Position numbers and translations under genes: made by a program. Shown piece after piece: positions 1 through 64,000 of a DNA stretch of 64,000 bases; the stretch's first letter is position 1, and every line of letters starts with the position of its first letter. The notes beneath the pieces were generated by a model. It did not search any database. It was given only the letters and a program-made list of their open reading frames with translations, and was not told where the DNA came from. Source of the DNA: Marinilabiliaceae bacterium (GTDB lineage: Bacteria > Bacteroidota > Bacteroidia > Bacteroidales > Marinilabiliaceae). Where the stretch lies: contig JABUTU010000010.1 in the NCBI GenBank assembly GCA_021443545.1, positions 1 to 64,000 of the forward strand, given 5' to 3'.

Positions 1-19
1 TGTCGACTACTGTCTGCGC

Positions 20-39
20 CTTCGCTCCGAAGAGCGAAG
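20..39. other. Strong hairpin (8-bp stem, CGAA loop) just 3' of the giant gene
   Basis: cttcgctc-cgaa-gagcgaag at 20-39, with additional flanking complementarity (ctactgtct / agacagagagtag). No clear T-run, so not called as an intrinsic terminator. Confidence 0.5.
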
Positions 40-94
40 TGAGACAGAGAGTAGTTATTAATATTTTTCCAAATCGATTCATGGATACTTATTG

Positions 95-3000
95 TTAATC
101 AACCAATAATTTTACGACATCCTTCTGATCGCCACTGGTCACTACGACAATGTATATACCTTGACGAGGCAGAACCATTGTGTTAGACATAGAAACCGTC
201 GTCAAGCTATTGACTATTGCGCCATTCATGTCGAAGATAACGATTTCTGCATTTCTAAGCTCCTCGTCAGTTAGACCATCCACGTTGACCGTGAAGTTCA
301 CGCCAGCCCTAACAGGACTTGGATTGACTGTAGCCTTCAATCTTGAATTGATATTGCCATAAGTCTTAGGTCCAATAATAGCATCTCTACCATCAGCCAA
401 CTTCACATGAACTTCGTATGTTCCGAAGACGCCACCTACCTGATTGAGGAACTGATCGTTAGCACCTTCAATCTTCTCACCATTCTTATACCATTGGTAT
501 CCTACGAAGAGATTATCAGAGTTGTCAACCACGAGGACATCTTCCCAGAGGAGAACAATGTATTTTAAGTCGTAATGAACATTGTTAACAACAACTGTTA
601 CATCTACCTCGACCGACTCGTAATTATCCGTATCTTCTGGAACGAAGATGACAGGGTAAGAATTATCATCGCCACTAACTATTGTATTAGGATTTTTCCA
701 TTCGAAGCCATCAGGCAATTCGATATCGCCAAGACGGTCACCCTCGTTAACCACAATATCTACAGGAGGAACCACTGTTGGGATGCCCTTAGCGACATCC
801 ACTGTCACGACAGTCTCAACGACTTTGTATTTGTCTGTATCCTCAGGAGTATAGATAACCTCGTAGTCATGCTTACCAGCCTCATCAATGATTGTATCTG
901 GATTCTTCCATTTGAAACCATCCGGCAGTTCGATATCACCGAGGCGGTCACCGACCTGTCCCTTAACATCCGTTGGGGTCTCGAATTCCGGCTCTTGCTT
1001 GCCATCTTCACCTTCGGTATTCTTTATTGTGACATCGACAACAGTCTCCACTATAGCGTATTTATCGGTATCCTCAGGAGTATATATGACCTCATACTCC
1101 TTGACTCCATCGCCATCAACGATTGTATCTGGATTCTTCCATTCGAAGCCATCAGGGAGTTCGATATCGCCAAGACGATCACCAGGTTCAGCTGTGATAT
1201 CTGTTGGTTTCTCGAATTTAGGATACTCCTTAGAGGCAACAACAGTCACGTTAATACCTGGAACTACCTGATAGTTATCAGTATCCTTTGGTGTGTAAAT
1301 CACCTCATGAACGGTAGAGCCGGCCTCGCTTATAACGACATCTGGGTTAGCCCACGAGAATCCGTCAGGCAATAGGATATCGCCAATCTTCTGCCCGATT
1401 GCGCCATTAAGCGTTTCAGGAGCTGTAAAGGTCGGAATGCCCTTCTCGACAGCGACAGGGATTGTTGTCTCAACGACTTTGTAGGTATCTGTATCCTCAG
1501 GAGTGAAGACAACCTCGTAGTCGTTCTTTCCAGCCTTATCGATGATTGTTTCAGGGTTCTTCCATTCGAATCCATCAGGCAGTTCGATATCGCCGAGACG
1601 GTCGCCTACCTGAGCCTTGATATCTGTTGGGATTTCGTATGTTGGATCCTTCTTCGTTGAGTCATCGACTTTCTTCTTGACATCGACTGGGATGGTTGTT
1701 TCGAGAACCTCGTAGTTGTCGGGGTCCTGAGTGTAGATGACATCATAATTCTTGACACCCTCGCCCTCGACAATAATCTCAGGATTCTTCCATTCGAATC
1801 CATCAGGCAGCTCTATGTCGCCGAGTCGGTCGCCCTCAGTAGCTGTGATATCAGTAGGTATAGTTGGATTAGGTGTTGCCTTCTCCACTACGACTACAGC
1901 CTTGCAAGGAACAGTAGCACCACCAGGAGCGGTGTATATGAAATCGAATTCATGAGAACCGACCTCACCAACCAACTCATCCTCATCGACCCATTGGCAA
2001 CCTGCAGGCAGAGTAGGGAGGACATCCTTAAGCTTATCTCCATATACAGCCTTCAAGCCTGTTACATCTGGCACATCTGTGAGAGTAGTTACTTGATCTG
2101 TCTCGGCCGAACCAGAACCTTCTGGGATAGTAGGAGTCACTTCGACATTGTAAGTCTTACCCTCGACGAGGCCACTTATAGAAGCCCTATTATCGTCTAT
2201 AGGAGTGATTACAGCATCGGCGATAACATTTCCATCCTCATCAGTTATCTTGATGTCGTATGTGATATTAGCATCAGGCAACTCGAGGTCGGTCACACCG
2301 TTCCATTCAACGATAACCTCATCTGTTTTGGTTGGTGTTACATCCAGGTCAACGACCTTAAGATTGTCGAACGACTTCGTTTCGAATTCATCGCTTGTCG
2401 TTGGAGTACCAGGATTTCCATCGCGGTCGACAGGTGTCACCTTAGCTGTGTACTTCTCACCATCCTCGAGAGGAGATATAGTCACAGGCAACTTATCGGT
2501 TGTCTTGACATTCGTCGATGCCACCACATTTCCATCCTCATCGAGAATCTCGACATCGTAGCTATCAACCGTCGGAGCGTCATCTGGTCTATCGAATCGT
2601 ACTTCAGTGCTTGTGTAACCTGGAGTAACAACCACGTTAGAGACACTTATATCGCCGAGTTTTGTCAGGAAGGCTTTCGATGTTGTTCCGCCCTTGTCAG
2701 TACCGCTGACAGGAGTGATTCTTACTATATAGTCAGTACCCTTCTGCAGACCTGTGAATGTAGTCTTCAGGTCTGAGAGGTCTTTTACAGAGACTTCTCC
2801 TACACCATCGACAGAGACGATATACTCCGTGATACCATCAGAGTGTTCAGGAGCCTTCCAAGTAACGACTGCTGAGTTCTCAGTTGCATCGACATTGATA
2901 TCGGTTACGAGAACCACCACATCCTCTGTGATGAATGTCGTAACAGTCTCCATATTTGAGTTTGAGCCCTCGGCACCATTCTCATCATAAGGACGTACGA

Positions 3001-6000
3001 TAATCTCATAGGTTGTAGATGGAGAGAGAGATGTTATCTGACAGAAGTCAGCATCGTTAACATCAATCTTCTCAACTGTTGCAGAACCGACAACATTGTA
3101 GTATACGTTATAGCCCTTAACTGACTCAGAGCTGAGTTTATCCCATGTCACATTGATACCCGCATTGTTAGCCGCAGCAGATATTACGACCTGAGCACCA
3201 GCGAGGAGAACAGTCACCTTGACATCGACCTCAACAGCCTCGTAGTTCTTGATGTCGGCAGCGTCAGGCGTATATGTTGCCTTGAATGTCATCTCACCAG
3301 TCTTATTGAGCGACAAAGAACCGTCGACCCATGAGAAGTGAGTATCGTCGAACACAACAGTGCTTAGAGCATCGCCAAGAGTACCAGTCAGGGTTGTTGG
3401 AACAGTAAATGTCGGAACAGCCTTATTGACCTTAACGTTAGCGTTGCGCACCTGGCTTTCACCACCTTCGGCAGTATAGATATAAGTGAATACCTTCTCT
3501 TCGGCAGCATCACCTACGAGATCGTCCTTATTCTCCCACTCACAACGTGCTGGCAGAGCCGGCTGTATGTCGGATATCTTCTGACCATAAGTCACTTCGA
3601 ACGCAGGGAGAGTATTAGGCTTAAGCAATGTTGCAACAGTCTCTTCAGAAGAGCTACCATCGCCTGCTGTAATCTGTGGTGTCACCTTGACATCGTACTT
3701 CTTACCTTCGACGAGACCAGTGAAGTCTGCGCTCTTGTCGGAGATAGTCTTAGTGTCAACTACAGAATTATCTTTAGGATCGATAATCTCGACCTTATAA
3801 GAGACTGCACCTATGAGAGGATCCTCATCAGAGATGCCATCCCACTCAACATGAATCTTATCGACATCTGTTGCTTCAACCTTAAGGTTCTCAACCTCCA
3901 GATCAGAGAGATTCTTTGTTGAGAAGCTCTTGGTTACGGATGTATTATCCTGAGCACCAGCCTGCGGAGTCAATCTGACCTTGTATTGAGTATTAGGAGT
4001 GAGACCAGTCAGTTCGACTGGAGTAACACCCGTCGCAGCATCGACCGTTGTAGAGACAGGTGGCACGAGAGTCGAGCCATTCTCATCGAGAATCTCGACA
4101 AGATATGATTCAACAGCATCTGCGTCAGGCATTTCAAAATCGACATATACAGAGTTGTATGTAGGCGTTGTCTCCACCTTAGTTAGGTCGACAACCACAT
4201 CCTTTATAGGGGTCTCAAAATCCTTATCCTTAGCATTAGCCTTCAGACCTGCAGCATCTTGAGGAGTAACAAAGACCTTATACTTCTTACCCGGTTTGAG
4301 GTTCGTCACGGTCATTGTTTCTGTCTCCTTGTTGGCGGTCAAGCTCTTAAAGACTTCAGTATTATCAGCGTCGATAACCCTCACCTCGTACTTATCGATT
4401 TGGCTTCTGTTATCTGGCAGATCCCAGCTGACCTTAGCATCATTAGAATGTATCTCAGTCACTGTTATATTGCTCACGCTTACATCTCCGAATGAAGTAT
4501 GAGCTGTTGTACTCGAAACTTTACCATTGTCATTAGCCAGCTTTGGTGTAACCTCAACGATATATTGTTTACCAGACACAAGACCACTTATTGTGGCTGT
4601 TTTTCCTGCCTCGTTGACGGTTACTGTTGGAGTAGGCGATATAACGACATTCGACTCATCCTTAACCACGATAATATAACCTTCAATATCGGCAGCTACA
4701 GCACCTTCGGTGAAACCCGTCCATGAGACACTCACCTCAGTTGTTGAAACAGTCTGACTTGTGAGGCCCTCCACAGCAACCTGAGAAGCATCCTTTGTTG
4801 TCACGTCCTTCGTTGTTGTCTGACCAGAAGTGTTGTTATCACTATCGATTGGAGTCAGAGCAATCTCATATTCGGTATCTGAATCCAGGTTATTAAATAC
4901 AACTGGCCCGTTCGTCACCGTCTGAGTCTCCTTGACAGTAGCGCTACCCTTCTCCTTAATAGTCACTTTATAGTCGGTGACAGCATCATTCGTGACAGGA
5001 GTAAATTCCACTGTTGCGGTGTAGAATGATGTTGAAGGAGTGAAGTCGGTTGTCAGTCCTGTCAGTTTTGTTGCGAAACTCTTTGACTCATCCTTGCCAG
5101 TGCCATCGCTACTTACAGGAGTTACCTTAGCAGTGTAGTTAGTACCAGGAGTCAAGCCGGCGAATTCAGCCTTAAGATCAGAGAGGTCAGTTACTGTTAT
5201 AGTCTCAGAGCCTACAGTCACCTCGTAACCTGTGATGCCATCGGCATTCGCTGGAGCATCCCAAGTGACTTCCGCCGTTGTAGCTGTTGGTGTTACCTGA
5301 ATATTTGAGACACCGATAGTCTTATCAATGAATGTCACTGCCGCCTTCTTATCGGAGTTAGCACCAAGGTTACCATCAGCATCGTAAGGTCGAACGATGA
5401 TATAATAGGTAGTCGATGGATCGAGACCACTTATCTGCAACTGATTAGCATTGCCAGCATCTTTAGCTGTTGTTGCTATGATATCAGCCACAGTAGCAGA
5501 TTTCGAGATATAGACATTATAGCCATCGATTGTTGTTGTATTGAGTTTGGTCCATGAGACAAGGATGCCATCAGCATTTGCTGTAGCTGTCACATCGACC
5601 TTAGCTGCATCGACTGGCACATTAACCGTCACAGGGATATTATCGATTGAGACATAGTTATTCAAATCATTTGGTATGAATTTGACAGCAGCCTGAACAG
5701 AACCCACATCTGTCAGTTTCTGAGTACCGTTAATCCATTCGAATTTACCATTAGCAGCTGTTGGTAGCGTTATATCGGCAAGAGTCTTACCGAAGACACC
5801 GGTCAGAGATGATGGAAGAACATAGCTTGGAGTAGCCTTAGTCACTTGGATTGTTGCTGTACGCTCCTCAGTCACACCTCCGGCAGCGGTATAGATGTAT
5901 TTGATGCTCTGAGTGCCGACATTTCCGACCTTCGTTGTTGAGGCATCTTTCCATGCGCAACCAGAGACCCAACCGGTCTTAACTATATCGGCGAGCGTCT

Positions 6001-9000
6001 GACCATAGACAGCTGTACCAGTCACTGTTGTGGCATTGAGTTTTGTTGTCACATCAGCTGATGACGCAGAGCCATCACCGATAGATATCTTAGGAGTTAC
6101 CTTAACCTTATACTCCTTACCCTCGGTGAGACCGCTTATCGTGGCCGACTTACCATCAGCACCCATTGTGATTGTCGCACCGCTTATGGTCGCACCATCC
6201 TTATCTGTTATCTCTACCTTATATGTCACACCGCTTACAGTGTTATCATTAACACCTGTCCACGATGCAGATATTGTGCTTGTACCTGTCGCTGTGACAT
6301 CGAGGCCTGTGACCTTCAGGTTAGAGAGCGACTTAGTGGTTGCTGTGATAGGAGTTGTGGCTGTGCCGACTGTTGTTCCCGACTTAGGCGCCACTGTGAT
6401 GCTATATGTCGTACCATAAGAGAGGCCTGTCAGCTCCTTAGGCAGCGACTCATCCTTTCCGATGGTGACGGTCTTGATATCCGACTTATCGCTCTTCGAC
6501 CAGTACGATATCAGATAGCTATCGACCGCAGTGCTTGTTGTCAGTTTATCGAACGACAGGTCAGCCGTTGTATAGTCAGTTGTTGCTGACACATTCTTCA
6601 CCTTAAGAGAACCGAGAGTCGTAGAGAATGCTTTCGACTCTTCCTTACCCTCTTTTCCATAGGCATCGACAGGGACAATCTTAACAGTGTAGTTGGTACC
6701 CTCCTTGAGGTTATCGAATGTAGCGGTGAGCGTTGTCACCTCCTTAGTCACACCATTTACTGTCACCTTATACTTAGCAATAGCATCAGCAGGCGATGGG
6801 GCATCCCATGATATGACAGCAGATGTAGAAGCTGGTGTAACCTGGATATTTGTCACACCTACAGTATTATTAATCTGAGTTGTAGCCGACTTGACATTTG
6901 AGTCAGGTCCGAGGTTACCACGCACATCATAAGGGACAACCTTGAAGTAATATTTTGTGAATACACTTAAGTTTTCGACTATGTATGATGCGACATTCTT
7001 GACATCAATTGGAGTTGCCGTTGCAAGAGCCGCTTCAGACGTAGCATAATAGAGCTTATAACCGGTGACAGCCTCTTTGGTAATCTTATCCCATTCGACA
7101 GAAATCTTTGAGACGCCCGTTGCTGTAGCCGACTTAAGATTAACCTTGAATGTCGATGACTTATCGATATTTGTCACTGCGCTCTTCTCGTTAGACATAC
7201 CACCAGGTGTGGTACCCTTATAAGGAGCAACCTTCACATAATATTTTGTTCCGACGGTGAGACCCGTAATGGTTGCAGTTGTTGCATTCTTAGCAGCAGT
7301 TATCTTCTGACCTTCAGGGAAATTGCCAGATGTGGTGCTATAATAGATGTAATAGCCATCGATCAAATCATTATCGCACTTAGTCCAATCGACCTTAACA
7401 GATTTATCACCACCTGTTGCTGTGATATCTGCATTATTGCCTGTCTTCACTTCACTACTGATGTTCGTTGTGAAGTTGACAGGGTCTGATGTAGAGCCCT
7501 CCTGGTTATCAGCTGCCACAGAGCCGACCTTGACATAGTATTTTGTCAATGGGCTGAGAGAGCTGATTGTCTTTGAGTAAGAGGTACTTCCCGAATATGC
7601 TATATTATTTGATTTGTCGACATCGCTAAAGTCCGACTCAGTACTTAGGTATACCTGATATTTGGCGATGGCTGTAGCATTCTTCTCAGCAACAGAGACA
7701 GTCCATGAGAGGTCGGCAGTGGTAGCTGTCACTGTTCCGACCGAAAGAGTTATCTTATCATCGAACTCCAGATCGGTATGGAACTCCTCCGTTGTTGTAC
7801 CACCATGGTTAATAGATGAACATCCTGACGAATCGCCATAAGGAACCACTTCAACGAGGTATGAAGATCCTGGAGCTATACCTGAGAACTGAGCGCATTC
7901 GCTGACACAATCCTCACCCACAACTTCTCCTGTCGACTTTACCTTCAGGACCACCTTGTAGTTGCTATATCTATTAGTATCGCCCGACTTATTAGTCATA
8001 CATATTTCCACAGTCTTAGCCTGTGGGTCGACAGTAATATCCACCTTAAATCCGTCGTTCAGCAGAGTAGTTGTATTAATCCAATCCGACTCCTTAACAA
8101 CGCTTGAACCATTCTTTGCTATTACCTTTATATAATAGGTCGTTGTCTCATCCAGATTTGTCAGGACAGCCGACTTCGTTGTTGTATTCAGAGTTGCTAC
8201 GCCCGACTTATCAGCATTCTTAGTATATTGAACTGTATAGTTATCAATACCATCGTAATTGACCACTGAACCATTGAGTTTTATTACCCATTGAACCTTA
8301 ATTGTGGTTGCGGCATCGCTGAATGCTGTTGGGGCAATGGTAAGCAGGTCGATTGTCGAGGTTGACATTTGAGTACTAAACTCAGATGATGTCGACTCCT
8401 TGCCCGACGAAGAGCCCTGCTTAGGAGTGATGGATATAGTATAAATTGTTCCCTCTTTCAAGCCTGTCAGGTTATATGATGTTGCTGTGGCAGAGGCTGT
8501 GAACGTCTTAGTATTGCCCGACTTATCCTTAGCAACTATGGTATATCCAGTCAGACCATCGCATTTAGCAGGAGCTGTCCAGCCTACTGTTGCTGTTGTC
8601 TCCTGAATATTTGTTACATTGATATTGGTAACAAATATATCATTGTTGAATGGTGTCGTAGCGCTTTTAATATTCGAATCGGCACCTCTTTCGTCATCAG
8701 TACCGACAACAACCACCTTGACATAATATGTTGTACCAGCATTCACCGAAATCGATTTGGTCGATGCATCGGCACCAGCCACCCAGATTTTGTCGGTACA
8801 GTTACAAGCACTTGTTGTACAATAGTATACATCGTATCCTTTGACAGACGAGACATTGATTGGAGTCCATGCGACATCGATCTGCTTAGCTGTTGTTGCT
8901 GTCACGCTGTTCAGCGTCACCTTAGTTCCGTTGGCACCCGACTTAACCTTCGTTGTAGCCGTCACATCTTTCGAAACCAGCGACTTACTGCCGTTAGTTC

Positions 9001-11752
9001 CTATTGCATAGACTTTGAAATAGTACAACTGACAAGGGGTCAGCCCTGTGACGGTATATGAACCTCCATTCTTGCCGCTTACTTCTCCTTTATAGACATA
9101 ATTACCAACAGCATTTTTGATATCTATCTCATAACCATCGATGTTATCTATACCACTGTTAGTGTTCTGCACTGATATAGTGATTTCTGTTTCGCTCTTA
9201 GCTGATGCTGAAGCTGAGAAATCGGCATCTGTCGTAGCTGTTGTCGACTGAGCGACGCCCTTCTCCAAAGAAGAAGAACCGACAGGACGCACCTGCACAG
9301 TATAGTCGGTAACCATCTGCAGACTACCGATTGTCACTGATGTAGTATTAACATTTGTAGATGCGCTTTTCCATGTTGTACCGCCATCAATTGAGTATTC
9401 ATAACCTACGACACCCGTTGTCGAGGTTGGCTTGTTCCACTCGACCTTAATAGAATTAGCGTTCTCTTCGGTCACTCTGAGATTTGAGACCTGAGCATTG
9501 AAGAGATTTGTAGTGAAATTCGACGACTTAGCCGAGATAGCTTCAAAACCAGCCGTTGCGATAGGAGTCACCTTAACGTAGTATGTTCCTCCAGGTGTAA
9601 GTCCCGTCACGTTGTAGCTTGTCTGACTCTTACCATTAACAGTCTCGGTCTTAATCAGAGCGTCATCCTCGTCATATATCTCGACATTGTAGCCCGTGAC
9701 ATTGCTACTTGTATGGGCGCTCCATGTCACTGTAGCTTTCGAGAATTCAATATTGCTTATAGTAAGGTTCGATACTGGGGTAACTTTTGTCTTGACCGAT
9801 ACGATATTACTTGAAGTACAATCGTGATTTTTCGAATCGACAGGTGTTATCTGAAACTTATACTCCGTTGCAGAGGAGAGACCTGTTATGGTAGTCTGCG
9901 TCTCGTCGGGGTCATTTATTGTAACGCTCTTAGCAGAGATTTCATTACCAGTGGCATCGAAAACCTTTATTTTGTAACCGCCTAAGTTATCTACCACATC
10001 TTCTGAAGCAGCATTCCATGATAGATTGGCCTCTGTTGCATTCAGATTAGAGGCTGCACCCGTCAATGTGGTCGAATAATCATGAATATTGAGAGGATCA
10101 GCAGCCACTTCATTCGACTTACCAGCTGCCACATCTACCCTATTGCCCTCAGAATTGTAGAGAACTGGTTTCACGAAGGCTGTGTGCGACGATGAGCAAT
10201 CCAATCCTGTGAGTGAATATTGTTTAGTTGCTGTCGTGGCAACATATTCACCATCAACATACACATCAAACTTCACACCATTCGACTCCTGACAATCCCA
10301 AGCGAGATTAACACTTGAGTATGTCTTGCTGGTGACACGCAGGTTACTACACTGCTTATCACCCATTGGTCCTGCACAACAGAGGATATTAGACCAAGCG
10401 ACAGACTCATTACCGAGCCCTGAAATACGAGGTCTAATCTTAACATAATAAATCATCTCTGACTTAATCTTTCCGTCGTAGAATAGGTGCAGAGTATCTG
10501 CATTAGAGCCATACGAAGCCAGAGTATTCTTTGCATTAGATTCCTGTGAATCCCAAGCATTATCAATGGCAGAGTTCTCGTCGGCCAAGTGAATTTCATA
10601 ACTTGTTATAGTCTGACCGGTTTGGTTTAGGAGCGGTTTGTTAATGACTATAGTGATATAGTTACCAGTCTGATTATGGTTTTCACCCTCCACATTACTT
10701 GAACCGCTATGGAGATATTCGATAGTCGGTGTTATCTTCCCTGGATCGAACTCACGATATGCTGCCTTGTGAGCGCTCTCCTTTATTTCGCCATTATCGT
10801 TGTACAATACAACCAAGGCGAATGTCGTTCTGTAGCTCGAATGCAAGTTAGAGAGAGTATATGTCGTTGTATTGGCATCAAACTGAGCGATCTGAGTCCA
10901 CTGACTGCTCTCATTCCTCATCTTTTCAACCCACCCCTGGGCATCAGGAGTATACGATGATTGGTCTTCGCGCTTATAGAGACGATAGCCCACGACACAA
11001 TCCTCTGATATCTTCAACCAGTCTAATATACATGAATTTATTCCAGTTGCTCTGACACTAAGAGGGTCGGCATGAAGATTACTACAGTCGACAGGCAAAG
11101 TTGTAGCCTGAGTGATTGCTTCGATACCATCGTCCTCGAGCATAGAGACGTACGGAGATATTCTAACGTAATAGGTGGTATTAGATGAGAGCGCAGATAA
11201 TGAATAGGAGAAATATGAGTCATACTCTCCTTTCGTAACTTTCGCTATACTTACCAGTTTATCCGGATTAAGGTCATTTGCAGCATCCCCTGAATATGCC
11301 TCAATATAGAAGCCCTTGACGCGTCTATTCAGTTCTTGTTGATTATAATCAATATTCCAGTTCCATGATACTGTGAAACTATTATTCTTTGGATTACTTG
11401 TGCTGACATTAGTAATCGAGAAACCTGAAGGTTTTCCGAATTTTGTCGTTGCCGTAGCCGTTCCTGCAACAACTGTCTCCGTTGCCGTGGCTTTCTTATT
11501 TGGCAAGACGGTGACACTATACTCCGTTGCACGTTGCAATCCTGTTGCCGTGTACGTTGTTCCTCCAACGGTATACGACTGACTGTTTATCGTCACGGTG
11601 TAATTGTCAACAATCGAACCAAGATCAGTCCATGAGAATGTTAAAGAATTGTCCGTAGCACCTGTTGCGGTGACTTCGGGTGTAATGGTCTGTGCCTGTA
11701 TCACCACAGACCAGTAGAAAAGAATTGCTAAAAATAGCGACAGTTTATTCAT
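95..11752 (-). CDS. Giant secreted fibronectin type III / MBG-like repeat protein with C-terminal T9SS-type sorting domain
   Basis: Uninterrupted ORF of ~3885 aa. The likely start is the internal Met at 11752 (MNKLSLFLAILFYWSVVIQAQ, signal peptide). Dozens of FN3-like repeats (e.g. 'GLTPGTNYTAKVTPVSSDG', 'TYYVKVTP'), MBG-like 'YGQ.L.DI' modules and six C-terminal 'GDRLGDIELPDGFEWKNP' repeats. The end ('VNPSPVRAGVNFTVNVDG...IFDMNGAIV...GIYIVVVTSGDQKDVVKLLVD') resembles a T9SS type A sorting domain. Confidence 0.9.
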   Translation of the reverse strand: MNKLSLFLAILFYWSVVIQAQTITPEVTATGATDNSLTFSWTDLGSIVDNYTVTINSQSYTVGGTTYTATGLQRATEYSVTVLPNKKATATETVVAGTATATTKFGKPSGFSITNVSTSNPKNNSFTVSWNWNIDYNQQELNRRVKGFYIEAYSGDAANDLNPDKLVSIAKVTKGEYDSYFSYSLSALSSNTTYYVRISPYVSMLEDDGIEAITQATTLPVDCSNLHADPLSVRATGINSCILDWLKISEDCVVGYRLYKREDQSSYTPDAQGWVEKMRNESSQWTQIAQFDANTTTYTLSNLHSSYRTTFALVVLYNDNGEIKESAHKAAYREFDPGKITPTIEYLHSGSSNVEGENHNQTGNYITIVINKPLLNQTGQTITSYEIHLADENSAIDNAWDSQESNAKNTLASYGSNADTLHLFYDGKIKSEMIYYVKIRPRISGLGNESVAWSNILCCAGPMGDKQCSNLRVTSKTYSSVNLAWDCQESNGVKFDVYVDGEYVATTATKQYSLTGLDCSSSHTAFVKPVLYNSEGNRVDVAAGKSNEVAADPLNIHDYSTTLTGAASNLNATEANLSWNAASEDVVDNLGGYKIKVFDATGNEISAKSVTINDPDETQTTITGLSSATEYKFQITPVDSKNHDCTSSNIVSVKTKVTPVSNLTISNIEFSKATVTWSAHTSSNVTGYNVEIYDEDDALIKTETVNGKSQTSYNVTGLTPGGTYYVKVTPIATAGFEAISAKSSNFTTNLFNAQVSNLRVTEENANSIKVEWNKPTSTTGVVGYEYSIDGGTTWKSASTNVNTTSVTIGSLQMVTDYTVQVRPVGSSSLEKGVAQSTTATTDADFSASASAKSETEITISVQNTNSGIDNIDGYEIDIKNAVGNYVYKGEVSGKNGGSYTVTGLTPCQLYYFKVYAIGTNGSKSLVSKDVTATTKVKSGANGTKVTLNSVTATTAKQIDVAWTPINVSSVKGYDVYYCTTSACNCTDKIWVAGADASTKSISVNAGTTYYVKVVVVGTDDERGADSNIKSATTPFNNDIFVTNINVTNIQETTATVGWTAPAKCDGLTGYTIVAKDKSGNTKTFTASATATSYNLTGLKEGTIYTISITPKQGSSSGKESTSSEFSTQMSTSTIDLLTIAPTAFSDAATTIKVQWVIKLNGSVVNYDGIDNYTVQYTKNADKSGVATLNTTTKSAVLTNLDETTTYYIKVIAKNGSSVVKESDWINTTTLLNDGFKVDITVDPQAKTVEICMTNKSGDTNRYSNYKVVLKVKSTGEVVGEDCVSECAQFSGIAPGSSYLVEVVPYGDSSGCSSINHGGTTTEEFHTDLEFDDKITLSVGTVTATTADLSWTVSVAEKNATAIAKYQVYLSTESDFSDVDKSNNIAYSGSTSYSKTISSLSPLTKYYVKVGSVAADNQEGSTSDPVNFTTNISSEVKTGNNADITATGGDKSVKVDWTKCDNDLIDGYYIYYSTTSGNFPEGQKITAAKNATTATITGLTVGTKYYVKVAPYKGTTPGGMSNEKSAVTNIDKSSTFKVNLKSATATGVSKISVEWDKITKEAVTGYKLYYATSEAALATATPIDVKNVASYIVENLSVFTKYYFKVVPYDVRGNLGPDSNVKSATTQINNTVGVTNIQVTPASTSAVISWDAPSPADAIAKYKVTVNGVTKEVTTLTATFDNLKEGTNYTVKIVPVDAYGKEGKEESKAFSTTLGSLKVKNVSATTDYTTADLSFDKLTTSTAVDSYLISYWSKSDKSDIKTVTIGKDESLPKELTGLSYGTTYSITVAPKSGTTVGTATTPITATTKSLSNLKVTGLDVTATGTSTISASWTGVNDNTVSGVTYKVEITDKDGATISGATITMGADGKSATISGLTEGKEYKVKVTPKISIGDGSASSADVTTKLNATTVTGTAVYGQTLADIVKTGWVSGCAWKDASTTKVGNVGTQSIKYIYTAAGGVTEERTATIQVTKATPSYVLPSSLTGVFGKTLADITLPTAANGKFEWINGTQKLTDVGSVQAAVKFIPNDLNNYVSIDNIPVTVNVPVDAAKVDVTATANADGILVSWTKLNTTTIDGYNVYISKSATVADIIATTAKDAGNANQLQISGLDPSTTYYIIVRPYDADGNLGANSDKKAAVTFIDKTIGVSNIQVTPTATTAEVTWDAPANADGITGYEVTVGSETITVTDLSDLKAEFAGLTPGTNYTAKVTPVSSDGTGKDESKSFATKLTGLTTDFTPSTSFYTATVEFTPVTNDAVTDYKVTIKEKGSATVKETQTVTNGPVVFNNLDSDTEYEIALTPIDSDNNTSGQTTTKDVTTKDASQVAVEGLTSQTVSTTEVSVSWTGFTEGAVAADIEGYIIVVKDESNVVISPTPTVTVNEAGKTATISGLVSGKQYIVEVTPKLANDNGKVSSTTAHTSFGDVSVSNITVTEIHSNDAKVSWDLPDNRSQIDKYEVRVIDADNTEVFKSLTANKETETMTVTNLKPGKKYKVFVTPQDAAGLKANAKDKDFETPIKDVVVDLTKVETTPTYNSVYVDFEMPDADAVESYLVEILDENGSTLVPPVSTTVDAATGVTPVELTGLTPNTQYKVRLTPQAGAQDNTSVTKSFSTKNLSDLEVENLKVEATDVDKIHVEWDGISDEDPLIGAVSYKVEIIDPKDNSVVDTKTISDKSADFTGLVEGKKYDVKVTPQITAGDGSSSEETVATLLKPNTLPAFEVTYGQKISDIQPALPARCEWENKDDLVGDAAEEKVFTYIYTAEGGESQVRNANVKVNKAVPTFTVPTTLTGTLGDALSTVVFDDTHFSWVDGSLSLNKTGEMTFKATYTPDAADIKNYEAVEVDVKVTVLLAGAQVVISAAANNAGINVTWDKLSSESVKGYNVYYNVVGSATVEKIDVNDADFCQITSLSPSTTYEIIVRPYDENGAEGSNSNMETVTTFITEDVVVLVTDINVDATENSAVVTWKAPEHSDGITEYIVSVDGVGEVSVKDLSDLKTTFTGLQKGTDYIVRITPVSGTDKGGTTSKAFLTKLGDISVSNVVVTPGYTSTEVRFDRPDDAPTVDSYDVEILDEDGNVVASTNVKTTDKLPVTISPLEDGEKYTAKVTPVDRDGNPGTPTTSDEFETKSFDNLKVVDLDVTPTKTDEVIVEWNGVTDLELPDANITYDIKITDEDGNVIADAVITPIDDNRASISGLVEGKTYNVEVTPTIPEGSGSAETDQVTTLTDVPDVTGLKAVYGDKLKDVLPTLPAGCQWVDEDELVGEVGSHEFDFIYTAPGGATVPCKAVVVVEKATPNPTIPTDITATEGDRLGDIELPDGFEWKNPEIIVEGEGVKNYDVIYTQDPDNYEVLETTIPVDVKKKVDDSTKKDPTYEIPTDIKAQVGDRLGDIELPDGFEWKNPETIIDKAGKNDYEVVFTPEDTDTYKVVETTIPVAVEKGIPTFTAPETLNGAIGQKIGDILLPDGFSWANPDVVISEAGSTVHEVIYTPKDTDNYQVVPGINVTVVASKEYPKFEKPTDITAEPGDRLGDIELPDGFEWKNPDTIVDGDGVKEYEVIYTPEDTDKYAIVETVVDVTIKNTEGEDGKQEPEFETPTDVKGQVGDRLGDIELPDGFKWKNPDTIIDEAGKHDYEVIYTPEDTDKYKVVETVVTVDVAKGIPTVVPPVDIVVNEGDRLGDIELPDGFEWKNPNTIVSGDDNSYPVIFVPEDTDNYESVEVDVTVVVNNVHYDLKYIVLLWEDVLVVDNSDNLFVGYQWYKNGEKIEGANDQFLNQVGGVFGTYEVHVKLADGRDAIIGPKTYGNINSRLKATVNPSPVRAGVNFTVNVDGLTDEELRNAEIVIFDMNGAIVNSLTTVSMSNTMVLPRQGIYIVVVTSGDQKDVVKLLVD
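660..1880 (-). repeat. Six tandem ~70-77 aa coding repeats arranged as a duplicated three-unit block (higher-order period ~654 bp)
   Basis: Equivalent 'cgatatcgcc' positions occur at 721, 931, 1162, 1375, 1585 and 1813. Spacings are 210, 231, 213, 210 and 228 bp; every third unit is offset by 651-654 bp. Confidence 0.85.
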
Positions 11753-11839
11753 ATAGTATATATTGATTCTATTGGGAATTGCAACCATACGCAAGTCAAA
11801 GCCTCATTACGAAAGCAAAGTCATATTGTTACTAAACCA

Positions 11840-11880
11840 TACAAAAAAAAGCGTTGAGGTGTAATCCCAACGCTTTTAGA
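11840..11880 (-). terminator. Intrinsic terminator downstream of the DUF4143 ATPase gene
   Basis: aaaagcgttg (11847-11856) pairs with caacgctttt (11868-11877). On the minus strand it is followed by a T-run. Confidence 0.8.
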
Positions 11881-11899
11881 ATATGCGGAATATCAGTAT

Positions 11900-13192
11900 T
11901 TAGTTTTTTAAGCAACTGACAGGAACCACATAGACACCATCATCTCGTCTGTAAGCAAGTCTTCCTACGGCTGTAAGAATCATCTTAAAGGATGGTGCTT
12001 TCATCTTATCTGTATCAATTGTTGCCTCGAACCTATTAAGTGTGGCAGCGCCATCATCAATGAGCGATTGTCCTCCAAGTTTTATCTCGACCAAACCATA
12101 TCTACCATTCCTCAAATGAATTACAGAATCACATTCCAACCCATTACTATCACGGTAGTGGTAAACGTTACCATCAAGAGCTTCGGCATAAACTCTTAGA
12201 TCACGAACAGCCATTGCTTCAAAAATCAAACCCATGGTGTTGAGGTCTTTAACCAAGTCGGCGGGGCCGACACCTAAGGCAACTGCGGCAATGGAGGGGT
12301 CAACAAAATATCTTGTATCAGCAGTTCTGATGGCTGCTTTGGAACGAAGATTCGGATTCCATGCCTCCATGTCCTCTATGACAAATATCTTTTTCAGAAC
12401 CTCAATGTATGATGATATGGTGTCAACATCCAGAGATTCTGTATCATTCACAGCCATATCAGCTTTTATTCCAGCCAGAGTGACTTGTGTTCCCTGATGA
12501 CGCGCCAACGAACGCATTAATCGTTTTGTGCGAGTTGCATTACGCTTAACACCGTCAACACGAGAAACATCAATTTCTGTTACAGCATTGTAATAAGAAA
12601 ATGCCGTTTCGAGTGCATATTCTTTTTCCAAAGTTGTTGCGATTGGCCATCCACCTCGGCACAGAAGGAAGGCTATCTCCTCCATGTTTAGTGTGGATTC
12701 GCTGAATATAGGTTTACTGGGATTATTGAATAGATCACCCAAACTTATCTCGCCATTACTATCTCCAGATTCCCATAGTGACATTGGACGCATTCTAAGA
12801 GTTGTGATGCGTCCTGTTCCTGTATGGTGTATCTTTTTTTGCTCTTCGTCGTCAAGAGGAACTGCCGAGCCTGTCATTATGAACTGTCCAATACCCTTAC
12901 TATGGTCAACTGCAAAACGAACAGCATCCCAAAGTTGGGGGATGACTTGCCATTCGTCAAGCAGTTTTGGTTTGTCGCCTTCAAGTAGGGCATTGATGTC
13001 CATCTCCGCAAGAATCTGATTCCTGTTGAGATTCATCGGGTCAGAAACATAATTTACGCTCTTTGCCCGTTGTTCAGATGTAGTTGTCTTTCCGCACCAC
13101 TTAGGTCCTTCTACCAAAACGCACCCTGAAGATTTGAGTTTTTTCTCCAGAATAGCATCAGCTATACGTGATTTGTATTTGAACTCAGCCAT
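11900..13192 (-). CDS. ATP-binding protein, AAA ATPase with DUF4143 domain
   Basis: 430 aa; Walker A 'GPKWCGKTTT'; 'FIMTGSAVPL...HTGTGRITTLRMRPMSLWESG' and the C-terminal 'VEIKLGG' region are typical of the AAA_14/DUF4143 family. Confidence 0.9.
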   Translation of the reverse strand: MAEFKYKSRIADAILEKKLKSSGCVLVEGPKWCGKTTTSEQRAKSVNYVSDPMNLNRNQILAEMDINALLEGDKPKLLDEWQVIPQLWDAVRFAVDHSKGIGQFIMTGSAVPLDDEEQKKIHHTGTGRITTLRMRPMSLWESGDSNGEISLGDLFNNPSKPIFSESTLNMEEIAFLLCRGGWPIATTLEKEYALETAFSYYNAVTEIDVSRVDGVKRNATRTKRLMRSLARHQGTQVTLAGIKADMAVNDTESLDVDTISSYIEVLKKIFVIEDMEAWNPNLRSKAAIRTADTRYFVDPSIAAVALGVGPADLVKDLNTMGLIFEAMAVRDLRVYAEALDGNVYHYRDSNGLECDSVIHLRNGRYGLVEIKLGGQSLIDDGAATLNRFEATIDTDKMKAPSFKMILTAVGRLAYRRDDGVYVVPVSCLKN

Positions 13193-13257
13193 TTAACCAA
13201 CTCATTTGTTTGGTGCAAAAGAACTAATAAAACCTTTAACCACAAAGGAAATTTTGA

Positions 13258-13320
13258 TTTTTCCGTCATTTGTGGATTTATTTTCCGTCATTTGTGGATT
13301 ATTTTTCCGTCAAATACAGA
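13258..13320. repeat. Direct repeats with exact 22-bp period (consensus CCGTCATTTGTGGATTA) upstream of the DUF4143 ATPase
   Basis: ccgtcatttgtggattt at 13263, ccgtcatttgtggatta at 13285, degenerate ccgtcaaatacagac at 13307. Confidence 0.8.
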
Positions 13321-13409
13321 CAATTTGTCCCTATGAATATAGATTAAAATTCCGTAGTTTAGAACTACAATTAATTTGACTACGCATCAAAAGAGTATCA
13401 GGTGAAAAA

Positions 13410-14624
13410 TTATTTTGCGAATTTCAGCTTGCCTCGATGGATGTAGAGACCTGTTGAGGGTTTCCGCGTAAGTTTTCGTCCCTGCAGGTCGAAGATTGTT
13501 GCATCATCGTCCTTCATGCAATTAACCTTCGGTGCATGAATTGATGTCAGTGTCTGCGACAAGTCATAGATGAAGACTTTCCCGACTGAATTTTTGCCCT
13601 CATACTTATATTGCAGATAGGAGGTGAACAGATGCTTACCATCGAAAGCCATACACCAAACATTGGAGCATTCTGGGTCACTTAATGTTGCTGTCAGATC
13701 CCAACCGGTCTCACCATTTTTATATACCTCCGTCATATTTGAAGAGTTGGAAGAGACAATCAACACATCGCCAACAATATCAACTGCATTAACCTTCACT
13801 CCAACCAGCATAGACGATGAGCTCCACACGCCATCATCACCCTCCTTTGCAAGGAGCAGCGTAGTCGTTCGATTCCCAAATGCAACAATACCATCACCTA
13901 TTGCAATAGCATCCTTAGCTGCTGCTGGCGCTCCCTCAATATGGAGTCTCTTCTCCCATGACTCGCCGACCTTCTCAAGAACATAATAACCATCGTTCTT
14001 GACTGCCATTCCTATCAGATTGCCACGGATAGCCACAGCAGTGCACACCTTAGCCAGAAATTGCTCAGGAATGTCAACCTCACGCCACCCTGCATCTGAA
14101 ATCTCTAAAAGTTTTGTACCACCACCAGTGTTATTGCTATATGTCACAAGCATATTGTTTCCATCGACGTCAAAGTAGTAATTTGTTGTTCCTGTCTCCA
14201 CATATCTTATCAGATAGTCATTCCCCGACTTCCACTTCCCATCTGCCTTTTTTTCATATATAACAAGAACATTCTCAGTGCTTGATTTAGCGATGACGGC
14301 GAGGTATTTTTCTGAGATCTTAACACCACCGCTCGACCCGAACTGATGAGGATAACCATCTGGAGGAGTCACTTTCTGGAGGAAATCGCCTGAGTCATTG
14401 TATATGTATACGGTAGAGACACCATCATCCACTCCATTTTTGGCATTTCCACATGCAGCGACAGCAAATTGTCCGTTGGCATAATCAATCCCCCAGCCAT
14501 AATTGGATGATGCTACATTTGTCTCCCTTATCGAGTCGACAGGAGTTAAATTGACCTGACCATAAACGACAGATAGCGAACAAAGCCCTAATGCAAGAAA
14601 TACCAAAAATTTCGGCGCATTCAT
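13410..14624 (-). CDS. Secreted protein, probable beta-propeller-like, with T9SS-like C-terminal tail
   Basis: 404 aa; signal peptide 'MNAPKFLVFLALGLCSLSVVYGQ'; C-terminus 'TIFDLQGRKLTRKPSTGLYIHRGKLKFAK' resembles a short sorting domain. Confidence 0.75.
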   Translation of the reverse strand: MNAPKFLVFLALGLCSLSVVYGQVNLTPVDSIRETNVASSNYGWGIDYANGQFAVAACGNAKNGVDDGVSTVYIYNDSGDFLQKVTPPDGYPHQFGSSGGVKISEKYLAVIAKSSTENVLVIYEKKADGKWKSGNDYLIRYVETGTTNYYFDVDGNNMLVTYSNNTGGGTKLLEISDAGWREVDIPEQFLAKVCTAVAIRGNLIGMAVKNDGYYVLEKVGESWEKRLHIEGAPAAAKDAIAIGDGIVAFGNRTTTLLLAKEGDDGVWSSSSMLVGVKVNAVDIVGDVLIVSSNSSNMTEVYKNGETGWDLTATLSDPECSNVWCMAFDGKHLFTSYLQYKYEGKNSVGKVFIYDLSQTLTSIHAPKVNCMKDDDATIFDLQGRKLTRKPSTGLYIHRGKLKFAK

Positions 14625-14650
14625 AATACTAAGTAAGAGTTAGAGAGCCT

Positions 14651-14658
14651 CAAAGTTA
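14651..14658 (-). promoter_or_regulatory. Putative Bacteroidota -7 promoter box TAACTTTG
   Basis: caaagtta on the + strand (TAACTTTG on the minus strand), 27 bp upstream of the ORF starting at 14624. Confidence 0.5.
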
Positions 14659-14694
14659 GTCATTTTTAGAACAATAATAAAATACGAATTAGAG

Positions 14695-15594
14695 TTACAA
14701 ACTACCAAGAACAATAATCGTAATACCCGCCATTATACCAATCAGGCAAAGACCCTTTCGCAACATATTACGCTCTTTGAATATGAAATAGGCCATAAGG
14801 AAAGCGACGATTGCATTTGAGCGTCTGAGAGGTGAGATGAGAGAGATAAGAGCGCCAGGACAAGCTATTGCCCCGTAATAGATGAAATCAGCCAAAATAA
14901 TAATGACACCAATTGCTGGAATTGTTGGTTTCCATACGAATGGCTGTTTCTCACGCTGTGGCCACCATATAATGAATAGCAACGGGATGACGAAGAGAAC
15001 CTGATAGAACGAGTAGTAGCAGAGAATCGCCATACGAGGAATGTTGGCATTGACTACGACATACTTGTCGAAGAGAGCAGAGCACGAACCTATTATGGTC
15101 CCTATCACCACAAACCAAACAGCCCTGTTGCTCTTGAAGTTGATTCCCTCTCGTTTCCCTGCTGTGCTGAAGAGGAAGAAAAAAGCCATCGTCACAACGA
15201 GACCTATCCACTGGATGATATTCGGACGCTCTGCAAAGATTATGAGAGCACCGATGAGTGTCCATATAGGAGCTGTCGCACGTATTGGCGATACAATAGA
15301 CAAGGGCAAATCACGCAATCCGTAATAGACGAAAACCCATGAGCCAAGGACAATAGCAGCCTTTGCGACGAGTAGCATGTGCTGATGAAATGATATTGCC
15401 GGAATGTAGAAGAAAGCATCATCGGGAACCAGTCCCATCTGCGAGAGGACAAGAACTGGGAGCAACATCAGAGAGGATGTCAGAGTCGAACCTAAAAGCA
15501 CTGGAAGTACCGCATTGTCCTTTAGAGAATACTTACGCAAGACATCATAAAATCCCAGACAGAGAGCTGAGAGAAGAGCCAAAACAAACCACAT
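14695..15594 (-). CDS. DMT/EamA-family transporter
   Basis: 299 aa, ~10 hydrophobic segments; 'LPLSIVSPIRATAPIWTLIGALIIFAERP' and 'ISLISPLRRSNAIVAFLMAYFIFKER' are EamA-like repeats. Confidence 0.85.
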   Translation of the reverse strand: MWFVLALLSALCLGFYDVLRKYSLKDNAVLPVLLGSTLTSSLMLLPVLVLSQMGLVPDDAFFYIPAISFHQHMLLVAKAAIVLGSWVFVYYGLRDLPLSIVSPIRATAPIWTLIGALIIFAERPNIIQWIGLVVTMAFFFLFSTAGKREGINFKSNRAVWFVVIGTIIGSCSALFDKYVVVNANIPRMAILCYYSFYQVLFVIPLLFIIWWPQREKQPFVWKPTIPAIGVIIILADFIYYGAIACPGALISLISPLRRSNAIVAFLMAYFIFKERNMLRKGLCLIGIMAGITIIVLGSL

Positions 15595-15640
15595 ACAACG
15601 AATGACGTTTAGAACTTAAGCTATTATCTATTACGAGGCA

Positions 15641-15648
15641 CAAAGTTA
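15641..15648 (-). promoter_or_regulatory. Putative -7 box TAACTTTG upstream of the EamA transporter
   Basis: caaagtta on the + strand, in the purL/transporter divergent region. Confidence 0.45.
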
Positions 15649-15751
15649 CGAATAAGCGATAGAGATTACAAAAAAGTTTCTCGGTTTGCTTTTTTTTTGC
15701 GAAATTTGCGACTTGTTACAGAACTGAAAAAAAATCAGGCAATAAAGATAT

Positions 15752-18700
15752 ATGATCCAATTCTTCAAGGGCTTAGACGCCCACATTTTGGCTGTTGAAT
15801 CGAACGAGGCAATCAGCCAGGATAACCTTAAGAAACTTGAGTGGCTTTTCTCTGGTGCCACATATGTCAACGCTCCAAAGATTGATGGTTACTATGTAGG
15901 CCCGCGTCGCGAGATGATTACGCCTTGGTCAACCAACGCTGTCGAAATTACACAGAATATGGCTGTCTCTGGCATCAAGCGCATTGAGGAGTATTTCCCT
16001 GTAAAAGACGAGAAGGCTTCGTACGACCCTATGCTTCAAGTGCTCTACAAAGGACTTGACCAGGATGTCTTCAAGACCGACAAACAGCCCGACCCGATAG
16101 TCTACATTACCGACTTCAAGGAGTATAACAAGAAAGAGGGTCTTGCTCTCTCTGAGCCTGAGATTGCATACCTTGAGGGTCTCTCAAAACGTCTCGGCCG
16201 TCCGCTGACCGACTCGGAGGTGTTTGGTTTCTCACAGGTCAACTCGGAACATTGCCGTCATAAGATTTTCGGAGGAACATTCATCATCGATGGTGAAGAG
16301 AAAGAGTTGAGCCTCTTCAAGCTCATCAAGAAGACCTCAGAGACCAATCCTGGGTTACTCGTTTCGGCATATAAGGATAATGTAGCCTTCATTGAAGGAC
16401 CAACAGCTATGCAGTTCGCTCCTGAGCGTCCTGACGTCCCTTCAGAATTTGAAACAAAAGATATACCGACTGTTCTCTCGCTCAAGGCAGAGACACATAA
16501 CTTCCCGACAACTGTTGAGCCGTTCAATGGTGCTGCCACAGGTTCGGGAGGAGAGATACGCGACCGCCTTGCTGGTGGTACAGGCTCTCTTCCGATGGCA
16601 GGTACTGCTGTCTACATGACATCTTATTCACGTGTCGACGACGACCGCATTTGGGAGAAGGAGATGGAGGCAAGAAAATGGCTCTACCAGACGCCTGCTC
16701 AGATTCTTATCAAGGCTTCAAATGGAGCTTCAGACTTCGGCAACAAATTTGGTCAGCCAATGATATGTGGTTCTCTTCTCACATTCGAGCATGAGGAGAA
16801 CGACCGTAAATACGCCTACGACAAAGTCATCATGATGGCTGGTGGTGTTGGTTTCGCCAAGAAGAACGACGCTCTCAAGCAGACACCTAAAAAGAACCAG
16901 AAGGTTGTGGTGCTGGGTGGTGACAACTACCGCATCGGTATGGGCGGTGGTGCTGTCTCATCTGTCAACACTGGTGAATATGCGGGTGCGATAGAGCTCA
17001 ACGCCGTTCAGCGCTCTAACCCTGAAATGCAAAAACGCGTTATGAATGCCATACGTGGTATGATTGAGACCGACCACAATCCTATCGTCTCTATTCACGA
17101 CCATGGCGCTGGCGGTCACCTCAACTGTCTCTCTGAGCTCGTCGAGGAGACTGGTGGCAAAATCGATATGAGTCAGCTACCGGTGGGCGACCCTACCCTC
17201 TCTGCCCGCGAAATTGTCGGCAATGAGAGTCAGGAGCGTATGGGACTTGTTATCCGCCAGAAGGATGTCGACGAGCTGCGTAAGGTAGCCGACCGCGAGC
17301 GTGCTCCGATGTATGTCGTTGGTGAGACAACAGGCGATATGCAGTTCTGCTTCGAGCAGAAAGATGGCACAACGCCTATCAACTGGCAGCTCTCCGACAT
17401 GTTTGGAAATCCTCCAAAGACCATTATGAAGGATGAGAGCGCGCAGGCTAAATATAAGAAGGTCGATTACGACGAGGCTCAGATTAATGAGTATCTCAAT
17501 CGTGTTCTCCAGACAGAGGCTGTCGGATGTAAGGACTGGCTGACCAACAAGGTTGACCGTTCAGTCACAGGCAAGGTGGCCAAGCAGCAGTGCGCTGGTG
17601 AATTACAGTTGCCATTGAACGACCTTGGCGCCGTGGCTCTTGACTACAACGGCAAGAATGGTATTGCGACATCAATCGGCCATGCTCCAGCAGTGGCACT
17701 TGTTGACCCCGCAGCAGGCTCAGTCATATCGGTTGCTGAGGCACTCACAAACCTCATCTGGGCACCATTAGCACACGGTCTTCAGGGAGTATCGCTCTCA
17801 GCCAACTGGATGTGGCCATGCCGTCAGAAAGGCGAAGATGCACGTCTGTATAAGGCTGTCAAGACAATGTCGGACTTCGTATGTAAGATGGGCATCAACA
17901 TACCGACTGGTAAGGACTCGCTCTCGATGACTCAGAAATATAAGGACGGACAGGTTGTTCTTGCTCCAGGAACGGTCATCATATCCGCTATGTCGGAGGT
18001 ATCAGACATTCGCAAGATTGTTGAGCCAGTCATGCAGAAGGAGGCTGGCAGCGTACTGATGTATGTCGATATGTCTGGCGTACCGCTCTCGCTCGGTGGC
18101 TCTACTTTTGCACAGGTGGTCAACCGCCTCGGCGATGATGTGCCAACAATAGCTGACGTAGAGAAGTTCAACTATATATATAAGAACATCCAGTATCTCG
18201 TCTCAGAGGGATTGATTCTTGCGGGTCACGACATATCTGCTGGAGGTATCATCACGACACTCCTCGAGATGAACTTTGCTAATGCAACACACGGTATGCA
18301 GCTCGACCTAAGCGATGTTGCAGCCGACGCTGATATCGTCAAGGCTCTCTTCGCTGAAAACCCAGGTGTGGTATTCCAGATAGCGAAGAAGAATGTAGAG
18401 CGTGTTGTCAAGGTTCTTGACACAGCTAAGATTAAATACTCATATCTGGGCTGTCCTCAGGAGAAGCGTGAATTGTCAATATCCGTGAATGGTGAGACAT
18501 TCAGTTTCGATATTGACGCACTGCGCGATGTATGGTATAAGCCATCATACTTGCTCGATAAGTTACAGAGCACAGAGAAGAAGGCTGCAGAGAGATATGC
18601 CAACTATAAGAATCAGCCTCTCAACCTGCGCATTGCAGATAGCTTCACTGGCAAGCTTGCCGACATCGGCTGCAAGTTGAGTCGCACGAACAAGACTGGC

Positions 18701-19456
18701 ATCAAGGCAGCCATCATACGCGAGAAGGGTGTCAACGGCGACCGTGAGATGGCATACTCAATGTTTGCTGCAGGCTTCGATGTTAAGGATGTCCACATGA
18801 CCGACCTCATCACTGGTCGCGAGACACTCGACGACGTCAACCTGATTGTTTATTGCGGTGGCTTCTCCAATTCCGACGTACTTGGCTCTGCCAAAGGCTG
18901 GGCTGGTGCCTTCTTGTATAACCCGAAGGCAAAAGAGGCTCTCGACCGCTTTTACGCACGTAAGGACACCATGTCGCTCGGCATCTGCAACGGATGTCAG
19001 CTCATGATTGAACTTGGACTCATCACGCCTAACGACGAGAAGAAACCTCGCATGCTACATAACGACTCGCATAAGTTCGAATCGAACTTCGTCTCAGTCG
19101 AGATTGCAAAAGAGAACAAGAGTATTATGATGCAGTCGTTGGCTGGTCAGCGTCTCGGTGTCTGGGTGGCACACGGCGAGGGTAAATTCTCTCTGCCAAT
19201 GGAGATTGGTCACTATAACGTAGTGGGATACTATGGGTACGAGGGCTATCCAGCCAATCCTAATGGTTCGGACCATAACATTGTGGGTATCTATTCTAAT
19301 GACGGACGTCACTTGGCAATGATGCCACATCCAGAACGTGCTATGTTCCCATGGCAGTGTGCTTACTATCCCGAAGCACGCCGCCAGGACGAGGTGACGC
19401 CATGGATGGAGGCTTTCGTTAACGCCCGCAAGTGGATTGAATCGATAAAGAAGTAA
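15752..19456 (+). CDS. purL: Phosphoribosylformylglycinamidine synthase
   Basis: 1234 aa; 'FSQVNSEHCRHKIFGG', 'LSLKAETHNFPTTVEPFNGAATGSGGEIRD', C-terminal class I GATase 'SLGICNGCQLMIELGLI' and 'MPHPERAMFPWQ'. Confidence 0.98.
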   Translation: MIQFFKGLDAHILAVESNEAISQDNLKKLEWLFSGATYVNAPKIDGYYVGPRREMITPWSTNAVEITQNMAVSGIKRIEEYFPVKDEKASYDPMLQVLYKGLDQDVFKTDKQPDPIVYITDFKEYNKKEGLALSEPEIAYLEGLSKRLGRPLTDSEVFGFSQVNSEHCRHKIFGGTFIIDGEEKELSLFKLIKKTSETNPGLLVSAYKDNVAFIEGPTAMQFAPERPDVPSEFETKDIPTVLSLKAETHNFPTTVEPFNGAATGSGGEIRDRLAGGTGSLPMAGTAVYMTSYSRVDDDRIWEKEMEARKWLYQTPAQILIKASNGASDFGNKFGQPMICGSLLTFEHEENDRKYAYDKVIMMAGGVGFAKKNDALKQTPKKNQKVVVLGGDNYRIGMGGGAVSSVNTGEYAGAIELNAVQRSNPEMQKRVMNAIRGMIETDHNPIVSIHDHGAGGHLNCLSELVEETGGKIDMSQLPVGDPTLSAREIVGNESQERMGLVIRQKDVDELRKVADRERAPMYVVGETTGDMQFCFEQKDGTTPINWQLSDMFGNPPKTIMKDESAQAKYKKVDYDEAQINEYLNRVLQTEAVGCKDWLTNKVDRSVTGKVAKQQCAGELQLPLNDLGAVALDYNGKNGIATSIGHAPAVALVDPAAGSVISVAEALTNLIWAPLAHGLQGVSLSANWMWPCRQKGEDARLYKAVKTMSDFVCKMGINIPTGKDSLSMTQKYKDGQVVLAPGTVIISAMSEVSDIRKIVEPVMQKEAGSVLMYVDMSGVPLSLGGSTFAQVVNRLGDDVPTIADVEKFNYIYKNIQYLVSEGLILAGHDISAGGIITTLLEMNFANATHGMQLDLSDVAADADIVKALFAENPGVVFQIAKKNVERVVKVLDTAKIKYSYLGCPQEKRELSISVNGETFSFDIDALRDVWYKPSYLLDKLQSTEKKAAERYANYKNQPLNLRIADSFTGKLADIGCKLSRTNKTGIKAAIIREKGVNGDREMAYSMFAAGFDVKDVHMTDLITGRETLDDVNLIVYCGGFSNSDVLGSAKGWAGAFLYNPKAKEALDRFYARKDTMSLGICNGCQLMIELGLITPNDEKKPRMLHNDSHKFESNFVSVEIAKENKSIMMQSLAGQRLGVWVAHGEGKFSLPMEIGHYNVVGYYGYEGYPANPNGSDHNIVGIYSNDGRHLAMMPHPERAMFPWQCAYYPEARRQDEVTPWMEAFVNARKWIESIKK

Positions 19457-19480
19457 AGAGTAATAATTGTTTTATAATGC

Positions 19481-19520
19481 AGAGGATGCTCCTTAAGGGG
19501 GCATCCTCTCGTTGTATTAT
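19481..19520 (+). terminator. Intrinsic terminator after purL
   Basis: agaggatgc (19481-19489) pairs with gcatcctct (19501-19509). Confidence 0.65.
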
Positions 19521-19554
19521 GATATGTGTATATTAACCAAAGGTCTATTAGAGC

Positions 19555-19600
19555 ACAAAAATAAAGGGTTGCATCGTAGCCATTGATGCAACCCCTACTT
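19555..19600 (-). terminator. Intrinsic terminator for the 19617-21365 gene pair
   Basis: gggttgcatc (19566-19575) pairs with gatgcaaccc (19585-19594); T-rich downstream on the minus strand. Confidence 0.75.
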
Positions 19601-19616
19601 TTATACCTTAGGAAGA

Positions 19617-20858
19617 TTAGTTAACTTTGTTTGTAACCTCCTTAGTGATAGTAATCTCTATTACATTCTCCTCCAGTTCGAAAGGACCTACTACCTGATT
19701 AACCATATCCGCATTGATATTTATCTCCTCAGTTCCGACCTTACAGAGTTTTTTCACCTCTTTAACTGGTGTATACTTATAATTAGGAATCTTTACGAAA
19801 AGAGGGTATGCGACATCGTTCAAATTAGTTGGCGAACCACCTGCAGCAAATGGGTTGTGCATAAACACTGGAGTCCATGCATTTTCATAGGATCCTTTCT
19901 TGTCAGATGAATTAATTCTTATGTAAACCGGATTCTCATATTCATGATGGTTCTGACTGCCAAAATTTAACGTATATTTATTTTTATCACTCAGAGTTAT
20001 CAAGTCGTAATAATTCCATTCGTATTGGGTGTAATTTACAAACATATCAGGTTGCGCATTCTCGATTCCATATGTATTATATCCACGACCAAGCGTTCCG
20101 TATTCTGTATCTTTTGCATTATCCATCACAGCATAATAATCGTACTGATAATGAGTACGATTATTAATTTCAAGTTTTGGAGCATCACCCCTATCGATTC
20201 GCAGCACCTTCTCCGACTCGCCAATGTAATTGTCGAAATTTTTACCATTAATCTTTACAGTGTATGAATACTTTGTAATATTCGAGGTAGTTTCCGTCAC
20301 ATAAGGAGCAGATAGCGCCACCGACAGGAAAGTTGGAGAGTAAGCTGGAATTGTATATGAATAAGACCCTGCAGTAAGTGACTTGCCGAGGAATTTAACT
20401 GATCCCTTTCCTGTGGCATCAACAACCTTAATTGTCACCTTAGCCATAGGCATATCACCCACTTTCGTACTATTGACAGCTGCCTTTGCTACCTCAGCGT
20501 ACTTAGCGAAAGGCACGCTCATGAGTTGCTGTGTGGATGTACCATAAGGAGTGGTAATCTCGATGAAAAACTGCTTATTGCCATCGCTATTATCCCAATC
20601 GATAGCAGCAAAAGCCGTTGGATTCCCGCTACCAATCTCAATCTGAAAGAGACCATTCATATTTGTCTCCACATTTGAGAAGTTCTCAGTGTAAATTTGT
20701 TCACTTCCCTTGCTGATGACAACATCAATACTGCTGATGGTCTCATTAGCCACCAACTTATTCTCTGAATCGCGAACAACTGCTTGGAATGTAAAGCCCT
20801 GCGCGAGACCTGATACTGCTACTAAGAGTGCAGCAAATAATGATAATAGATTTTTCAT
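19617..20858 (-). CDS. Secreted protein with conserved Bacteroidota N-terminal domain
   Basis: 413 aa; signal peptide; 'QGFTFQAVVRDSENKLVANETISSIDVVISKG...MNGLFQIEIGSG...QQLMSVPFAKYAEVAKAA', a common extracellular N-terminal module in Bacteroidota. The C-terminal part is not recognised. Confidence 0.7.
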   Translation of the reverse strand: MKNLLSLFAALLVAVSGLAQGFTFQAVVRDSENKLVANETISSIDVVISKGSEQIYTENFSNVETNMNGLFQIEIGSGNPTAFAAIDWDNSDGNKQFFIEITTPYGTSTQQLMSVPFAKYAEVAKAAVNSTKVGDMPMAKVTIKVVDATGKGSVKFLGKSLTAGSYSYTIPAYSPTFLSVALSAPYVTETTSNITKYSYTVKINGKNFDNYIGESEKVLRIDRGDAPKLEINNRTHYQYDYYAVMDNAKDTEYGTLGRGYNTYGIENAQPDMFVNYTQYEWNYYDLITLSDKNKYTLNFGSQNHHEYENPVYIRINSSDKKGSYENAWTPVFMHNPFAAGGSPTNLNDVAYPLFVKIPNYKYTPVKEVKKLCKVGTEEININADMVNQVVGPFELEENVIEITITKEVTNKVN

Positions 20859-20882
20859 TTCTATCTTTTGTTTAATTGTTAA

Positions 20883-21365
20883 TTACTTCTTTAGAATCTT
20901 GAATACCTTCACGTCTACGACGCCATTGCTGACACGCAAGAAATAGTAGCCCGAAGGATACTGGCTCATGCTTATAGAGGTATACTGGCCCTCCGTCTTA
21001 CCATTTGCCAACACACTACCGCTACCATCAATGAGCGTATAGGAGTACAACTGAGCATCTGCATCTCCAATGTTCAGAACGATTTTATCCGTTGCAGGAT
21101 TCGGATATACTTCAGCTGTAAGCTGCATTTTGACATCGATGTTCTCAATGCCCGTAGGATCTTCCTCGGTTATGACATAGGGTTGTTGAACTCCTGCAAC
21201 GATAGAATTATCCGTTCCATCAATGATAGAGTAGAAAACCTGACCCAATGTAAAACTGAGGCTGCCATCTTCGCTCGTAGCCATTCCTCCTGCTGGAACA
21301 ATATCGGACTGCGCCGATGCCGCTACACCCACAAGAGCGAAAAGAATCAAGAATAGTTTTCTCAT
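20883..21365 (-). CDS. T9SS type A sorting domain-containing secreted protein
   Basis: Start at internal Met 21365 (MRKLFLILFALVGVAASAQ). 'GSLSFTLGQVFYSI...GVQQPYVI' plus C-terminal 'AEVYPNPATDKIVLNI...SQYPSGYYFLRVSNGVVDVKVFKILKK'. Confidence 0.85.
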   Translation of the reverse strand: MRKLFLILFALVGVAASAQSDIVPAGGMATSEDGSLSFTLGQVFYSIIDGTDNSIVAGVQQPYVITEEDPTGIENIDVKMQLTAEVYPNPATDKIVLNIGDADAQLYSYTLIDGSGSVLANGKTEGQYTSISMSQYPSGYYFLRVSNGVVDVKVFKILKK

Positions 21366-21425
21366 TTCACTTAAATTATTATAAATAGTAGATATAATTC
21401 TCATTTCTTGCCGTACTATGTATCG

Positions 21426-21433
21426 CAAAGTTA
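21426..21433 (-). promoter_or_regulatory. Putative -7 box TAACTTTG for the T9SS cargo pair
   Basis: caaagtta on the + strand, ~60 bp upstream of the 21365 start. Confidence 0.5.
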
Positions 21434-21492
21434 ACACATTTTCGGAAAATCAAAAAAAAAAAAACGCATTAACTTTACCAACCATATTACAA

Positions 21493-21527
21493 GAAGTGTG
21501 CCATTATCGAAAACAATGACACACTTC
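21493..21527 (-). terminator. Stem-loop downstream of the MBL-fold lipoprotein
   Basis: gaagtgtg (21493-21500) pairs with cacacttc (21520-21527), extended by catt/aatg. No long T-run immediately after it. Confidence 0.5.
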
Positions 21528-21558
21528 AAGTGATTTTATAGAGTTTGACTCTGTAGCG

Positions 21559-22491
21559 TTATTGTAGTTGGCGTATTCTGACCTCTGTGTCGGGGCTATC
21601 CTTAAAGTGTTCAACGATTGAAGAGAGGTCTGTCTCACCATAGTGATAAGGGTATACAATAGCTGGTTTTATCATCTCAATGGCCTCTATCGCCTGCTCT
21701 GGAGTCATGGTATATGGCTGGTTGACAGGTATGAAGGCAATATCGATCTTGCCAAAACTCTTCATCTCCTCGATAGGTTCAGTATCGCCTGCGACATATA
21801 TGCGGGTAGACTGCGTGGACTTCTCGCCATTCTCAGACAACTCTTCGCGGTTGAACACCTCGATGATAAAGCCAAGGTCGCGACCCTTTGGATGAAAGGC
21901 CGTATGTCCCTCCGTCGTATTATATGAAGGGACAGCAATAATATTTACCCAATTGCCTGTTATAGTATCGCCGACTTCCAAACCATTGCACTTCGATGAG
22001 AGTTCCGCCACTCTCTTGTTGCTATATATGAGAGTCTCGTCGGTCGCCACTGCAGCAATAGCAGCCGAATCCAGATGATCGTGGTGCTCATGGGTAATAA
22101 GAATCATATCTGCCTTAGGCATTTTGGTATAATCAACACCAAACATCCCGACAGGGTCGACATGAATAATGAACATATCAGAAAAATTGAACATCAACGT
22201 TCCGTGTTTAATAGCAAACACATTCAAGAAGGGATAGAAACTCCGTTCATACTTTTTGCCAGATATGGTCATACTAATATCATGCTTGTTGAGAGAGTCG
22301 ACAATAAAGGTGTCGCACTCAAACTTCTGTTCATTCAGATACTTATCCACCTCTTCGCCGAAGCCGAGTAGCTGACGAGCGTCAAAAAAGCGCTTGACAT
22401 CATTTTTCGAGTGTCTTGTCATGTTAATCTTGTCACACGAGCACGAATACACCATCATGAGTGTAATAAGTGATAGAAAAAACTGTTTCAT
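21559..22491 (-). CDS. MBL-fold metallo-hydrolase, lipoprotein
   Basis: 310 aa; 'ILITHEHHDHLD' metal-binding motif; 'VYVAGDTE'; N-terminal lipobox-like 'MVYSCSCDK'. Confidence 0.85.
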   Translation of the reverse strand: MKQFFLSLITLMMVYSCSCDKINMTRHSKNDVKRFFDARQLLGFGEEVDKYLNEQKFECDTFIVDSLNKHDISMTISGKKYERSFYPFLNVFAIKHGTLMFNFSDMFIIHVDPVGMFGVDYTKMPKADMILITHEHHDHLDSAAIAAVATDETLIYSNKRVAELSSKCNGLEVGDTITGNWVNIIAVPSYNTTEGHTAFHPKGRDLGFIIEVFNREELSENGEKSTQSTRIYVAGDTEPIEEMKSFGKIDIAFIPVNQPYTMTPEQAIEAIEMIKPAIVYPYHYGETDLSSIVEHFKDSPDTEVRIRQLQ

Positions 22492-22589
22492 ATTTTGTGT
22501 AATTTATATTATGCAAAAACAAAACTCACACATCTGTTTTGGTTTGCAAGTTACGATATATAAGGGAAAAAACAAAAAATGCTTTTGCG

Positions 22590-22680
22590 GGTGTTGTTTT
22601 GGGCGTTTTGGGCGTTGTTGTCGTTGTTATCGTTTTGGGCGTAATATCGTAATATCGAAAAATAAAAAACAAAAAAAACA
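22590..22680. repeat. Low-complexity G/T-rich tract followed by poly-A-rich tract
   Basis: 'gttttgggc' three times (22596, 22605, 22632), 'gtaatatcgtaatatcg', then A-rich sequence; lies in a divergent intergenic region. Confidence 0.6.
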
Positions 22681-22778
22681 ATAAACAACCCGCTTTCACT
22701 CTTTTTTAGAAGATACATAACAGCGATTAATATTTTTTTATATATTCGCCGCTATAACACATCAACATATTTTAACTT

Positions 22779-24278
22779 ATGCAAAAGGTTTTTATTAGTC
22801 TGGCTCTATTAGCGATGACAATGGTCGGGTGCCAGCAAACGACACAGGTAAACAATCCTGTTCTCACAATTGAAGGTGGTGACATCCAAGGCGTCATCAC
22901 AGAGACTCCAGGCGTCTATGCCTACAAAGGAATTCCATACGCAGCTGCTCCATTAGGAGACTTACGTTGGAAAGCTCCACAACCTGTAACGCCATGGGAG
23001 GGCACACGCATAGCCGACCAATATGGTCATCCAAGCTATCAGTCGGTACACTATCCTGGTGGATACACAACAGAATGGGGATATGGTGCTGAGTCGCCCT
23101 ACAGCGAGGACTGTCTCTACCTTAACGTATGGACAAAGGCTCCTGGCGACATCAACAAGAAACTTCCTGTAGCTCTTTGGATTCATGGCGGAGGTTTCCG
23201 CGAAGGATGGGGTACAGAACCTGAGTTTGAGGGGCAGGAATGGGCAAATAAAGATGTTGTCCTCGTCACCATCAACTATCGTCTCGGTGTATTTGGTTTC
23301 CTCAACCATCCAGAGCTCATGGCGGAGAATCCTGACAATGTTTCAGGCAACTACGGTATTCTTGACCAGATAGAATCGCTCAAATGGATAAAGAAGAACA
23401 TTGCACAATTTGGAGGTGATCCCGATAACGTCACCATCTTCGGGCAGAGTGCAGGCGCTGGCAGTGTTCGTTTCATCTGCACCTCGCCTCTTGCAAGTGG
23501 GCTCTTCCACAAGGCAGTCATCATGAGCGGTGGCGGTCTTTCAACACCAACACAATCATCACGCCCATACAAAATGCTCTCTCTTGAGGATGTAGCAAAA
23601 CGCAACAAAGAGATTCTTGATTGGGCAGGAATCAGCTCGTTGCAAGATATGCGCAGGGCTTCAACAGAGGTTCTTCATACCGTTTCGGACATTTACGGAC
23701 GAGCTACAAAGCAACCATTTGGTGGCATCTTCTACTCGCCAGTTGTTGACGGCAAGGTCATCCCTGAGAATTTCGACGATGCAGCTATACACAACACCCT
23801 CGCAAATGTTCCATACATGATTGGTTATACACTTGATGACCTTGGACAGATGGGAGAAGGAATAGCGAACTTCTGCTATAATCGCGACAGCATCGGTTCA
23901 CCAGCATGGGCATATCAGTTTGCTCGTCCTCTGCCTGACGACGGCAGCCATCCTGAGGTGACAGCACGTCTGAAGGGTGCCTTCCACTCGTCGGATCTGT
24001 GGTTTGTATTCAAGACATTGAAGTATTGCTGGCGTCCTTGGACAAAGGGCGACTGGGACTTGTCGGAAAAGATGCTCACATATTGGACTAACTTCGTTAA
24101 GTACAGCAATCCAAACGGTCAGGATGGCACTGGAGCGTGGACACCATGCACTAAGGCTTCGCCCGACTTCATGATATTCAAGCTCGACGAAAAGGATAAT
24201 GAGGCTTCTTCAATGGGCACACCTATGGTTGGCGAGCCACAGAGCTTTCCTGGAATGCCTACTCCAGTAAAGAAATAA
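22779..24278 (+). CDS. Type B carboxylesterase family lipoprotein
   Basis: 499 aa; lipobox 'MTMVGCQQ'; 'YKGIPYAAAPLGDLRWKAPQPVTPWEG'; 'SEDCLYLNVWTKA'; nucleophile elbow 'FGQSAGAGS'. Confidence 0.93.
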   Translation: MQKVFISLALLAMTMVGCQQTTQVNNPVLTIEGGDIQGVITETPGVYAYKGIPYAAAPLGDLRWKAPQPVTPWEGTRIADQYGHPSYQSVHYPGGYTTEWGYGAESPYSEDCLYLNVWTKAPGDINKKLPVALWIHGGGFREGWGTEPEFEGQEWANKDVVLVTINYRLGVFGFLNHPELMAENPDNVSGNYGILDQIESLKWIKKNIAQFGGDPDNVTIFGQSAGAGSVRFICTSPLASGLFHKAVIMSGGGLSTPTQSSRPYKMLSLEDVAKRNKEILDWAGISSLQDMRRASTEVLHTVSDIYGRATKQPFGGIFYSPVVDGKVIPENFDDAAIHNTLANVPYMIGYTLDDLGQMGEGIANFCYNRDSIGSPAWAYQFARPLPDDGSHPEVTARLKGAFHSSDLWFVFKTLKYCWRPWTKGDWDLSEKMLTYWTNFVKYSNPNGQDGTGAWTPCTKASPDFMIFKLDEKDNEASSMGTPMVGEPQSFPGMPTPVKK

Positions 24279-24303
24279 TTTCAGCCAATCCATTTTCATA
24301 AAC

Positions 24304-24340
24304 AAGAGAGAGGGGTACCAAAGACTCCTCTCTCTTTTGT
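24304..24340 (+). terminator. Intrinsic terminator after the carboxylesterase
   Basis: aagagagagg (24304-24313) pairs with cctctctctt (24327-24336), followed by tt. Confidence 0.65.
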
Positions 24341-24372
24341 GTGGTAATGGGTAATATCATAACAAATAATGA

Positions 24373-24403
24373 TTGACATAACAGATGCTCATGAGTAATT
24401 TTG
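24373..24403 (+). promoter_or_regulatory. Putative promoter (TTG at -33, TAATTTTG -7 box) immediately before the TonB receptor
   Basis: ttg at 24373-24375, taattttg at 24396-24403, ATG at 24411. Confidence 0.5.
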
Positions 24404-24410
24404 CATCGAA

Positions 24411-26666
24411 ATGAAATTACTCCCGATAGGCATTCTGTTATCTGTTATCTGTATCTCAATACGTGCACAAGATACTATCTACACTATAGTGCATCTGGAT
24501 GAGATAGCCGCCATCGCACCCATGAAACAGTCGTCGCAACAGATTGAAAGTGGACCTCATTCTTCGAGTATAATCACAACTGACGAATCGCCTCTTGCCA
24601 CCTCATCGTCGCTACGCGGCATTGCATCGAAGAGTCCGAACATACACATTCCCGACTACGGTTCAACGATTTCCTCTACCATATATATGCGAGGTCTTGG
24701 CTCTCGCATTGGGACGCCATGTGTTGGTCTCTATGTTGATGATGTCCCACAGATTTCTGCTACAGCCTTCACCTTTGACCTTCAGGACATATCATCAATG
24801 ATAGTTCTACGCGGCCCACAGTCGACCCTCTATGGTCGCAACGCTATGGCAGGTATTATTTGCATATCATCCACATCTCCCCTACTACAACCACGAACAT
24901 CCATATCAACGGGCTTCAATAGCATCGATGCCGAGTTTTCGGCCGATTGTTCTATCCGTCATAAAGTCAATGACCACACAGGCATTTCCGCATCATTCTT
25001 CTTCAGAGAGGCACGTGGCGAGAACGAGGCTTTTCTGACAACAACAAGTTGCAATAAATGGATTGACCCGCACCAACGTATAGGCGGTTCTTTACGACTC
25101 CTTGCCATCTTAAAAGAGAGAATCAAACTTGATTTCGCGATTCGATACCAGCATACCGACGAAGGAGGTTATCCCTATTGGCTTGTAGATAAGAGTACCA
25201 ATAGAGACTTCGGTGCTCTTGCCATCAACAATATGCCGACATACTTCAGAGCATTAGGAACGGTCAGTGCCAAGCAACAATTCATCATGAGTGGTCGTAA
25301 GCGACTTACCAATGTTGCCGCTTTCCAGATTCATAACGACTGCATGGATATCGACCAGGATTTTCTTGCCACCGACACCTTCAATCTGCGTCAGGAGCAA
25401 CGCATACGCACATTCAGTGATGAGATAGTGCTGCGTGACACACATAAGAATTGTAGTAATACGACAGGCATAGCCTTCATTCGCCAATGGTTAACAACAG
25501 GTAGTTTCGTACGTTTCAACGAAGGCGGAGTCAGATGGATTGGCGACATGATGGCAGAAGGCATGAGTAGTACCGACACTCCAGTCAAGGTTGCCCTTGC
25601 GGACAACAAGATAGATATTCCGGGAAGATACAAGACACCATCATGGCAGTTAGGGATCTTCCACCAATCAGAGATCTCATTGGGAGAGAGCGGATGGAAC
25701 ATCACTGCAGGAATACGAATCAATATAGACAGGCGCTCTATAGACTACAGCACAACATCCCGCGTCAACTTCAGGGTAACAGAGAGAGATAGCGAGATAA
25801 GCGATGATCTGCCGATAGGATACATAAAGAGTGACTACCATGGAAATCACAAAAAGAGAGACGTCTCAAAGCAGCTACGATTGGGACTATCAAAGAGATT
25901 GGGTTCCAACATATTATACATATCCTATTCAGAAGGAGAACGTTCAGGCGGGTACAATGTTCAGATGTTTGCAGACATAGTAAGCACCTCGTTCAAGACC
26001 ACGAAACAGTTCAGCGACAACGAGATAAAAGAGCAAGTCCATTACATGCCCGAGCAATGCTATAACTACGAAGCGGGAGCACACCTCATCTTCCTTCAGA
26101 AGCGTTTAACCGCAGATATAGCCACATATTTGATGGATGTGGAGAACCAACAAGTGGCACGTTTTGCAGAGGGAGGACTCGGACGACAAATGGTCAATGC
26201 TGGTCGCAGTCGAGCAATTGGCTGTGAGGCACAAGCAAGGTACACCAACCCTTCAAAGCTCTTCACATCATACCTCTCCTACTCATATACCAACTCCACA
26301 TTCAGTCGTTACACATCAGTTGTAGACAAAACAGAGATAGATTACAAAGGCAACCACATACCATTCGGACCAAACATGACAGGCTCCGTAGGTATCGACT
26401 TTATATTTAAGCATATTGACGTAGGCGCATCATCAACATTGACTGGTAGGGTCTATTGGGATGAAGCCAATAGCTATTCAGAGCCAGCCGATGCAGAGTT
26501 GGAAGCCCATGCGACAATCAAATGGAGCAATTGGCGTCTGACAGTCAACGGAACAAACCTGACCGATAACGAACGCGCCGTCTTCAGCTTCGAGAGTATG
26601 GAGCATCGCTTCGCGCAGAAGAATCGCGGCAGATCAATAAACTTTAAATTCAATTATACATTTTAA
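24411..26666 (+). CDS. TonB-dependent outer membrane receptor (not SusC-like)
   Basis: 751 aa; plug 'SSSLRGIASKSPNIHIPDYGSTISSTIYMRGLGSRIGTPCVGLYVDDVP...IVLRGPQSTLYGRNAMAGIICISS'; C-terminal aromatic 'INFKFNYTF'. Confidence 0.93.
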   Translation: MKLLPIGILLSVICISIRAQDTIYTIVHLDEIAAIAPMKQSSQQIESGPHSSSIITTDESPLATSSSLRGIASKSPNIHIPDYGSTISSTIYMRGLGSRIGTPCVGLYVDDVPQISATAFTFDLQDISSMIVLRGPQSTLYGRNAMAGIICISSTSPLLQPRTSISTGFNSIDAEFSADCSIRHKVNDHTGISASFFFREARGENEAFLTTTSCNKWIDPHQRIGGSLRLLAILKERIKLDFAIRYQHTDEGGYPYWLVDKSTNRDFGALAINNMPTYFRALGTVSAKQQFIMSGRKRLTNVAAFQIHNDCMDIDQDFLATDTFNLRQEQRIRTFSDEIVLRDTHKNCSNTTGIAFIRQWLTTGSFVRFNEGGVRWIGDMMAEGMSSTDTPVKVALADNKIDIPGRYKTPSWQLGIFHQSEISLGESGWNITAGIRINIDRRSIDYSTTSRVNFRVTERDSEISDDLPIGYIKSDYHGNHKKRDVSKQLRLGLSKRLGSNILYISYSEGERSGGYNVQMFADIVSTSFKTTKQFSDNEIKEQVHYMPEQCYNYEAGAHLIFLQKRLTADIATYLMDVENQQVARFAEGGLGRQMVNAGRSRAIGCEAQARYTNPSKLFTSYLSYSYTNSTFSRYTSVVDKTEIDYKGNHIPFGPNMTGSVGIDFIFKHIDVGASSTLTGRVYWDEANSYSEPADAELEAHATIKWSNWRLTVNGTNLTDNERAVFSFESMEHRFAQKNRGRSINFKFNYTF

Positions 26667-26677
26667 GATAGCATAAG

Positions 26678-27280
26678 ATGAGATTCAAAAATTTCCTCGC
26701 CATTACAACACTTACAATGGCAACAATAGCATTCACCTCTTGCGAAGACGACAACGAAGATGGGAAATATGATGACATTCTCCACATTGACCCACAAGAT
26801 GTTCACGGAGAGTTCACAGGCTCACTCCATGATGAGGTAACTGTAAATGGTCGTAGCTTCAACTACGACACAGTGGGTGAGGTTGTTGAAGTGACCTTCA
26901 ACGATGACAACACTATGAACATCACCCTTAGGGATTTCCGCAACAAAGCATTTGACGACTACAACTGTGGTGACTTAGTGGCATCTAACATAGAATACAA
27001 GATTAATAAAGAAAAATCAGGAATCGAATTCAGTGGCGATTTCACATCTCCACTGACCATGGAGATGAAGGGCGTCAAAGCCGAATACAAAGCATCCGGG
27101 AATGTAGCGGGCATTATCATCTTCATTAAAATTGATGATACGAGCGATTACTACCAGGCGATTTCGGTCCAGCATGAGTTTGACTTACCAGTAAGTCCAA
27201 ACATGACTGTTTCATTCAAGACCGACTATCAGGGTAGTAACATATTTAACAGTTCCCACTACGGTGACATAGTTGAATGA
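26678..27280 (+). CDS. Hypothetical lipoprotein co-transcribed with the TonB receptor
   Basis: 200 aa; lipobox 'IAFTSCEDD'; starts 12 bp after the receptor. Confidence 0.75.
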   Translation: MRFKNFLAITTLTMATIAFTSCEDDNEDGKYDDILHIDPQDVHGEFTGSLHDEVTVNGRSFNYDTVGEVVEVTFNDDNTMNITLRDFRNKAFDDYNCGDLVASNIEYKINKEKSGIEFSGDFTSPLTMEMKGVKAEYKASGNVAGIIIFIKIDDTSDYYQAISVQHEFDLPVSPNMTVSFKTDYQGSNIFNSSHYGDIVE

Positions 27281-27317
27281 TTCAAGGCTACTCCCATTGA
27301 TAGCAACAAACATAGGA

Positions 27318-27360
27318 CAACCCTGCAGGAGACAATGAGAGACCTGCAGGGTTGTTTTTA
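27318..27360 (+). terminator. Intrinsic terminator after the receptor/lipoprotein pair
   Basis: caaccctgcagg (27318-27329) pairs perfectly with cctgcagggttg (27343-27354), followed by ttttta. Confidence 0.85.
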
Positions 27361-27379
27361 TTAAGGTATAGATATAGTT

Positions 27380-28084
27380 CTACTTTATTTTCCACATATT
27401 CTTCTCCACAAAAGGACACTCCTTAGCATCTTCGAGGCAATGATGATTATCTGCATCATCACTCAGATAGAGTATTCCATCTTCTGTGAATTTTGCTCTG
27501 AAATTCTTATCCCCGAACTCAATCTCATACTCACCAGTGAATATATCCGACTCCCTCCAGACGCCCTCGCCCAAGCCATTTATTTCACAATCAACAGGGT
27601 GTTCACCCTCTCCATCGCCATAGAAAGAGACAACCGAAGGTGCTTTAGCCTTTTTGGTAGTCTGCTTACCTGCTTTCGACAAAGATATCGTTCCTAAGTG
27701 AGTATATCGGCGAGGTTTCAGTTGTCGCTCCGCATCGAGTTTCGCCTTTAGTTCAGCCATACGCTGCTCCTTAGCGGCACTATCAGCGTCTTGCGATTCA
27801 GCTATAAATTCAGGCAACTTCGTCTCTTCGACAAAGAGCATCTGCTCATCTCCAAGATTAACCTCAATTGTTTTATCATCTTGCGTGAAAGAAAGAGAGT
27901 CATCTCCTACAACAAAGGAACCATTTTCGACTGAAGCCTTTATCGGTTGTCCCATTCCGAGATCCATGTCGGCAGTTCCATCATCATTCATAATGATATA
28001 GGAGTTCATTCCGACCTCCTGCAACAATTCGTAGTCAGTGACAATATCTCCATGCACGGACTTAAACAAAACATACTTTGCCAT
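27380..28084 (-). CDS. Hypothetical protein
   Basis: 234-aa ORF (MAKYVLFKSVHGDIVTDYELLQEVGMNSYIIMNDDG...); no family recognised. Confidence 0.6.
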   Translation of the reverse strand: MAKYVLFKSVHGDIVTDYELLQEVGMNSYIIMNDDGTADMDLGMGQPIKASVENGSFVVGDDSLSFTQDDKTIEVNLGDEQMLFVEETKLPEFIAESQDADSAAKEQRMAELKAKLDAERQLKPRRYTHLGTISLSKAGKQTTKKAKAPSVVSFYGDGEGEHPVDCEINGLGEGVWRESDIFTGEYEIEFGDKNFRAKFTEDGILYLSDDADNHHCLEDAKECPFVEKNMWKIK

Positions 28085-28141
28085 AGCACAAAATTGCTTT
28101 AAAATTAGTGATACAATAACGACAACAAATATATAAAAAAA

Positions 28142-29290
28142 TCAAATTCTGCGTTCCTCTCTTAAAAATAATAGAGAAGAGAAGACACCGAGGAGCACGA
28201 CTGGAACACCAACCCAAGCGGAAGAGGCAATATGATGACCCGCTTCTATTGGCAGACCGCCTAAGAAAGCTCCTATAGCATTCCCGAAGTTAAAGGCAAT
28301 TTGTACGGCAGCTCCACCCATCAATTCACCCCCTTCAGAATGGCGTATTATCAGCAACTGCTGAGGGCCACCGACAGCAAAGAGGGAGAAGGCACAGAGG
28401 AATGAGAGGATGAGGAGTGAGAGAGAATGAGAAGATGCGAGGGCTATCAAGACGAGGAGAGCAGAGGCGAGAATCTGGAAAGATACAACCACGCGCGCCG
28501 GATGATACTTATCAGAGAGCCGTCCTCCCAACAGATTTCCGCCTACCATACCCAAACCAGTCAGAACCATAACAAACGGCAATGACGAAGAGGCAAAATT
28601 AGCATCCTCCACGAAAGTAGGTGATACATAGCTATACCAGCAGAATATGCCGCAGTTGCCCATCATCGTCATCATCAGCACGAGCCAAGGAGACAGTTTT
28701 CTAAGAAACGCAAACTGAGAACGGAACCGTGAAGCCTGAACCGAACCGATATCAGGGACATGACGCCACACGAACCATAAGACGAGCAGAGCAGAGAGTG
28801 CTGACAGAGAGAACGGAATGCGCCACGAGAGTTCTGAGAGGAAAGTTCCTAATGGTACACATAGAAGATTCGCCACCGACATGCCAGCACACATCAGAGA
28901 GACGCAGAATGCTTGTCGTCCTTCGGGAGCCAGGCGCACCGAGACAATGGATGCAACACCGAAGAAAGCCCCATGCGGCAGTCCCGATATAAAACGAGCT
29001 ACGAGAAGCATCCAAAACGATGTAGATATCAGCGACAAAAGAGCTCCCGTCAGCATCAGACATCCCAAGGTCATAAGAATACTCTTGAGTCTGAAACGAT
29101 GAGCCAATGGCAAAAGCAGAGAACCAAAGCAGACTCCAAGGGCATAGACGGTGATACAATGGCCTGCCTGAGCATATGTCACCCCTAACGCATCAGCGAC
29201 AGATGGCAGAATGCCCATCATAACAAATTCAGAAATCCCAAGCGTGAGTGGTCCTAACGCCAAGGCATATATCGACGATGGTATACGCAT
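28142..29290 (-). CDS. MFS transporter (AraJ/sugar-efflux-like)
   Basis: 382 aa; 'FVMMGILPSVADALGVTYAQAGHCITVYALGVCFGSLLLPLAHRF', ~12 TM segments. Confidence 0.9.
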   Translation of the reverse strand: MRIPSSIYALALGPLTLGISEFVMMGILPSVADALGVTYAQAGHCITVYALGVCFGSLLLPLAHRFRLKSILMTLGCLMLTGALLSLISTSFWMLLVARFISGLPHGAFFGVASIVSVRLAPEGRQAFCVSLMCAGMSVANLLCVPLGTFLSELSWRIPFSLSALSALLVLWFVWRHVPDIGSVQASRFRSQFAFLRKLSPWLVLMMTMMGNCGIFCWYSYVSPTFVEDANFASSSLPFVMVLTGLGMVGGNLLGGRLSDKYHPARVVVSFQILASALLVLIALASSHSLSLLILSFLCAFSLFAVGGPQQLLIIRHSEGGELMGGAAVQIAFNFGNAIGAFLGGLPIEAGHHIASSAWVGVPVVLLGVFSSLLFLREERRI

Positions 29291-29355
29291 TTATTCAAGA
29301 GGCTTCTAAAAACTCACCATTTTTGTTAGTTATACATACAAGAGTCATTGAAACA

Positions 29356-32300
29356 TTACTCATCATATTCATCTCTCTTCTCCTCCTCTTCATTCAGTTC
29401 AGCATCCTGTTCCTCATTCTCTTCCTCTTCTTCCTCCTCATCTTGCAGTTCCTCCTCCTCATAGAACGCTGCTTGGTCAGCCATATTACGATAATTATTC
29501 TCAAAGTCGCTGAGCCACTTTAGGACATATTTCTTATTACCCTGGCTCATGCGCTTATTCTTTGCTTCCACGATAGCCCTATTGAAATCTGCATCACTCG
29601 AATACAGGAACAGCTTATTCTTAAACCTCAGGAAAAGCCACGTGTCATCACCCAAATCAAGATACATATTCATATCCGAATTATCCTTGAAAATCTTAAT
29701 CTCACACTTCAAGCGGATTTGGCGATTAACATTTCGATTGTGCATCATCATAAGATTCACCGTTGTATCGCACACCCAAGAACGATGGGCTGTTTGCCAA
29801 TGGAATAGGACATCACTGAATGTGAATGTAGGAGAGTCCTCTTCTGGCAATAGTTGCTCTTCCGTCTTAGGATTCTTGACAAGCCCTGTCCAACGAGTAC
29901 GTTTTATATGATTTATATATGCTGTATCATACAATTCATTCATACGTTTTTCGTATCTGTAGGATGTCGTATCACACGTCTTAGCCTGCGAGGCCATAAT
30001 AATCTGATACATTCGAGTAGCAATCTCCACAGATGTTTCAGTTTTGACAGCAAGGACAGCATTCATCTCAACATTATTGGTTGGGCGTTCATGTCGTACG
30101 ATGCCAGCTACATCGAGGTCCACCCCATGTTTACTCAACGGAGGGAGAGTTGTCTGCAAGTCGAGCAGGCCAGAAGCCTCGATTGTATGTTCTTTATAGA
30201 GGAAACTTAAGACATTGCCTGTTGTGTCAGGTTTTTCAATCTTCACCTCTGGAGCGATATCGAACCTGTCGAATATCTTATTATAGTAGAGAACTCCATA
30301 AGCCTGTGCTATAGGCTTATCTCCCTTACTGTTACGTGTCTCAAGGAACGCTGAATAGACATGCGTTGAGTCGTACGTTCTGAAGAATCCCCTCTCAATC
30401 TCACCATATTTCCAGTTGAGGATTCGCTCTCCGATTGGTATTCGCACCTTCTCAGGATCTATGACAGAACGGAAACGAACATAGCCCTTAGTGACGTATG
30501 GCGATTCATGAATCGGACGTGCACCACCATTGAACTCAAGAAGTTGGCGTCCAGCCTGTATGCCGACTTTTCCCTTATATGCGAAGTATTGATCGAAGGT
30601 GATATCTTCTCCGACGCCACCCCATGCATATGTTGTTCCTCGTTTTGTACGTCTGTTGACATCCGTTCCTATCGAATCCATATAGATAGTATACTTCTTC
30701 TTATCCGCATTAAGGAAGTCGAAATCGCCCCATGACTGGTAGGACTGGGCTCCATCGATACGAGTCTTGGCATTATAGATAACATGATATGAGATATTTC
30801 TGCCGGCAGAATCTTTAGGAGCAATCTCCACGATTGTACTATCGAGACGATCTATTTTCGACTTATTTGTATTGGCAGCTCTTACAATCAGTTTTCCCAT
30901 TTTGTCGGTAAGCTTCACGCGAGCGTCGGCTGTCAGAACCTCCTTTACCTCCTCGCAATGCAACTCAGACCCAGTATATATAGCCACTGGCACCAGGAAG
31001 TTGAGACGCTCCTCTTCGTCGTAATCTCCCTCCGCAGTACTGTAGAAACGGTTTCCCTCAGACCCACGCTGACCAATAGTAATCTCATTCTGTTCCATAC
31101 CCCACGTAAAGAACTTCACATTCGTCTCGTACTTAACCTCTTTGAACGACATGTCGTTACCATGGTCAGAGAATTTGAACTCCCCCTGACGTTTTTCGAA
31201 ATCGATACAACTGGACATACGACGTTCCATGACTCTCTTATACGCGGCCTCTGCTATGGTCTCGAAAGTCATATTCTCTTTTAGGGCTTCGTTACGACCC
31301 TTGGCATGATTATAAGCCAGACGATACTCACTCTCGTAGTACTTACGTCTGCGCCCCTTAGTGTCGTTATCATCAGAATCGGGATGGCGCACAACAATAT
31401 CCTTACGTAGTTCCCCAAAGTCAGGAACAAAATGACCCGCCGTCTCGCTCCATGCTTCAGTACGGAAGAAGGCTGTATCGGCAAAAATCTGATGGTCATC
31501 AAAGGTCATATAGTTACCCTCCATTTTAACCAATTTATGGTCGATATCAACACGTCCAGTACCCCACAGGCCAGTAGGCGTCACATTCAATGCGCCATTC
31601 AAATCGCACTCGTAGCCTGTGTTGGAGAGTTCGGTTGGGAACATCCTGAACTTACCCTGTGTAGAACAAATGGTCAAACGATTATCTCCTGGCACAAAAT
31701 AGAGCTGTCCTAACCCCTTCTTCTTTGCTCCGTCAATAAGAAAATCGGTGTTCGTCCCCAGTTCCACGCCTGGATATTTGGGTTCACCCAACGACTTATT
31801 TACGATGAAATTCACTGTCTTGCCATGAGCTATATCTGGCAGGAATGTAAAACGAGGTGATGAACTGCGGGAGGTCAGATATTCCAGATCGCCATTTCCC
31901 AATAAACCCTGCCAGCTTAAATCAACATCGTTATAGTATGTCGCTGCGCCATTATAGATAGGATATCCCTCTTCTGGTGATTTCTGAACGAACCCTAATG
32001 AGTTGTCCTCTCTGATAACCAAAGGATGACGAATCACAGGAAATATTCCAGAGGTCAATTCGCCTTCAAATGACGTATTAGAATAGTTGATATTATTGAT
32101 ATCGGTAAATTCAAAGGGATCTACGGTGAAGTAGAAAGTATCCTTCTTATACCTGCCACCTTGAATAGAGACGTGATCGTAATAGACTTTCGATGCCTCT
32201 TTTGATACCAGACGTGGGTATCCTTCGTAGATAAACCGGCCCGACTTATTATCTGGTTTGTCGATACTTATATAACCCGTTATATCGCGAATCATATTTT

Positions 32301-34320
32301 TTACTGGGTCGTTGATACGAATACCATTGTGGTCATACTTATCAGTTTTGACATGCAGACACATACGGTCGACATGTTTCAGTTCGACATTAAACTTATC
32401 ATAACTGAAGTAGAACCCCTCCCCGAATAGAGTCAACATTCCAGCATCAACTTGACCGTTAAACTGAAAATCTCTGTTTCTTTTAAGCAGAATCTTATTA
32501 TTATCTGGTCGCAACGCTACATTCTGATAATCAGACACTGAGACACCTTTCACTCCAAGAATCATCAAGTCGTAATTGTGCAAATCAAGGAGGGCATTTG
32601 GAGTGTTTTTCTGCGATTGAGGCATGACACGCTCTGAGTCGCCGGCCGTAAGTTCCACATCGCTTTCAAAACGTATCACATCATAATCCTTTTTACCTGT
32701 CTGAAACTTCAAGTAATCCAGAAGGCGCTCTTTTACAACGACGATATCGGTTCCTTCATCATAATCAAGAAAACCATCATATGAGAGATTGATTATTTCG
32801 GCGCGTATCGATGATGATTGCATGCCTCTGAACTCAGCATAATCATTCACCGTGAAGGGCATTCCTCCATTATAATGATGAAAATCTGCCAGATATTGAA
32901 ATGGGTGCGTCAGATTCATCCCCATGAGTTTTCTAAAATACTCCTCACGGAAGTAGCTGACGCTCTCAAATGTCGCATAGGCACGAGCAGCTCCCTCCAA
33001 CATACCCAATTGCAGATATTGCTGATCCATGAACCAGCGTATCTGCTGTACGTCCATATTGACCATGTGATATGTATCAAAGAAACGGCTCCTTTCGAGT
33101 CCCTCACCGAGACGTATCATTCGAATCTCACGAGTCTTATCCAAGTATGTGAAATGCAGTCCTGGATGCCGTATTTCATCATCGTCAAGCTTGATACTTA
33201 TCTCGGCTTTGGCCGACTCAATACGATTGGGGAAAAGGATGAAACTAACCGACGAAACCTCGATGAAGAGAGTATCCTGACGGTAAACCAGCAGCTGAGC
33301 TGGCACTTCTGGCGAGCCACTACCTCGCATCCTGACACCCTCTTGTGCAAAACCGCCATAGTAGTCAATATTTTGAAATATCTGTTTTACCTCACGACGT
33401 TCATTCGTTGTTATGAACTTAGGGTAGTTCTTGCCATGCAACGACTTTGGGCTAACAAGGCGATGCTCTACACTCCCGTATAGAGGCTCATTGAAGTAGT
33501 CGGAATTCATAAATCGGACACTATCAATGAGAATCGTAGTTTTCGACATATCATGGCTCCACTTGCCAAAAGTCGCAAAGGTCTGTTCCTCTGGTAGTCC
33601 GACACGTTCCCACGTGATTCTGCCAGAGGGGCTCGTCCATTTCATCTCATCAAAGAGATAGTCGCCACTGGTATCTTTAACCTCAATGCTATCCGACTTC
33701 GAGAAGCATACGAGTCGACTCTGAGGGACATGTATGATTATCTGACCCTTAGCATCGTTCTCAAAAGTCACATTAGCGGCATCGCTCCTCCATTGAGCAT
33801 TGGAGGAGTGTCCTAAAACTCTCTCCTTCGCATAGAGGGCACTTGACTCCAGAAACTTATTAATGTACTTAAATTGCACACGACTGCTCATCTTATGCGT
33901 CAGCGCTTCATTCCAAACGGCTAAGTTTGAGGGAGATATATTGGGCGAACCATATACAATAACCAATGTTTCAATGAGATTCTGATATTCTGGAATAGGA
34001 TGAGCCGACTTGTATTTCAGAAGCAGATTACAATATGAGATGATACGGCTTTTAAGTTCTGGTGATGTTGATGGATTCTCAAACAACAGCTCCAAAGTCT
34101 TGAAATAGGCATCGGCCCTATTACGCACACTGGAGGTCTTGAAATAGGCCTCCATCTGCTCTATAAACTCCTTCTCGTCGCTACTGAAACTCTTTGGAGT
34201 CTGCGCACACAGAGAAAGAGAGCCCATAAGACTCATCAATACAAGGATAAACAGTATATATATTGACAAAAAGCAATCTCTCTTTCCCATGAGACGTTGA
34301 TACGAAGAAACAGACATCAA
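29356..34320 (-). CDS. Very large secreted/periplasmic protein of unknown function with polyacidic C-terminus
   Basis: 1654 aa; hydrophobic N-terminal segment ending 'SLSLCAQ'; tail 'EEEELQDEEEEEEENEEQDAELNEEEEKRDEYDE'. The start may be an internal Met (e.g. 34290). Confidence 0.8.
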   Translation of the reverse strand: MMSVSSYQRLMGKRDCFLSIYILFILVLMSLMGSLSLCAQTPKSFSSDEKEFIEQMEAYFKTSSVRNRADAYFKTLELLFENPSTSPELKSRIISYCNLLLKYKSAHPIPEYQNLIETLVIVYGSPNISPSNLAVWNEALTHKMSSRVQFKYINKFLESSALYAKERVLGHSSNAQWRSDAANVTFENDAKGQIIIHVPQSRLVCFSKSDSIEVKDTSGDYLFDEMKWTSPSGRITWERVGLPEEQTFATFGKWSHDMSKTTILIDSVRFMNSDYFNEPLYGSVEHRLVSPKSLHGKNYPKFITTNERREVKQIFQNIDYYGGFAQEGVRMRGSGSPEVPAQLLVYRQDTLFIEVSSVSFILFPNRIESAKAEISIKLDDDEIRHPGLHFTYLDKTREIRMIRLGEGLERSRFFDTYHMVNMDVQQIRWFMDQQYLQLGMLEGAARAYATFESVSYFREEYFRKLMGMNLTHPFQYLADFHHYNGGMPFTVNDYAEFRGMQSSSIRAEIINLSYDGFLDYDEGTDIVVVKERLLDYLKFQTGKKDYDVIRFESDVELTAGDSERVMPQSQKNTPNALLDLHNYDLMILGVKGVSVSDYQNVALRPDNNKILLKRNRDFQFNGQVDAGMLTLFGEGFYFSYDKFNVELKHVDRMCLHVKTDKYDHNGIRINDPVKNMIRDITGYISIDKPDNKSGRFIYEGYPRLVSKEASKVYYDHVSIQGGRYKKDTFYFTVDPFEFTDINNINYSNTSFEGELTSGIFPVIRHPLVIREDNSLGFVQKSPEEGYPIYNGAATYYNDVDLSWQGLLGNGDLEYLTSRSSSPRFTFLPDIAHGKTVNFIVNKSLGEPKYPGVELGTNTDFLIDGAKKKGLGQLYFVPGDNRLTICSTQGKFRMFPTELSNTGYECDLNGALNVTPTGLWGTGRVDIDHKLVKMEGNYMTFDDHQIFADTAFFRTEAWSETAGHFVPDFGELRKDIVVRHPDSDDNDTKGRRRKYYESEYRLAYNHAKGRNEALKENMTFETIAEAAYKRVMERRMSSCIDFEKRQGEFKFSDHGNDMSFKEVKYETNVKFFTWGMEQNEITIGQRGSEGNRFYSTAEGDYDEEERLNFLVPVAIYTGSELHCEEVKEVLTADARVKLTDKMGKLIVRAANTNKSKIDRLDSTIVEIAPKDSAGRNISYHVIYNAKTRIDGAQSYQSWGDFDFLNADKKKYTIYMDSIGTDVNRRTKRGTTYAWGGVGEDITFDQYFAYKGKVGIQAGRQLLEFNGGARPIHESPYVTKGYVRFRSVIDPEKVRIPIGERILNWKYGEIERGFFRTYDSTHVYSAFLETRNSKGDKPIAQAYGVLYYNKIFDRFDIAPEVKIEKPDTTGNVLSFLYKEHTIEASGLLDLQTTLPPLSKHGVDLDVAGIVRHERPTNNVEMNAVLAVKTETSVEIATRMYQIIMASQAKTCDTTSYRYEKRMNELYDTAYINHIKRTRWTGLVKNPKTEEQLLPEEDSPTFTFSDVLFHWQTAHRSWVCDTTVNLMMMHNRNVNRQIRLKCEIKIFKDNSDMNMYLDLGDDTWLFLRFKNKLFLYSSDADFNRAIVEAKNKRMSQGNKKYVLKWLSDFENNYRNMADQAAFYEEEELQDEEEEEEENEEQDAELNEEEEKRDEYDE

Positions 34321-34392
34321 AGTTATCTCATCATTTCGGTTTAGACAACGGCAAGAGGCTGAAAGAGCATTTCAATATTCAAAAAATAGAAC

Positions 34393-34400
34393 TATCTTTG
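34393..34400 (+). promoter_or_regulatory. Putative -7 box TATCTTTG of the envelope operon
   Basis: tatctttg 20 bp before ATG 34421; A-rich leader. Confidence 0.55.
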
Positions 34401-34420
34401 CGTTTCAAATTATCAAAAAA

Positions 34421-34732
34421 ATGGAAGATAATAACACAAAACAACTCTCAATAAACCTGACGGAAGACGTTCGTAATGGAAAATACTCAAATCTTGCTGT
34501 GCTGACCCATAGTCATAGTGAGTTTGTGGTAGATTTCGTCAATGTCATGCCTGGTAGTGACAAAGCTAACGTTGTATCACGTATCATATTGACACCCGAC
34601 AATGCAAAACGCCTGTTGCATGCTCTTCATGATAATGTGCAGAAGTTCGAGGTTGAATTTGGAGAGATTAAACTCAATCCTCAACAACGGCATTTTTCTG
34701 CTGAGTTGACAAAACCAAAAGGAGACGCTTAA
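34421..34732 (+). CDS. DUF3467 domain-containing protein
   Basis: 103 aa; 'YSNLAVLTHSHSEFVVDFVNVMPGSDKANVVSRIILTPDNAKRLLHALHDNVQKFE'. Confidence 0.9.
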   Translation: MEDNNTKQLSINLTEDVRNGKYSNLAVLTHSHSEFVVDFVNVMPGSDKANVVSRIILTPDNAKRLLHALHDNVQKFEVEFGEIKLNPQQRHFSAELTKPKGDA

Positions 34733-34749
34733 AGTAGCTATTTGACAAT

Positions 34750-35628
34750 ATGCTCTACAAGATAGGAAAAAAGCTGATATACGCTGTTTCCAAACTACCA
34801 TTTGGAGTTCTTTACGTCATTGCTGACATAATCTACTTTCTGATGTACTATGTGATACGTTATCGCATAAAGGTCGTCAGAGAGAACCTTAACATTGTTT
34901 TCCCAGAGAAGGACAAAAGTGAGAAGCGAAAGATTGAGCAACGATTCTACCGACATTTTTCCGACTACATAGCAGAGACTATAAAGGGGTTGACGATGGA
35001 TGACGAAGAGTTGATGAAACGTATGGTGATACTCAACCCAGAATTCATCAACCAATATACTAATTCGGGGCGCAGTGTTTTTGTCTACGGTGCTCATTTT
35101 GGCAATTGGGAATGGTTCACTGTCTTTCCTCTAAACTTTACTAATTGTGGAGTCCAGGCCTTCTACCAGCAACAGAGCAACAAACTGATGAACGACATAA
35201 CAGTCGAGAGCCGTTCCCGCAATAAAATAGTACCTGTAGAGAGTCACCGAGGGTTTCGTCATATGGTCGAGTGTATGAAGAGAGGCGAAAACAACGTCAC
35301 ATTAGTTCTTGGAGACCAGTCCCCTCACAGAGGAGCCAAGAAGTATTGGACCAACTTCTTCGGACAAGACACTGCATTCCTGATGGGCGTTGAGACGATA
35401 GCCAAGAGAACGAACCAGGTTCTCGTTTTCCCATCATACAAAAGTTATAGCAGAGGACACTACGAAGTCGAGATGAAACTTATTGAAGATGACCCAGCAA
35501 ACGTTGATGGATCAATTCTTATCGACCGCTTTGCAGCTTATCTTGAAGACGACATTCGTAGCATCCCTGAGCTATGGTTGTGGAGTCACAGACGATGGAA
35601 ACACAAACATGAAAATTTCCCTGACTAA
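34750..35628 (+). CDS. Lysophospholipid/lipid A acyltransferase family protein (LpxL/HtrB-like)
   Basis: 292 aa; 'YGAHFGNWEWF', 'LVLGDQSPHRGAKKYWTNFFGQDTAFLMGVETIAKRTNQVLVFP'. Confidence 0.9.
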   Translation: MLYKIGKKLIYAVSKLPFGVLYVIADIIYFLMYYVIRYRIKVVRENLNIVFPEKDKSEKRKIEQRFYRHFSDYIAETIKGLTMDDEELMKRMVILNPEFINQYTNSGRSVFVYGAHFGNWEWFTVFPLNFTNCGVQAFYQQQSNKLMNDITVESRSRNKIVPVESHRGFRHMVECMKRGENNVTLVLGDQSPHRGAKKYWTNFFGQDTAFLMGVETIAKRTNQVLVFPSYKSYSRGHYEVEMKLIEDDPANVDGSILIDRFAAYLEDDIRSIPELWLWSHRRWKHKHENFPD

Positions 35629-35638
35629 GCACTAAAAT

Positions 35639-36238
35639 ATGCCTCCTCAGATAGCCATAATTACAGCCAATGCCCTGACGGGGTTGGGATTACAGACGAT
35701 TCTTCAAAGCATCATGCCATCGGCACTGGTGTCGCTTTTTGCCTCTTTTGAAGAGTTGGAGAGTAGTGAGCCTGAGGTTTTCGTTCACCTATTCGTCTCG
35801 TCCGACATTTACATATCGCATCCACAATTCTTCAAAAGCTTTAAGAGCAAAACATTCGTACTGACTTGTAATACCCATGACAATCGTGTATGGCAAGGAG
35901 TCAGGACATTGGATGTCAATAAACCGCACAAGGAACTAATTGATACTTTTTCCCGCATGTTCTCACATGCACATGGCAATCGGGAGCATTTCAGTCAATT
36001 TCCTGAGGTTGAAGTGCCTGAAACAAATGACCTCCTCTCACCGCGCGAATGCGAAGTTCTGAGGGAAGCTGTCAGAGGACTTACAAACAAAGAAATTGGC
36101 GATAAACTATGCATATCCCTCCCAACTGTTATCAGCCACCGAAAGAATTTATGCGACAAATTAGGGATAAGAACATTATCTGGTTTAACCATATACGCAA
36201 TAGCAAATAACATAATCGAAACAAGCGAAATCAAATAA
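35639..36238 (+). CDS. LuxR-family transcriptional regulator with degenerate receiver-like N-terminus
   Basis: 199 aa; C-terminal HTH 'LSPRECEVLREAVRGLTNKEIGDKLCISLPTVISHRKNLCDKLGIRTLSGLTIYAIAN'. Confidence 0.85.
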   Translation: MPPQIAIITANALTGLGLQTILQSIMPSALVSLFASFEELESSEPEVFVHLFVSSDIYISHPQFFKSFKSKTFVLTCNTHDNRVWQGVRTLDVNKPHKELIDTFSRMFSHAHGNREHFSQFPEVEVPETNDLLSPRECEVLREAVRGLTNKEIGDKLCISLPTVISHRKNLCDKLGIRTLSGLTIYAIANNIIETSEIK

Positions 36239-36244
36239 CTTCAG

Positions 36245-37855
36245 ATGAGTACACTGACAATAACACTTCAGCTTTTGCTGAGCCTTTCTATCCTCGTTAT
36301 AACCCACGAATTTGGGCATTTCTTTTTTTCAAAACTCTTCGGAGTCAAGGTCGAGAAATTCTACATGTTCTTTGACGTATGGTTCAGCATATTCAAATAT
36401 ATTCCTGATGGACCGCATAAAGAGACATCCATCAAGGAGGGTTTCAACTTCATGAAGCATACAAGTGTGAATGAGGATATAACACCGATCAAAAAGAAAG
36501 AGTTTGACAAAAATCCTGAAAAGTACATAAAGTTAGGCAAGGATCCATTAGTCCTCGAAGAGAAAATAGAGGAGTACGATGAGGAGGTCAACGGCAAGAA
36601 GGAGACCTGGGTCAAGATAAGTCGCCGCACACTTGGTGGCTTCTCTCTGATTAACTACACTGGCAAGAAGCTATCAGAACCAAGCAAGTCATGGTGGCAC
36701 AACACCGACTTCGGACTGGGATGGCTTCCCCTCGGAGGCTATTGCGCTATAACGGGCATGGTAGATGAGACTCAAGGAGCCGACAAACTCAATCATCCCG
36801 TTCAGGACTTTGAATTTCGCGCAAAACCTGCATGGCAACGCTTACTCATCATGGTCGGTGGTGTACTCGTCAACTTCATTACAGCTCCTCTCATCTTTTG
36901 GTTCTTGCTTTTCGGATATGGAGAGAGATATATTCCTTTCAGCGACGCCCCGATGGGTCTTCAGTTTCATGAAGTTATGAAAGAGGTTGGTTTCCAAGAT
37001 GGTGATATAATCGTCTCCATTGATGGCGTTGTCACAGAGACGTATAAGGACATTGCAAATACGATACTCTTTGCTGACACTTGTACAGTTCAGATTCTGC
37101 GCAATGGCGAGAGAATGGATATTGGCATGCCAAGAGAGTTCTACCGCACCATCCTGAGTCGCGAAGTAGCACAACTATGCGCATTGCGATTCCCGACAGT
37201 TGTCGACTCTGTTGTCACACACACACCTGCTGCTGAAGCTGGACTCCTAAAAGGCGATTCCATCATAGGTGTCGACACTCTGGCAACTCCATGCTTTGCA
37301 GATTTCAGCAAGAGACTCTTCGAAATGAGTGGCAAAACGACTAAGCTCGTGATTGTCAGAAATGGAGAGAACGACACCTTATCGGTAGATATCAGCGAAA
37401 ATGGCAAGATAGGATTCTACCCTGTCAATCCTACTCATTGGTTCAATATCAAAACCCGTGAATACGAATTCTTTGAGGCCTTCCCTGCGGGCATCTCAAT
37501 GGGAATTGACAGACTCAGCAACTATGTCAAACAACTGCCTCTAATCTTCACAAAGGAGGGTGCTTCGAGCATTGGAGGATTTGGAACCATTGCAAAACTA
37601 TTCCCTGACGAATGGGACTGGAGAAGTTTCTGGGATACAACAGCACTATTAGCCATAATACTTGCCGTCATGAACATTTTGCCTATTCCAGGTCTCGATG
37701 GTGGACATATACTCTTCCTCCTCATTGAGATAATCATTGGTCGAAAAGTTCCCGACAAATGGCTGGAATATGCACAGATGATTGGCATGACCCTGCTCAT
37801 ATTGCTTGTCCTTTATGCTAATGGCAACGATATATTCAGATATCTTATCAAATAA
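36245..37855 (+). CDS. rseP: RIP (site-2) metalloprotease RseP, with insertion
   Basis: 536 aa; 'ITHEFGHFFFSKLFGVKVEKFYMFFD'; 'LGWLPLGGYCAITGMVDE'; PDZ regions; 'NILPIPGLDGGHILFLLIEII'. Confidence 0.93.
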   Translation: MSTLTITLQLLLSLSILVITHEFGHFFFSKLFGVKVEKFYMFFDVWFSIFKYIPDGPHKETSIKEGFNFMKHTSVNEDITPIKKKEFDKNPEKYIKLGKDPLVLEEKIEEYDEEVNGKKETWVKISRRTLGGFSLINYTGKKLSEPSKSWWHNTDFGLGWLPLGGYCAITGMVDETQGADKLNHPVQDFEFRAKPAWQRLLIMVGGVLVNFITAPLIFWFLLFGYGERYIPFSDAPMGLQFHEVMKEVGFQDGDIIVSIDGVVTETYKDIANTILFADTCTVQILRNGERMDIGMPREFYRTILSREVAQLCALRFPTVVDSVVTHTPAAEAGLLKGDSIIGVDTLATPCFADFSKRLFEMSGKTTKLVIVRNGENDTLSVDISENGKIGFYPVNPTHWFNIKTREYEFFEAFPAGISMGIDRLSNYVKQLPLIFTKEGASSIGGFGTIAKLFPDEWDWRSFWDTTALLAIILAVMNILPIPGLDGGHILFLLIEIIIGRKVPDKWLEYAQMIGMTLLILLVLYANGNDIFRYLIK

Positions 37856-37866
37856 GTATTTTCCAA

Positions 37867-39045
37867 GTGAAAAGATTACTTGTCATAATTGTTGCATTAG
37901 TAGCCTCACTGAGTACAATGGCACAGAACAACTACGGGCAAAACCCGCAGGTGCCCGAGTACATCTATCAGCGTCGCATGGAACAACTTGACAAGCAGAG
38001 TCCTATCAAACTGGAGTATAATGCTCAGGTGCGTGCTTACATTGATGTTTATCTGGAGAGACGTCGCGACCACCTCTCTAATATCATAAGCCGATCAGAA
38101 CTATATTTCCCAATATTTGAAGAGTATCTTGCCAAATACAATCTTCCACAGGAACTCAAATACCTCGCCATCATCGAGTCGGCTCTCGACCCAAAGGCTA
38201 AGTCGAAATCAGGAGCTATGGGATTATGGCAGTTCTTGTACCATGCTGGTCTGATGCTCGACCTTCAGGTGACAAGCTACGAGGATGATCGTTGCGACCC
38301 ATACAAGAGCACTGACGCAGCGTGCAGATATCTCGCCTACCTGTTTCAGAACCTCAATGATTGGCAGCTCGCCCTTGCAGCATACAACGGAGGAATCGGC
38401 ACCGTGCAGAAAGCAATTGAAAGAAGTGGAGGCAAGAAGACATTTTGGGAATTAAGCCCATACCTGACGAACGAAATGAAATCGTATGTTCCAGCATTTA
38501 TCGCTGTGAACTACGTAATGAACAACTATACATTGCACAATCTGATTCCAGGCAAACCCAAATATACATTCGAGGATATAGATACCGTCTATGTCAACCT
38601 CTCTTTGGGATTTGACCAGATAAGCCGTGCCTCAGGTGTATCTCGGGAAGACTTGCAGATGCTCAATCCTCAATACATCAAAGACTTCATACCATACGAT
38701 GATATGCCACGCCCTTTGGTGCTCCCTCGCAATAACGTAAATCGCTATCTGAGAAATGAGCCACACCTAAAGCCCGATGCCGCACCCGACTTGACAGGTT
38801 ATTTCGGAGAACAACATGAGGTCAACCGCAAACATATAGTCAAGGCAGGCGAATACCTCCACAAGATAGCCATGATGTATGGAACAACCGTCGAGGATAT
38901 AATGACATGGAACTCCATGACAACTAAAGATGTCAAGATTGGACAGAATCTGACTATTGTCCAGCGAGAACCCGTCCGACAATTCTTCTTTATAGTACCG
39001 GAAATGATTGCCGATAATGCGAAGAGTGGCAAAAAAAATACTTAA
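37867..39045 (+). CDS. Membrane-bound lytic murein transglycosylase, MltD-like, with LysM
   Basis: 392 aa, GTG start; SLT motif 'LAIIESALDPKAKSKSGAMGLWQFLYHAG'; 'ALAAYNGGIGTVQKAI'; C-terminal LysM 'HIVKAGEYLHKIAMMYGTTVEDIMTWNSM'. Confidence 0.9.
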   Translation: MKRLLVIIVALVASLSTMAQNNYGQNPQVPEYIYQRRMEQLDKQSPIKLEYNAQVRAYIDVYLERRRDHLSNIISRSELYFPIFEEYLAKYNLPQELKYLAIIESALDPKAKSKSGAMGLWQFLYHAGLMLDLQVTSYEDDRCDPYKSTDAACRYLAYLFQNLNDWQLALAAYNGGIGTVQKAIERSGGKKTFWELSPYLTNEMKSYVPAFIAVNYVMNNYTLHNLIPGKPKYTFEDIDTVYVNLSLGFDQISRASGVSREDLQMLNPQYIKDFIPYDDMPRPLVLPRNNVNRYLRNEPHLKPDAAPDLTGYFGEQHEVNRKHIVKAGEYLHKIAMMYGTTVEDIMTWNSMTTKDVKIGQNLTIVQREPVRQFFFIVPEMIADNAKSGKKNT

Positions 39046-42000
39046 TATCCTGCTTGTAGTCTTTCTCTCATTAGTTGGACTATGGGTTACTATTGCCCTA
39101 TTGCTGACTCTCCCACCTCTTCAAAATCAGGCTCGTCTTCAATTGCAGAACTCTCTTTCAAGTCAGCTTCATGCCCCCATATCTATTGCTGAGTTCCAAT
39201 TTTTCCCACTTAGAACAGTCAGTCTCAGACATATACGCATACTAACACCCGACAGCACATTATTTGCCTCCATCGGACGTCTGAAAGCCTCTATAGGACT
39301 CTCTTCGTTATGGCAAAACAGACTTTCCTTGAGCGGGATTGACATCGACTCCTTGAATGTACTCATCGAACAGACAAACGAAAAGCCTGTACGTTTCAAC
39401 TGTTCATTCATGATAGAAACGGACGATGCAAGGCAAGACAGTGTCGAGACAAGTCTGAATATTAGTGTTGATGATATCAGAATAACCCACTCCAACGTTC
39501 TGTACAAACCCATAGGCAAAAAGAGTCAATACATCGGCAACATCAATGTCCATATAACCGACCTCGACATTAATGAGATGCTCACCCACTTAGATGTTGA
39601 CCGTCTTGTAGCAAATATCAACGGCATTCACACTCAGATAAAATTAGAAGCCACCTATCAATCTGATACAATTCTCATCGAAGATATGGAGAGCTTTTAT
39701 GGACAATCGCATCTCATACTGAACTTCCTTGAGTATTCCAAAGATCACGTAAAAACATCAATCCATGAGCTATCACTTATGCAAGAACAAAACTCTCTTC
39801 TATTTGGCGACGAATATGCCCTGGAGAGAGTCGTTTTGAAAGGCGCTGTCGACTTGAATGGAGACGAAATACAAATTGATAATGTGACAGGCAACATAGG
39901 AGGGATAACAGCCCCTGGCAGTTTTACTATTAACGGTTCTCTCAGCGGTTGGCGCGATGTTGAGAAGTCAAGAGCCTCCTTAGATATCAGTGATATATCC
40001 ATAAAGGCAAGCGACCTCTCCCCTTTGGTTCCCAATGATATGGCGAATCTATTCGACTCGATTGCTGGTCCGTTGAGTGGACATATAAAGCTCCGAGGAA
40101 CAGATGGACTGATGGGCTTAGCTGTCAACCTTTCGTCGTCACAAGCTTCATTCTCGACAGAGACCCAGATACACATCAAAGGGTGGGACAATATCAGCTT
40201 CGATGGCAGTGTCAACTCCTCAATTATTCCCCAGAATGAAACTATAAAGCCATTGGGTGAAACATCCATTAATGCCACCTTCACTGGTCTATATGCGGGT
40301 TATGACAAAGACGACACATTCATACACTTCAGTGGCACACTTCCCTCTCTTAATATTTTCGACTATAACTACCATGACATCACAATCGATGGAATGGCAA
40401 GTAACAAAATCCAGAACCTATTGATCGACCTTCGCGATAGAAACGGAAATGCGACAGCTATCATCTCGGTTGACAAAAATTCAGATAATCCACAATATGG
40501 TCTGACGATAGGTGCTGATTCACTTCGAATTGGGCAAATGAATATAACTCCCACAATACCTGAGTCTGTTATCGATGGACAGATGAGAGCCGAGATTAAC
40601 GGCACATCCCTTGACGACCTTAGTGGCTTCATCATTGTCAACAACTTGACGATTAAGGGCAAACCAGAAGAGATAAAAACAAAAGAAATCAACATCATGA
40701 TGGGACGCAACCAGGAGGATAATGAGAAACGTCACATCAGCATAAATTCAGACTTCTTGAATGGAAAGATTGAGGGCAGATTCCTTATAAGCCACCTATT
40801 CGACAATATAAGCTGGCGTATGCATAACTGCGCTCCAGCACTCATTAAGGCTCCCCGTCAGCATACAAAGTATGACAACTACGCAACCATTGACCTCAGA
40901 TATTCCGATATACAACCATATGCGCAATACATCGACGATAACCTTCTTATCCGTGGCAATGGCAATATCACTGGTGTACTGAACAGCTATGGGGGGCCAA
41001 TGAGTCTGAATCTCAGCATAGATACTATATCATATGAAAAGTGGAAAGCAAGCCACCTGATTATTGATATTCAGATGGCTGAAAATGACTCCTGCAACAT
41101 AGACATAGCATCGAGGGAGACTTATGGTTCTGGTTTTGGGGATATAGGGGAGGTAAAATGGAGCAATACCCTGACCAACAACAGATGGGATAGTTCACTA
41201 CGGTGGAGATTAAATACTGATGAAAACAATGAACTGTCGACGCATTCTCACTTTTCAAAAAGAAACGACGGCGAGCTACGCACTCATGTTGATATCGACA
41301 GCTCAAATGTGGTTATGAGCGGACGGAACTGGGCCGTAAGCGCATCAGGTATAGACATCGCCTCTGACGCCATTGGTATACATGGGTTCAAACTCAGCAA
41401 TAGAGAGCGTTTTATATCGCTTAATGGCAAAAACTCTAAGGCCAATCCCGAAGATACACTCTCCATCTCCCTCAACAAATTTGCCATCTCTGATGTCCTT
41501 AAAACCACTCCTGACGACAAATACTCCTTGGATGGTGACGTCAATGCACTTGCATATGTTAACGATATATATGGGAAAGTAATAGTCAATTGCAATGCTG
41601 ACATATATAACTTCTACGTCGACGGTGAACGTCTTGACCATGCCTCCATAGAGACACACTGGCAACCAGAACAACAGAACCTCGACATTGGCATGAAGAT
41701 AATTACGAGAGGCAGATTATGTGCTGACGCAAAGGGAAACCTCGACATCTCGCAGAATAAGATGGACTTGATGTTCGACATTGACTCCCTGTCTATCGGT
41801 TGGCTCAACTTCTACCTCTCGACATCCATTGAAGATATGCGAGGCACCACGAGTGGTTGGCTTCGCCTGCACGGACCGCTCGACAACATAGGACTTCATT
41901 CGCGGCTATGCGTGCATAACTCAGCATTCCGCGTCAAACAGACATTTGTGGACTATACTATCGATGGAAACGACAGCATCATACTCTCTCCAAACAACAT

Positions 42001-43411
42001 GGAATTCAAACACATGCAGTTTACGGACGCGTATGGTAATCATGGCGACTTCAATGGAAACATAACGCATAACATGTTCTCAGGACTGCGGTACTATATC
42101 AATTTCGACACCAAAGACCTACTTGTCCTTGAGACAACAAAAAAAGAAAATCCCATCTACTATGGTCATGTTTTTGCGACAGGTCGTCTTGGTGTGCGAG
42201 GAACTACAGCCAATTGTCTGCTCGAAGTCAAAGCGCAATCGCGTGGCAATTCTGAATTCTATATCGTACCCTCTCAGACAAGCGATATAGGTGAGACCGA
42301 CTACATTCATTTCACCAACAAGTCGACCTATGACAACAAAAACGACAAAGGCTTCAACCTTGAGAAACAACTGGAGGGAGTAGAAGCCAACCTCGACATC
42401 GACATTCATCAAGATTCCCGCATTATAGCCATTTTCGACCCGACAACAGATAACCGTCTGGATGTTAAGGGACAGGGTCATATAGGTCTAAATATAACTA
42501 AACAGGGAGATATCCTAATGGACGGGTCATACACCATAAATAGTGGAATATACAACTTCTCATTCCAGCACATCATGAACAAACGATTCGAGATAGAACA
42601 AGGCAGTAAGGTGATGTGGAATGGAGATCCCTGGGATGCAATTGTTGACTTGAGTGCCAAATACCGCGTCAACACATCGCTCTACGATTTGATTGGCAAC
42701 TCATCGGGTATGGCAGAAGGAGCCGACCTGAAGAAGAATGTTCCAGTTCTGTGCAAACTATTCCTCACAGAACATATCATGGACCCAAACATTCGCTTCG
42801 AGATTGAGATTCCATCATCGCAAGCTCTTAACCAAACTGCTATCAATCAGTACCTATCCACAGAAGAGGAGATAAACCGACAGGTATTCTCACTTCTTAT
42901 GGCTGGTCGTTTCTACACTAATGAGAATAACAATGCTAATAATACTGCAACTGGCTCAACTAATGCTTCTGACTATATTGGCACGACTCTATCTGAGCTG
43001 GTTTCCAACCAGTTGAGTAGCTACATCTCACAGAACAAATACAATGTCAATTTAGGAGTCAACTACCGACGTGGCGATGATGTCATGAACGAAGAGTACG
43101 GAGTAAATGCACAGACAGACGTACTTGGTGGCAAGATTATTCTCTCAGGTAGTGTCGGCTATGGACGAGATGCCTCAGCCGATGCACAGAAGGAGGGTAA
43201 CTTCATCGGAGACTTCGATGTCGAGGTTAAACTGAACGAAAGCGGCACCCTCAGAGCAAAAGCCTATACCCATTCCAACAACGATGTCATATACGAGACA
43301 TCTCCTACAACACAAGGTATCGGCATCTCCTACCAGGAGTCGTTCGACCACGTCAGAGAATTATTCCGAAAGTATTTTGGCTGGCTTCGTCGCAAGAAAG
43401 AGGAAAAGTAG
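39008..43411 (+). CDS. TamB / DUF490-type translocation-assembly module protein
   Basis: 1467 aa; N-terminal TM; C-terminal DUF490 features ('GHIGLNITKQGDILMDGSYTINSGIYNFSFQHIMNKRFEIEQGSKVMWNGDPWDAIVDLSAKYRV', 'NYRRGDD...EYGVNAQTDVLGGKIILSGSVGYGRD'). Overlaps the upstream gene by up to 38 nt. Confidence 0.92.
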   Translation: MPIMRRVAKKILNILLVVFLSLVGLWVTIALLLTLPPLQNQARLQLQNSLSSQLHAPISIAEFQFFPLRTVSLRHIRILTPDSTLFASIGRLKASIGLSSLWQNRLSLSGIDIDSLNVLIEQTNEKPVRFNCSFMIETDDARQDSVETSLNISVDDIRITHSNVLYKPIGKKSQYIGNINVHITDLDINEMLTHLDVDRLVANINGIHTQIKLEATYQSDTILIEDMESFYGQSHLILNFLEYSKDHVKTSIHELSLMQEQNSLLFGDEYALERVVLKGAVDLNGDEIQIDNVTGNIGGITAPGSFTINGSLSGWRDVEKSRASLDISDISIKASDLSPLVPNDMANLFDSIAGPLSGHIKLRGTDGLMGLAVNLSSSQASFSTETQIHIKGWDNISFDGSVNSSIIPQNETIKPLGETSINATFTGLYAGYDKDDTFIHFSGTLPSLNIFDYNYHDITIDGMASNKIQNLLIDLRDRNGNATAIISVDKNSDNPQYGLTIGADSLRIGQMNITPTIPESVIDGQMRAEINGTSLDDLSGFIIVNNLTIKGKPEEIKTKEINIMMGRNQEDNEKRHISINSDFLNGKIEGRFLISHLFDNISWRMHNCAPALIKAPRQHTKYDNYATIDLRYSDIQPYAQYIDDNLLIRGNGNITGVLNSYGGPMSLNLSIDTISYEKWKASHLIIDIQMAENDSCNIDIASRETYGSGFGDIGEVKWSNTLTNNRWDSSLRWRLNTDENNELSTHSHFSKRNDGELRTHVDIDSSNVVMSGRNWAVSASGIDIASDAIGIHGFKLSNRERFISLNGKNSKANPEDTLSISLNKFAISDVLKTTPDDKYSLDGDVNALAYVNDIYGKVIVNCNADIYNFYVDGERLDHASIETHWQPEQQNLDIGMKIITRGRLCADAKGNLDISQNKMDLMFDIDSLSIGWLNFYLSTSIEDMRGTTSGWLRLHGPLDNIGLHSRLCVHNSAFRVKQTFVDYTIDGNDSIILSPNNMEFKHMQFTDAYGNHGDFNGNITHNMFSGLRYYINFDTKDLLVLETTKKENPIYYGHVFATGRLGVRGTTANCLLEVKAQSRGNSEFYIVPSQTSDIGETDYIHFTNKSTYDNKNDKGFNLEKQLEGVEANLDIDIHQDSRIIAIFDPTTDNRLDVKGQGHIGLNITKQGDILMDGSYTINSGIYNFSFQHIMNKRFEIEQGSKVMWNGDPWDAIVDLSAKYRVNTSLYDLIGNSSGMAEGADLKKNVPVLCKLFLTEHIMDPNIRFEIEIPSSQALNQTAINQYLSTEEEINRQVFSLLMAGRFYTNENNNANNTATGSTNASDYIGTTLSELVSNQLSSYISQNKYNVNLGVNYRRGDDVMNEEYGVNAQTDVLGGKIILSGSVGYGRDASADAQKEGNFIGDFDVEVKLNESGTLRAKAYTHSNNDVIYETSPTTQGIGISYQESFDHVRELFRKYFGWLRRKKEEK

Positions 43412-43437
43412 GGGAGCTGCAAATTCTTTAAGTTGCC

Positions 43438-44307
43438 TTATAGTTTCTTCTTGTATTTGGTAGGAGTCATCCCTGTTGCGTTCCTAAAGACCCTGATGAA
43501 ATATGACGAATCATCGTAGCCAAGCGCAAAGGCAATATTCTTGACCGACATATTGTCGGATATGAGCATGTGTTGCGCTTTTTCAATACGCTTTGTATTA
43601 ATGTACTGAAGAGGTGTACACCCCATAGAGCGATGAAAGAGTCGAATGAAATGATCATTTGACAGGCACGCCAAGCCAGCCAATTTCTTGATGTTCAATG
43701 GCGATGATATATTTTTGCGTATATACCTGGCACATTCAACTATTCGCTTGTCGACAATATTGAAACTTGTCGTGGTATGTCCAAAAAGCCTCGACAACAG
43801 AATATATATGATGCCTTGTGACTCTAATTGCAGACTTATATGCCGACTCTTATTCTTGGTTATATTCTGCAAAAGGGTATGATTATCGTCGTAGGATTTC
43901 GGATTTGATTTTTCAAGACTCATCGTCGGATTAAGCTCCACCAATCTCGCAAAGAGCGATTCATCACCATCCGCTGATTGTATGGTTCTGGGAAGATTGC
44001 AGAGCTCAAACATACTCTCCCTGTCGTCCAAAAAATCTTCATACAAATGAATGTAATAGTGAACAAATAACCCATCACATTCATAGCTATGGTTGGCAAA
44101 TGGAGGAATCAGGTAAATATTCCCTGGTGACAGCTCAATTAAACTTTCATCCTTGAATCTCACCTTAGCCTCACCCTCGCTGACATAATAGATTCTGGCA
44201 AAAGGACTACACACATTCTTCCAGTTCCAGTCTGCATTATGGTATGCCTTGCCGACATTGAGTAATATGGGATTTATATCATTGATTGTCATGATGCGAA
44301 TATACAA
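43438..44307 (-). CDS. AraC-family transcriptional regulator
   Basis: 289 aa; cupin-like N-terminus; C-terminal HTH 'LNIKKLAGLACLSNDHFIRLFHRSMGCTPLQYINTKRIEKAQHMLISDNMSVKNIAFALGYDDSSYFIRVFRNATGMTPTKYKKKL'. Confidence 0.95.
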   Translation of the reverse strand: MYIRIMTINDINPILLNVGKAYHNADWNWKNVCSPFARIYYVSEGEAKVRFKDESLIELSPGNIYLIPPFANHSYECDGLFVHYYIHLYEDFLDDRESMFELCNLPRTIQSADGDESLFARLVELNPTMSLEKSNPKSYDDNHTLLQNITKNKSRHISLQLESQGIIYILLSRLFGHTTTSFNIVDKRIVECARYIRKNISSPLNIKKLAGLACLSNDHFIRLFHRSMGCTPLQYINTKRIEKAQHMLISDNMSVKNIAFALGYDDSSYFIRVFRNATGMTPTKYKKKL

Positions 44308-44446
44308 ACAAAAACGATAAATGTCGATAAAATACCATTATTATCCACATTTATTCTGCATTATCACCGAATATGTGTTCACTTTTGCAATTATAAAGAA
44401 GGTATTCAATAGCATTATATAAAACAATAACCAAATAGTTGTTGAT

Positions 44447-46186
44447 ATGAAGATATTTAGAAAGATAGCATTGGCGCTAATTGTCCTATCTATATTTGCA
44501 TGCAGAGAGTTGCCGTATGGACCAATCCCGACCGAGGAACAACTCAAGCTACAGGAGATGGAGATGTACGCATTTATTCATTATTCTCTCAACACATACA
44601 CCGACCAGGAATGGGGGTTTGGCAATGAAGACCCGACACTATTCAACCCCGACAAACTTGATGTCAGACAATGGGTTGCTACGTGTAAGAATGCAGGAAT
44701 GAAAGGTATAATATTTACGGCAAAGCATCATTGTGGATTCTGCATGTGGCCATCTGAATACACTGACTACAGTGTTAAATCATCTCCTTGGAAAGATGGC
44801 AAGGGTGACGTAGTACGGGATTTGGCAGAGGCATGCAGAGAGGAGGGATTGCGATTCGCAGTATATCTTTCGCCATGGGACAGAAATCATCCCGAATATG
44901 GCAGACCAGAGTATGTCTCCTATTTCCGTAATCAGTTGAGGGAGTTATTGTCTAATTATGGTGACATATTTGAGGTTTGGTTTGACGGCGCCAATGGTGG
45001 TGACGGATGGTATGGCGGAGCCAACGAGACAAGAAAAATCGACAGATTATCATATTATCAATGGAGCGAGACGTATGATATGATTAGAGAGTTACAGCCT
45101 CATTGTGTAATATGGAATGATGGAGCAGACCGACGAGGCGACCTCCGATGGGTTGGAACAGAGGCTGGTAATATCGGGCAGCGTAATTGGAGTCTGATGC
45201 GTAGCAACCAAGACCCTAATTGGGGTGATCTGCATTTTGGTGTTGAGGATGGCGATGTGTGGTGTCCTGGCGAGACTAATACATCCATACGTCCTGGATG
45301 GTTTTATCACACTTATGAAGATGGACATGTAAAATCATTGTCAAAACTGTTGGATACATACTATAAGTCGGTTGGTCGAAACAGCACATTACTTCTCAAC
45401 TTCCCAATAATGCCAAATGGCCTTATCTCTCCAATCGACAGTGCACGTGGAGCAGCCTTCAACAAAATGGTCAATGAGATATTCGCTAATGATTTGGCAT
45501 CAGACGTTAAGCCCCAAATGTATGACGACAGCACATATATTCTCGACTTCAAGAAGGAGGTAACCTTTAACCGATTCATGGCGTGCGAGGATATACGTCT
45601 TGGACAACGCATCAAAAAATTCCGTCTTGAAGTATTCTCTGATGGTGAGTGGAAATCATTGAAAGATGAGTTAGCCGATTGGGGCGATGGATTGGAGACA
45701 ATAGGCCGTAAGCGCATTATTTGTTTCCCCTCTGTTTCGGCTTCAAAAATACGGATAACCATAGTGGAGAGCAAGGCAACACCACAGATAAAACGTTTTG
45801 GTGTTTTTATGGCTCCAGATATCACGTCAGAGACGCCTGACGCAGGAGAGAAGATCTCTTCTAAGATGAATATTGCAATGATAAATACTCCAAACTCATC
45901 TATAATGATAGACTTAGAGAATACAAAGCGAGTTAAGGGTCTGCGTTATCTGCCTCCTCAGAAGCAAGGAGCCTCAGGAATCATAACGCACTATTCTTTA
46001 TGGAGTATGAATGGAAACGAATGGGAGAAGCTGTCAGAGGGAGAGTTCTCGAATATCGTAAACAACCCTATTTGGCAGACAATAAATATTGAAGCCGTTG
46101 ATAGCAAACTGATACGATTGGATGGAGAGAAACTGAACAATGGTACTATGGCAGAGTATGAAGATTTGGAGGTTTTATACGAATAA
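44447..46186 (+). CDS. Alpha-L-fucosidase, GH29, lipoprotein
   Basis: 579 aa; lipobox 'LSIFACRE'; 'FIHYSLNTYTDQEWGFGNEDPTLFNPDKLDVRQWVATCKNAGMKGIIFTAKHHCGFCMWPSEYTDYSV'; 'EVWFDGANGG' nucleophile region; C-terminal F5/8-type-like domain. Confidence 0.92.
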   Translation: MKIFRKIALALIVLSIFACRELPYGPIPTEEQLKLQEMEMYAFIHYSLNTYTDQEWGFGNEDPTLFNPDKLDVRQWVATCKNAGMKGIIFTAKHHCGFCMWPSEYTDYSVKSSPWKDGKGDVVRDLAEACREEGLRFAVYLSPWDRNHPEYGRPEYVSYFRNQLRELLSNYGDIFEVWFDGANGGDGWYGGANETRKIDRLSYYQWSETYDMIRELQPHCVIWNDGADRRGDLRWVGTEAGNIGQRNWSLMRSNQDPNWGDLHFGVEDGDVWCPGETNTSIRPGWFYHTYEDGHVKSLSKLLDTYYKSVGRNSTLLLNFPIMPNGLISPIDSARGAAFNKMVNEIFANDLASDVKPQMYDDSTYILDFKKEVTFNRFMACEDIRLGQRIKKFRLEVFSDGEWKSLKDELADWGDGLETIGRKRIICFPSVSASKIRITIVESKATPQIKRFGVFMAPDITSETPDAGEKISSKMNIAMINTPNSSIMIDLENTKRVKGLRYLPPQKQGASGIITHYSLWSMNGNEWEKLSEGEFSNIVNNPIWQTINIEAVDSKLIRLDGEKLNNGTMAEYEDLEVLYE

Positions 46187-46198
46187 CAAACAGATTAT

Positions 46199-46585
46199 AT
46201 GAATACAAATCAAGGATACATTGCAAAGACATACCCCTTTCCAGTCAAGCGCTTTTGTCGCACAATGGATTTGCGCGAAGATCCCGAACTTATTGCAGAG
46301 TACTGCAAACGGCACAGCAAAGAGGAGGCATGGCCAGAGATACGTGCAGGCATCAGAGAGGTTGGCATATTAGAGATGGAAATCTACATAATGGGGAGTC
46401 ACCTATTCATGATTGTCGAAACACCTGTCGATTTCGATTGGGACAAGGCCATGGCCCAGTTAGCTCAGCTACCACGCCAACAGGAATGGGAGACATATAT
46501 GTCGATATTCCAAAAATGCAATCCAACAGATACGGCTAACGATAAGTGGACTATGATGGAACGCATTTTTTATCTGTACGACTAA
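46199..46585 (+). CDS. L-rhamnose/L-fucose mutarotase family protein (COG3254, RhaM-like)
   Basis: 128 aa; 'KRFCRTMDLREDPELIAEYCKRHSKEEAWPEIRAGIREVGILEMEIYIMGSHLFMIVETPVDFDW'. Confidence 0.9.
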   Translation: MNTNQGYIAKTYPFPVKRFCRTMDLREDPELIAEYCKRHSKEEAWPEIRAGIREVGILEMEIYIMGSHLFMIVETPVDFDWDKAMAQLAQLPRQQEWETYMSIFQKCNPTDTANDKWTMMERIFYLYD

Positions 46586-46612
46586 TCACTGTCACATATA
46601 CTATTAACCGAA

Positions 46613-46650
46613 GAGGGTGCGTCATCTATTCTATGCGCACCCTCATTTAT
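46613..46650 (+). terminator. Intrinsic terminator after the mutarotase
   Basis: gagggtgcg (46613-46621) pairs with cgcaccctc (46636-46644), followed by atttattt. Confidence 0.75.
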
Positions 46651-46672
46651 TTAAATCACAATACTTTCTTCT

Positions 46673-47827
46673 CTACCTCTTCTTTAGAAAATTATTCTTC
46701 AACCACTCTCTGACTGGCTCATCATAGAGTTTCAACAAGCCATAGGAGAGGCCTATTGCCAAGAAAAAGAGAGCAACACTTACAAAAATATGTTGCATTG
46801 GCGAAGCCCCTTCATGCGATGCTACCCACGACATCTGCATATATATGAGTGGATAATGTGTTATATATATCGGATAGGATATATCTCCGAAAAACTTACA
46901 GATTCGCTGCGAACGGGCATCTGTCATTCGACTTCCTGCACCTATTGCGACAAGAAGAGGGAAGAGCAATAAAATAGATAACGACTCGTAGAGGCCGTTC
47001 ATCCAGAAATCATCTGGGTTCGCACCTCCTATACGAGGAATTGCAAGAACAATAACAATCATTAAAGCACACCACCAAAAGCCTCCCTTCAGTGTTACGA
47101 ATCTCTTCGTTCGGGATATGAGCAACCCCACAAGGAATGGGAATGAGAGTCGCACTATGGCAATATGCAATTGCCAACCTACGACACCCCAACCGCCAAT
47201 AAAGGTCCCTGCACTATAAATATTCTCTGGCATATCACCAAGCAAATTCCACCCAAGACCCAAATCAAGAGTAAAAACAGCCGACACCAATACAAGCAGA
47301 GCTATTACGATATTTGGCAGACGTCGGAGAATAAAAGCGTAGATTATATTGGCACAATACTCGAGGAAAAGCGACCACTGAGGGCCATTGATTGGATAGT
47401 TCTCTCCCCACCCTCGTATATCCATACTCTCGGGCATAGGAATCATTAGAGATGCAATCAAGAACATCAGCAAGAGCATTCCAACAGACGTCTGATTTAT
47501 CAGTGGGAATGTCGGGCAATCTCCAAAATAGAACATCAGAACGCCAAATAATCCTCCTGCAATGAGCATAGGGTGCAGACGTACAAGTCGGCGCTTAAAG
47601 AAATCAATTGTTGTCATTTTTCCCCACCTGTCGTCATAGGCATAGCCCACAACAAAACCAGATAGCACAAAGAAGAAATCGACTGCAAGATAACCATGAT
47701 TGATAATCTGACTTAATGGTCCTCCCGAATAGGTTTCAAACAAGTGAAACGCAACAACCATCATTGCTGCTACGCCCCTCAAACCATCGAGAATTTCATA
47801 ACGGGGTTTAGATTCTAAATATGCCAT
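46673..47827 (-). CDS. Acyltransferase family 3 (OafA/YrhL-like) membrane protein
   Basis: 384 aa; 'YEILDGLRGVAAMMVVAFHLFE'; 'NHGYLAVDFFFVLSGFVVGYAYDDRW'; many TM segments. Confidence 0.92.
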   Translation of the reverse strand: MAYLESKPRYEILDGLRGVAAMMVVAFHLFETYSGGPLSQIINHGYLAVDFFFVLSGFVVGYAYDDRWGKMTTIDFFKRRLVRLHPMLIAGGLFGVLMFYFGDCPTFPLINQTSVGMLLLMFLIASLMIPMPESMDIRGWGENYPINGPQWSLFLEYCANIIYAFILRRLPNIVIALLVLVSAVFTLDLGLGWNLLGDMPENIYSAGTFIGGWGVVGWQLHIAIVRLSFPFLVGLLISRTKRFVTLKGGFWWCALMIVIVLAIPRIGGANPDDFWMNGLYESLSILLLFPLLVAIGAGSRMTDARSQRICKFFGDISYPIYITHYPLIYMQMSWVASHEGASPMQHIFVSVALFFLAIGLSYGLLKLYDEPVREWLKNNFLKKR

Positions 47828-47920
47828 ATAGAGTTCATACTAAAACTCTGCAAGTATAGCACAAAATTCCATAGTACGCAAAAGTTGCATAATCATATAT
47901 TGCGGGGATGATGAGGTACA

Positions 47921-47960
47921 AAAAAGGTGTGCCAACGTAATTGACACACCTGGAAAAACA
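47921..47960 (-). terminator. Stem-loop terminator downstream of leuS
   Basis: aggtgtg (47926-47932) pairs with cacacct (47946-47952), with an A-run on the + strand (T-run on the minus strand). Confidence 0.7.
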
Positions 47961-47972
47961 AACTATTTATCC

Positions 47973-50753
47973 TTATCCAAGGACAACATTTACAATCTTC
48001 TTTGGAACGACTATAACCTTCTTGACGGTCTTGCCATCCAGATACTTAGCCGTTTGCTCACTTGACATCACTACCTTCTCGACCTCTGCAGGAGTCATAT
48101 CAGCAGGCAGCTCAACAGTGAAGCGAGTCTTTCCGTTGAATGATACTGGATACTTTACAGAAGTATCGACAAGATACTGGTCATTATATTCAGGCCATTT
48201 GGCATCGAGGACCGTCGTTTTATAGCCCAAACCATGCCACATCTCCTCCGCAATATGAGGAGCGAACGGAGTAAGCAATACGATAACTGGTTCAAATATT
48301 GCCCTCTTCTGGCACTTAAGAGCCGACAGTTCGTTGAGCAATATCATAAACTGACTGATGCATGTATTGAAAGAGAATCGCTCGACATCTGCAGAAATCT
48401 TCTTGATAGCCGAATGCAACGATTTAAGTTCTGCCGGTGTAGCAGCTTCGTCGGTTAATCCTGCATCGTATGTACGCCAAAGTTTCTGCAGAAAACGATG
48501 AACTCCATCTATACCATTTGTATCCCATGGCTTAGACAGCTCAATCGGACCAAGGAACATCTCATACATTCGAAGCGTGTCAGCACCATACTTATCTACA
48601 ATCATGTCGGGATTGACAACATTGTACATCGACTTAGACATCTTCTCGACTGCCCACCCACATACGTACTTGCCATCTTCAAGAATAAACTCTGCCGTAT
48701 TGAACTCTGGACGCCAAGCCTTGAATGCCTCAAGATTGAGAATATCATTCGAAACAATATTAACATCCACATGAATAGGTGTTACATCGTATTTATCCTT
48801 AAGTCCAAGACTAACAAAAGTATTTGTCTCCTTGATTCTGTATACGAAATTAGAACGCCCCTGAATCATACCTTGGTTTATCAGTTTTTGGAATGGCTCT
48901 TCAGTCGAAGAGATACCAAGATCTTTAAGGAACTTATTCCAGAAGCGTGAGTAGATAAGGTGCCCTGTGGCATGCTCTGTTCCTCCCACATACAAATCGA
49001 CATTCTTCCAATACTCATTAGCCCTCTTAGAGACGATAGCATCCATATTGTCAGGATCCATATATCTGAGATAGTAAGCCGAAGAACCAGCAAAACCTGG
49101 CATAGTACAGAGTTCAAGAGGAAAGCCATCTTCTGTCGTCCAGTTCTGAGCGCGTCCAAGAGGAGGTTCACCCGACTCCGTTGGCTTATATTGGTCTATC
49201 TCGGGCAATAGAAGGGGCAACTTAGCATCGTCAAGCATCTGAGGCATACCATCCTTATAGTAAACGGGGAATGGTTCTCCCCAATAGCGTTGACGACTGA
49301 ATATAGCATCACGCAGACGATAGTTAACCTTGACACGACCGAGCCCATGCTCCTTAACAAACGCCTTCGCCGTTGCAATAGACTCCTTTACAGTTAATCC
49401 ATTAAGGACGAGTCCACCGAATGCGCTCTTACCAGCCATAGGTGAGTTACATACTATACCCTCTTTAGCATCATACGACTGTTCGCTGACATCAGCTCCC
49501 TCGATGACAGGGCGAATCTCCAATCCAAATGTCTTTGCAAATGCGTAGTCGCGTGAGTCGTGCGCTGGTACAGCCATAATCGCACCTGTTCCATATCCTG
49601 CAAGCACATAATCACTGACCCAGATAGGAATCTCATCACCTGTCAAAGGATTGACTGCATAGGCCCCTGTAAAGACACCCGTCACCTTGCGGTCTGCAAT
49701 ACGTTCACGCTCTGTTCTCTTTTTTGTCCTCTCAAGATACTCCTCAACTGCTTTACGTTGATCTGAAGTTGTAACCTTAAGAGTATATTCACTCTCTGGT
49801 GCCAACACCATAAATGTGACACCAAACAAAGTATCAACTCGTGTTGTGAATATTGTAAACTGCTCGTTAGAATCCTTAATCTTAAACTCAACCTCTGTTC
49901 CTTCTGAACGACCAATCCAGTTTCGCTGAGTATCCTTAAGCGAATCAGTCCAATCGACTGTTTCGAGACCATCGAGAAGACGCTGAGCATAGGCTGAGAC
50001 ACGCAGGCACCATTGCTGCATCATCTTCTGCTCTACAGGATAACCTCCGCGCACAGATAGTCCATCTACAACCTCATCATTTGCAAGTACAGTGCCAAGT
50101 TTCGGACACCAGTTAACCATGGTTTTACCAAGATAGGCAATACGATAGTTCATCAACGTCTCTTGCTTCTCTTTATCGCTCTTATTCTTCCACTCTGATG
50201 AAGTAAATGACAGCTCCTCAGAACATGCTACATTCAACTCTTGAGTACCCTTAACCTCAAAATGCTCTATAAGTTTACTGATAGGCTGAGCTCTTTGAAT
50301 ATTATTATCGTAGTAGTGCTCAAACATCTTCTTGAAAGCCCACTGAGTCCACTTATAGTATTTAGGATCACATGTGCGCACTTCACGACTCCAATCGAAA
50401 CAGAATCCTATTTTATCGAGCTGCTCACGATAACGATTAATATTCTTTTCAGTTGTTATCGCTGGATGCTGACCAGTCTGTATTGCATATTGCTCTGCTG
50501 GCAGACCATAGGCATCGTAACCCATTGGATGGAGGACATTGAAACCTTTAAGTCGCTTATAACGAGCAAAGATGTCGCTTGCAATATATCCAAGCGGGTG
50601 CCCTACATGAAGACCCGCTCCTGATGGATACGGAAACATATCCAATACATAAAACTTAGGACGTTTCTCATCGACGTCAACTCTGTAGACCTTATTGTCG
50701 ACCCAATATTGTTTCCAACGGGTCTCAATATCCTTAAAATTATAATCAGCCAT
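47973..50753 (-). CDS. leuS: Leucyl-tRNA synthetase
   Basis: Start at internal Met 50753 ([17 protein letters not shown]). '[19 protein letters not shown]' HIGH-type and '[14 protein letters not shown]' KMSKS motifs. Confidence 0.98.
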
Positions 50754-50789
50754 TGTATATATGGTTCTATATTTACTGTTTAAGCGTCG

Positions 50790-50797
50790 CAAAGATA
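50790..50797 (-). promoter_or_regulatory. Putative -7 box TATCTTTG for leuS
   Basis: caaagata on the + strand, ~37 bp upstream of the leuS start. Confidence 0.55.
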
Positions 50798-50860
50798 CTA
50801 TTATACACGCACAAAGTCAACAAATCAAAGACTAAACTACTTTAATCTCAAAAAATTACT

Positions 50861-50971
50861 ATGTTCGACATTGCTAAGAAGATGTTACTATGCAACATTC
50901 CCATTGAGACTATCACAACGACTACAGGACTCACTGAGGAGGAGATTAGCAGTTTGCATCATATAGATTAA
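50861..50971 (+). pseudogene. 36-codon ORF resembling the C-terminal tail of Rpn/PD-(D/E)XK nuclease-family transposases
   Basis: Hand translation: MFDIAKKMLLCNIPIETITTTTGLTEEEISSLHHID*. The pattern 'IAKKML...IP.E.I...TGLT.EEI..L' is typical of that family's C-terminus; no catalytic domain is present. Confidence 0.55.
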
Positions 50972-50972
50972 A

Positions 50973-51012
50973 AAAATACTCCACAACGTTGCAACGCCGT
51001 GGAGTATTTTCA
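50973..51012. terminator. Bidirectional stem-loop terminator
   Basis: aaaatactccac (50973-50984) pairs with gtggagtatttt (50999-51010). Confidence 0.75.
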
Positions 51013-51028
51013 CATTCATTCAAGCGAT

Positions 51029-52762
51029 TCAGATTCCGAGATCCTTTGCGATGTTATCAACCTTTTTGTCAGCTGCTTTAACGGCTGCAAGGTAATCAGA
51101 TACGCTCTTCATCACACCTGGAGCTTCGATGTAGAACTTAATCTTTGGCTCCGTACCTGAAGGACGAACACTAACCTTGGTACCATCCTCACAGTAGAAC
51201 TGGAGCACATTGCTGGTCTCAGGCATATCGAGTTTACTCTTCTTTCCCGCTGCATCAGTCAACTCAAGCTTCTTGAAATCCTTGAGGGCAACAACCTTAG
51301 AGCCATCGAGCGACTTAGGAGCGTTACTACGGAAGTTCTCCATCATAGCCTTTATCTCGTCAGCACCTGTCTTGCCAGGCTTGACAACATTTATGGTCTT
51401 GTTATATGAGAATCCATATTCTATATAGATTTCCATGAGCACCTCGTAAAGCGTCTTACCCTGATCCTTAGCCCAAGCGCATATCTCAGCAAGGAGTGAG
51501 CAAGCCGATACTGCATCCTTATCGCGTACAAAATCCTGTGCAAGGAAGCCATACGACTCCTCGCCGCCTCCGATATACTTCTGCTTACCCTCTGAGAGTC
51601 GTATCTCGCGTGCTATCCACTTAAAGCCTGTATAGCAGTCGCGCATCTCGATATTGTTCTTGTCTGCAACAGCCTTTATAAGCTCTGTTGTCACGATGGT
51701 CTTGACTATAAAGTCGCTCTTCTGCATCTTACCTTGAGCAAGACGATTCTTGATGATATAGTAGAGGAAGAGCAGACACGTCTGATTACCATTAATGAGT
51801 ACCCACTCGCCCTTATCATCCTTGCAAGCCATTCCGACGCGGTCAGCATCTGGATCACTTGCCATGACGATATCAGCATCCATGCTCTTAGCAAGATTTA
51901 TGGCAAGAGTCAGGGCCTCGGCATTCTCTGGATTAGGAGAGATAACAGTCGGGAAGTCACCACTCTTCACCATCTGTTCTGGAACACAGTTAACATTCTC
52001 AAATCCCCACTGCTTGAGCGAGCGAGGAATCAGCGTCATACCAGTTCCATGTATTGGTGTATAGACAATCTTAAGATCTTTCTGACGTTTGATGACAGCA
52101 GGGTCAATAGAGATAGTCTGTATCTGGTCGAGATAAATCTTGTCAATCTCCTCTCCAATGATTTCGATGAGGGACTTATCGCCTTTGAACTTGATATCCT
52201 CATGACTCACCTTATTAACCTCATCTATGATACCCTTATCGTGAGGAGCCAACACTTGAGCGCCATCATCCCAATACGCCTTATAACCATTATACTCACG
52301 AGGGTTATGGCTTGCTGTGATATTTACACCAGCCTGACACTTGAGTTGACGTATAGCAAATGACACCTCAGGAGTAGGTCGCATATCTTCAAAGAGGTAA
52401 ACCTTTATGCCATTCGCAGAGAATATATCAGCCACAGTCTCAGCTAATAGACGTGAGTTATTACGACAGTCATGACCAACCACAACTGAAATTTGTTTCA
52501 TATCCTTGAAGTTAATCTTCAGATAGTTAGCCAGTCCCTGAGTAGCAGCACCTACGGTATATATATTCATACGGTTTGTTCCTGCACCCATAATTCCACG
52601 CAAACCGCCTGTTCCAAATTCAAGAGTCTGGTAGAACGCATCGATGAGGGCGTTTTGGTCGCCAGCAAGAAGAGCCTTAACCTCCTGCTTTGTCTTAGCG
52701 TCATATACGGCTCCTTCAATCCACTTTTGAGCGGTAGCCTTAACTTGATCAATAAGTTCCAC
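51029..52762 (-). CDS. Phospho-sugar mutase (phosphoglucomutase/phosphomannomutase)
   Basis: 577 aa; 'GTGGLRGIMGAGTNRMN', 'ITASHNPREYNGYKAYWDDGAQV', 'DPDADRVG', 'GGEESYGF', 'RPSGTEPKIKFYIE'. Confidence 0.96.
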   Translation of the reverse strand: MELIDQVKATAQKWIEGAVYDAKTKQEVKALLAGDQNALIDAFYQTLEFGTGGLRGIMGAGTNRMNIYTVGAATQGLANYLKINFKDMKQISVVVGHDCRNNSRLLAETVADIFSANGIKVYLFEDMRPTPEVSFAIRQLKCQAGVNITASHNPREYNGYKAYWDDGAQVLAPHDKGIIDEVNKVSHEDIKFKGDKSLIEIIGEEIDKIYLDQIQTISIDPAVIKRQKDLKIVYTPIHGTGMTLIPRSLKQWGFENVNCVPEQMVKSGDFPTVISPNPENAEALTLAINLAKSMDADIVMASDPDADRVGMACKDDKGEWVLINGNQTCLLFLYYIIKNRLAQGKMQKSDFIVKTIVTTELIKAVADKNNIEMRDCYTGFKWIAREIRLSEGKQKYIGGGEESYGFLAQDFVRDKDAVSACSLLAEICAWAKDQGKTLYEVLMEIYIEYGFSYNKTINVVKPGKTGADEIKAMMENFRSNAPKSLDGSKVVALKDFKKLELTDAAGKKSKLDMPETSNVLQFYCEDGTKVSVRPSGTEPKIKFYIEAPGVMKSVSDYLAAVKAADKKVDNIAKDLGI

Positions 52763-52842
52763 AGTATTAAAATTTTATCAGTTAATATACATAATTATCA
52801 TCTTTAGACATCAGCCAGCTCGACCGAAGGTTCCAGATTATA

Positions 52843-53838
52843 TCAGTTTTTCTCCTCCTCCTTCCAAACGAGTGCTGAGGCTCCGACGATTGCTGCATCA
52901 CCTGCCTTCAGCTGAGAGATAAGAATCTTAGCCTTTGGCTCACCATTGGAATTCTTGAATGTAGGAAGTAGATACTTACTTAGGGCCTCCTTGAGAGGGT
53001 TCATAAGCAAGTCACCAGCTGCTGTCGGTCCACCGAAAAGAAAGACAGCTTCAGGCGCTGTATGATGAATCGAATCGGCAATACCACGAGCGAGGTAGTC
53101 GCCTGTCACCCGAAATGTCTCAAGAGCTATCTTATCGCCTTTAGCCGCTGCAATAGATACATCCTTAGCCTCAAGATCACGGAACGACTTATCAGCAAGA
53201 AGCGAGTCATTGGCATTGTAATAGGCCATCAATTCAAAAGCGGTTCTTTTGATTCCTCCTGCAGAGCAATACGACTCCAAATGCCCGTTCACCCCGCAAC
53301 CGCATACTCGTCCTCCGGGGACAAGCATCGTATGACCGCACTCTCCAGCGAAGCCATCATGACCATAAACCAAATCACCGTTGACTATAATGCCCGAGCC
53401 TACGCCCGTTCCAAGAGTATACATAATAAAATCCTTCATTCCTCGTCCACCGCCATATATCAACTCTCCGAGAGCAGCCGCATTGGCATCATTGGTCAAC
53501 GATATATACTTCATCTCTGGCATAGCCTCCTTGAGTTTTGCAACAAGAGGAACAACTCCTTTGAATGCCAAGTTTGGAGCATGCTCAATTGTTCCTTTAT
53601 GATAGTTGGCATTAGGAGCTCCTATTCCAATTCCGAGAACCTCCGTATCTGAATCAAGTGACTTCAGAGAGTTTATCAGTTCCTTGACAGCCGTCTTTAT
53701 GGATGTGATATAAGAGTCAACATCACCATCAGTCGGAGTAGGAATACTTGTCTTATTTATCACTGTACCATCCTGTGCGACAGTACCGATTGCGGTATTG
53801 GTACCACCTATGTCGATACCAAGAGCTATTTTTTTCAT
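52843..53838 (-). CDS. ROK-family sugar kinase (glucokinase-like)
   Basis: Start at internal Met 53838 (MKKIALGIDIGGTNTAIG). 'LTNDANAAALGE', 'GTGVGSGIIVNGDLVYGHDGFAGECGHT', Cys-rich 'GGRVCGCGVNGHLESYCS'. Confidence 0.93.
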   Translation of the reverse strand: MKKIALGIDIGGTNTAIGTVAQDGTVINKTSIPTPTDGDVDSYITSIKTAVKELINSLKSLDSDTEVLGIGIGAPNANYHKGTIEHAPNLAFKGVVPLVAKLKEAMPEMKYISLTNDANAAALGELIYGGGRGMKDFIMYTLGTGVGSGIIVNGDLVYGHDGFAGECGHTMLVPGGRVCGCGVNGHLESYCSAGGIKRTAFELMAYYNANDSLLADKSFRDLEAKDVSIAAAKGDKIALETFRVTGDYLARGIADSIHHTAPEAVFLFGGPTAAGDLLMNPLKEALSKYLLPTFKNSNGEPKAKILISQLKAGDAAIVGASALVWKEEEKN

Positions 53839-53884
53839 TTTTCTGTATTTGTGTTGTGTGAATACTTTTTTACCTAACATACAT

Positions 53885-53960
53885 GCTGATGTGTCGACAC
53901 TATAATCAGCACTATCCACGCTCAACCACTCAAGATCGTCTATAGATTATGGTTATAGAC
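53885..53960. promoter_or_regulatory. Palindrome-rich leader upstream of the ROK kinase
   Basis: gctgat (53885-53890) pairs with atcagc (53905-53910), enclosing the perfect palindrome gtgtcgacac (53891-53900). A separate dyad is gtctata (53938-53944) with tatagac (53954-53960). Confidence 0.5.
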
Positions 53961-53994
53961 TCAGACGCTAATGAGAAGATTTGATACGTAGTAG

Positions 53995-54002
53995 CAAATA
54001 TA
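53995..54002 (-). promoter_or_regulatory. Putative -7 box TATATTTG upstream of the ROK kinase
   Basis: caaatata on the + strand, ~157 bp upstream of the 53838 start. Confidence 0.4.
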
Positions 54003-54053
54003 GCAAAAAAATATTAAATTATTCGCAGATGCACTAAATAAGAAAAACACCAA

Positions 54054-55625
54054 CTACATCTTCACAACAATGCGTTTACTGAGGGCACTCTCCGACCTCA
54101 TCTTGGAGATAGCAGAGACTCTGAAAACATACTTCCTTCTGTCGCTTCGTCTCGTTGCAACAGACAGTTGAATATGACTATCGGACGTAACGGCATAGAT
54201 ATGTTCAGGTCCGAGCATATCAGGCGTTTCTCCCTTCGGGTAACGATAGACACAATAGAACCTTACATTGGTAGTATCGACAGGAAATTCGAGCGACCAT
54301 GAGAGAACTCCTTTTTGTTCTCGTATTATAGGCGAACCAATGTTCCACTTCTCTGAACCGAAACTTTTGAATGGAGTGCGTGCGAATGATGTGTATATGA
54401 TATTCTGCATATCATCCTGAAGTCCATTCAAATCGCGCAGAAACTGCCGATAGCTAAAGAATACACTCCCATTCAGGTTAGCATCATCCCTCACTTTTGC
54501 AATCTGCATTTGCATCTCTTTGTCGTTCTTCCAGTGCTTGGGGCCCTGTGTATTAATTTTAAAGACTGCATGACCTACGAACATCAAGGTCTTTGCTGAC
54601 GCTTGCTCAGACCACCATTTGGTCAACACATCGAAATCCGCAAATTCATAGCCAGACTCCCAATAGACCTGAGGCACTAGGTAGTCAACCAGACCCTGTT
54701 CGGCCCACAACTTGACATCCGCGAATAGGACGTCATAATTGGTTATGCCCGCCCTACTTTGGGAACCATTCTCATCATCCCTAATATTTCGCCACACCCC
54801 GAATGGACTGACCCCAAACTGAACCCATGGCTTGAGAGAATGAACCACCTTCGAGACGTCAGAGATGAAAGCCGTCACATTCGAGCGTCGCCAGTCAGAA
54901 AGAGACAGATTGTCAGGATTATACTTAGAGAACGATGCTGCATCATCGAAGCTCTCACCAGCCACAGGATAGGGATAGAAATAGTCGTCAAAATGTATTC
55001 CATCCACATCATAACGTCTCAACACATCCGACACAACGGATAGCACATACTTCCGGGCTTCTGGCAGACCGGGGTCAAGAATCTTCTTACCACCATATGA
55101 GATGAGCAGTTCTGGATGCTGGTTTATAACATGGCGCTTTGCATAGCGAAACTCCTCTGAAGGCATAGCCCTGAATGGGTTCATCCATGCATGAAGTTCC
55201 AAACCATTTCGATGTGCCGTCTCTATCCAATACTGCAATGCGTCGAACGATTCAAACCTGATAGTATCAGACTCGTGCTCCCACATATAGGAAGTCAAAG
55301 GCTCTATACTACTACGATAGATAGCATCAGAGGCTGGTCGAACCTGCAGAAAGATAGTGTTTAGTTTTAAACTCTTGATATGTCGTACAATTTCATCAAT
55401 ATCTTGTTTCAGACTCTCGACATCATATCTTGTCTCTCGAGGCCAATCAATATTTGCAATTGAGGCGACCCATATCCCACGCATTTCAGCATTTCCTGAA
55501 GATGGGGTTGTATAGGAAGATATCGCTTGCTGAGCTATTGCGTAGATGCATAGAAGAGAAAGCAAAAGTGTAAAAAGAAATCTCATTATTCCAATTAATC
55601 TGGACAAACTCATGTCAACCATCAC
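54054..55625 (-). CDS. Family 10-like glycosyl hydrolase (GHL10/DUF187), secreted
   Basis: 523 aa; 'EMRGIWVASIANIDWPRE', 'LNTIFLQVRPASDAIYRSSIEPLTSYM', 'GLELHAWMNPFRAMP', 'YDVDGIHFDDYFYPYP'. Confidence 0.93.
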   Translation of the reverse strand: MMVDMSLSRLIGIMRFLFTLLLSLLCIYAIAQQAISSYTTPSSGNAEMRGIWVASIANIDWPRETRYDVESLKQDIDEIVRHIKSLKLNTIFLQVRPASDAIYRSSIEPLTSYMWEHESDTIRFESFDALQYWIETAHRNGLELHAWMNPFRAMPSEEFRYAKRHVINQHPELLISYGGKKILDPGLPEARKYVLSVVSDVLRRYDVDGIHFDDYFYPYPVAGESFDDAASFSKYNPDNLSLSDWRRSNVTAFISDVSKVVHSLKPWVQFGVSPFGVWRNIRDDENGSQSRAGITNYDVLFADVKLWAEQGLVDYLVPQVYWESGYEFADFDVLTKWWSEQASAKTLMFVGHAVFKINTQGPKHWKNDKEMQMQIAKVRDDANLNGSVFFSYRQFLRDLNGLQDDMQNIIYTSFARTPFKSFGSEKWNIGSPIIREQKGVLSWSLEFPVDTTNVRFYCVYRYPKGETPDMLGPEHIYAVTSDSHIQLSVATRRSDRRKYVFRVSAISKMRSESALSKRIVVKM

Positions 55626-55645
55626 AATTTCTAAGAAGAGCTATA

Positions 55646-56254
55646 TTAATGGCTGTTTAAATCGTTATTAACCTGCTCAATATATGAGAGCACCTCCTCA
55701 CGTCCCGTCCGACGTTCAGACGAAGTGACAAAATAAGGAGGCATCTCCTCCCACTCCTCGAGCATCTTAAATTTATAGTTCTCTATATTCTCTGCAAGTT
55801 TTGCAGGAGAAAGTTTATCCGCCTTAGTAAAGATCATAGCAAATGGAACGCCATTTTCTCCCAGCATACGCATAAACTCAATATCAATGCGTTGGGGTTC
55901 GTGACGTGAGTCAATCAGAACGAAGAGCACTGCGAGTCGTTCTGAACCAAGAACATACTCAGTAATTAATTTCTGGAACTTATTCTTTTGGTCTTTGGAT
56001 ACCTTTGCGTAACCATAACCAGGGAGATCCACTATGAATAGGCAATCGTTTATCAGAAAATGGTTGATTAGCTGTGTTTTACCAGGTGTTGCCGAGACCT
56101 TTGCCACGTCGCTACGGTTGCAAAGCATATTGATGAGTGATGATTTGCCGACATTACTTCGTCCTATGAATGCATAATCCCAACGCGAATCAACAGGGCA
56201 CTGGCTTAAAGAAGCGCTACTCTTAACGAAGGATGCCTTAGTTATATTAATCAT
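55646..56254 (-). CDS. ysxC: Ribosome biogenesis GTP-binding protein YsxC/EngB
   Basis: 202 aa; 'DYAFIGRSNVGKSSLINMLCNR', 'TPGKTQLINHFLIND', 'DLPGYGYAKVSK', 'FTKADKL'. Confidence 0.96.
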   Translation of the reverse strand: MINITKASFVKSSASLSQCPVDSRWDYAFIGRSNVGKSSLINMLCNRSDVAKVSATPGKTQLINHFLINDCLFIVDLPGYGYAKVSKDQKNKFQKLITEYVLGSERLAVLFVLIDSRHEPQRIDIEFMRMLGENGVPFAMIFTKADKLSPAKLAENIENYKFKMLEEWEEMPPYFVTSSERRTGREEVLSYIEQVNNDLNSH

Positions 56255-56273
56255 CTCTTGAAGCCTACATAAC

Positions 56274-56615
56274 TTATTTCACTGGCAATGGAATACTCAA
56301 AGCCTCCGAGCCATCAGGTGCGATGACACTTCCAGAACCAGCGGGTGCCTGTGGAAGCAAATCCTCCACATTGACGTTGAAAGATGGCACAATTATAAAC
56401 TCTTGCATCTGGGCGTCAAGGGTGAACGGCACATCATCTATACGTATATACATATGATGAACATTTGACAACGTGATGAACTCAGGCACCAACTTAACGT
56501 AGGCACCCTCTCCTTCAAGATAATAATTCTCGAAGTCGAGCAGGAACTCATGCAACGTTGTTCCAGCCTTGATTTGAGGGACTGTTTTCTCAATAAACTC
56601 GTCTATAGTAATCAT
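56274..56615 (-). CDS. Small conserved-looking hypothetical protein in the SpoIIE phosphatase operon
   Basis: 113 aa; starts 7 nt downstream of the preceding SpoIIE gene's stop; no family recognised. Confidence 0.65.
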   Translation of the reverse strand: MITIDEFIEKTVPQIKAGTTLHEFLLDFENYYLEGEGAYVKLVPEFITLSNVHHMYIRIDDVPFTLDAQMQEFIIVPSFNVNVEDLLPQAPAGSGSVIAPDGSEALSIPLPVK

Positions 56616-56621
56616 ATTGTA

Positions 56622-58883
56622 TCACAATTCTGATATTCGCATTCCCATCATTAGAACATCGTCAGTCTGTTCTCCACCATTCTGCCAGGCAAGTAGTTCA
56701 TCGTCCAACGACTTCATCTGAAGGTTCAAAGGTAACATATAATATTTTAAGAACAACTCAGTCATGCGATTTCGCTTCATTTTTTTATACAAAGGACCGC
56801 CTAACTGTGATTCATAACCATCTGATGTCATATAGAGACAATCTCCCTTATGCAAGTCGAGGGTCGTCTCAGCATAGGGTCGCTTCACAAATTCTGGGTC
56901 AGTATCACCAATAGAACGTTTCACACCAGGAATTTTCAACATCTCACCTCTTTCGCGCACGACATACGCTGTGTGGCGTGCAAGAGCAATTGTCATTTTC
57001 TGGGTCGACTCATCTATGCATAGCATCGAAATGTCGACGCTGTCATTACCATGTGAAACGTCATTAGTCATCAGTATATTTCTGATACTGACATCAAGTT
57101 CTGTCAGGAGTTTCAAAGGAGTTGGTTCAGGGATAGAAAGCGCCAAATCATTAAGAATTGTTGAGCTAACCATAGCGATAAACGCCCCTGGTATTCCATG
57201 TCCTGTTGCATCACCAAGACAAATAAACTTCTTACTTCCTAACTGAGAAGTCCAGTAGAAATCGCCACTAATAAGAGTACATGGTTTATATAGTACAAAA
57301 TACTCGGAGATATATTTATTTTCCAACGACTCCTTAGCTGGCAGCATACAATGCTGAATGTTACTTGCGTAACGCATCTGCTCGTGTAGTTCATCATTCT
57401 TTTTTTTCAGTTCTTGCTCTCTCTTCTCTAAAACATTTGTCTGACGCACAACTTCACTCTCTAACCTGTGGTTACGTTGCTTTATCTCGTCCGCATGCTT
57501 ACGCATACGACGTGCATTCATGACAAAGGCAACAAAGGCAACAAGAAGCACAACTAAAAGGAGGACTGCAAATACAATCTGACGCCAGAACTTCATATCA
57601 CTGATATGGTTCATCTGATGTTTCAACTGCAAGTCTTGCGAGAGGACTGTTGTATCGCGACTATATTGGTAACTCTTGTATGCAACATTATGGCGGATAC
57701 TCTCTTTTTTCAACGAATCCAGTATTAAATACCGATTCTTCAATACGGAGTAGGCGCACTGATAATCTGCCTTTCTGAAACATAGCCACGATGAATATGC
57801 CATATAACGCATATAATCCGCTATCGACTCCTCCTTGACCCTATCTGGGTCCATTAAAGACAACTCAATACGAGCTGAATCAAGTTGCATTGATGATATG
57901 AAATACCTGACAAAGAGCATTCTCGTTGCTACTGGGAGGTCATTGTTGGGCTCGTTATTTTCCATTTCGCTCAGAATACCAAGGTAGTTTCTTGCCTTCT
58001 CGAAATCCTCTTGCTCAATATAGTAGAGTACCAATACTTCATACAGACCAGTTTCGCGGAGGTATCTTACATCACCATCCTTCGTCATCTCTTCAAGAAT
58101 TCTAACGCAATGTCTTTGCATCGCCACATTCTTGATGGAGTCGGACAGATAGAACAGGGCAACGTTATAGACGCACTCCTCCATCTTATCGCCACGCACC
58201 AATGTCCGTTCCATCTGCGACACATAATTACGACACTCTGTAATATCACCTAATTGCAAGTAGGAACGTTGCAGTTTGTTAAGTATAGAGAATCGATATC
58301 CCTGCATATTCTCATGATCGCAGAACTCCAAGACGCTCTTGTAGCCCTCTATTGCTGTAGCATAGTTACCAACCGACTCCTCATTTGTGTAGATATACGT
58401 CTGAGCGTCCACATAGACCTTATGGTCATCTATCTCCCTTGCTATGTTTGCAGCTCTTGCATACTGACGCAAAGCCTCTTTTACATTTCCTTTCTCCCTT
58501 TCTATATCTGCCAAAAGCATAAGAGCCGACATCTTACGATTAAGAATCCGCTTGTCAAGTGTCTTATGCCTGTCGTAATACTCCATACACTCCCTTAGGA
58601 TTGCACGAGTCTGATCGACATTGCCAATTGAGTAGTATGTCCATGCCATCTCCTGCTTTGCGTATGCCCTGTCGTAATCATTATCAGCCAGGAAATAGGC
58701 ATCGCTAAGCACCTTAAGAGCACTATCTGTCTGCGAACTATAGTAGAACGTATCAGCCTTGTTTATGAGTCCATAGAATCGTTCAGACAATTCACCTCCA
58801 TGCGTACAGGAGTAGAGTAATAACCCTCCCCCCGCACACAATGCAGAGAAGCAAATTAATATGAATTGTCTGTTATACTTCAT
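56622..58883 (-). CDS. SpoIIE-type PP2C protein phosphatase with TPR sensor region and TM helix
   Basis: 753 aa; TPR-like repeats; TM 'IVFAVLLLVVLLVAFVAFVMNARR'; coiled coil; 'ISGDFYWTSQLGSKKFICLGDATGHGIPGAFIAMVSS'; C-terminal 'QTDDVLMMGMRI'. Confidence 0.92.
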   Translation of the reverse strand: MKYNRQFILICFSALCAGGGLLLYSCTHGGELSERFYGLINKADTFYYSSQTDSALKVLSDAYFLADNDYDRAYAKQEMAWTYYSIGNVDQTRAILRECMEYYDRHKTLDKRILNRKMSALMLLADIEREKGNVKEALRQYARAANIAREIDDHKVYVDAQTYIYTNEESVGNYATAIEGYKSVLEFCDHENMQGYRFSILNKLQRSYLQLGDITECRNYVSQMERTLVRGDKMEECVYNVALFYLSDSIKNVAMQRHCVRILEEMTKDGDVRYLRETGLYEVLVLYYIEQEDFEKARNYLGILSEMENNEPNNDLPVATRMLFVRYFISSMQLDSARIELSLMDPDRVKEESIADYMRYMAYSSWLCFRKADYQCAYSVLKNRYLILDSLKKESIRHNVAYKSYQYSRDTTVLSQDLQLKHQMNHISDMKFWRQIVFAVLLLVVLLVAFVAFVMNARRMRKHADEIKQRNHRLESEVVRQTNVLEKREQELKKKNDELHEQMRYASNIQHCMLPAKESLENKYISEYFVLYKPCTLISGDFYWTSQLGSKKFICLGDATGHGIPGAFIAMVSSTILNDLALSIPEPTPLKLLTELDVSIRNILMTNDVSHGNDSVDISMLCIDESTQKMTIALARHTAYVVRERGEMLKIPGVKRSIGDTDPEFVKRPYAETTLDLHKGDCLYMTSDGYESQLGGPLYKKMKRNRMTELFLKYYMLPLNLQMKSLDDELLAWQNGGEQTDDVLMMGMRISEL

Positions 58884-58887
58884 TTTA

Positions 58888-61191
58888 CTATACCGTTATA
58901 ACCATCAAAAGAATATCGTCGGCCTGAACGCTGCTACCCTTCCACATGTTGAGTTGCTGTCGAATATTATTCTGTCTGTCAACAGGGTTCATGGTCATCG
59001 TCGTTTTGATTATTTCAAGCAGTCCTGATAGTTTCAGTTTCTGCATTGTTTCACCATTAATCAGGGATGTCAAACCATCAGTATAAAGATATAAGACATC
59101 TCCCTTATCCATCTGCACCTCTCTATCGGAGAAAGCTCTCAGAGCGAACTGCTCTACATCCTCTCCAATATGCCTCTTTGTACCATGAATTACGATTGCC
59201 TCACCACCTTTTACGACAACGAGGCTTTGGCTTGCAGATGACACATTCAGCATCATAGTATCTGTATTATACACGCATACTGTCATATCTATACCATCTC
59301 TTGCATGAAGAGTCGGCATCATTCGTTTCAGCTGTTCATGCATCTTTTCGAGCAACTCGCCAGCTGTGAGGCGGTCCCCGAAACGGCGCACCACCTCATT
59401 AACCAATGTAAGCCCCACCATTGACATCATTGCGCCAGGTATACCATGACCAGAGCCATCAGCAGAACATATAATGATTCGATTGCCAAGTTTTGTATAC
59501 CAATAGAAATCTCCTGATGTAATCTCATAAGGGCGGTATATTATGAATGCGTGCGAGAACCAGCCATCGTCTTGCAACTTCTCCCTTGTTGGCAGCAACC
59601 CTTGTTGTATTCTCTTAGCGTAGTTCTGCGACCGAATGATATCAGTATTTTTTTGGCTTATCTGCTCATTCTGCTTTCGCAATGTTTCAGTATGCCGGCT
59701 CACCTCCTCTTGTAGCTGCTTTTGGATACTTATGTTGAGTTGCTCGTCAGCCTTATGTCTTCGCCTTGCCACCATAAAGGATATAATGACAATGACTACA
59801 ATCAGGAATACTGCTACTATGGTCAACAGTACTAATCGATTACTCACCACCATGACATTTGCACCAGACTCGTACAACAATGATTTCTGACGCAAGATTG
59901 TGGTGTCGGTCTGAAATATCGAAGAGAGGTCGTCCTGACGTATCTTAGTATGCGTCGTAGCTATAGTATCTGCCGTCAAGACACGTTTATTGATTACCTC
60001 GCAGGCCTTGTTATATTGTTTTAATCCAACGTAGACGCCTTCATAGCAATCGTAATATAGCTCAACAAAGTCAAAACGCCTCATCATACCCTGAGGTACC
60101 GACATACTCTCAAGTATGCTCTTTGCTTGTTCATAATGCTTTAGTGTGACGCAGTTCATTGCCTTTATTAATGGAATGAAATCGTCTGAATATCGATCAC
60201 TCTGCTTAAACTCGTGGGAGGCATAGGATATCTCCTTACACTTGTTGAGGTACAACTCACTCTCTTGCACATTTCCAACCAACGCCATCAGTTTAGCTCG
60301 TTGTATATAACACTTCCACAACTTTGCAGGAGCTGAGATGAGTTCACTGAGATTAAGCAGTTGTACCGACAAGCCCATAGCCTCTTCAAACCTCTTCTGT
60401 TGTATGAGGTAGTCCACTTTCGACTGAAGATAAAAGACCTCTAAATGAGGTTTTGTCCTGTAGTATCCAACTCTATCAATATCTCTCATATAACTGTCTG
60501 CCATATCATTAGAGCATAGCAGGGAGTAGATTCTGAATAGTTGGACCATAGAAAAGAAGTAAATATCCTTAACATTCATCTGGTCGCTACGAATAGCGAC
60601 TTCCCTTGCCTTCTGAGCAGCATTTGAGTACATGTCAGAACGAATAAAACTCTCTGCTTGCATATAGGAACAATAAAGAGTTATAATTTCGTCTCCCGCA
60701 TTCTGAGCCATCTCGCCCGCCTTTCGGAATAGTTGAACCGCCCGTTGCCGACACTCAAGCATATCGAGATATGCCAGAACAGTCTGCGCTATATATGCTC
60801 CTCTCTTCTTTTGCAACTCTTCAGCATGGTCAAAGTAAGTCAGGGCAGACTCAAGTAATTCCCTTCCTTCAAACGATATCCCCATCTGAGCCTTCAGCGC
60901 TATGTTAATGGAATGAGATGTGAAATATGTCGTAGAATCACACACTGCCCTCATTGCCATATTACTCCATCGCTCAGAGCCCCGGAGGTTATTGTTCATA
61001 TAATAGACTATTGCCGAATCAATCGCCGAATAACATAGTTCCGACAACTGCTTTTTATTGGATGACGATGCCTCGTCCTGCTGCGCTGCAACAGGCTCTA
61101 ATGCGCCTACAAACGACAGCACAACGGCAACCAGCATGCATAGAACCCGACGCAAGCTGCAAACTATATTTTCTATATTCCACAAAAGCAT
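58888..61191 (-). CDS. SpoIIE-type PP2C protein phosphatase with TPR sensor region and TM helix (paralogue)
   Basis: 767 aa; signal peptide; TPR-like region; TM 'LVLLTIVAVFLIVVIVIISFMVARRR'; 'TSGDFYWYTKLGNRIIICSADGSGHGIPGAMMSMVG'; 'VQADDILLMVITV'. Confidence 0.92.
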   Translation of the reverse strand: MLLWNIENIVCSLRRVLCMLVAVVLSFVGALEPVAAQQDEASSSNKKQLSELCYSAIDSAIVYYMNNNLRGSERWSNMAMRAVCDSTTYFTSHSINIALKAQMGISFEGRELLESALTYFDHAEELQKKRGAYIAQTVLAYLDMLECRQRAVQLFRKAGEMAQNAGDEIITLYCSYMQAESFIRSDMYSNAAQKAREVAIRSDQMNVKDIYFFSMVQLFRIYSLLCSNDMADSYMRDIDRVGYYRTKPHLEVFYLQSKVDYLIQQKRFEEAMGLSVQLLNLSELISAPAKLWKCYIQRAKLMALVGNVQESELYLNKCKEISYASHEFKQSDRYSDDFIPLIKAMNCVTLKHYEQAKSILESMSVPQGMMRRFDFVELYYDCYEGVYVGLKQYNKACEVINKRVLTADTIATTHTKIRQDDLSSIFQTDTTILRQKSLLYESGANVMVVSNRLVLLTIVAVFLIVVIVIISFMVARRRHKADEQLNISIQKQLQEEVSRHTETLRKQNEQISQKNTDIIRSQNYAKRIQQGLLPTREKLQDDGWFSHAFIIYRPYEITSGDFYWYTKLGNRIIICSADGSGHGIPGAMMSMVGLTLVNEVVRRFGDRLTAGELLEKMHEQLKRMMPTLHARDGIDMTVCVYNTDTMMLNVSSASQSLVVVKGGEAIVIHGTKRHIGEDVEQFALRAFSDREVQMDKGDVLYLYTDGLTSLINGETMQKLKLSGLLEIIKTTMTMNPVDRQNNIRQQLNMWKGSSVQADDILLMVITV

Positions 61192-61338
61192 AAATTGTTT
61201 TACTCTATCAATAGTTAAATAGTTTCAAAAACATATCGTTTCGATTATCATTTGCTTATGTCACTTTATTTTTCACCTCTTATTAGTCAGACTCTGTAAA
61301 TAGAGCAGTATAGGCCTATAGGTCTATGTCGAAATAAA

Positions 61339-61382
61339 GTTAACGGGGTGTGTCTGGAATCCTGACACACCCCGTTAACTGT
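61339..61382 (-). terminator. Very strong intrinsic terminator downstream of aspS
   Basis: 16-bp perfect stem gttaacggggtgtgtc (61339-61354) with gacacaccccgttaac (61364-61379); minus-strand continuation is T-rich (tttattt). Confidence 0.8.
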
Positions 61383-61420
61383 TAGAGACTTCTAAAAAAT
61401 AGAAGCGCTCATTAACACAT

Positions 61421-63181
61421 TTACAATTTTATCTCCCGCACATCAAGATAGAGTTCATCGAGTTGTTTCTGATCAATCTTAGATGGTGCATCGAGCATCA
61501 CATCGCGACCTGAGTTGTTCTTAGGGAATGCTATACAGTCGCGGATTGAATCGAGTTCTGCGAAGAGACTCACCCAACGATCAAGACCATAAGCTAGACC
61601 GCCATGAGGTGGTGCTCCGAACTTGAAAGCATTCATCAAGAATCCAAACTGCTCCTGTGCCTTCTCTGGTGTAAAACCAAGAATATTGAATATCTTAGCC
61701 TGCAGCTCTGAGTCGTGGATACGTATTGAACCACCACCTACTTCGACGCCATTGATAACCATATCATAGGCATTTGCACGAACCTCAGCAGGATTGGTGT
61801 CTAACAATGGGATATCCTCTGGCTTTGGAGAAGTGAAAGGATGATGCATAGCCATCAGTCGTCCCTCCTCCTCGCTCCATTCGTACATCGGGAAATCTAT
61901 TACCCATAGACACGAGAACTTATCTTTCGGGCGCAGACCGAGTTGATTACCCATCTCAAGGCGCAGTTCACACAATTGCTTGCGTGTTTTCATTGTGTCG
62001 TCACCCGAGAGGATGAGGATGAGATCCCCTGGCTCTGCGCTGAATGCAGCCTTCATCTCCTGAAGTTTCTCTTGCGAATAGAATTTATCAACGCTCGACT
62101 TAACGCTTCCATCAGCCTCTACTCGTGCATAAACCAAACCTTTGGCTCCTATTTGAGGACGCTTGACAAACTCTGTGAGCTGGTCGAGCTGTTTCCTGGT
62201 ATATACGGCTGCACCCTTAGCACATATACCACCTATGTATGCAGCGTTATCAAAAACAGCGAAACCCGACCCCTTCATGATATCCATGAGCTCGACAAAC
62301 TTCATATCGAAACGCGTATCGGGCTTGTCAGAACCATAATACTTCATTGCATCATGCCATGTCATACGAGGGAAAGACTCAGCTATATCGAGACCACGTA
62401 TTGTTTTGAATAGATGCTTAGCCATACCTTCGAAGAGGGTGATGATATCCTCTTGCTCAACAAACGACATCTCACAGTCGATTTGAGTAAACTCTGGCTG
62501 ACGGTCAGCACGAAGGTCCTCGTCGCGAAAACACTTGACAATTTGGAAATAGCGGTCGAACCCAGCAACCATAAGAAGTTGCTTTAGTGTCTGAGGACTC
62601 TGGGGCAGAGCATAGAACTGACCTGGGTTCATACGACTTGGAACGACGAAGTCACGTGCTCCCTCAGGTGTCGAACCGATGAGGACAGGTGTCTCAACCT
62701 CAAGAAATCCTTTTGAGTCGAGATATGAACGCACTTCGAAGGCCATTTTATGACGAAGTTCCAGATTCTTACGCACACACGAGCGACGCAGGTCAAGATA
62801 TCTATACTTCATACGCAGGTCATCGCCTCCATCTGTGTTATCCTCAATGGTAAATGGAGGAGTCTGAGCTGTATTGAGTATGTTGAGTTCGCTTACGATA
62901 ATCTCGACATCACCTGTCGGGATATTCTTGTTCTTACTCTCTCGCTCGTTTACGACACCAACAATCTGAACGACATATTCGCGACCGAGATGGTTTGCCT
63001 TTTCACAAAGCTCTGCATCAATCGAATCGTTAAAGACCAACTGTGTAATGCCATATCTGTCACGCAAGTCAGCGAATGTCATTCCGCCCATCTTACGTGT
63101 ACGCTGTATCCAACCCGCCAAAGTAACGGTCTTGCCGGCGTCGCTCAATCGCAATTCGCCACAAGTATTAGTTCTGTACAT
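61421..63181 (-). CDS. aspS: Aspartyl-tRNA synthetase
   Basis: 586 aa; '[42 protein letters not shown]', 'KYRYLDLRR', '[23 protein letters not shown]', '[12 protein letters not shown]'. Confidence 0.98.
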
Positions 63182-63221
63182 CTCTGTATATTGTTTATTT
63201 TTTACTCTTTCGTCTAAATTC

Positions 63222-64000
63222 CTACAAATCAGCTTCCGCTAATTCCATGTACGACTTGAACATATGATGTTCAAAGGCATCTTCAGCATTCTTGGGATGT
63301 CTTCTGTGATACTCTTCATCCGGCATCATAATGATAAAGTCACCAGCTCTCTGATAATTAGCACATCTTTCAAGCTGTGGCATATCATAACCTTCGTACA
63401 TATCCTCCAGCATACCGCCCAATGTCTTTCCCAAATAACGTGTCAGCTTTTTCTCTGACTTGCGTGTAGGTCTGCGCAAAATAGTGATGAGTGCCTTAAA
63501 CTTCACCTTATCCATTCTATTCATCTTTCCCATCTTTGCCACATCATCAATACGTGCAAATGGGTTGGTCGGATTGAAATCGTCTGGAGTCTGCACGCTC
63601 ATGGGTGTCTCAGGCACCCAATCATCGGCATTGACGACATTGAAAGCCCAGCCGCCACGTGTCATTCTGCCATAAGACATTGCAAAGGCATAGTTTCCTG
63701 GCTTAGGCGCAGCACTGCAGTAGGTCTTGAACTGCATATCTTTATGAAACTCTCCAAGTTCCTGCTTGCGAAGCAGAAAGGCTGTCATCAGATATGTTAT
63801 GGCACCACCCTGACTATGACCAGTCAGAATACAATCCCTTATGCCAGCGTTATAACATGAATCCAGTTTTGATATGATATCTTCCTGCATCGAGAGCATA
63901 CATCCAAGCCACCCAACGTGTACGCATGCTGACGTATCAGATGAGAGAGAGTATTTATACTTTTTACCAAGAGTATAAAATCCATTAGCCTTTGTTATTC
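63222..64000 (-). CDS. Class 3 lipase-like alpha/beta hydrolase (5' end truncated by the window)
   Basis: '[22 protein letters not shown]' nucleophile elbow. The frame stays open upstream of the listed Met to the window edge (...[40 protein letters not shown]). Confidence 0.82.

Follow-up and report, generated by a model that had tools for sequence, protein, structure and literature searches.

A and B, encoded by adjacent genes of a gut Bacteroidales bacterium, are full-length paralogues with a TPR-like sensor region, one TM helix, a coiled coil and a SpoIIE/PP2C domain, and they are followed by a small third gene, C. The conservation of active-site residues across 13 related species points to B as the working enzyme and to its twin A as a protein drifting towards a non-enzymatic, regulatory partnership. 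The explanation that we prefer, tentatively and at somewhat less than an even chance, is that the three genes specify a SiaA-type sensor phosphatase in which A and B would form a heterodimer, C would be an accessory of B, and SiaC-type phosphoproteins would be acted upon in trans.

Organization of the locus

The window, that is, the whole stretch of DNA analyzed here, is a 64-kb part of contig C6 in a genome of 2.85 Mb and 104 contigs. Genes A (58888..61191, 767 aa), B (56622..58883, 753 aa) and C (56274..56615, 113 aa) follow one another on the minus strand, A and B being 4 nt apart and B and C 6 nt apart, and their open reading frames match the coordinates and spacing given in the first-pass annotation of this DNA. 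On the same strand, 19 nt downstream of C, lies the engB/ysxC GTPase gene (55646..56254), and after another 20 nt comes a gene for a GHL10-family hydrolase-like protein (54054..55625; Pfam PF02638, E = 4e-67); both are conserved neighbors. A gap of 229 nt separates A from aspS upstream. It contains a perfect 16-bp inverted repeat (GTTAACGGGGTGTGTC, 9-nt loop; 61339..61379, not assigned to a strand), read by eye, which probably marks the end of the aspS transcript. Our terminator pattern scan, with its loop limit of 8 nt, did not flag this repeat and reported zero terminators, and a scan upstream of A with a Bacteroidota-type promoter pattern returned no site.

Architecture of A and B

Protein A consists of a signal-peptide-like N-terminus, a TPR-like sensor region predicted to be periplasmic (59881..60960, minus strand), a TM helix (59779..59835, minus strand; residues ~453-471), a coiled coil and a SpoIIE/PP2C domain with the motifs SGDFYW, DGSGHG, TDG and DD (58894..59484, minus strand). 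In B, a lipoprotein-like N-terminus (LLYSC) is followed by a TPR region (57615..58694, minus strand), a TM helix (57522..57578, minus strand; residues ~436-454), a coiled coil and a SiaA-like PP2C domain (56634..57227, minus strand). The Pfam SpoIIE model (PF07228) matches A with 70.8 and B with 60.6 bits, both over the curated cut-off of 25, and the equivalents of SpoIIE residues D610, D628, D746 and D795 are all kept in the window's own A and B, in agreement with the initial description of the two as paralogous SpoIIE proteins with intact metal ligands.

Hydropathy assigns to each protein one internal TM helix and, at the N-terminus, an export-type segment that resembles a signal peptide or the start of a lipoprotein. 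In all 14 B orthologues whose N-termini were compared, a cysteine stands directly after the N-terminal hydrophobic stretch (lipobox-like Cys26 in the window, 58806..58808, minus strand), so that B is probably both a lipoprotein and a TM protein; no consistent lipobox was found in A across the orthologue N-termini. The TPR regions ascribed earlier to both proteins are confirmed directly for B (Pfam TPR_12, E = 2.8e-6), whereas the window's own A has no TPR match in Pfam. That this region is of TPR type is suggested by its relatives, as many as 5 of the 14 A orthologues being matched by TPR models, and by B, whose sensor region is homologous to that of A along 327 alignment columns (hhalign 99%, E = 2e-19). 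In both proteins a DTTI motif closes the sensor region a little ahead of the TM helix, and according to the predicted topology these regions would lie outside the cytoplasm. Since their TPR, TM and coiled-coil parts are homologous and their genes lie so close together, the A and B chains could heterodimerize.

Conservation of the locus

The order A-B-C-engB-GHL10 is kept in 14 of 15 genomes of one Bacteroidales genus; the 15th (G056) is fragmented, engB itself was not found in it, and the locus is unreadable there. C accompanies the SpoIIE pair in 13 of the 14 readable loci, as a separate gene in 12 and fused to B in one (G060). The proposed check of linkage thus supports the trio as a conserved unit within the genus. 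C is absent only in G059, from between B and engB (L073:9596-9650), although the A-B pair is present there and A is, judging from its residues, catalytically intact. Consequently, C is not essential to the A-B pair.

None of 18 engB loci examined in other genera of the family has a SpoIIE gene directly upstream of engB. Searches of the 56 other family genomes yielded no homologue of C, and those of a 393-genome sample of the order no convincing one. At this resolution, the A-B-C unit is therefore genus-specific. Searches for C with single proteins and with profiles, which covered 71 genomes of the family, 393 of the order, and also plasmids and viral contigs, produced no convincing match beyond the genus: the weak matches at the order level (E = 0.0005-0.009) were partial and fell mostly in long, unrelated reading frames or in interrupted ones, and a wider C profile left a single match in the order, a 51-aa fragment with E = 0.0045. 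A scan of genome contigs returned only four relatives, all known already, from horse-faeces and other Bacteroidales MAGs.

Catalytic residues are lost in some A proteins but in no B

In an alignment of the phosphatase domains, the metal-ligand aspartates are all present in B of 14/14 species, as they are in the window genome's 8 further SpoIIE paralogues. In A, metal-binding aspartates have been lost in 5 of 14 species (G055, G058, G057, G060 and G068, the A frame of the last being present with 761 aa), a count in which GHG-motif changes in four further A proteins were not scored as loss. In G055 and G058, the ligands are gone at all positions. The A proteins form one group in a maximum-likelihood tree, with a weak bootstrap of 32 and an SH-aLRT of 99. 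On this tree the losses amount to at least two independent events; the B topology would require three, with modest support. Despite the complete loss of ligands, A of the G055/G058 pair is under strong purifying selection (pN 0.13 vs pS 0.79), also within its PP2C-like part alone (pN 0.135, pS 0.82), and the constraint on it is the same as that on the active B pair. Such selection on an A protein without ligands argues that in these lineages A has a selected, presumably non-catalytic role.

The strongest competing explanation is that A and B are two tandem but independent sensor phosphatases, each a homodimer responding to a different signal, with C a minor genus-specific gene and the losses in A a matter of lineage-specific decay or re-use. 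The window genome alone encodes 10 SpoIIE proteins, C has been lost in G059, and the active site of the window's own A is fully intact, so that in this species A and B may both be active; for the window species, two independent homodimers are plausible. Overall we regard this explanation as rather unlikely, since decay would relax constraint, yet dead A is selected as strongly as B, A adjoins B in every species, and residues are lost in A only and never in B. The restriction of these losses to A is in keeping with a regulatory role for that subunit. Of the two possibilities raised at the outset, two separate signals or heterodimers, the second is therefore favored, because the active site is preserved in every B, whereas A has lost it repeatedly and nonetheless stays under purifying selection.

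Protein C

C is 106-124 aa long and diverges fast (16-47% identity to the window copy). In close pairs, synonymous change far exceeds non-synonymous change (dN/dS 0.09-0.15), which, together with its retention in 13 species, makes it a genuine, constrained coding gene. The remote members are tied to the family both by genomic position and by profile comparison (G057, E = 3e-6; G055/G058, E = 4e-4; the G060 fusion, E = 9e-4). An AlphaFold2 model of C, built with eight relatives, is a confident alpha/beta structure (pLDDT 89, pTM 0.82) for which Foldseek found no PDB match with E < 0.1, and profile searches of PDB and Pfam were empty except for one marginal match in one member. C thus retains its initial status as an unrecognised small protein, a genus-restricted alpha/beta protein of no recognised family.

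Small size and operon position liken C to SiaC and RsbV, and the first-pass annotation had offered it as a candidate substrate or adaptor. As a substrate, C would be a phosphorylated switch protein (a new STAS- or SiaC-like one) dephosphorylated by B, within a new module having a further kinase and effector. We consider this improbable, and C as a phospho-substrate is disfavored by several observations. Glu34 is the only invariant residue in the 12 separate C proteins, and none of the serines or threonines is invariant among the 13 sequences. The best such position, Thr48, holds a serine or threonine in 10 of the 13 sequences but Cys in G055/G058 and Glu in G060, where the alignment is uncertain. 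The operon has no kinase, C resembles no known substrate fold, Pfam family or PDB entry, and fusion to the enzyme, as in G060, would be odd for a shuttling substrate. Two specific identities were tried and rejected as well. C has no match to the SiaC family in Pfam (PF09345) and hhalign links it to SiaC with a probability of 0.5 (E = 0.12); for a STAS antagonist, there was no STAS match in 12 members and no STAS-type PDB match to the model.

Gene fusion is often a mark of physical partners. In G060, the B frame continues in frame through a linker of ~50 codons into a C-like domain at its C-terminus. GC3 stays coding-like through the linker (0.75 in B, 0.71 in the linker and 0.65 in the C domain), which disfavors a simple frameshift artefact, and the fusion is known from this one MAG. 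The adaptor half of the earlier proposal is thereby favored, with C as a candidate binding partner of B. When B and C were co-folded as one chain, the domains were predicted confidently, but the pTM was only 0.67, the joint was a low-confidence stretch and there was no confident docking or packing of C on B. For this purpose C of the window, which lies in frame past the TGA stop of B, was joined to it by reading the stop as Trp (code 4), and five relatives with C in frame were used with their stops likewise read as residues; this is a modeling device and no readthrough is claimed.

Linkage alone cannot separate a tie of C to A/B from a tie of C to engB, because the whole A-B-C-engB block is conserved; nonetheless, a role of C with this ribosome assembly GTPase, its linkage to A/B being positional, is the least probable of the readings, for all that C ends 19 nt before engB, since the G060 fusion joins C to B rather than to EngB, and EngB is present in 70 of 71 family genomes whereas C occurs in none of the other 20 genera.

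A possible Sia-type context in trans

The nearest solved structure to the PP2C domain of B is SiaA-PP2C (6k4e; Foldseek TMt 0.90, E = 5e-20), compared with about 1e-12 for RssB and RsbU-type structures. It is also the sole match when the sequence of this domain is searched against PDB (phmmer E = 6.7e-25). The NCBIfam SiaA model (NF038263; E = 1.4e-42 for B) gives the A/B pair 146 and 110 bits against an equivalog cut-off of 700, the PP2C part alone being matched. At the A-B-C locus itself there is no siaB, siaC or siaD, the neighbors being C, engB and GHL10. Elsewhere, the window genome encodes four SiaC proteins, all with the conserved phospho-site motif FNT.SSK, and two SiaB/DUF6272 proteins, with one SpoIIE-SiaB-SiaC operon, one SiaB-SiaC pair and one tandem SiaC pair. 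SiaC (3-7 copies) and SiaB (1-3 copies) are found in all 15 genomes of the genus.

It had been noted that no RsbW-like kinase or STAS antagonist is visible near the trio. This is correct for the window but not for the genome, where a search for such partners revealed one RsbW-like HATPase_c_2 protein and two STAS proteins, all on contigs other than that of A-B-C. Similarly, the suggested unconventional partner-switching pathway need not be wholly new: given the SiaA-like phosphatase domain and the SiaB and SiaC proteins encoded elsewhere, it may be a rewired Sia-type switch. In P. aeruginosa, SiaA dephosphorylates SiaC at Thr68 and SiaB phosphorylates the same site (PMC7647112). SiaC-type proteins in trans would be the most economical target of A/B; since the SiaB and SiaC genes are not linked to the A-B-C locus, they are candidates only.

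Proposed mechanism and related systems

Under our preferred reading, A, B and C would together be a single Ser/Thr phosphatase sensor, anchored in the membrane and belonging to the SiaA/RsbU class. The TPR sensor regions of both A and B would be exposed on the outer side of the membrane, and the two chains would associate by way of TM helices and coiled-coil linkers. B would be the obligate catalytic subunit, and A a regulatory subunit that has kept the fold and lost catalysis in several species. C could be a small cytoplasmic accessory of B, acting by analogy with RsbT on RsbU or as a docking adaptor. Once the sensor is triggered, B would dephosphorylate SiaC-type phosphoproteins encoded elsewhere, which unlinked SiaB kinases would phosphorylate. 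A further-reaching version, which we hold to be possible but rather doubtful, is a two-chain sensor consisting of an active B and, as its obligate partner, an A evolving into a pseudophosphatase. B would be helped by C, a member of a new family, possibly with a new fold, which can be joined to the catalytic chain by gene fusion.

RsbT belongs to the GHKL-type proteins, to which C, its proposed counterpart, has no match. The RsbU-RsbT system of Bacillus subtilis, a PPM phosphatase controlled by a small partner and activated via a helical linker that dimerizes the catalytic domains (PMC12143880), also differs from A-B-C in that the latter has a membrane-bound sensor and two paralogous chains. 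Linker-driven dimerization is the on-switch of the PP2C domain both in SpoIIE (PMC5468089) and in RsbU (PMC12143880), and SiaA-PP2C is a dimer as well (PMC7647112). Like A and B, SiaA of the Pseudomonas aeruginosa SiaABCD system is a membrane sensor with a C-terminal PP2C domain (PMC7647112, 6k4e); it provides both the closest solved structure and the closest NCBIfam model to the A/B-type PP2C, and homologues of its partners SiaB and SiaC are present in the window genome. However, the sensor part of SiaA is replaced by a TPR sensor in A and B, both of which score far below the SiaA equivalog cut-off, and the A-B-C locus has two tandem phosphatases and the extra protein C but no linked siaB, siaC or siaD. 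SpoIIE of B. subtilis (PMC3517971, PMC5468089) shares the PP2C family and the set of metal ligands (D610, D628, D746 and D795), but its membrane and sensor parts are different and its substrate is the STAS protein SpoIIAA. A PPM-fold domain without phosphatase activity, serving as a regulatory or adaptor part as proposed here for A, is known from E. coli RssB (PMC12143880), which, unlike A, is a response-regulator adaptor for proteolysis and not the tandem partner of an active paralogue.

The SpoIIE-type phosphatases studied so far (SpoIIE, RsbU and SiaA) are controlled by dimerization of one polypeptide, and among open-licence papers we found none describing an active/inactive SpoIIE pair of the A-B kind. 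If our reading is true, the conserved active/inactive pair would be a natural experiment in which one subunit has become purely regulatory, as in pseudokinases. It would also show how several sensors are connected to few targets in Bacteroidota that are rich in SpoIIE, SiaB and SiaC genes, and C would offer a first handle on a phosphatase accessory protein among Bacteroidota.

Other arrangements in the window genome also touch on partner switching. The tandem SiaC pair (L041:9480-10265, contig C13) has no SiaB or SpoIIE gene adjoining it; adjacent SiaC pairs occur in most genomes of the genus and might be targets of unlinked phosphatases such as A/B. On contig C14 (L034:10506-17254), the operon of a PAS/GAF-SpoIIE protein, SiaB and SiaC lies beside proteins that, by eye, look like CheR/CheB domains, an arrangement that may connect Sia-type switching with a chemosensory-like pathway. 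Finally, on contig C20 (L101:1504-2181), a 101-aa STAS protein is encoded straight after a 114-aa protein that looks, again by eye, like an Hpt phosphotransfer domain, a pair that possibly links a phosphorelay with a partner switch.
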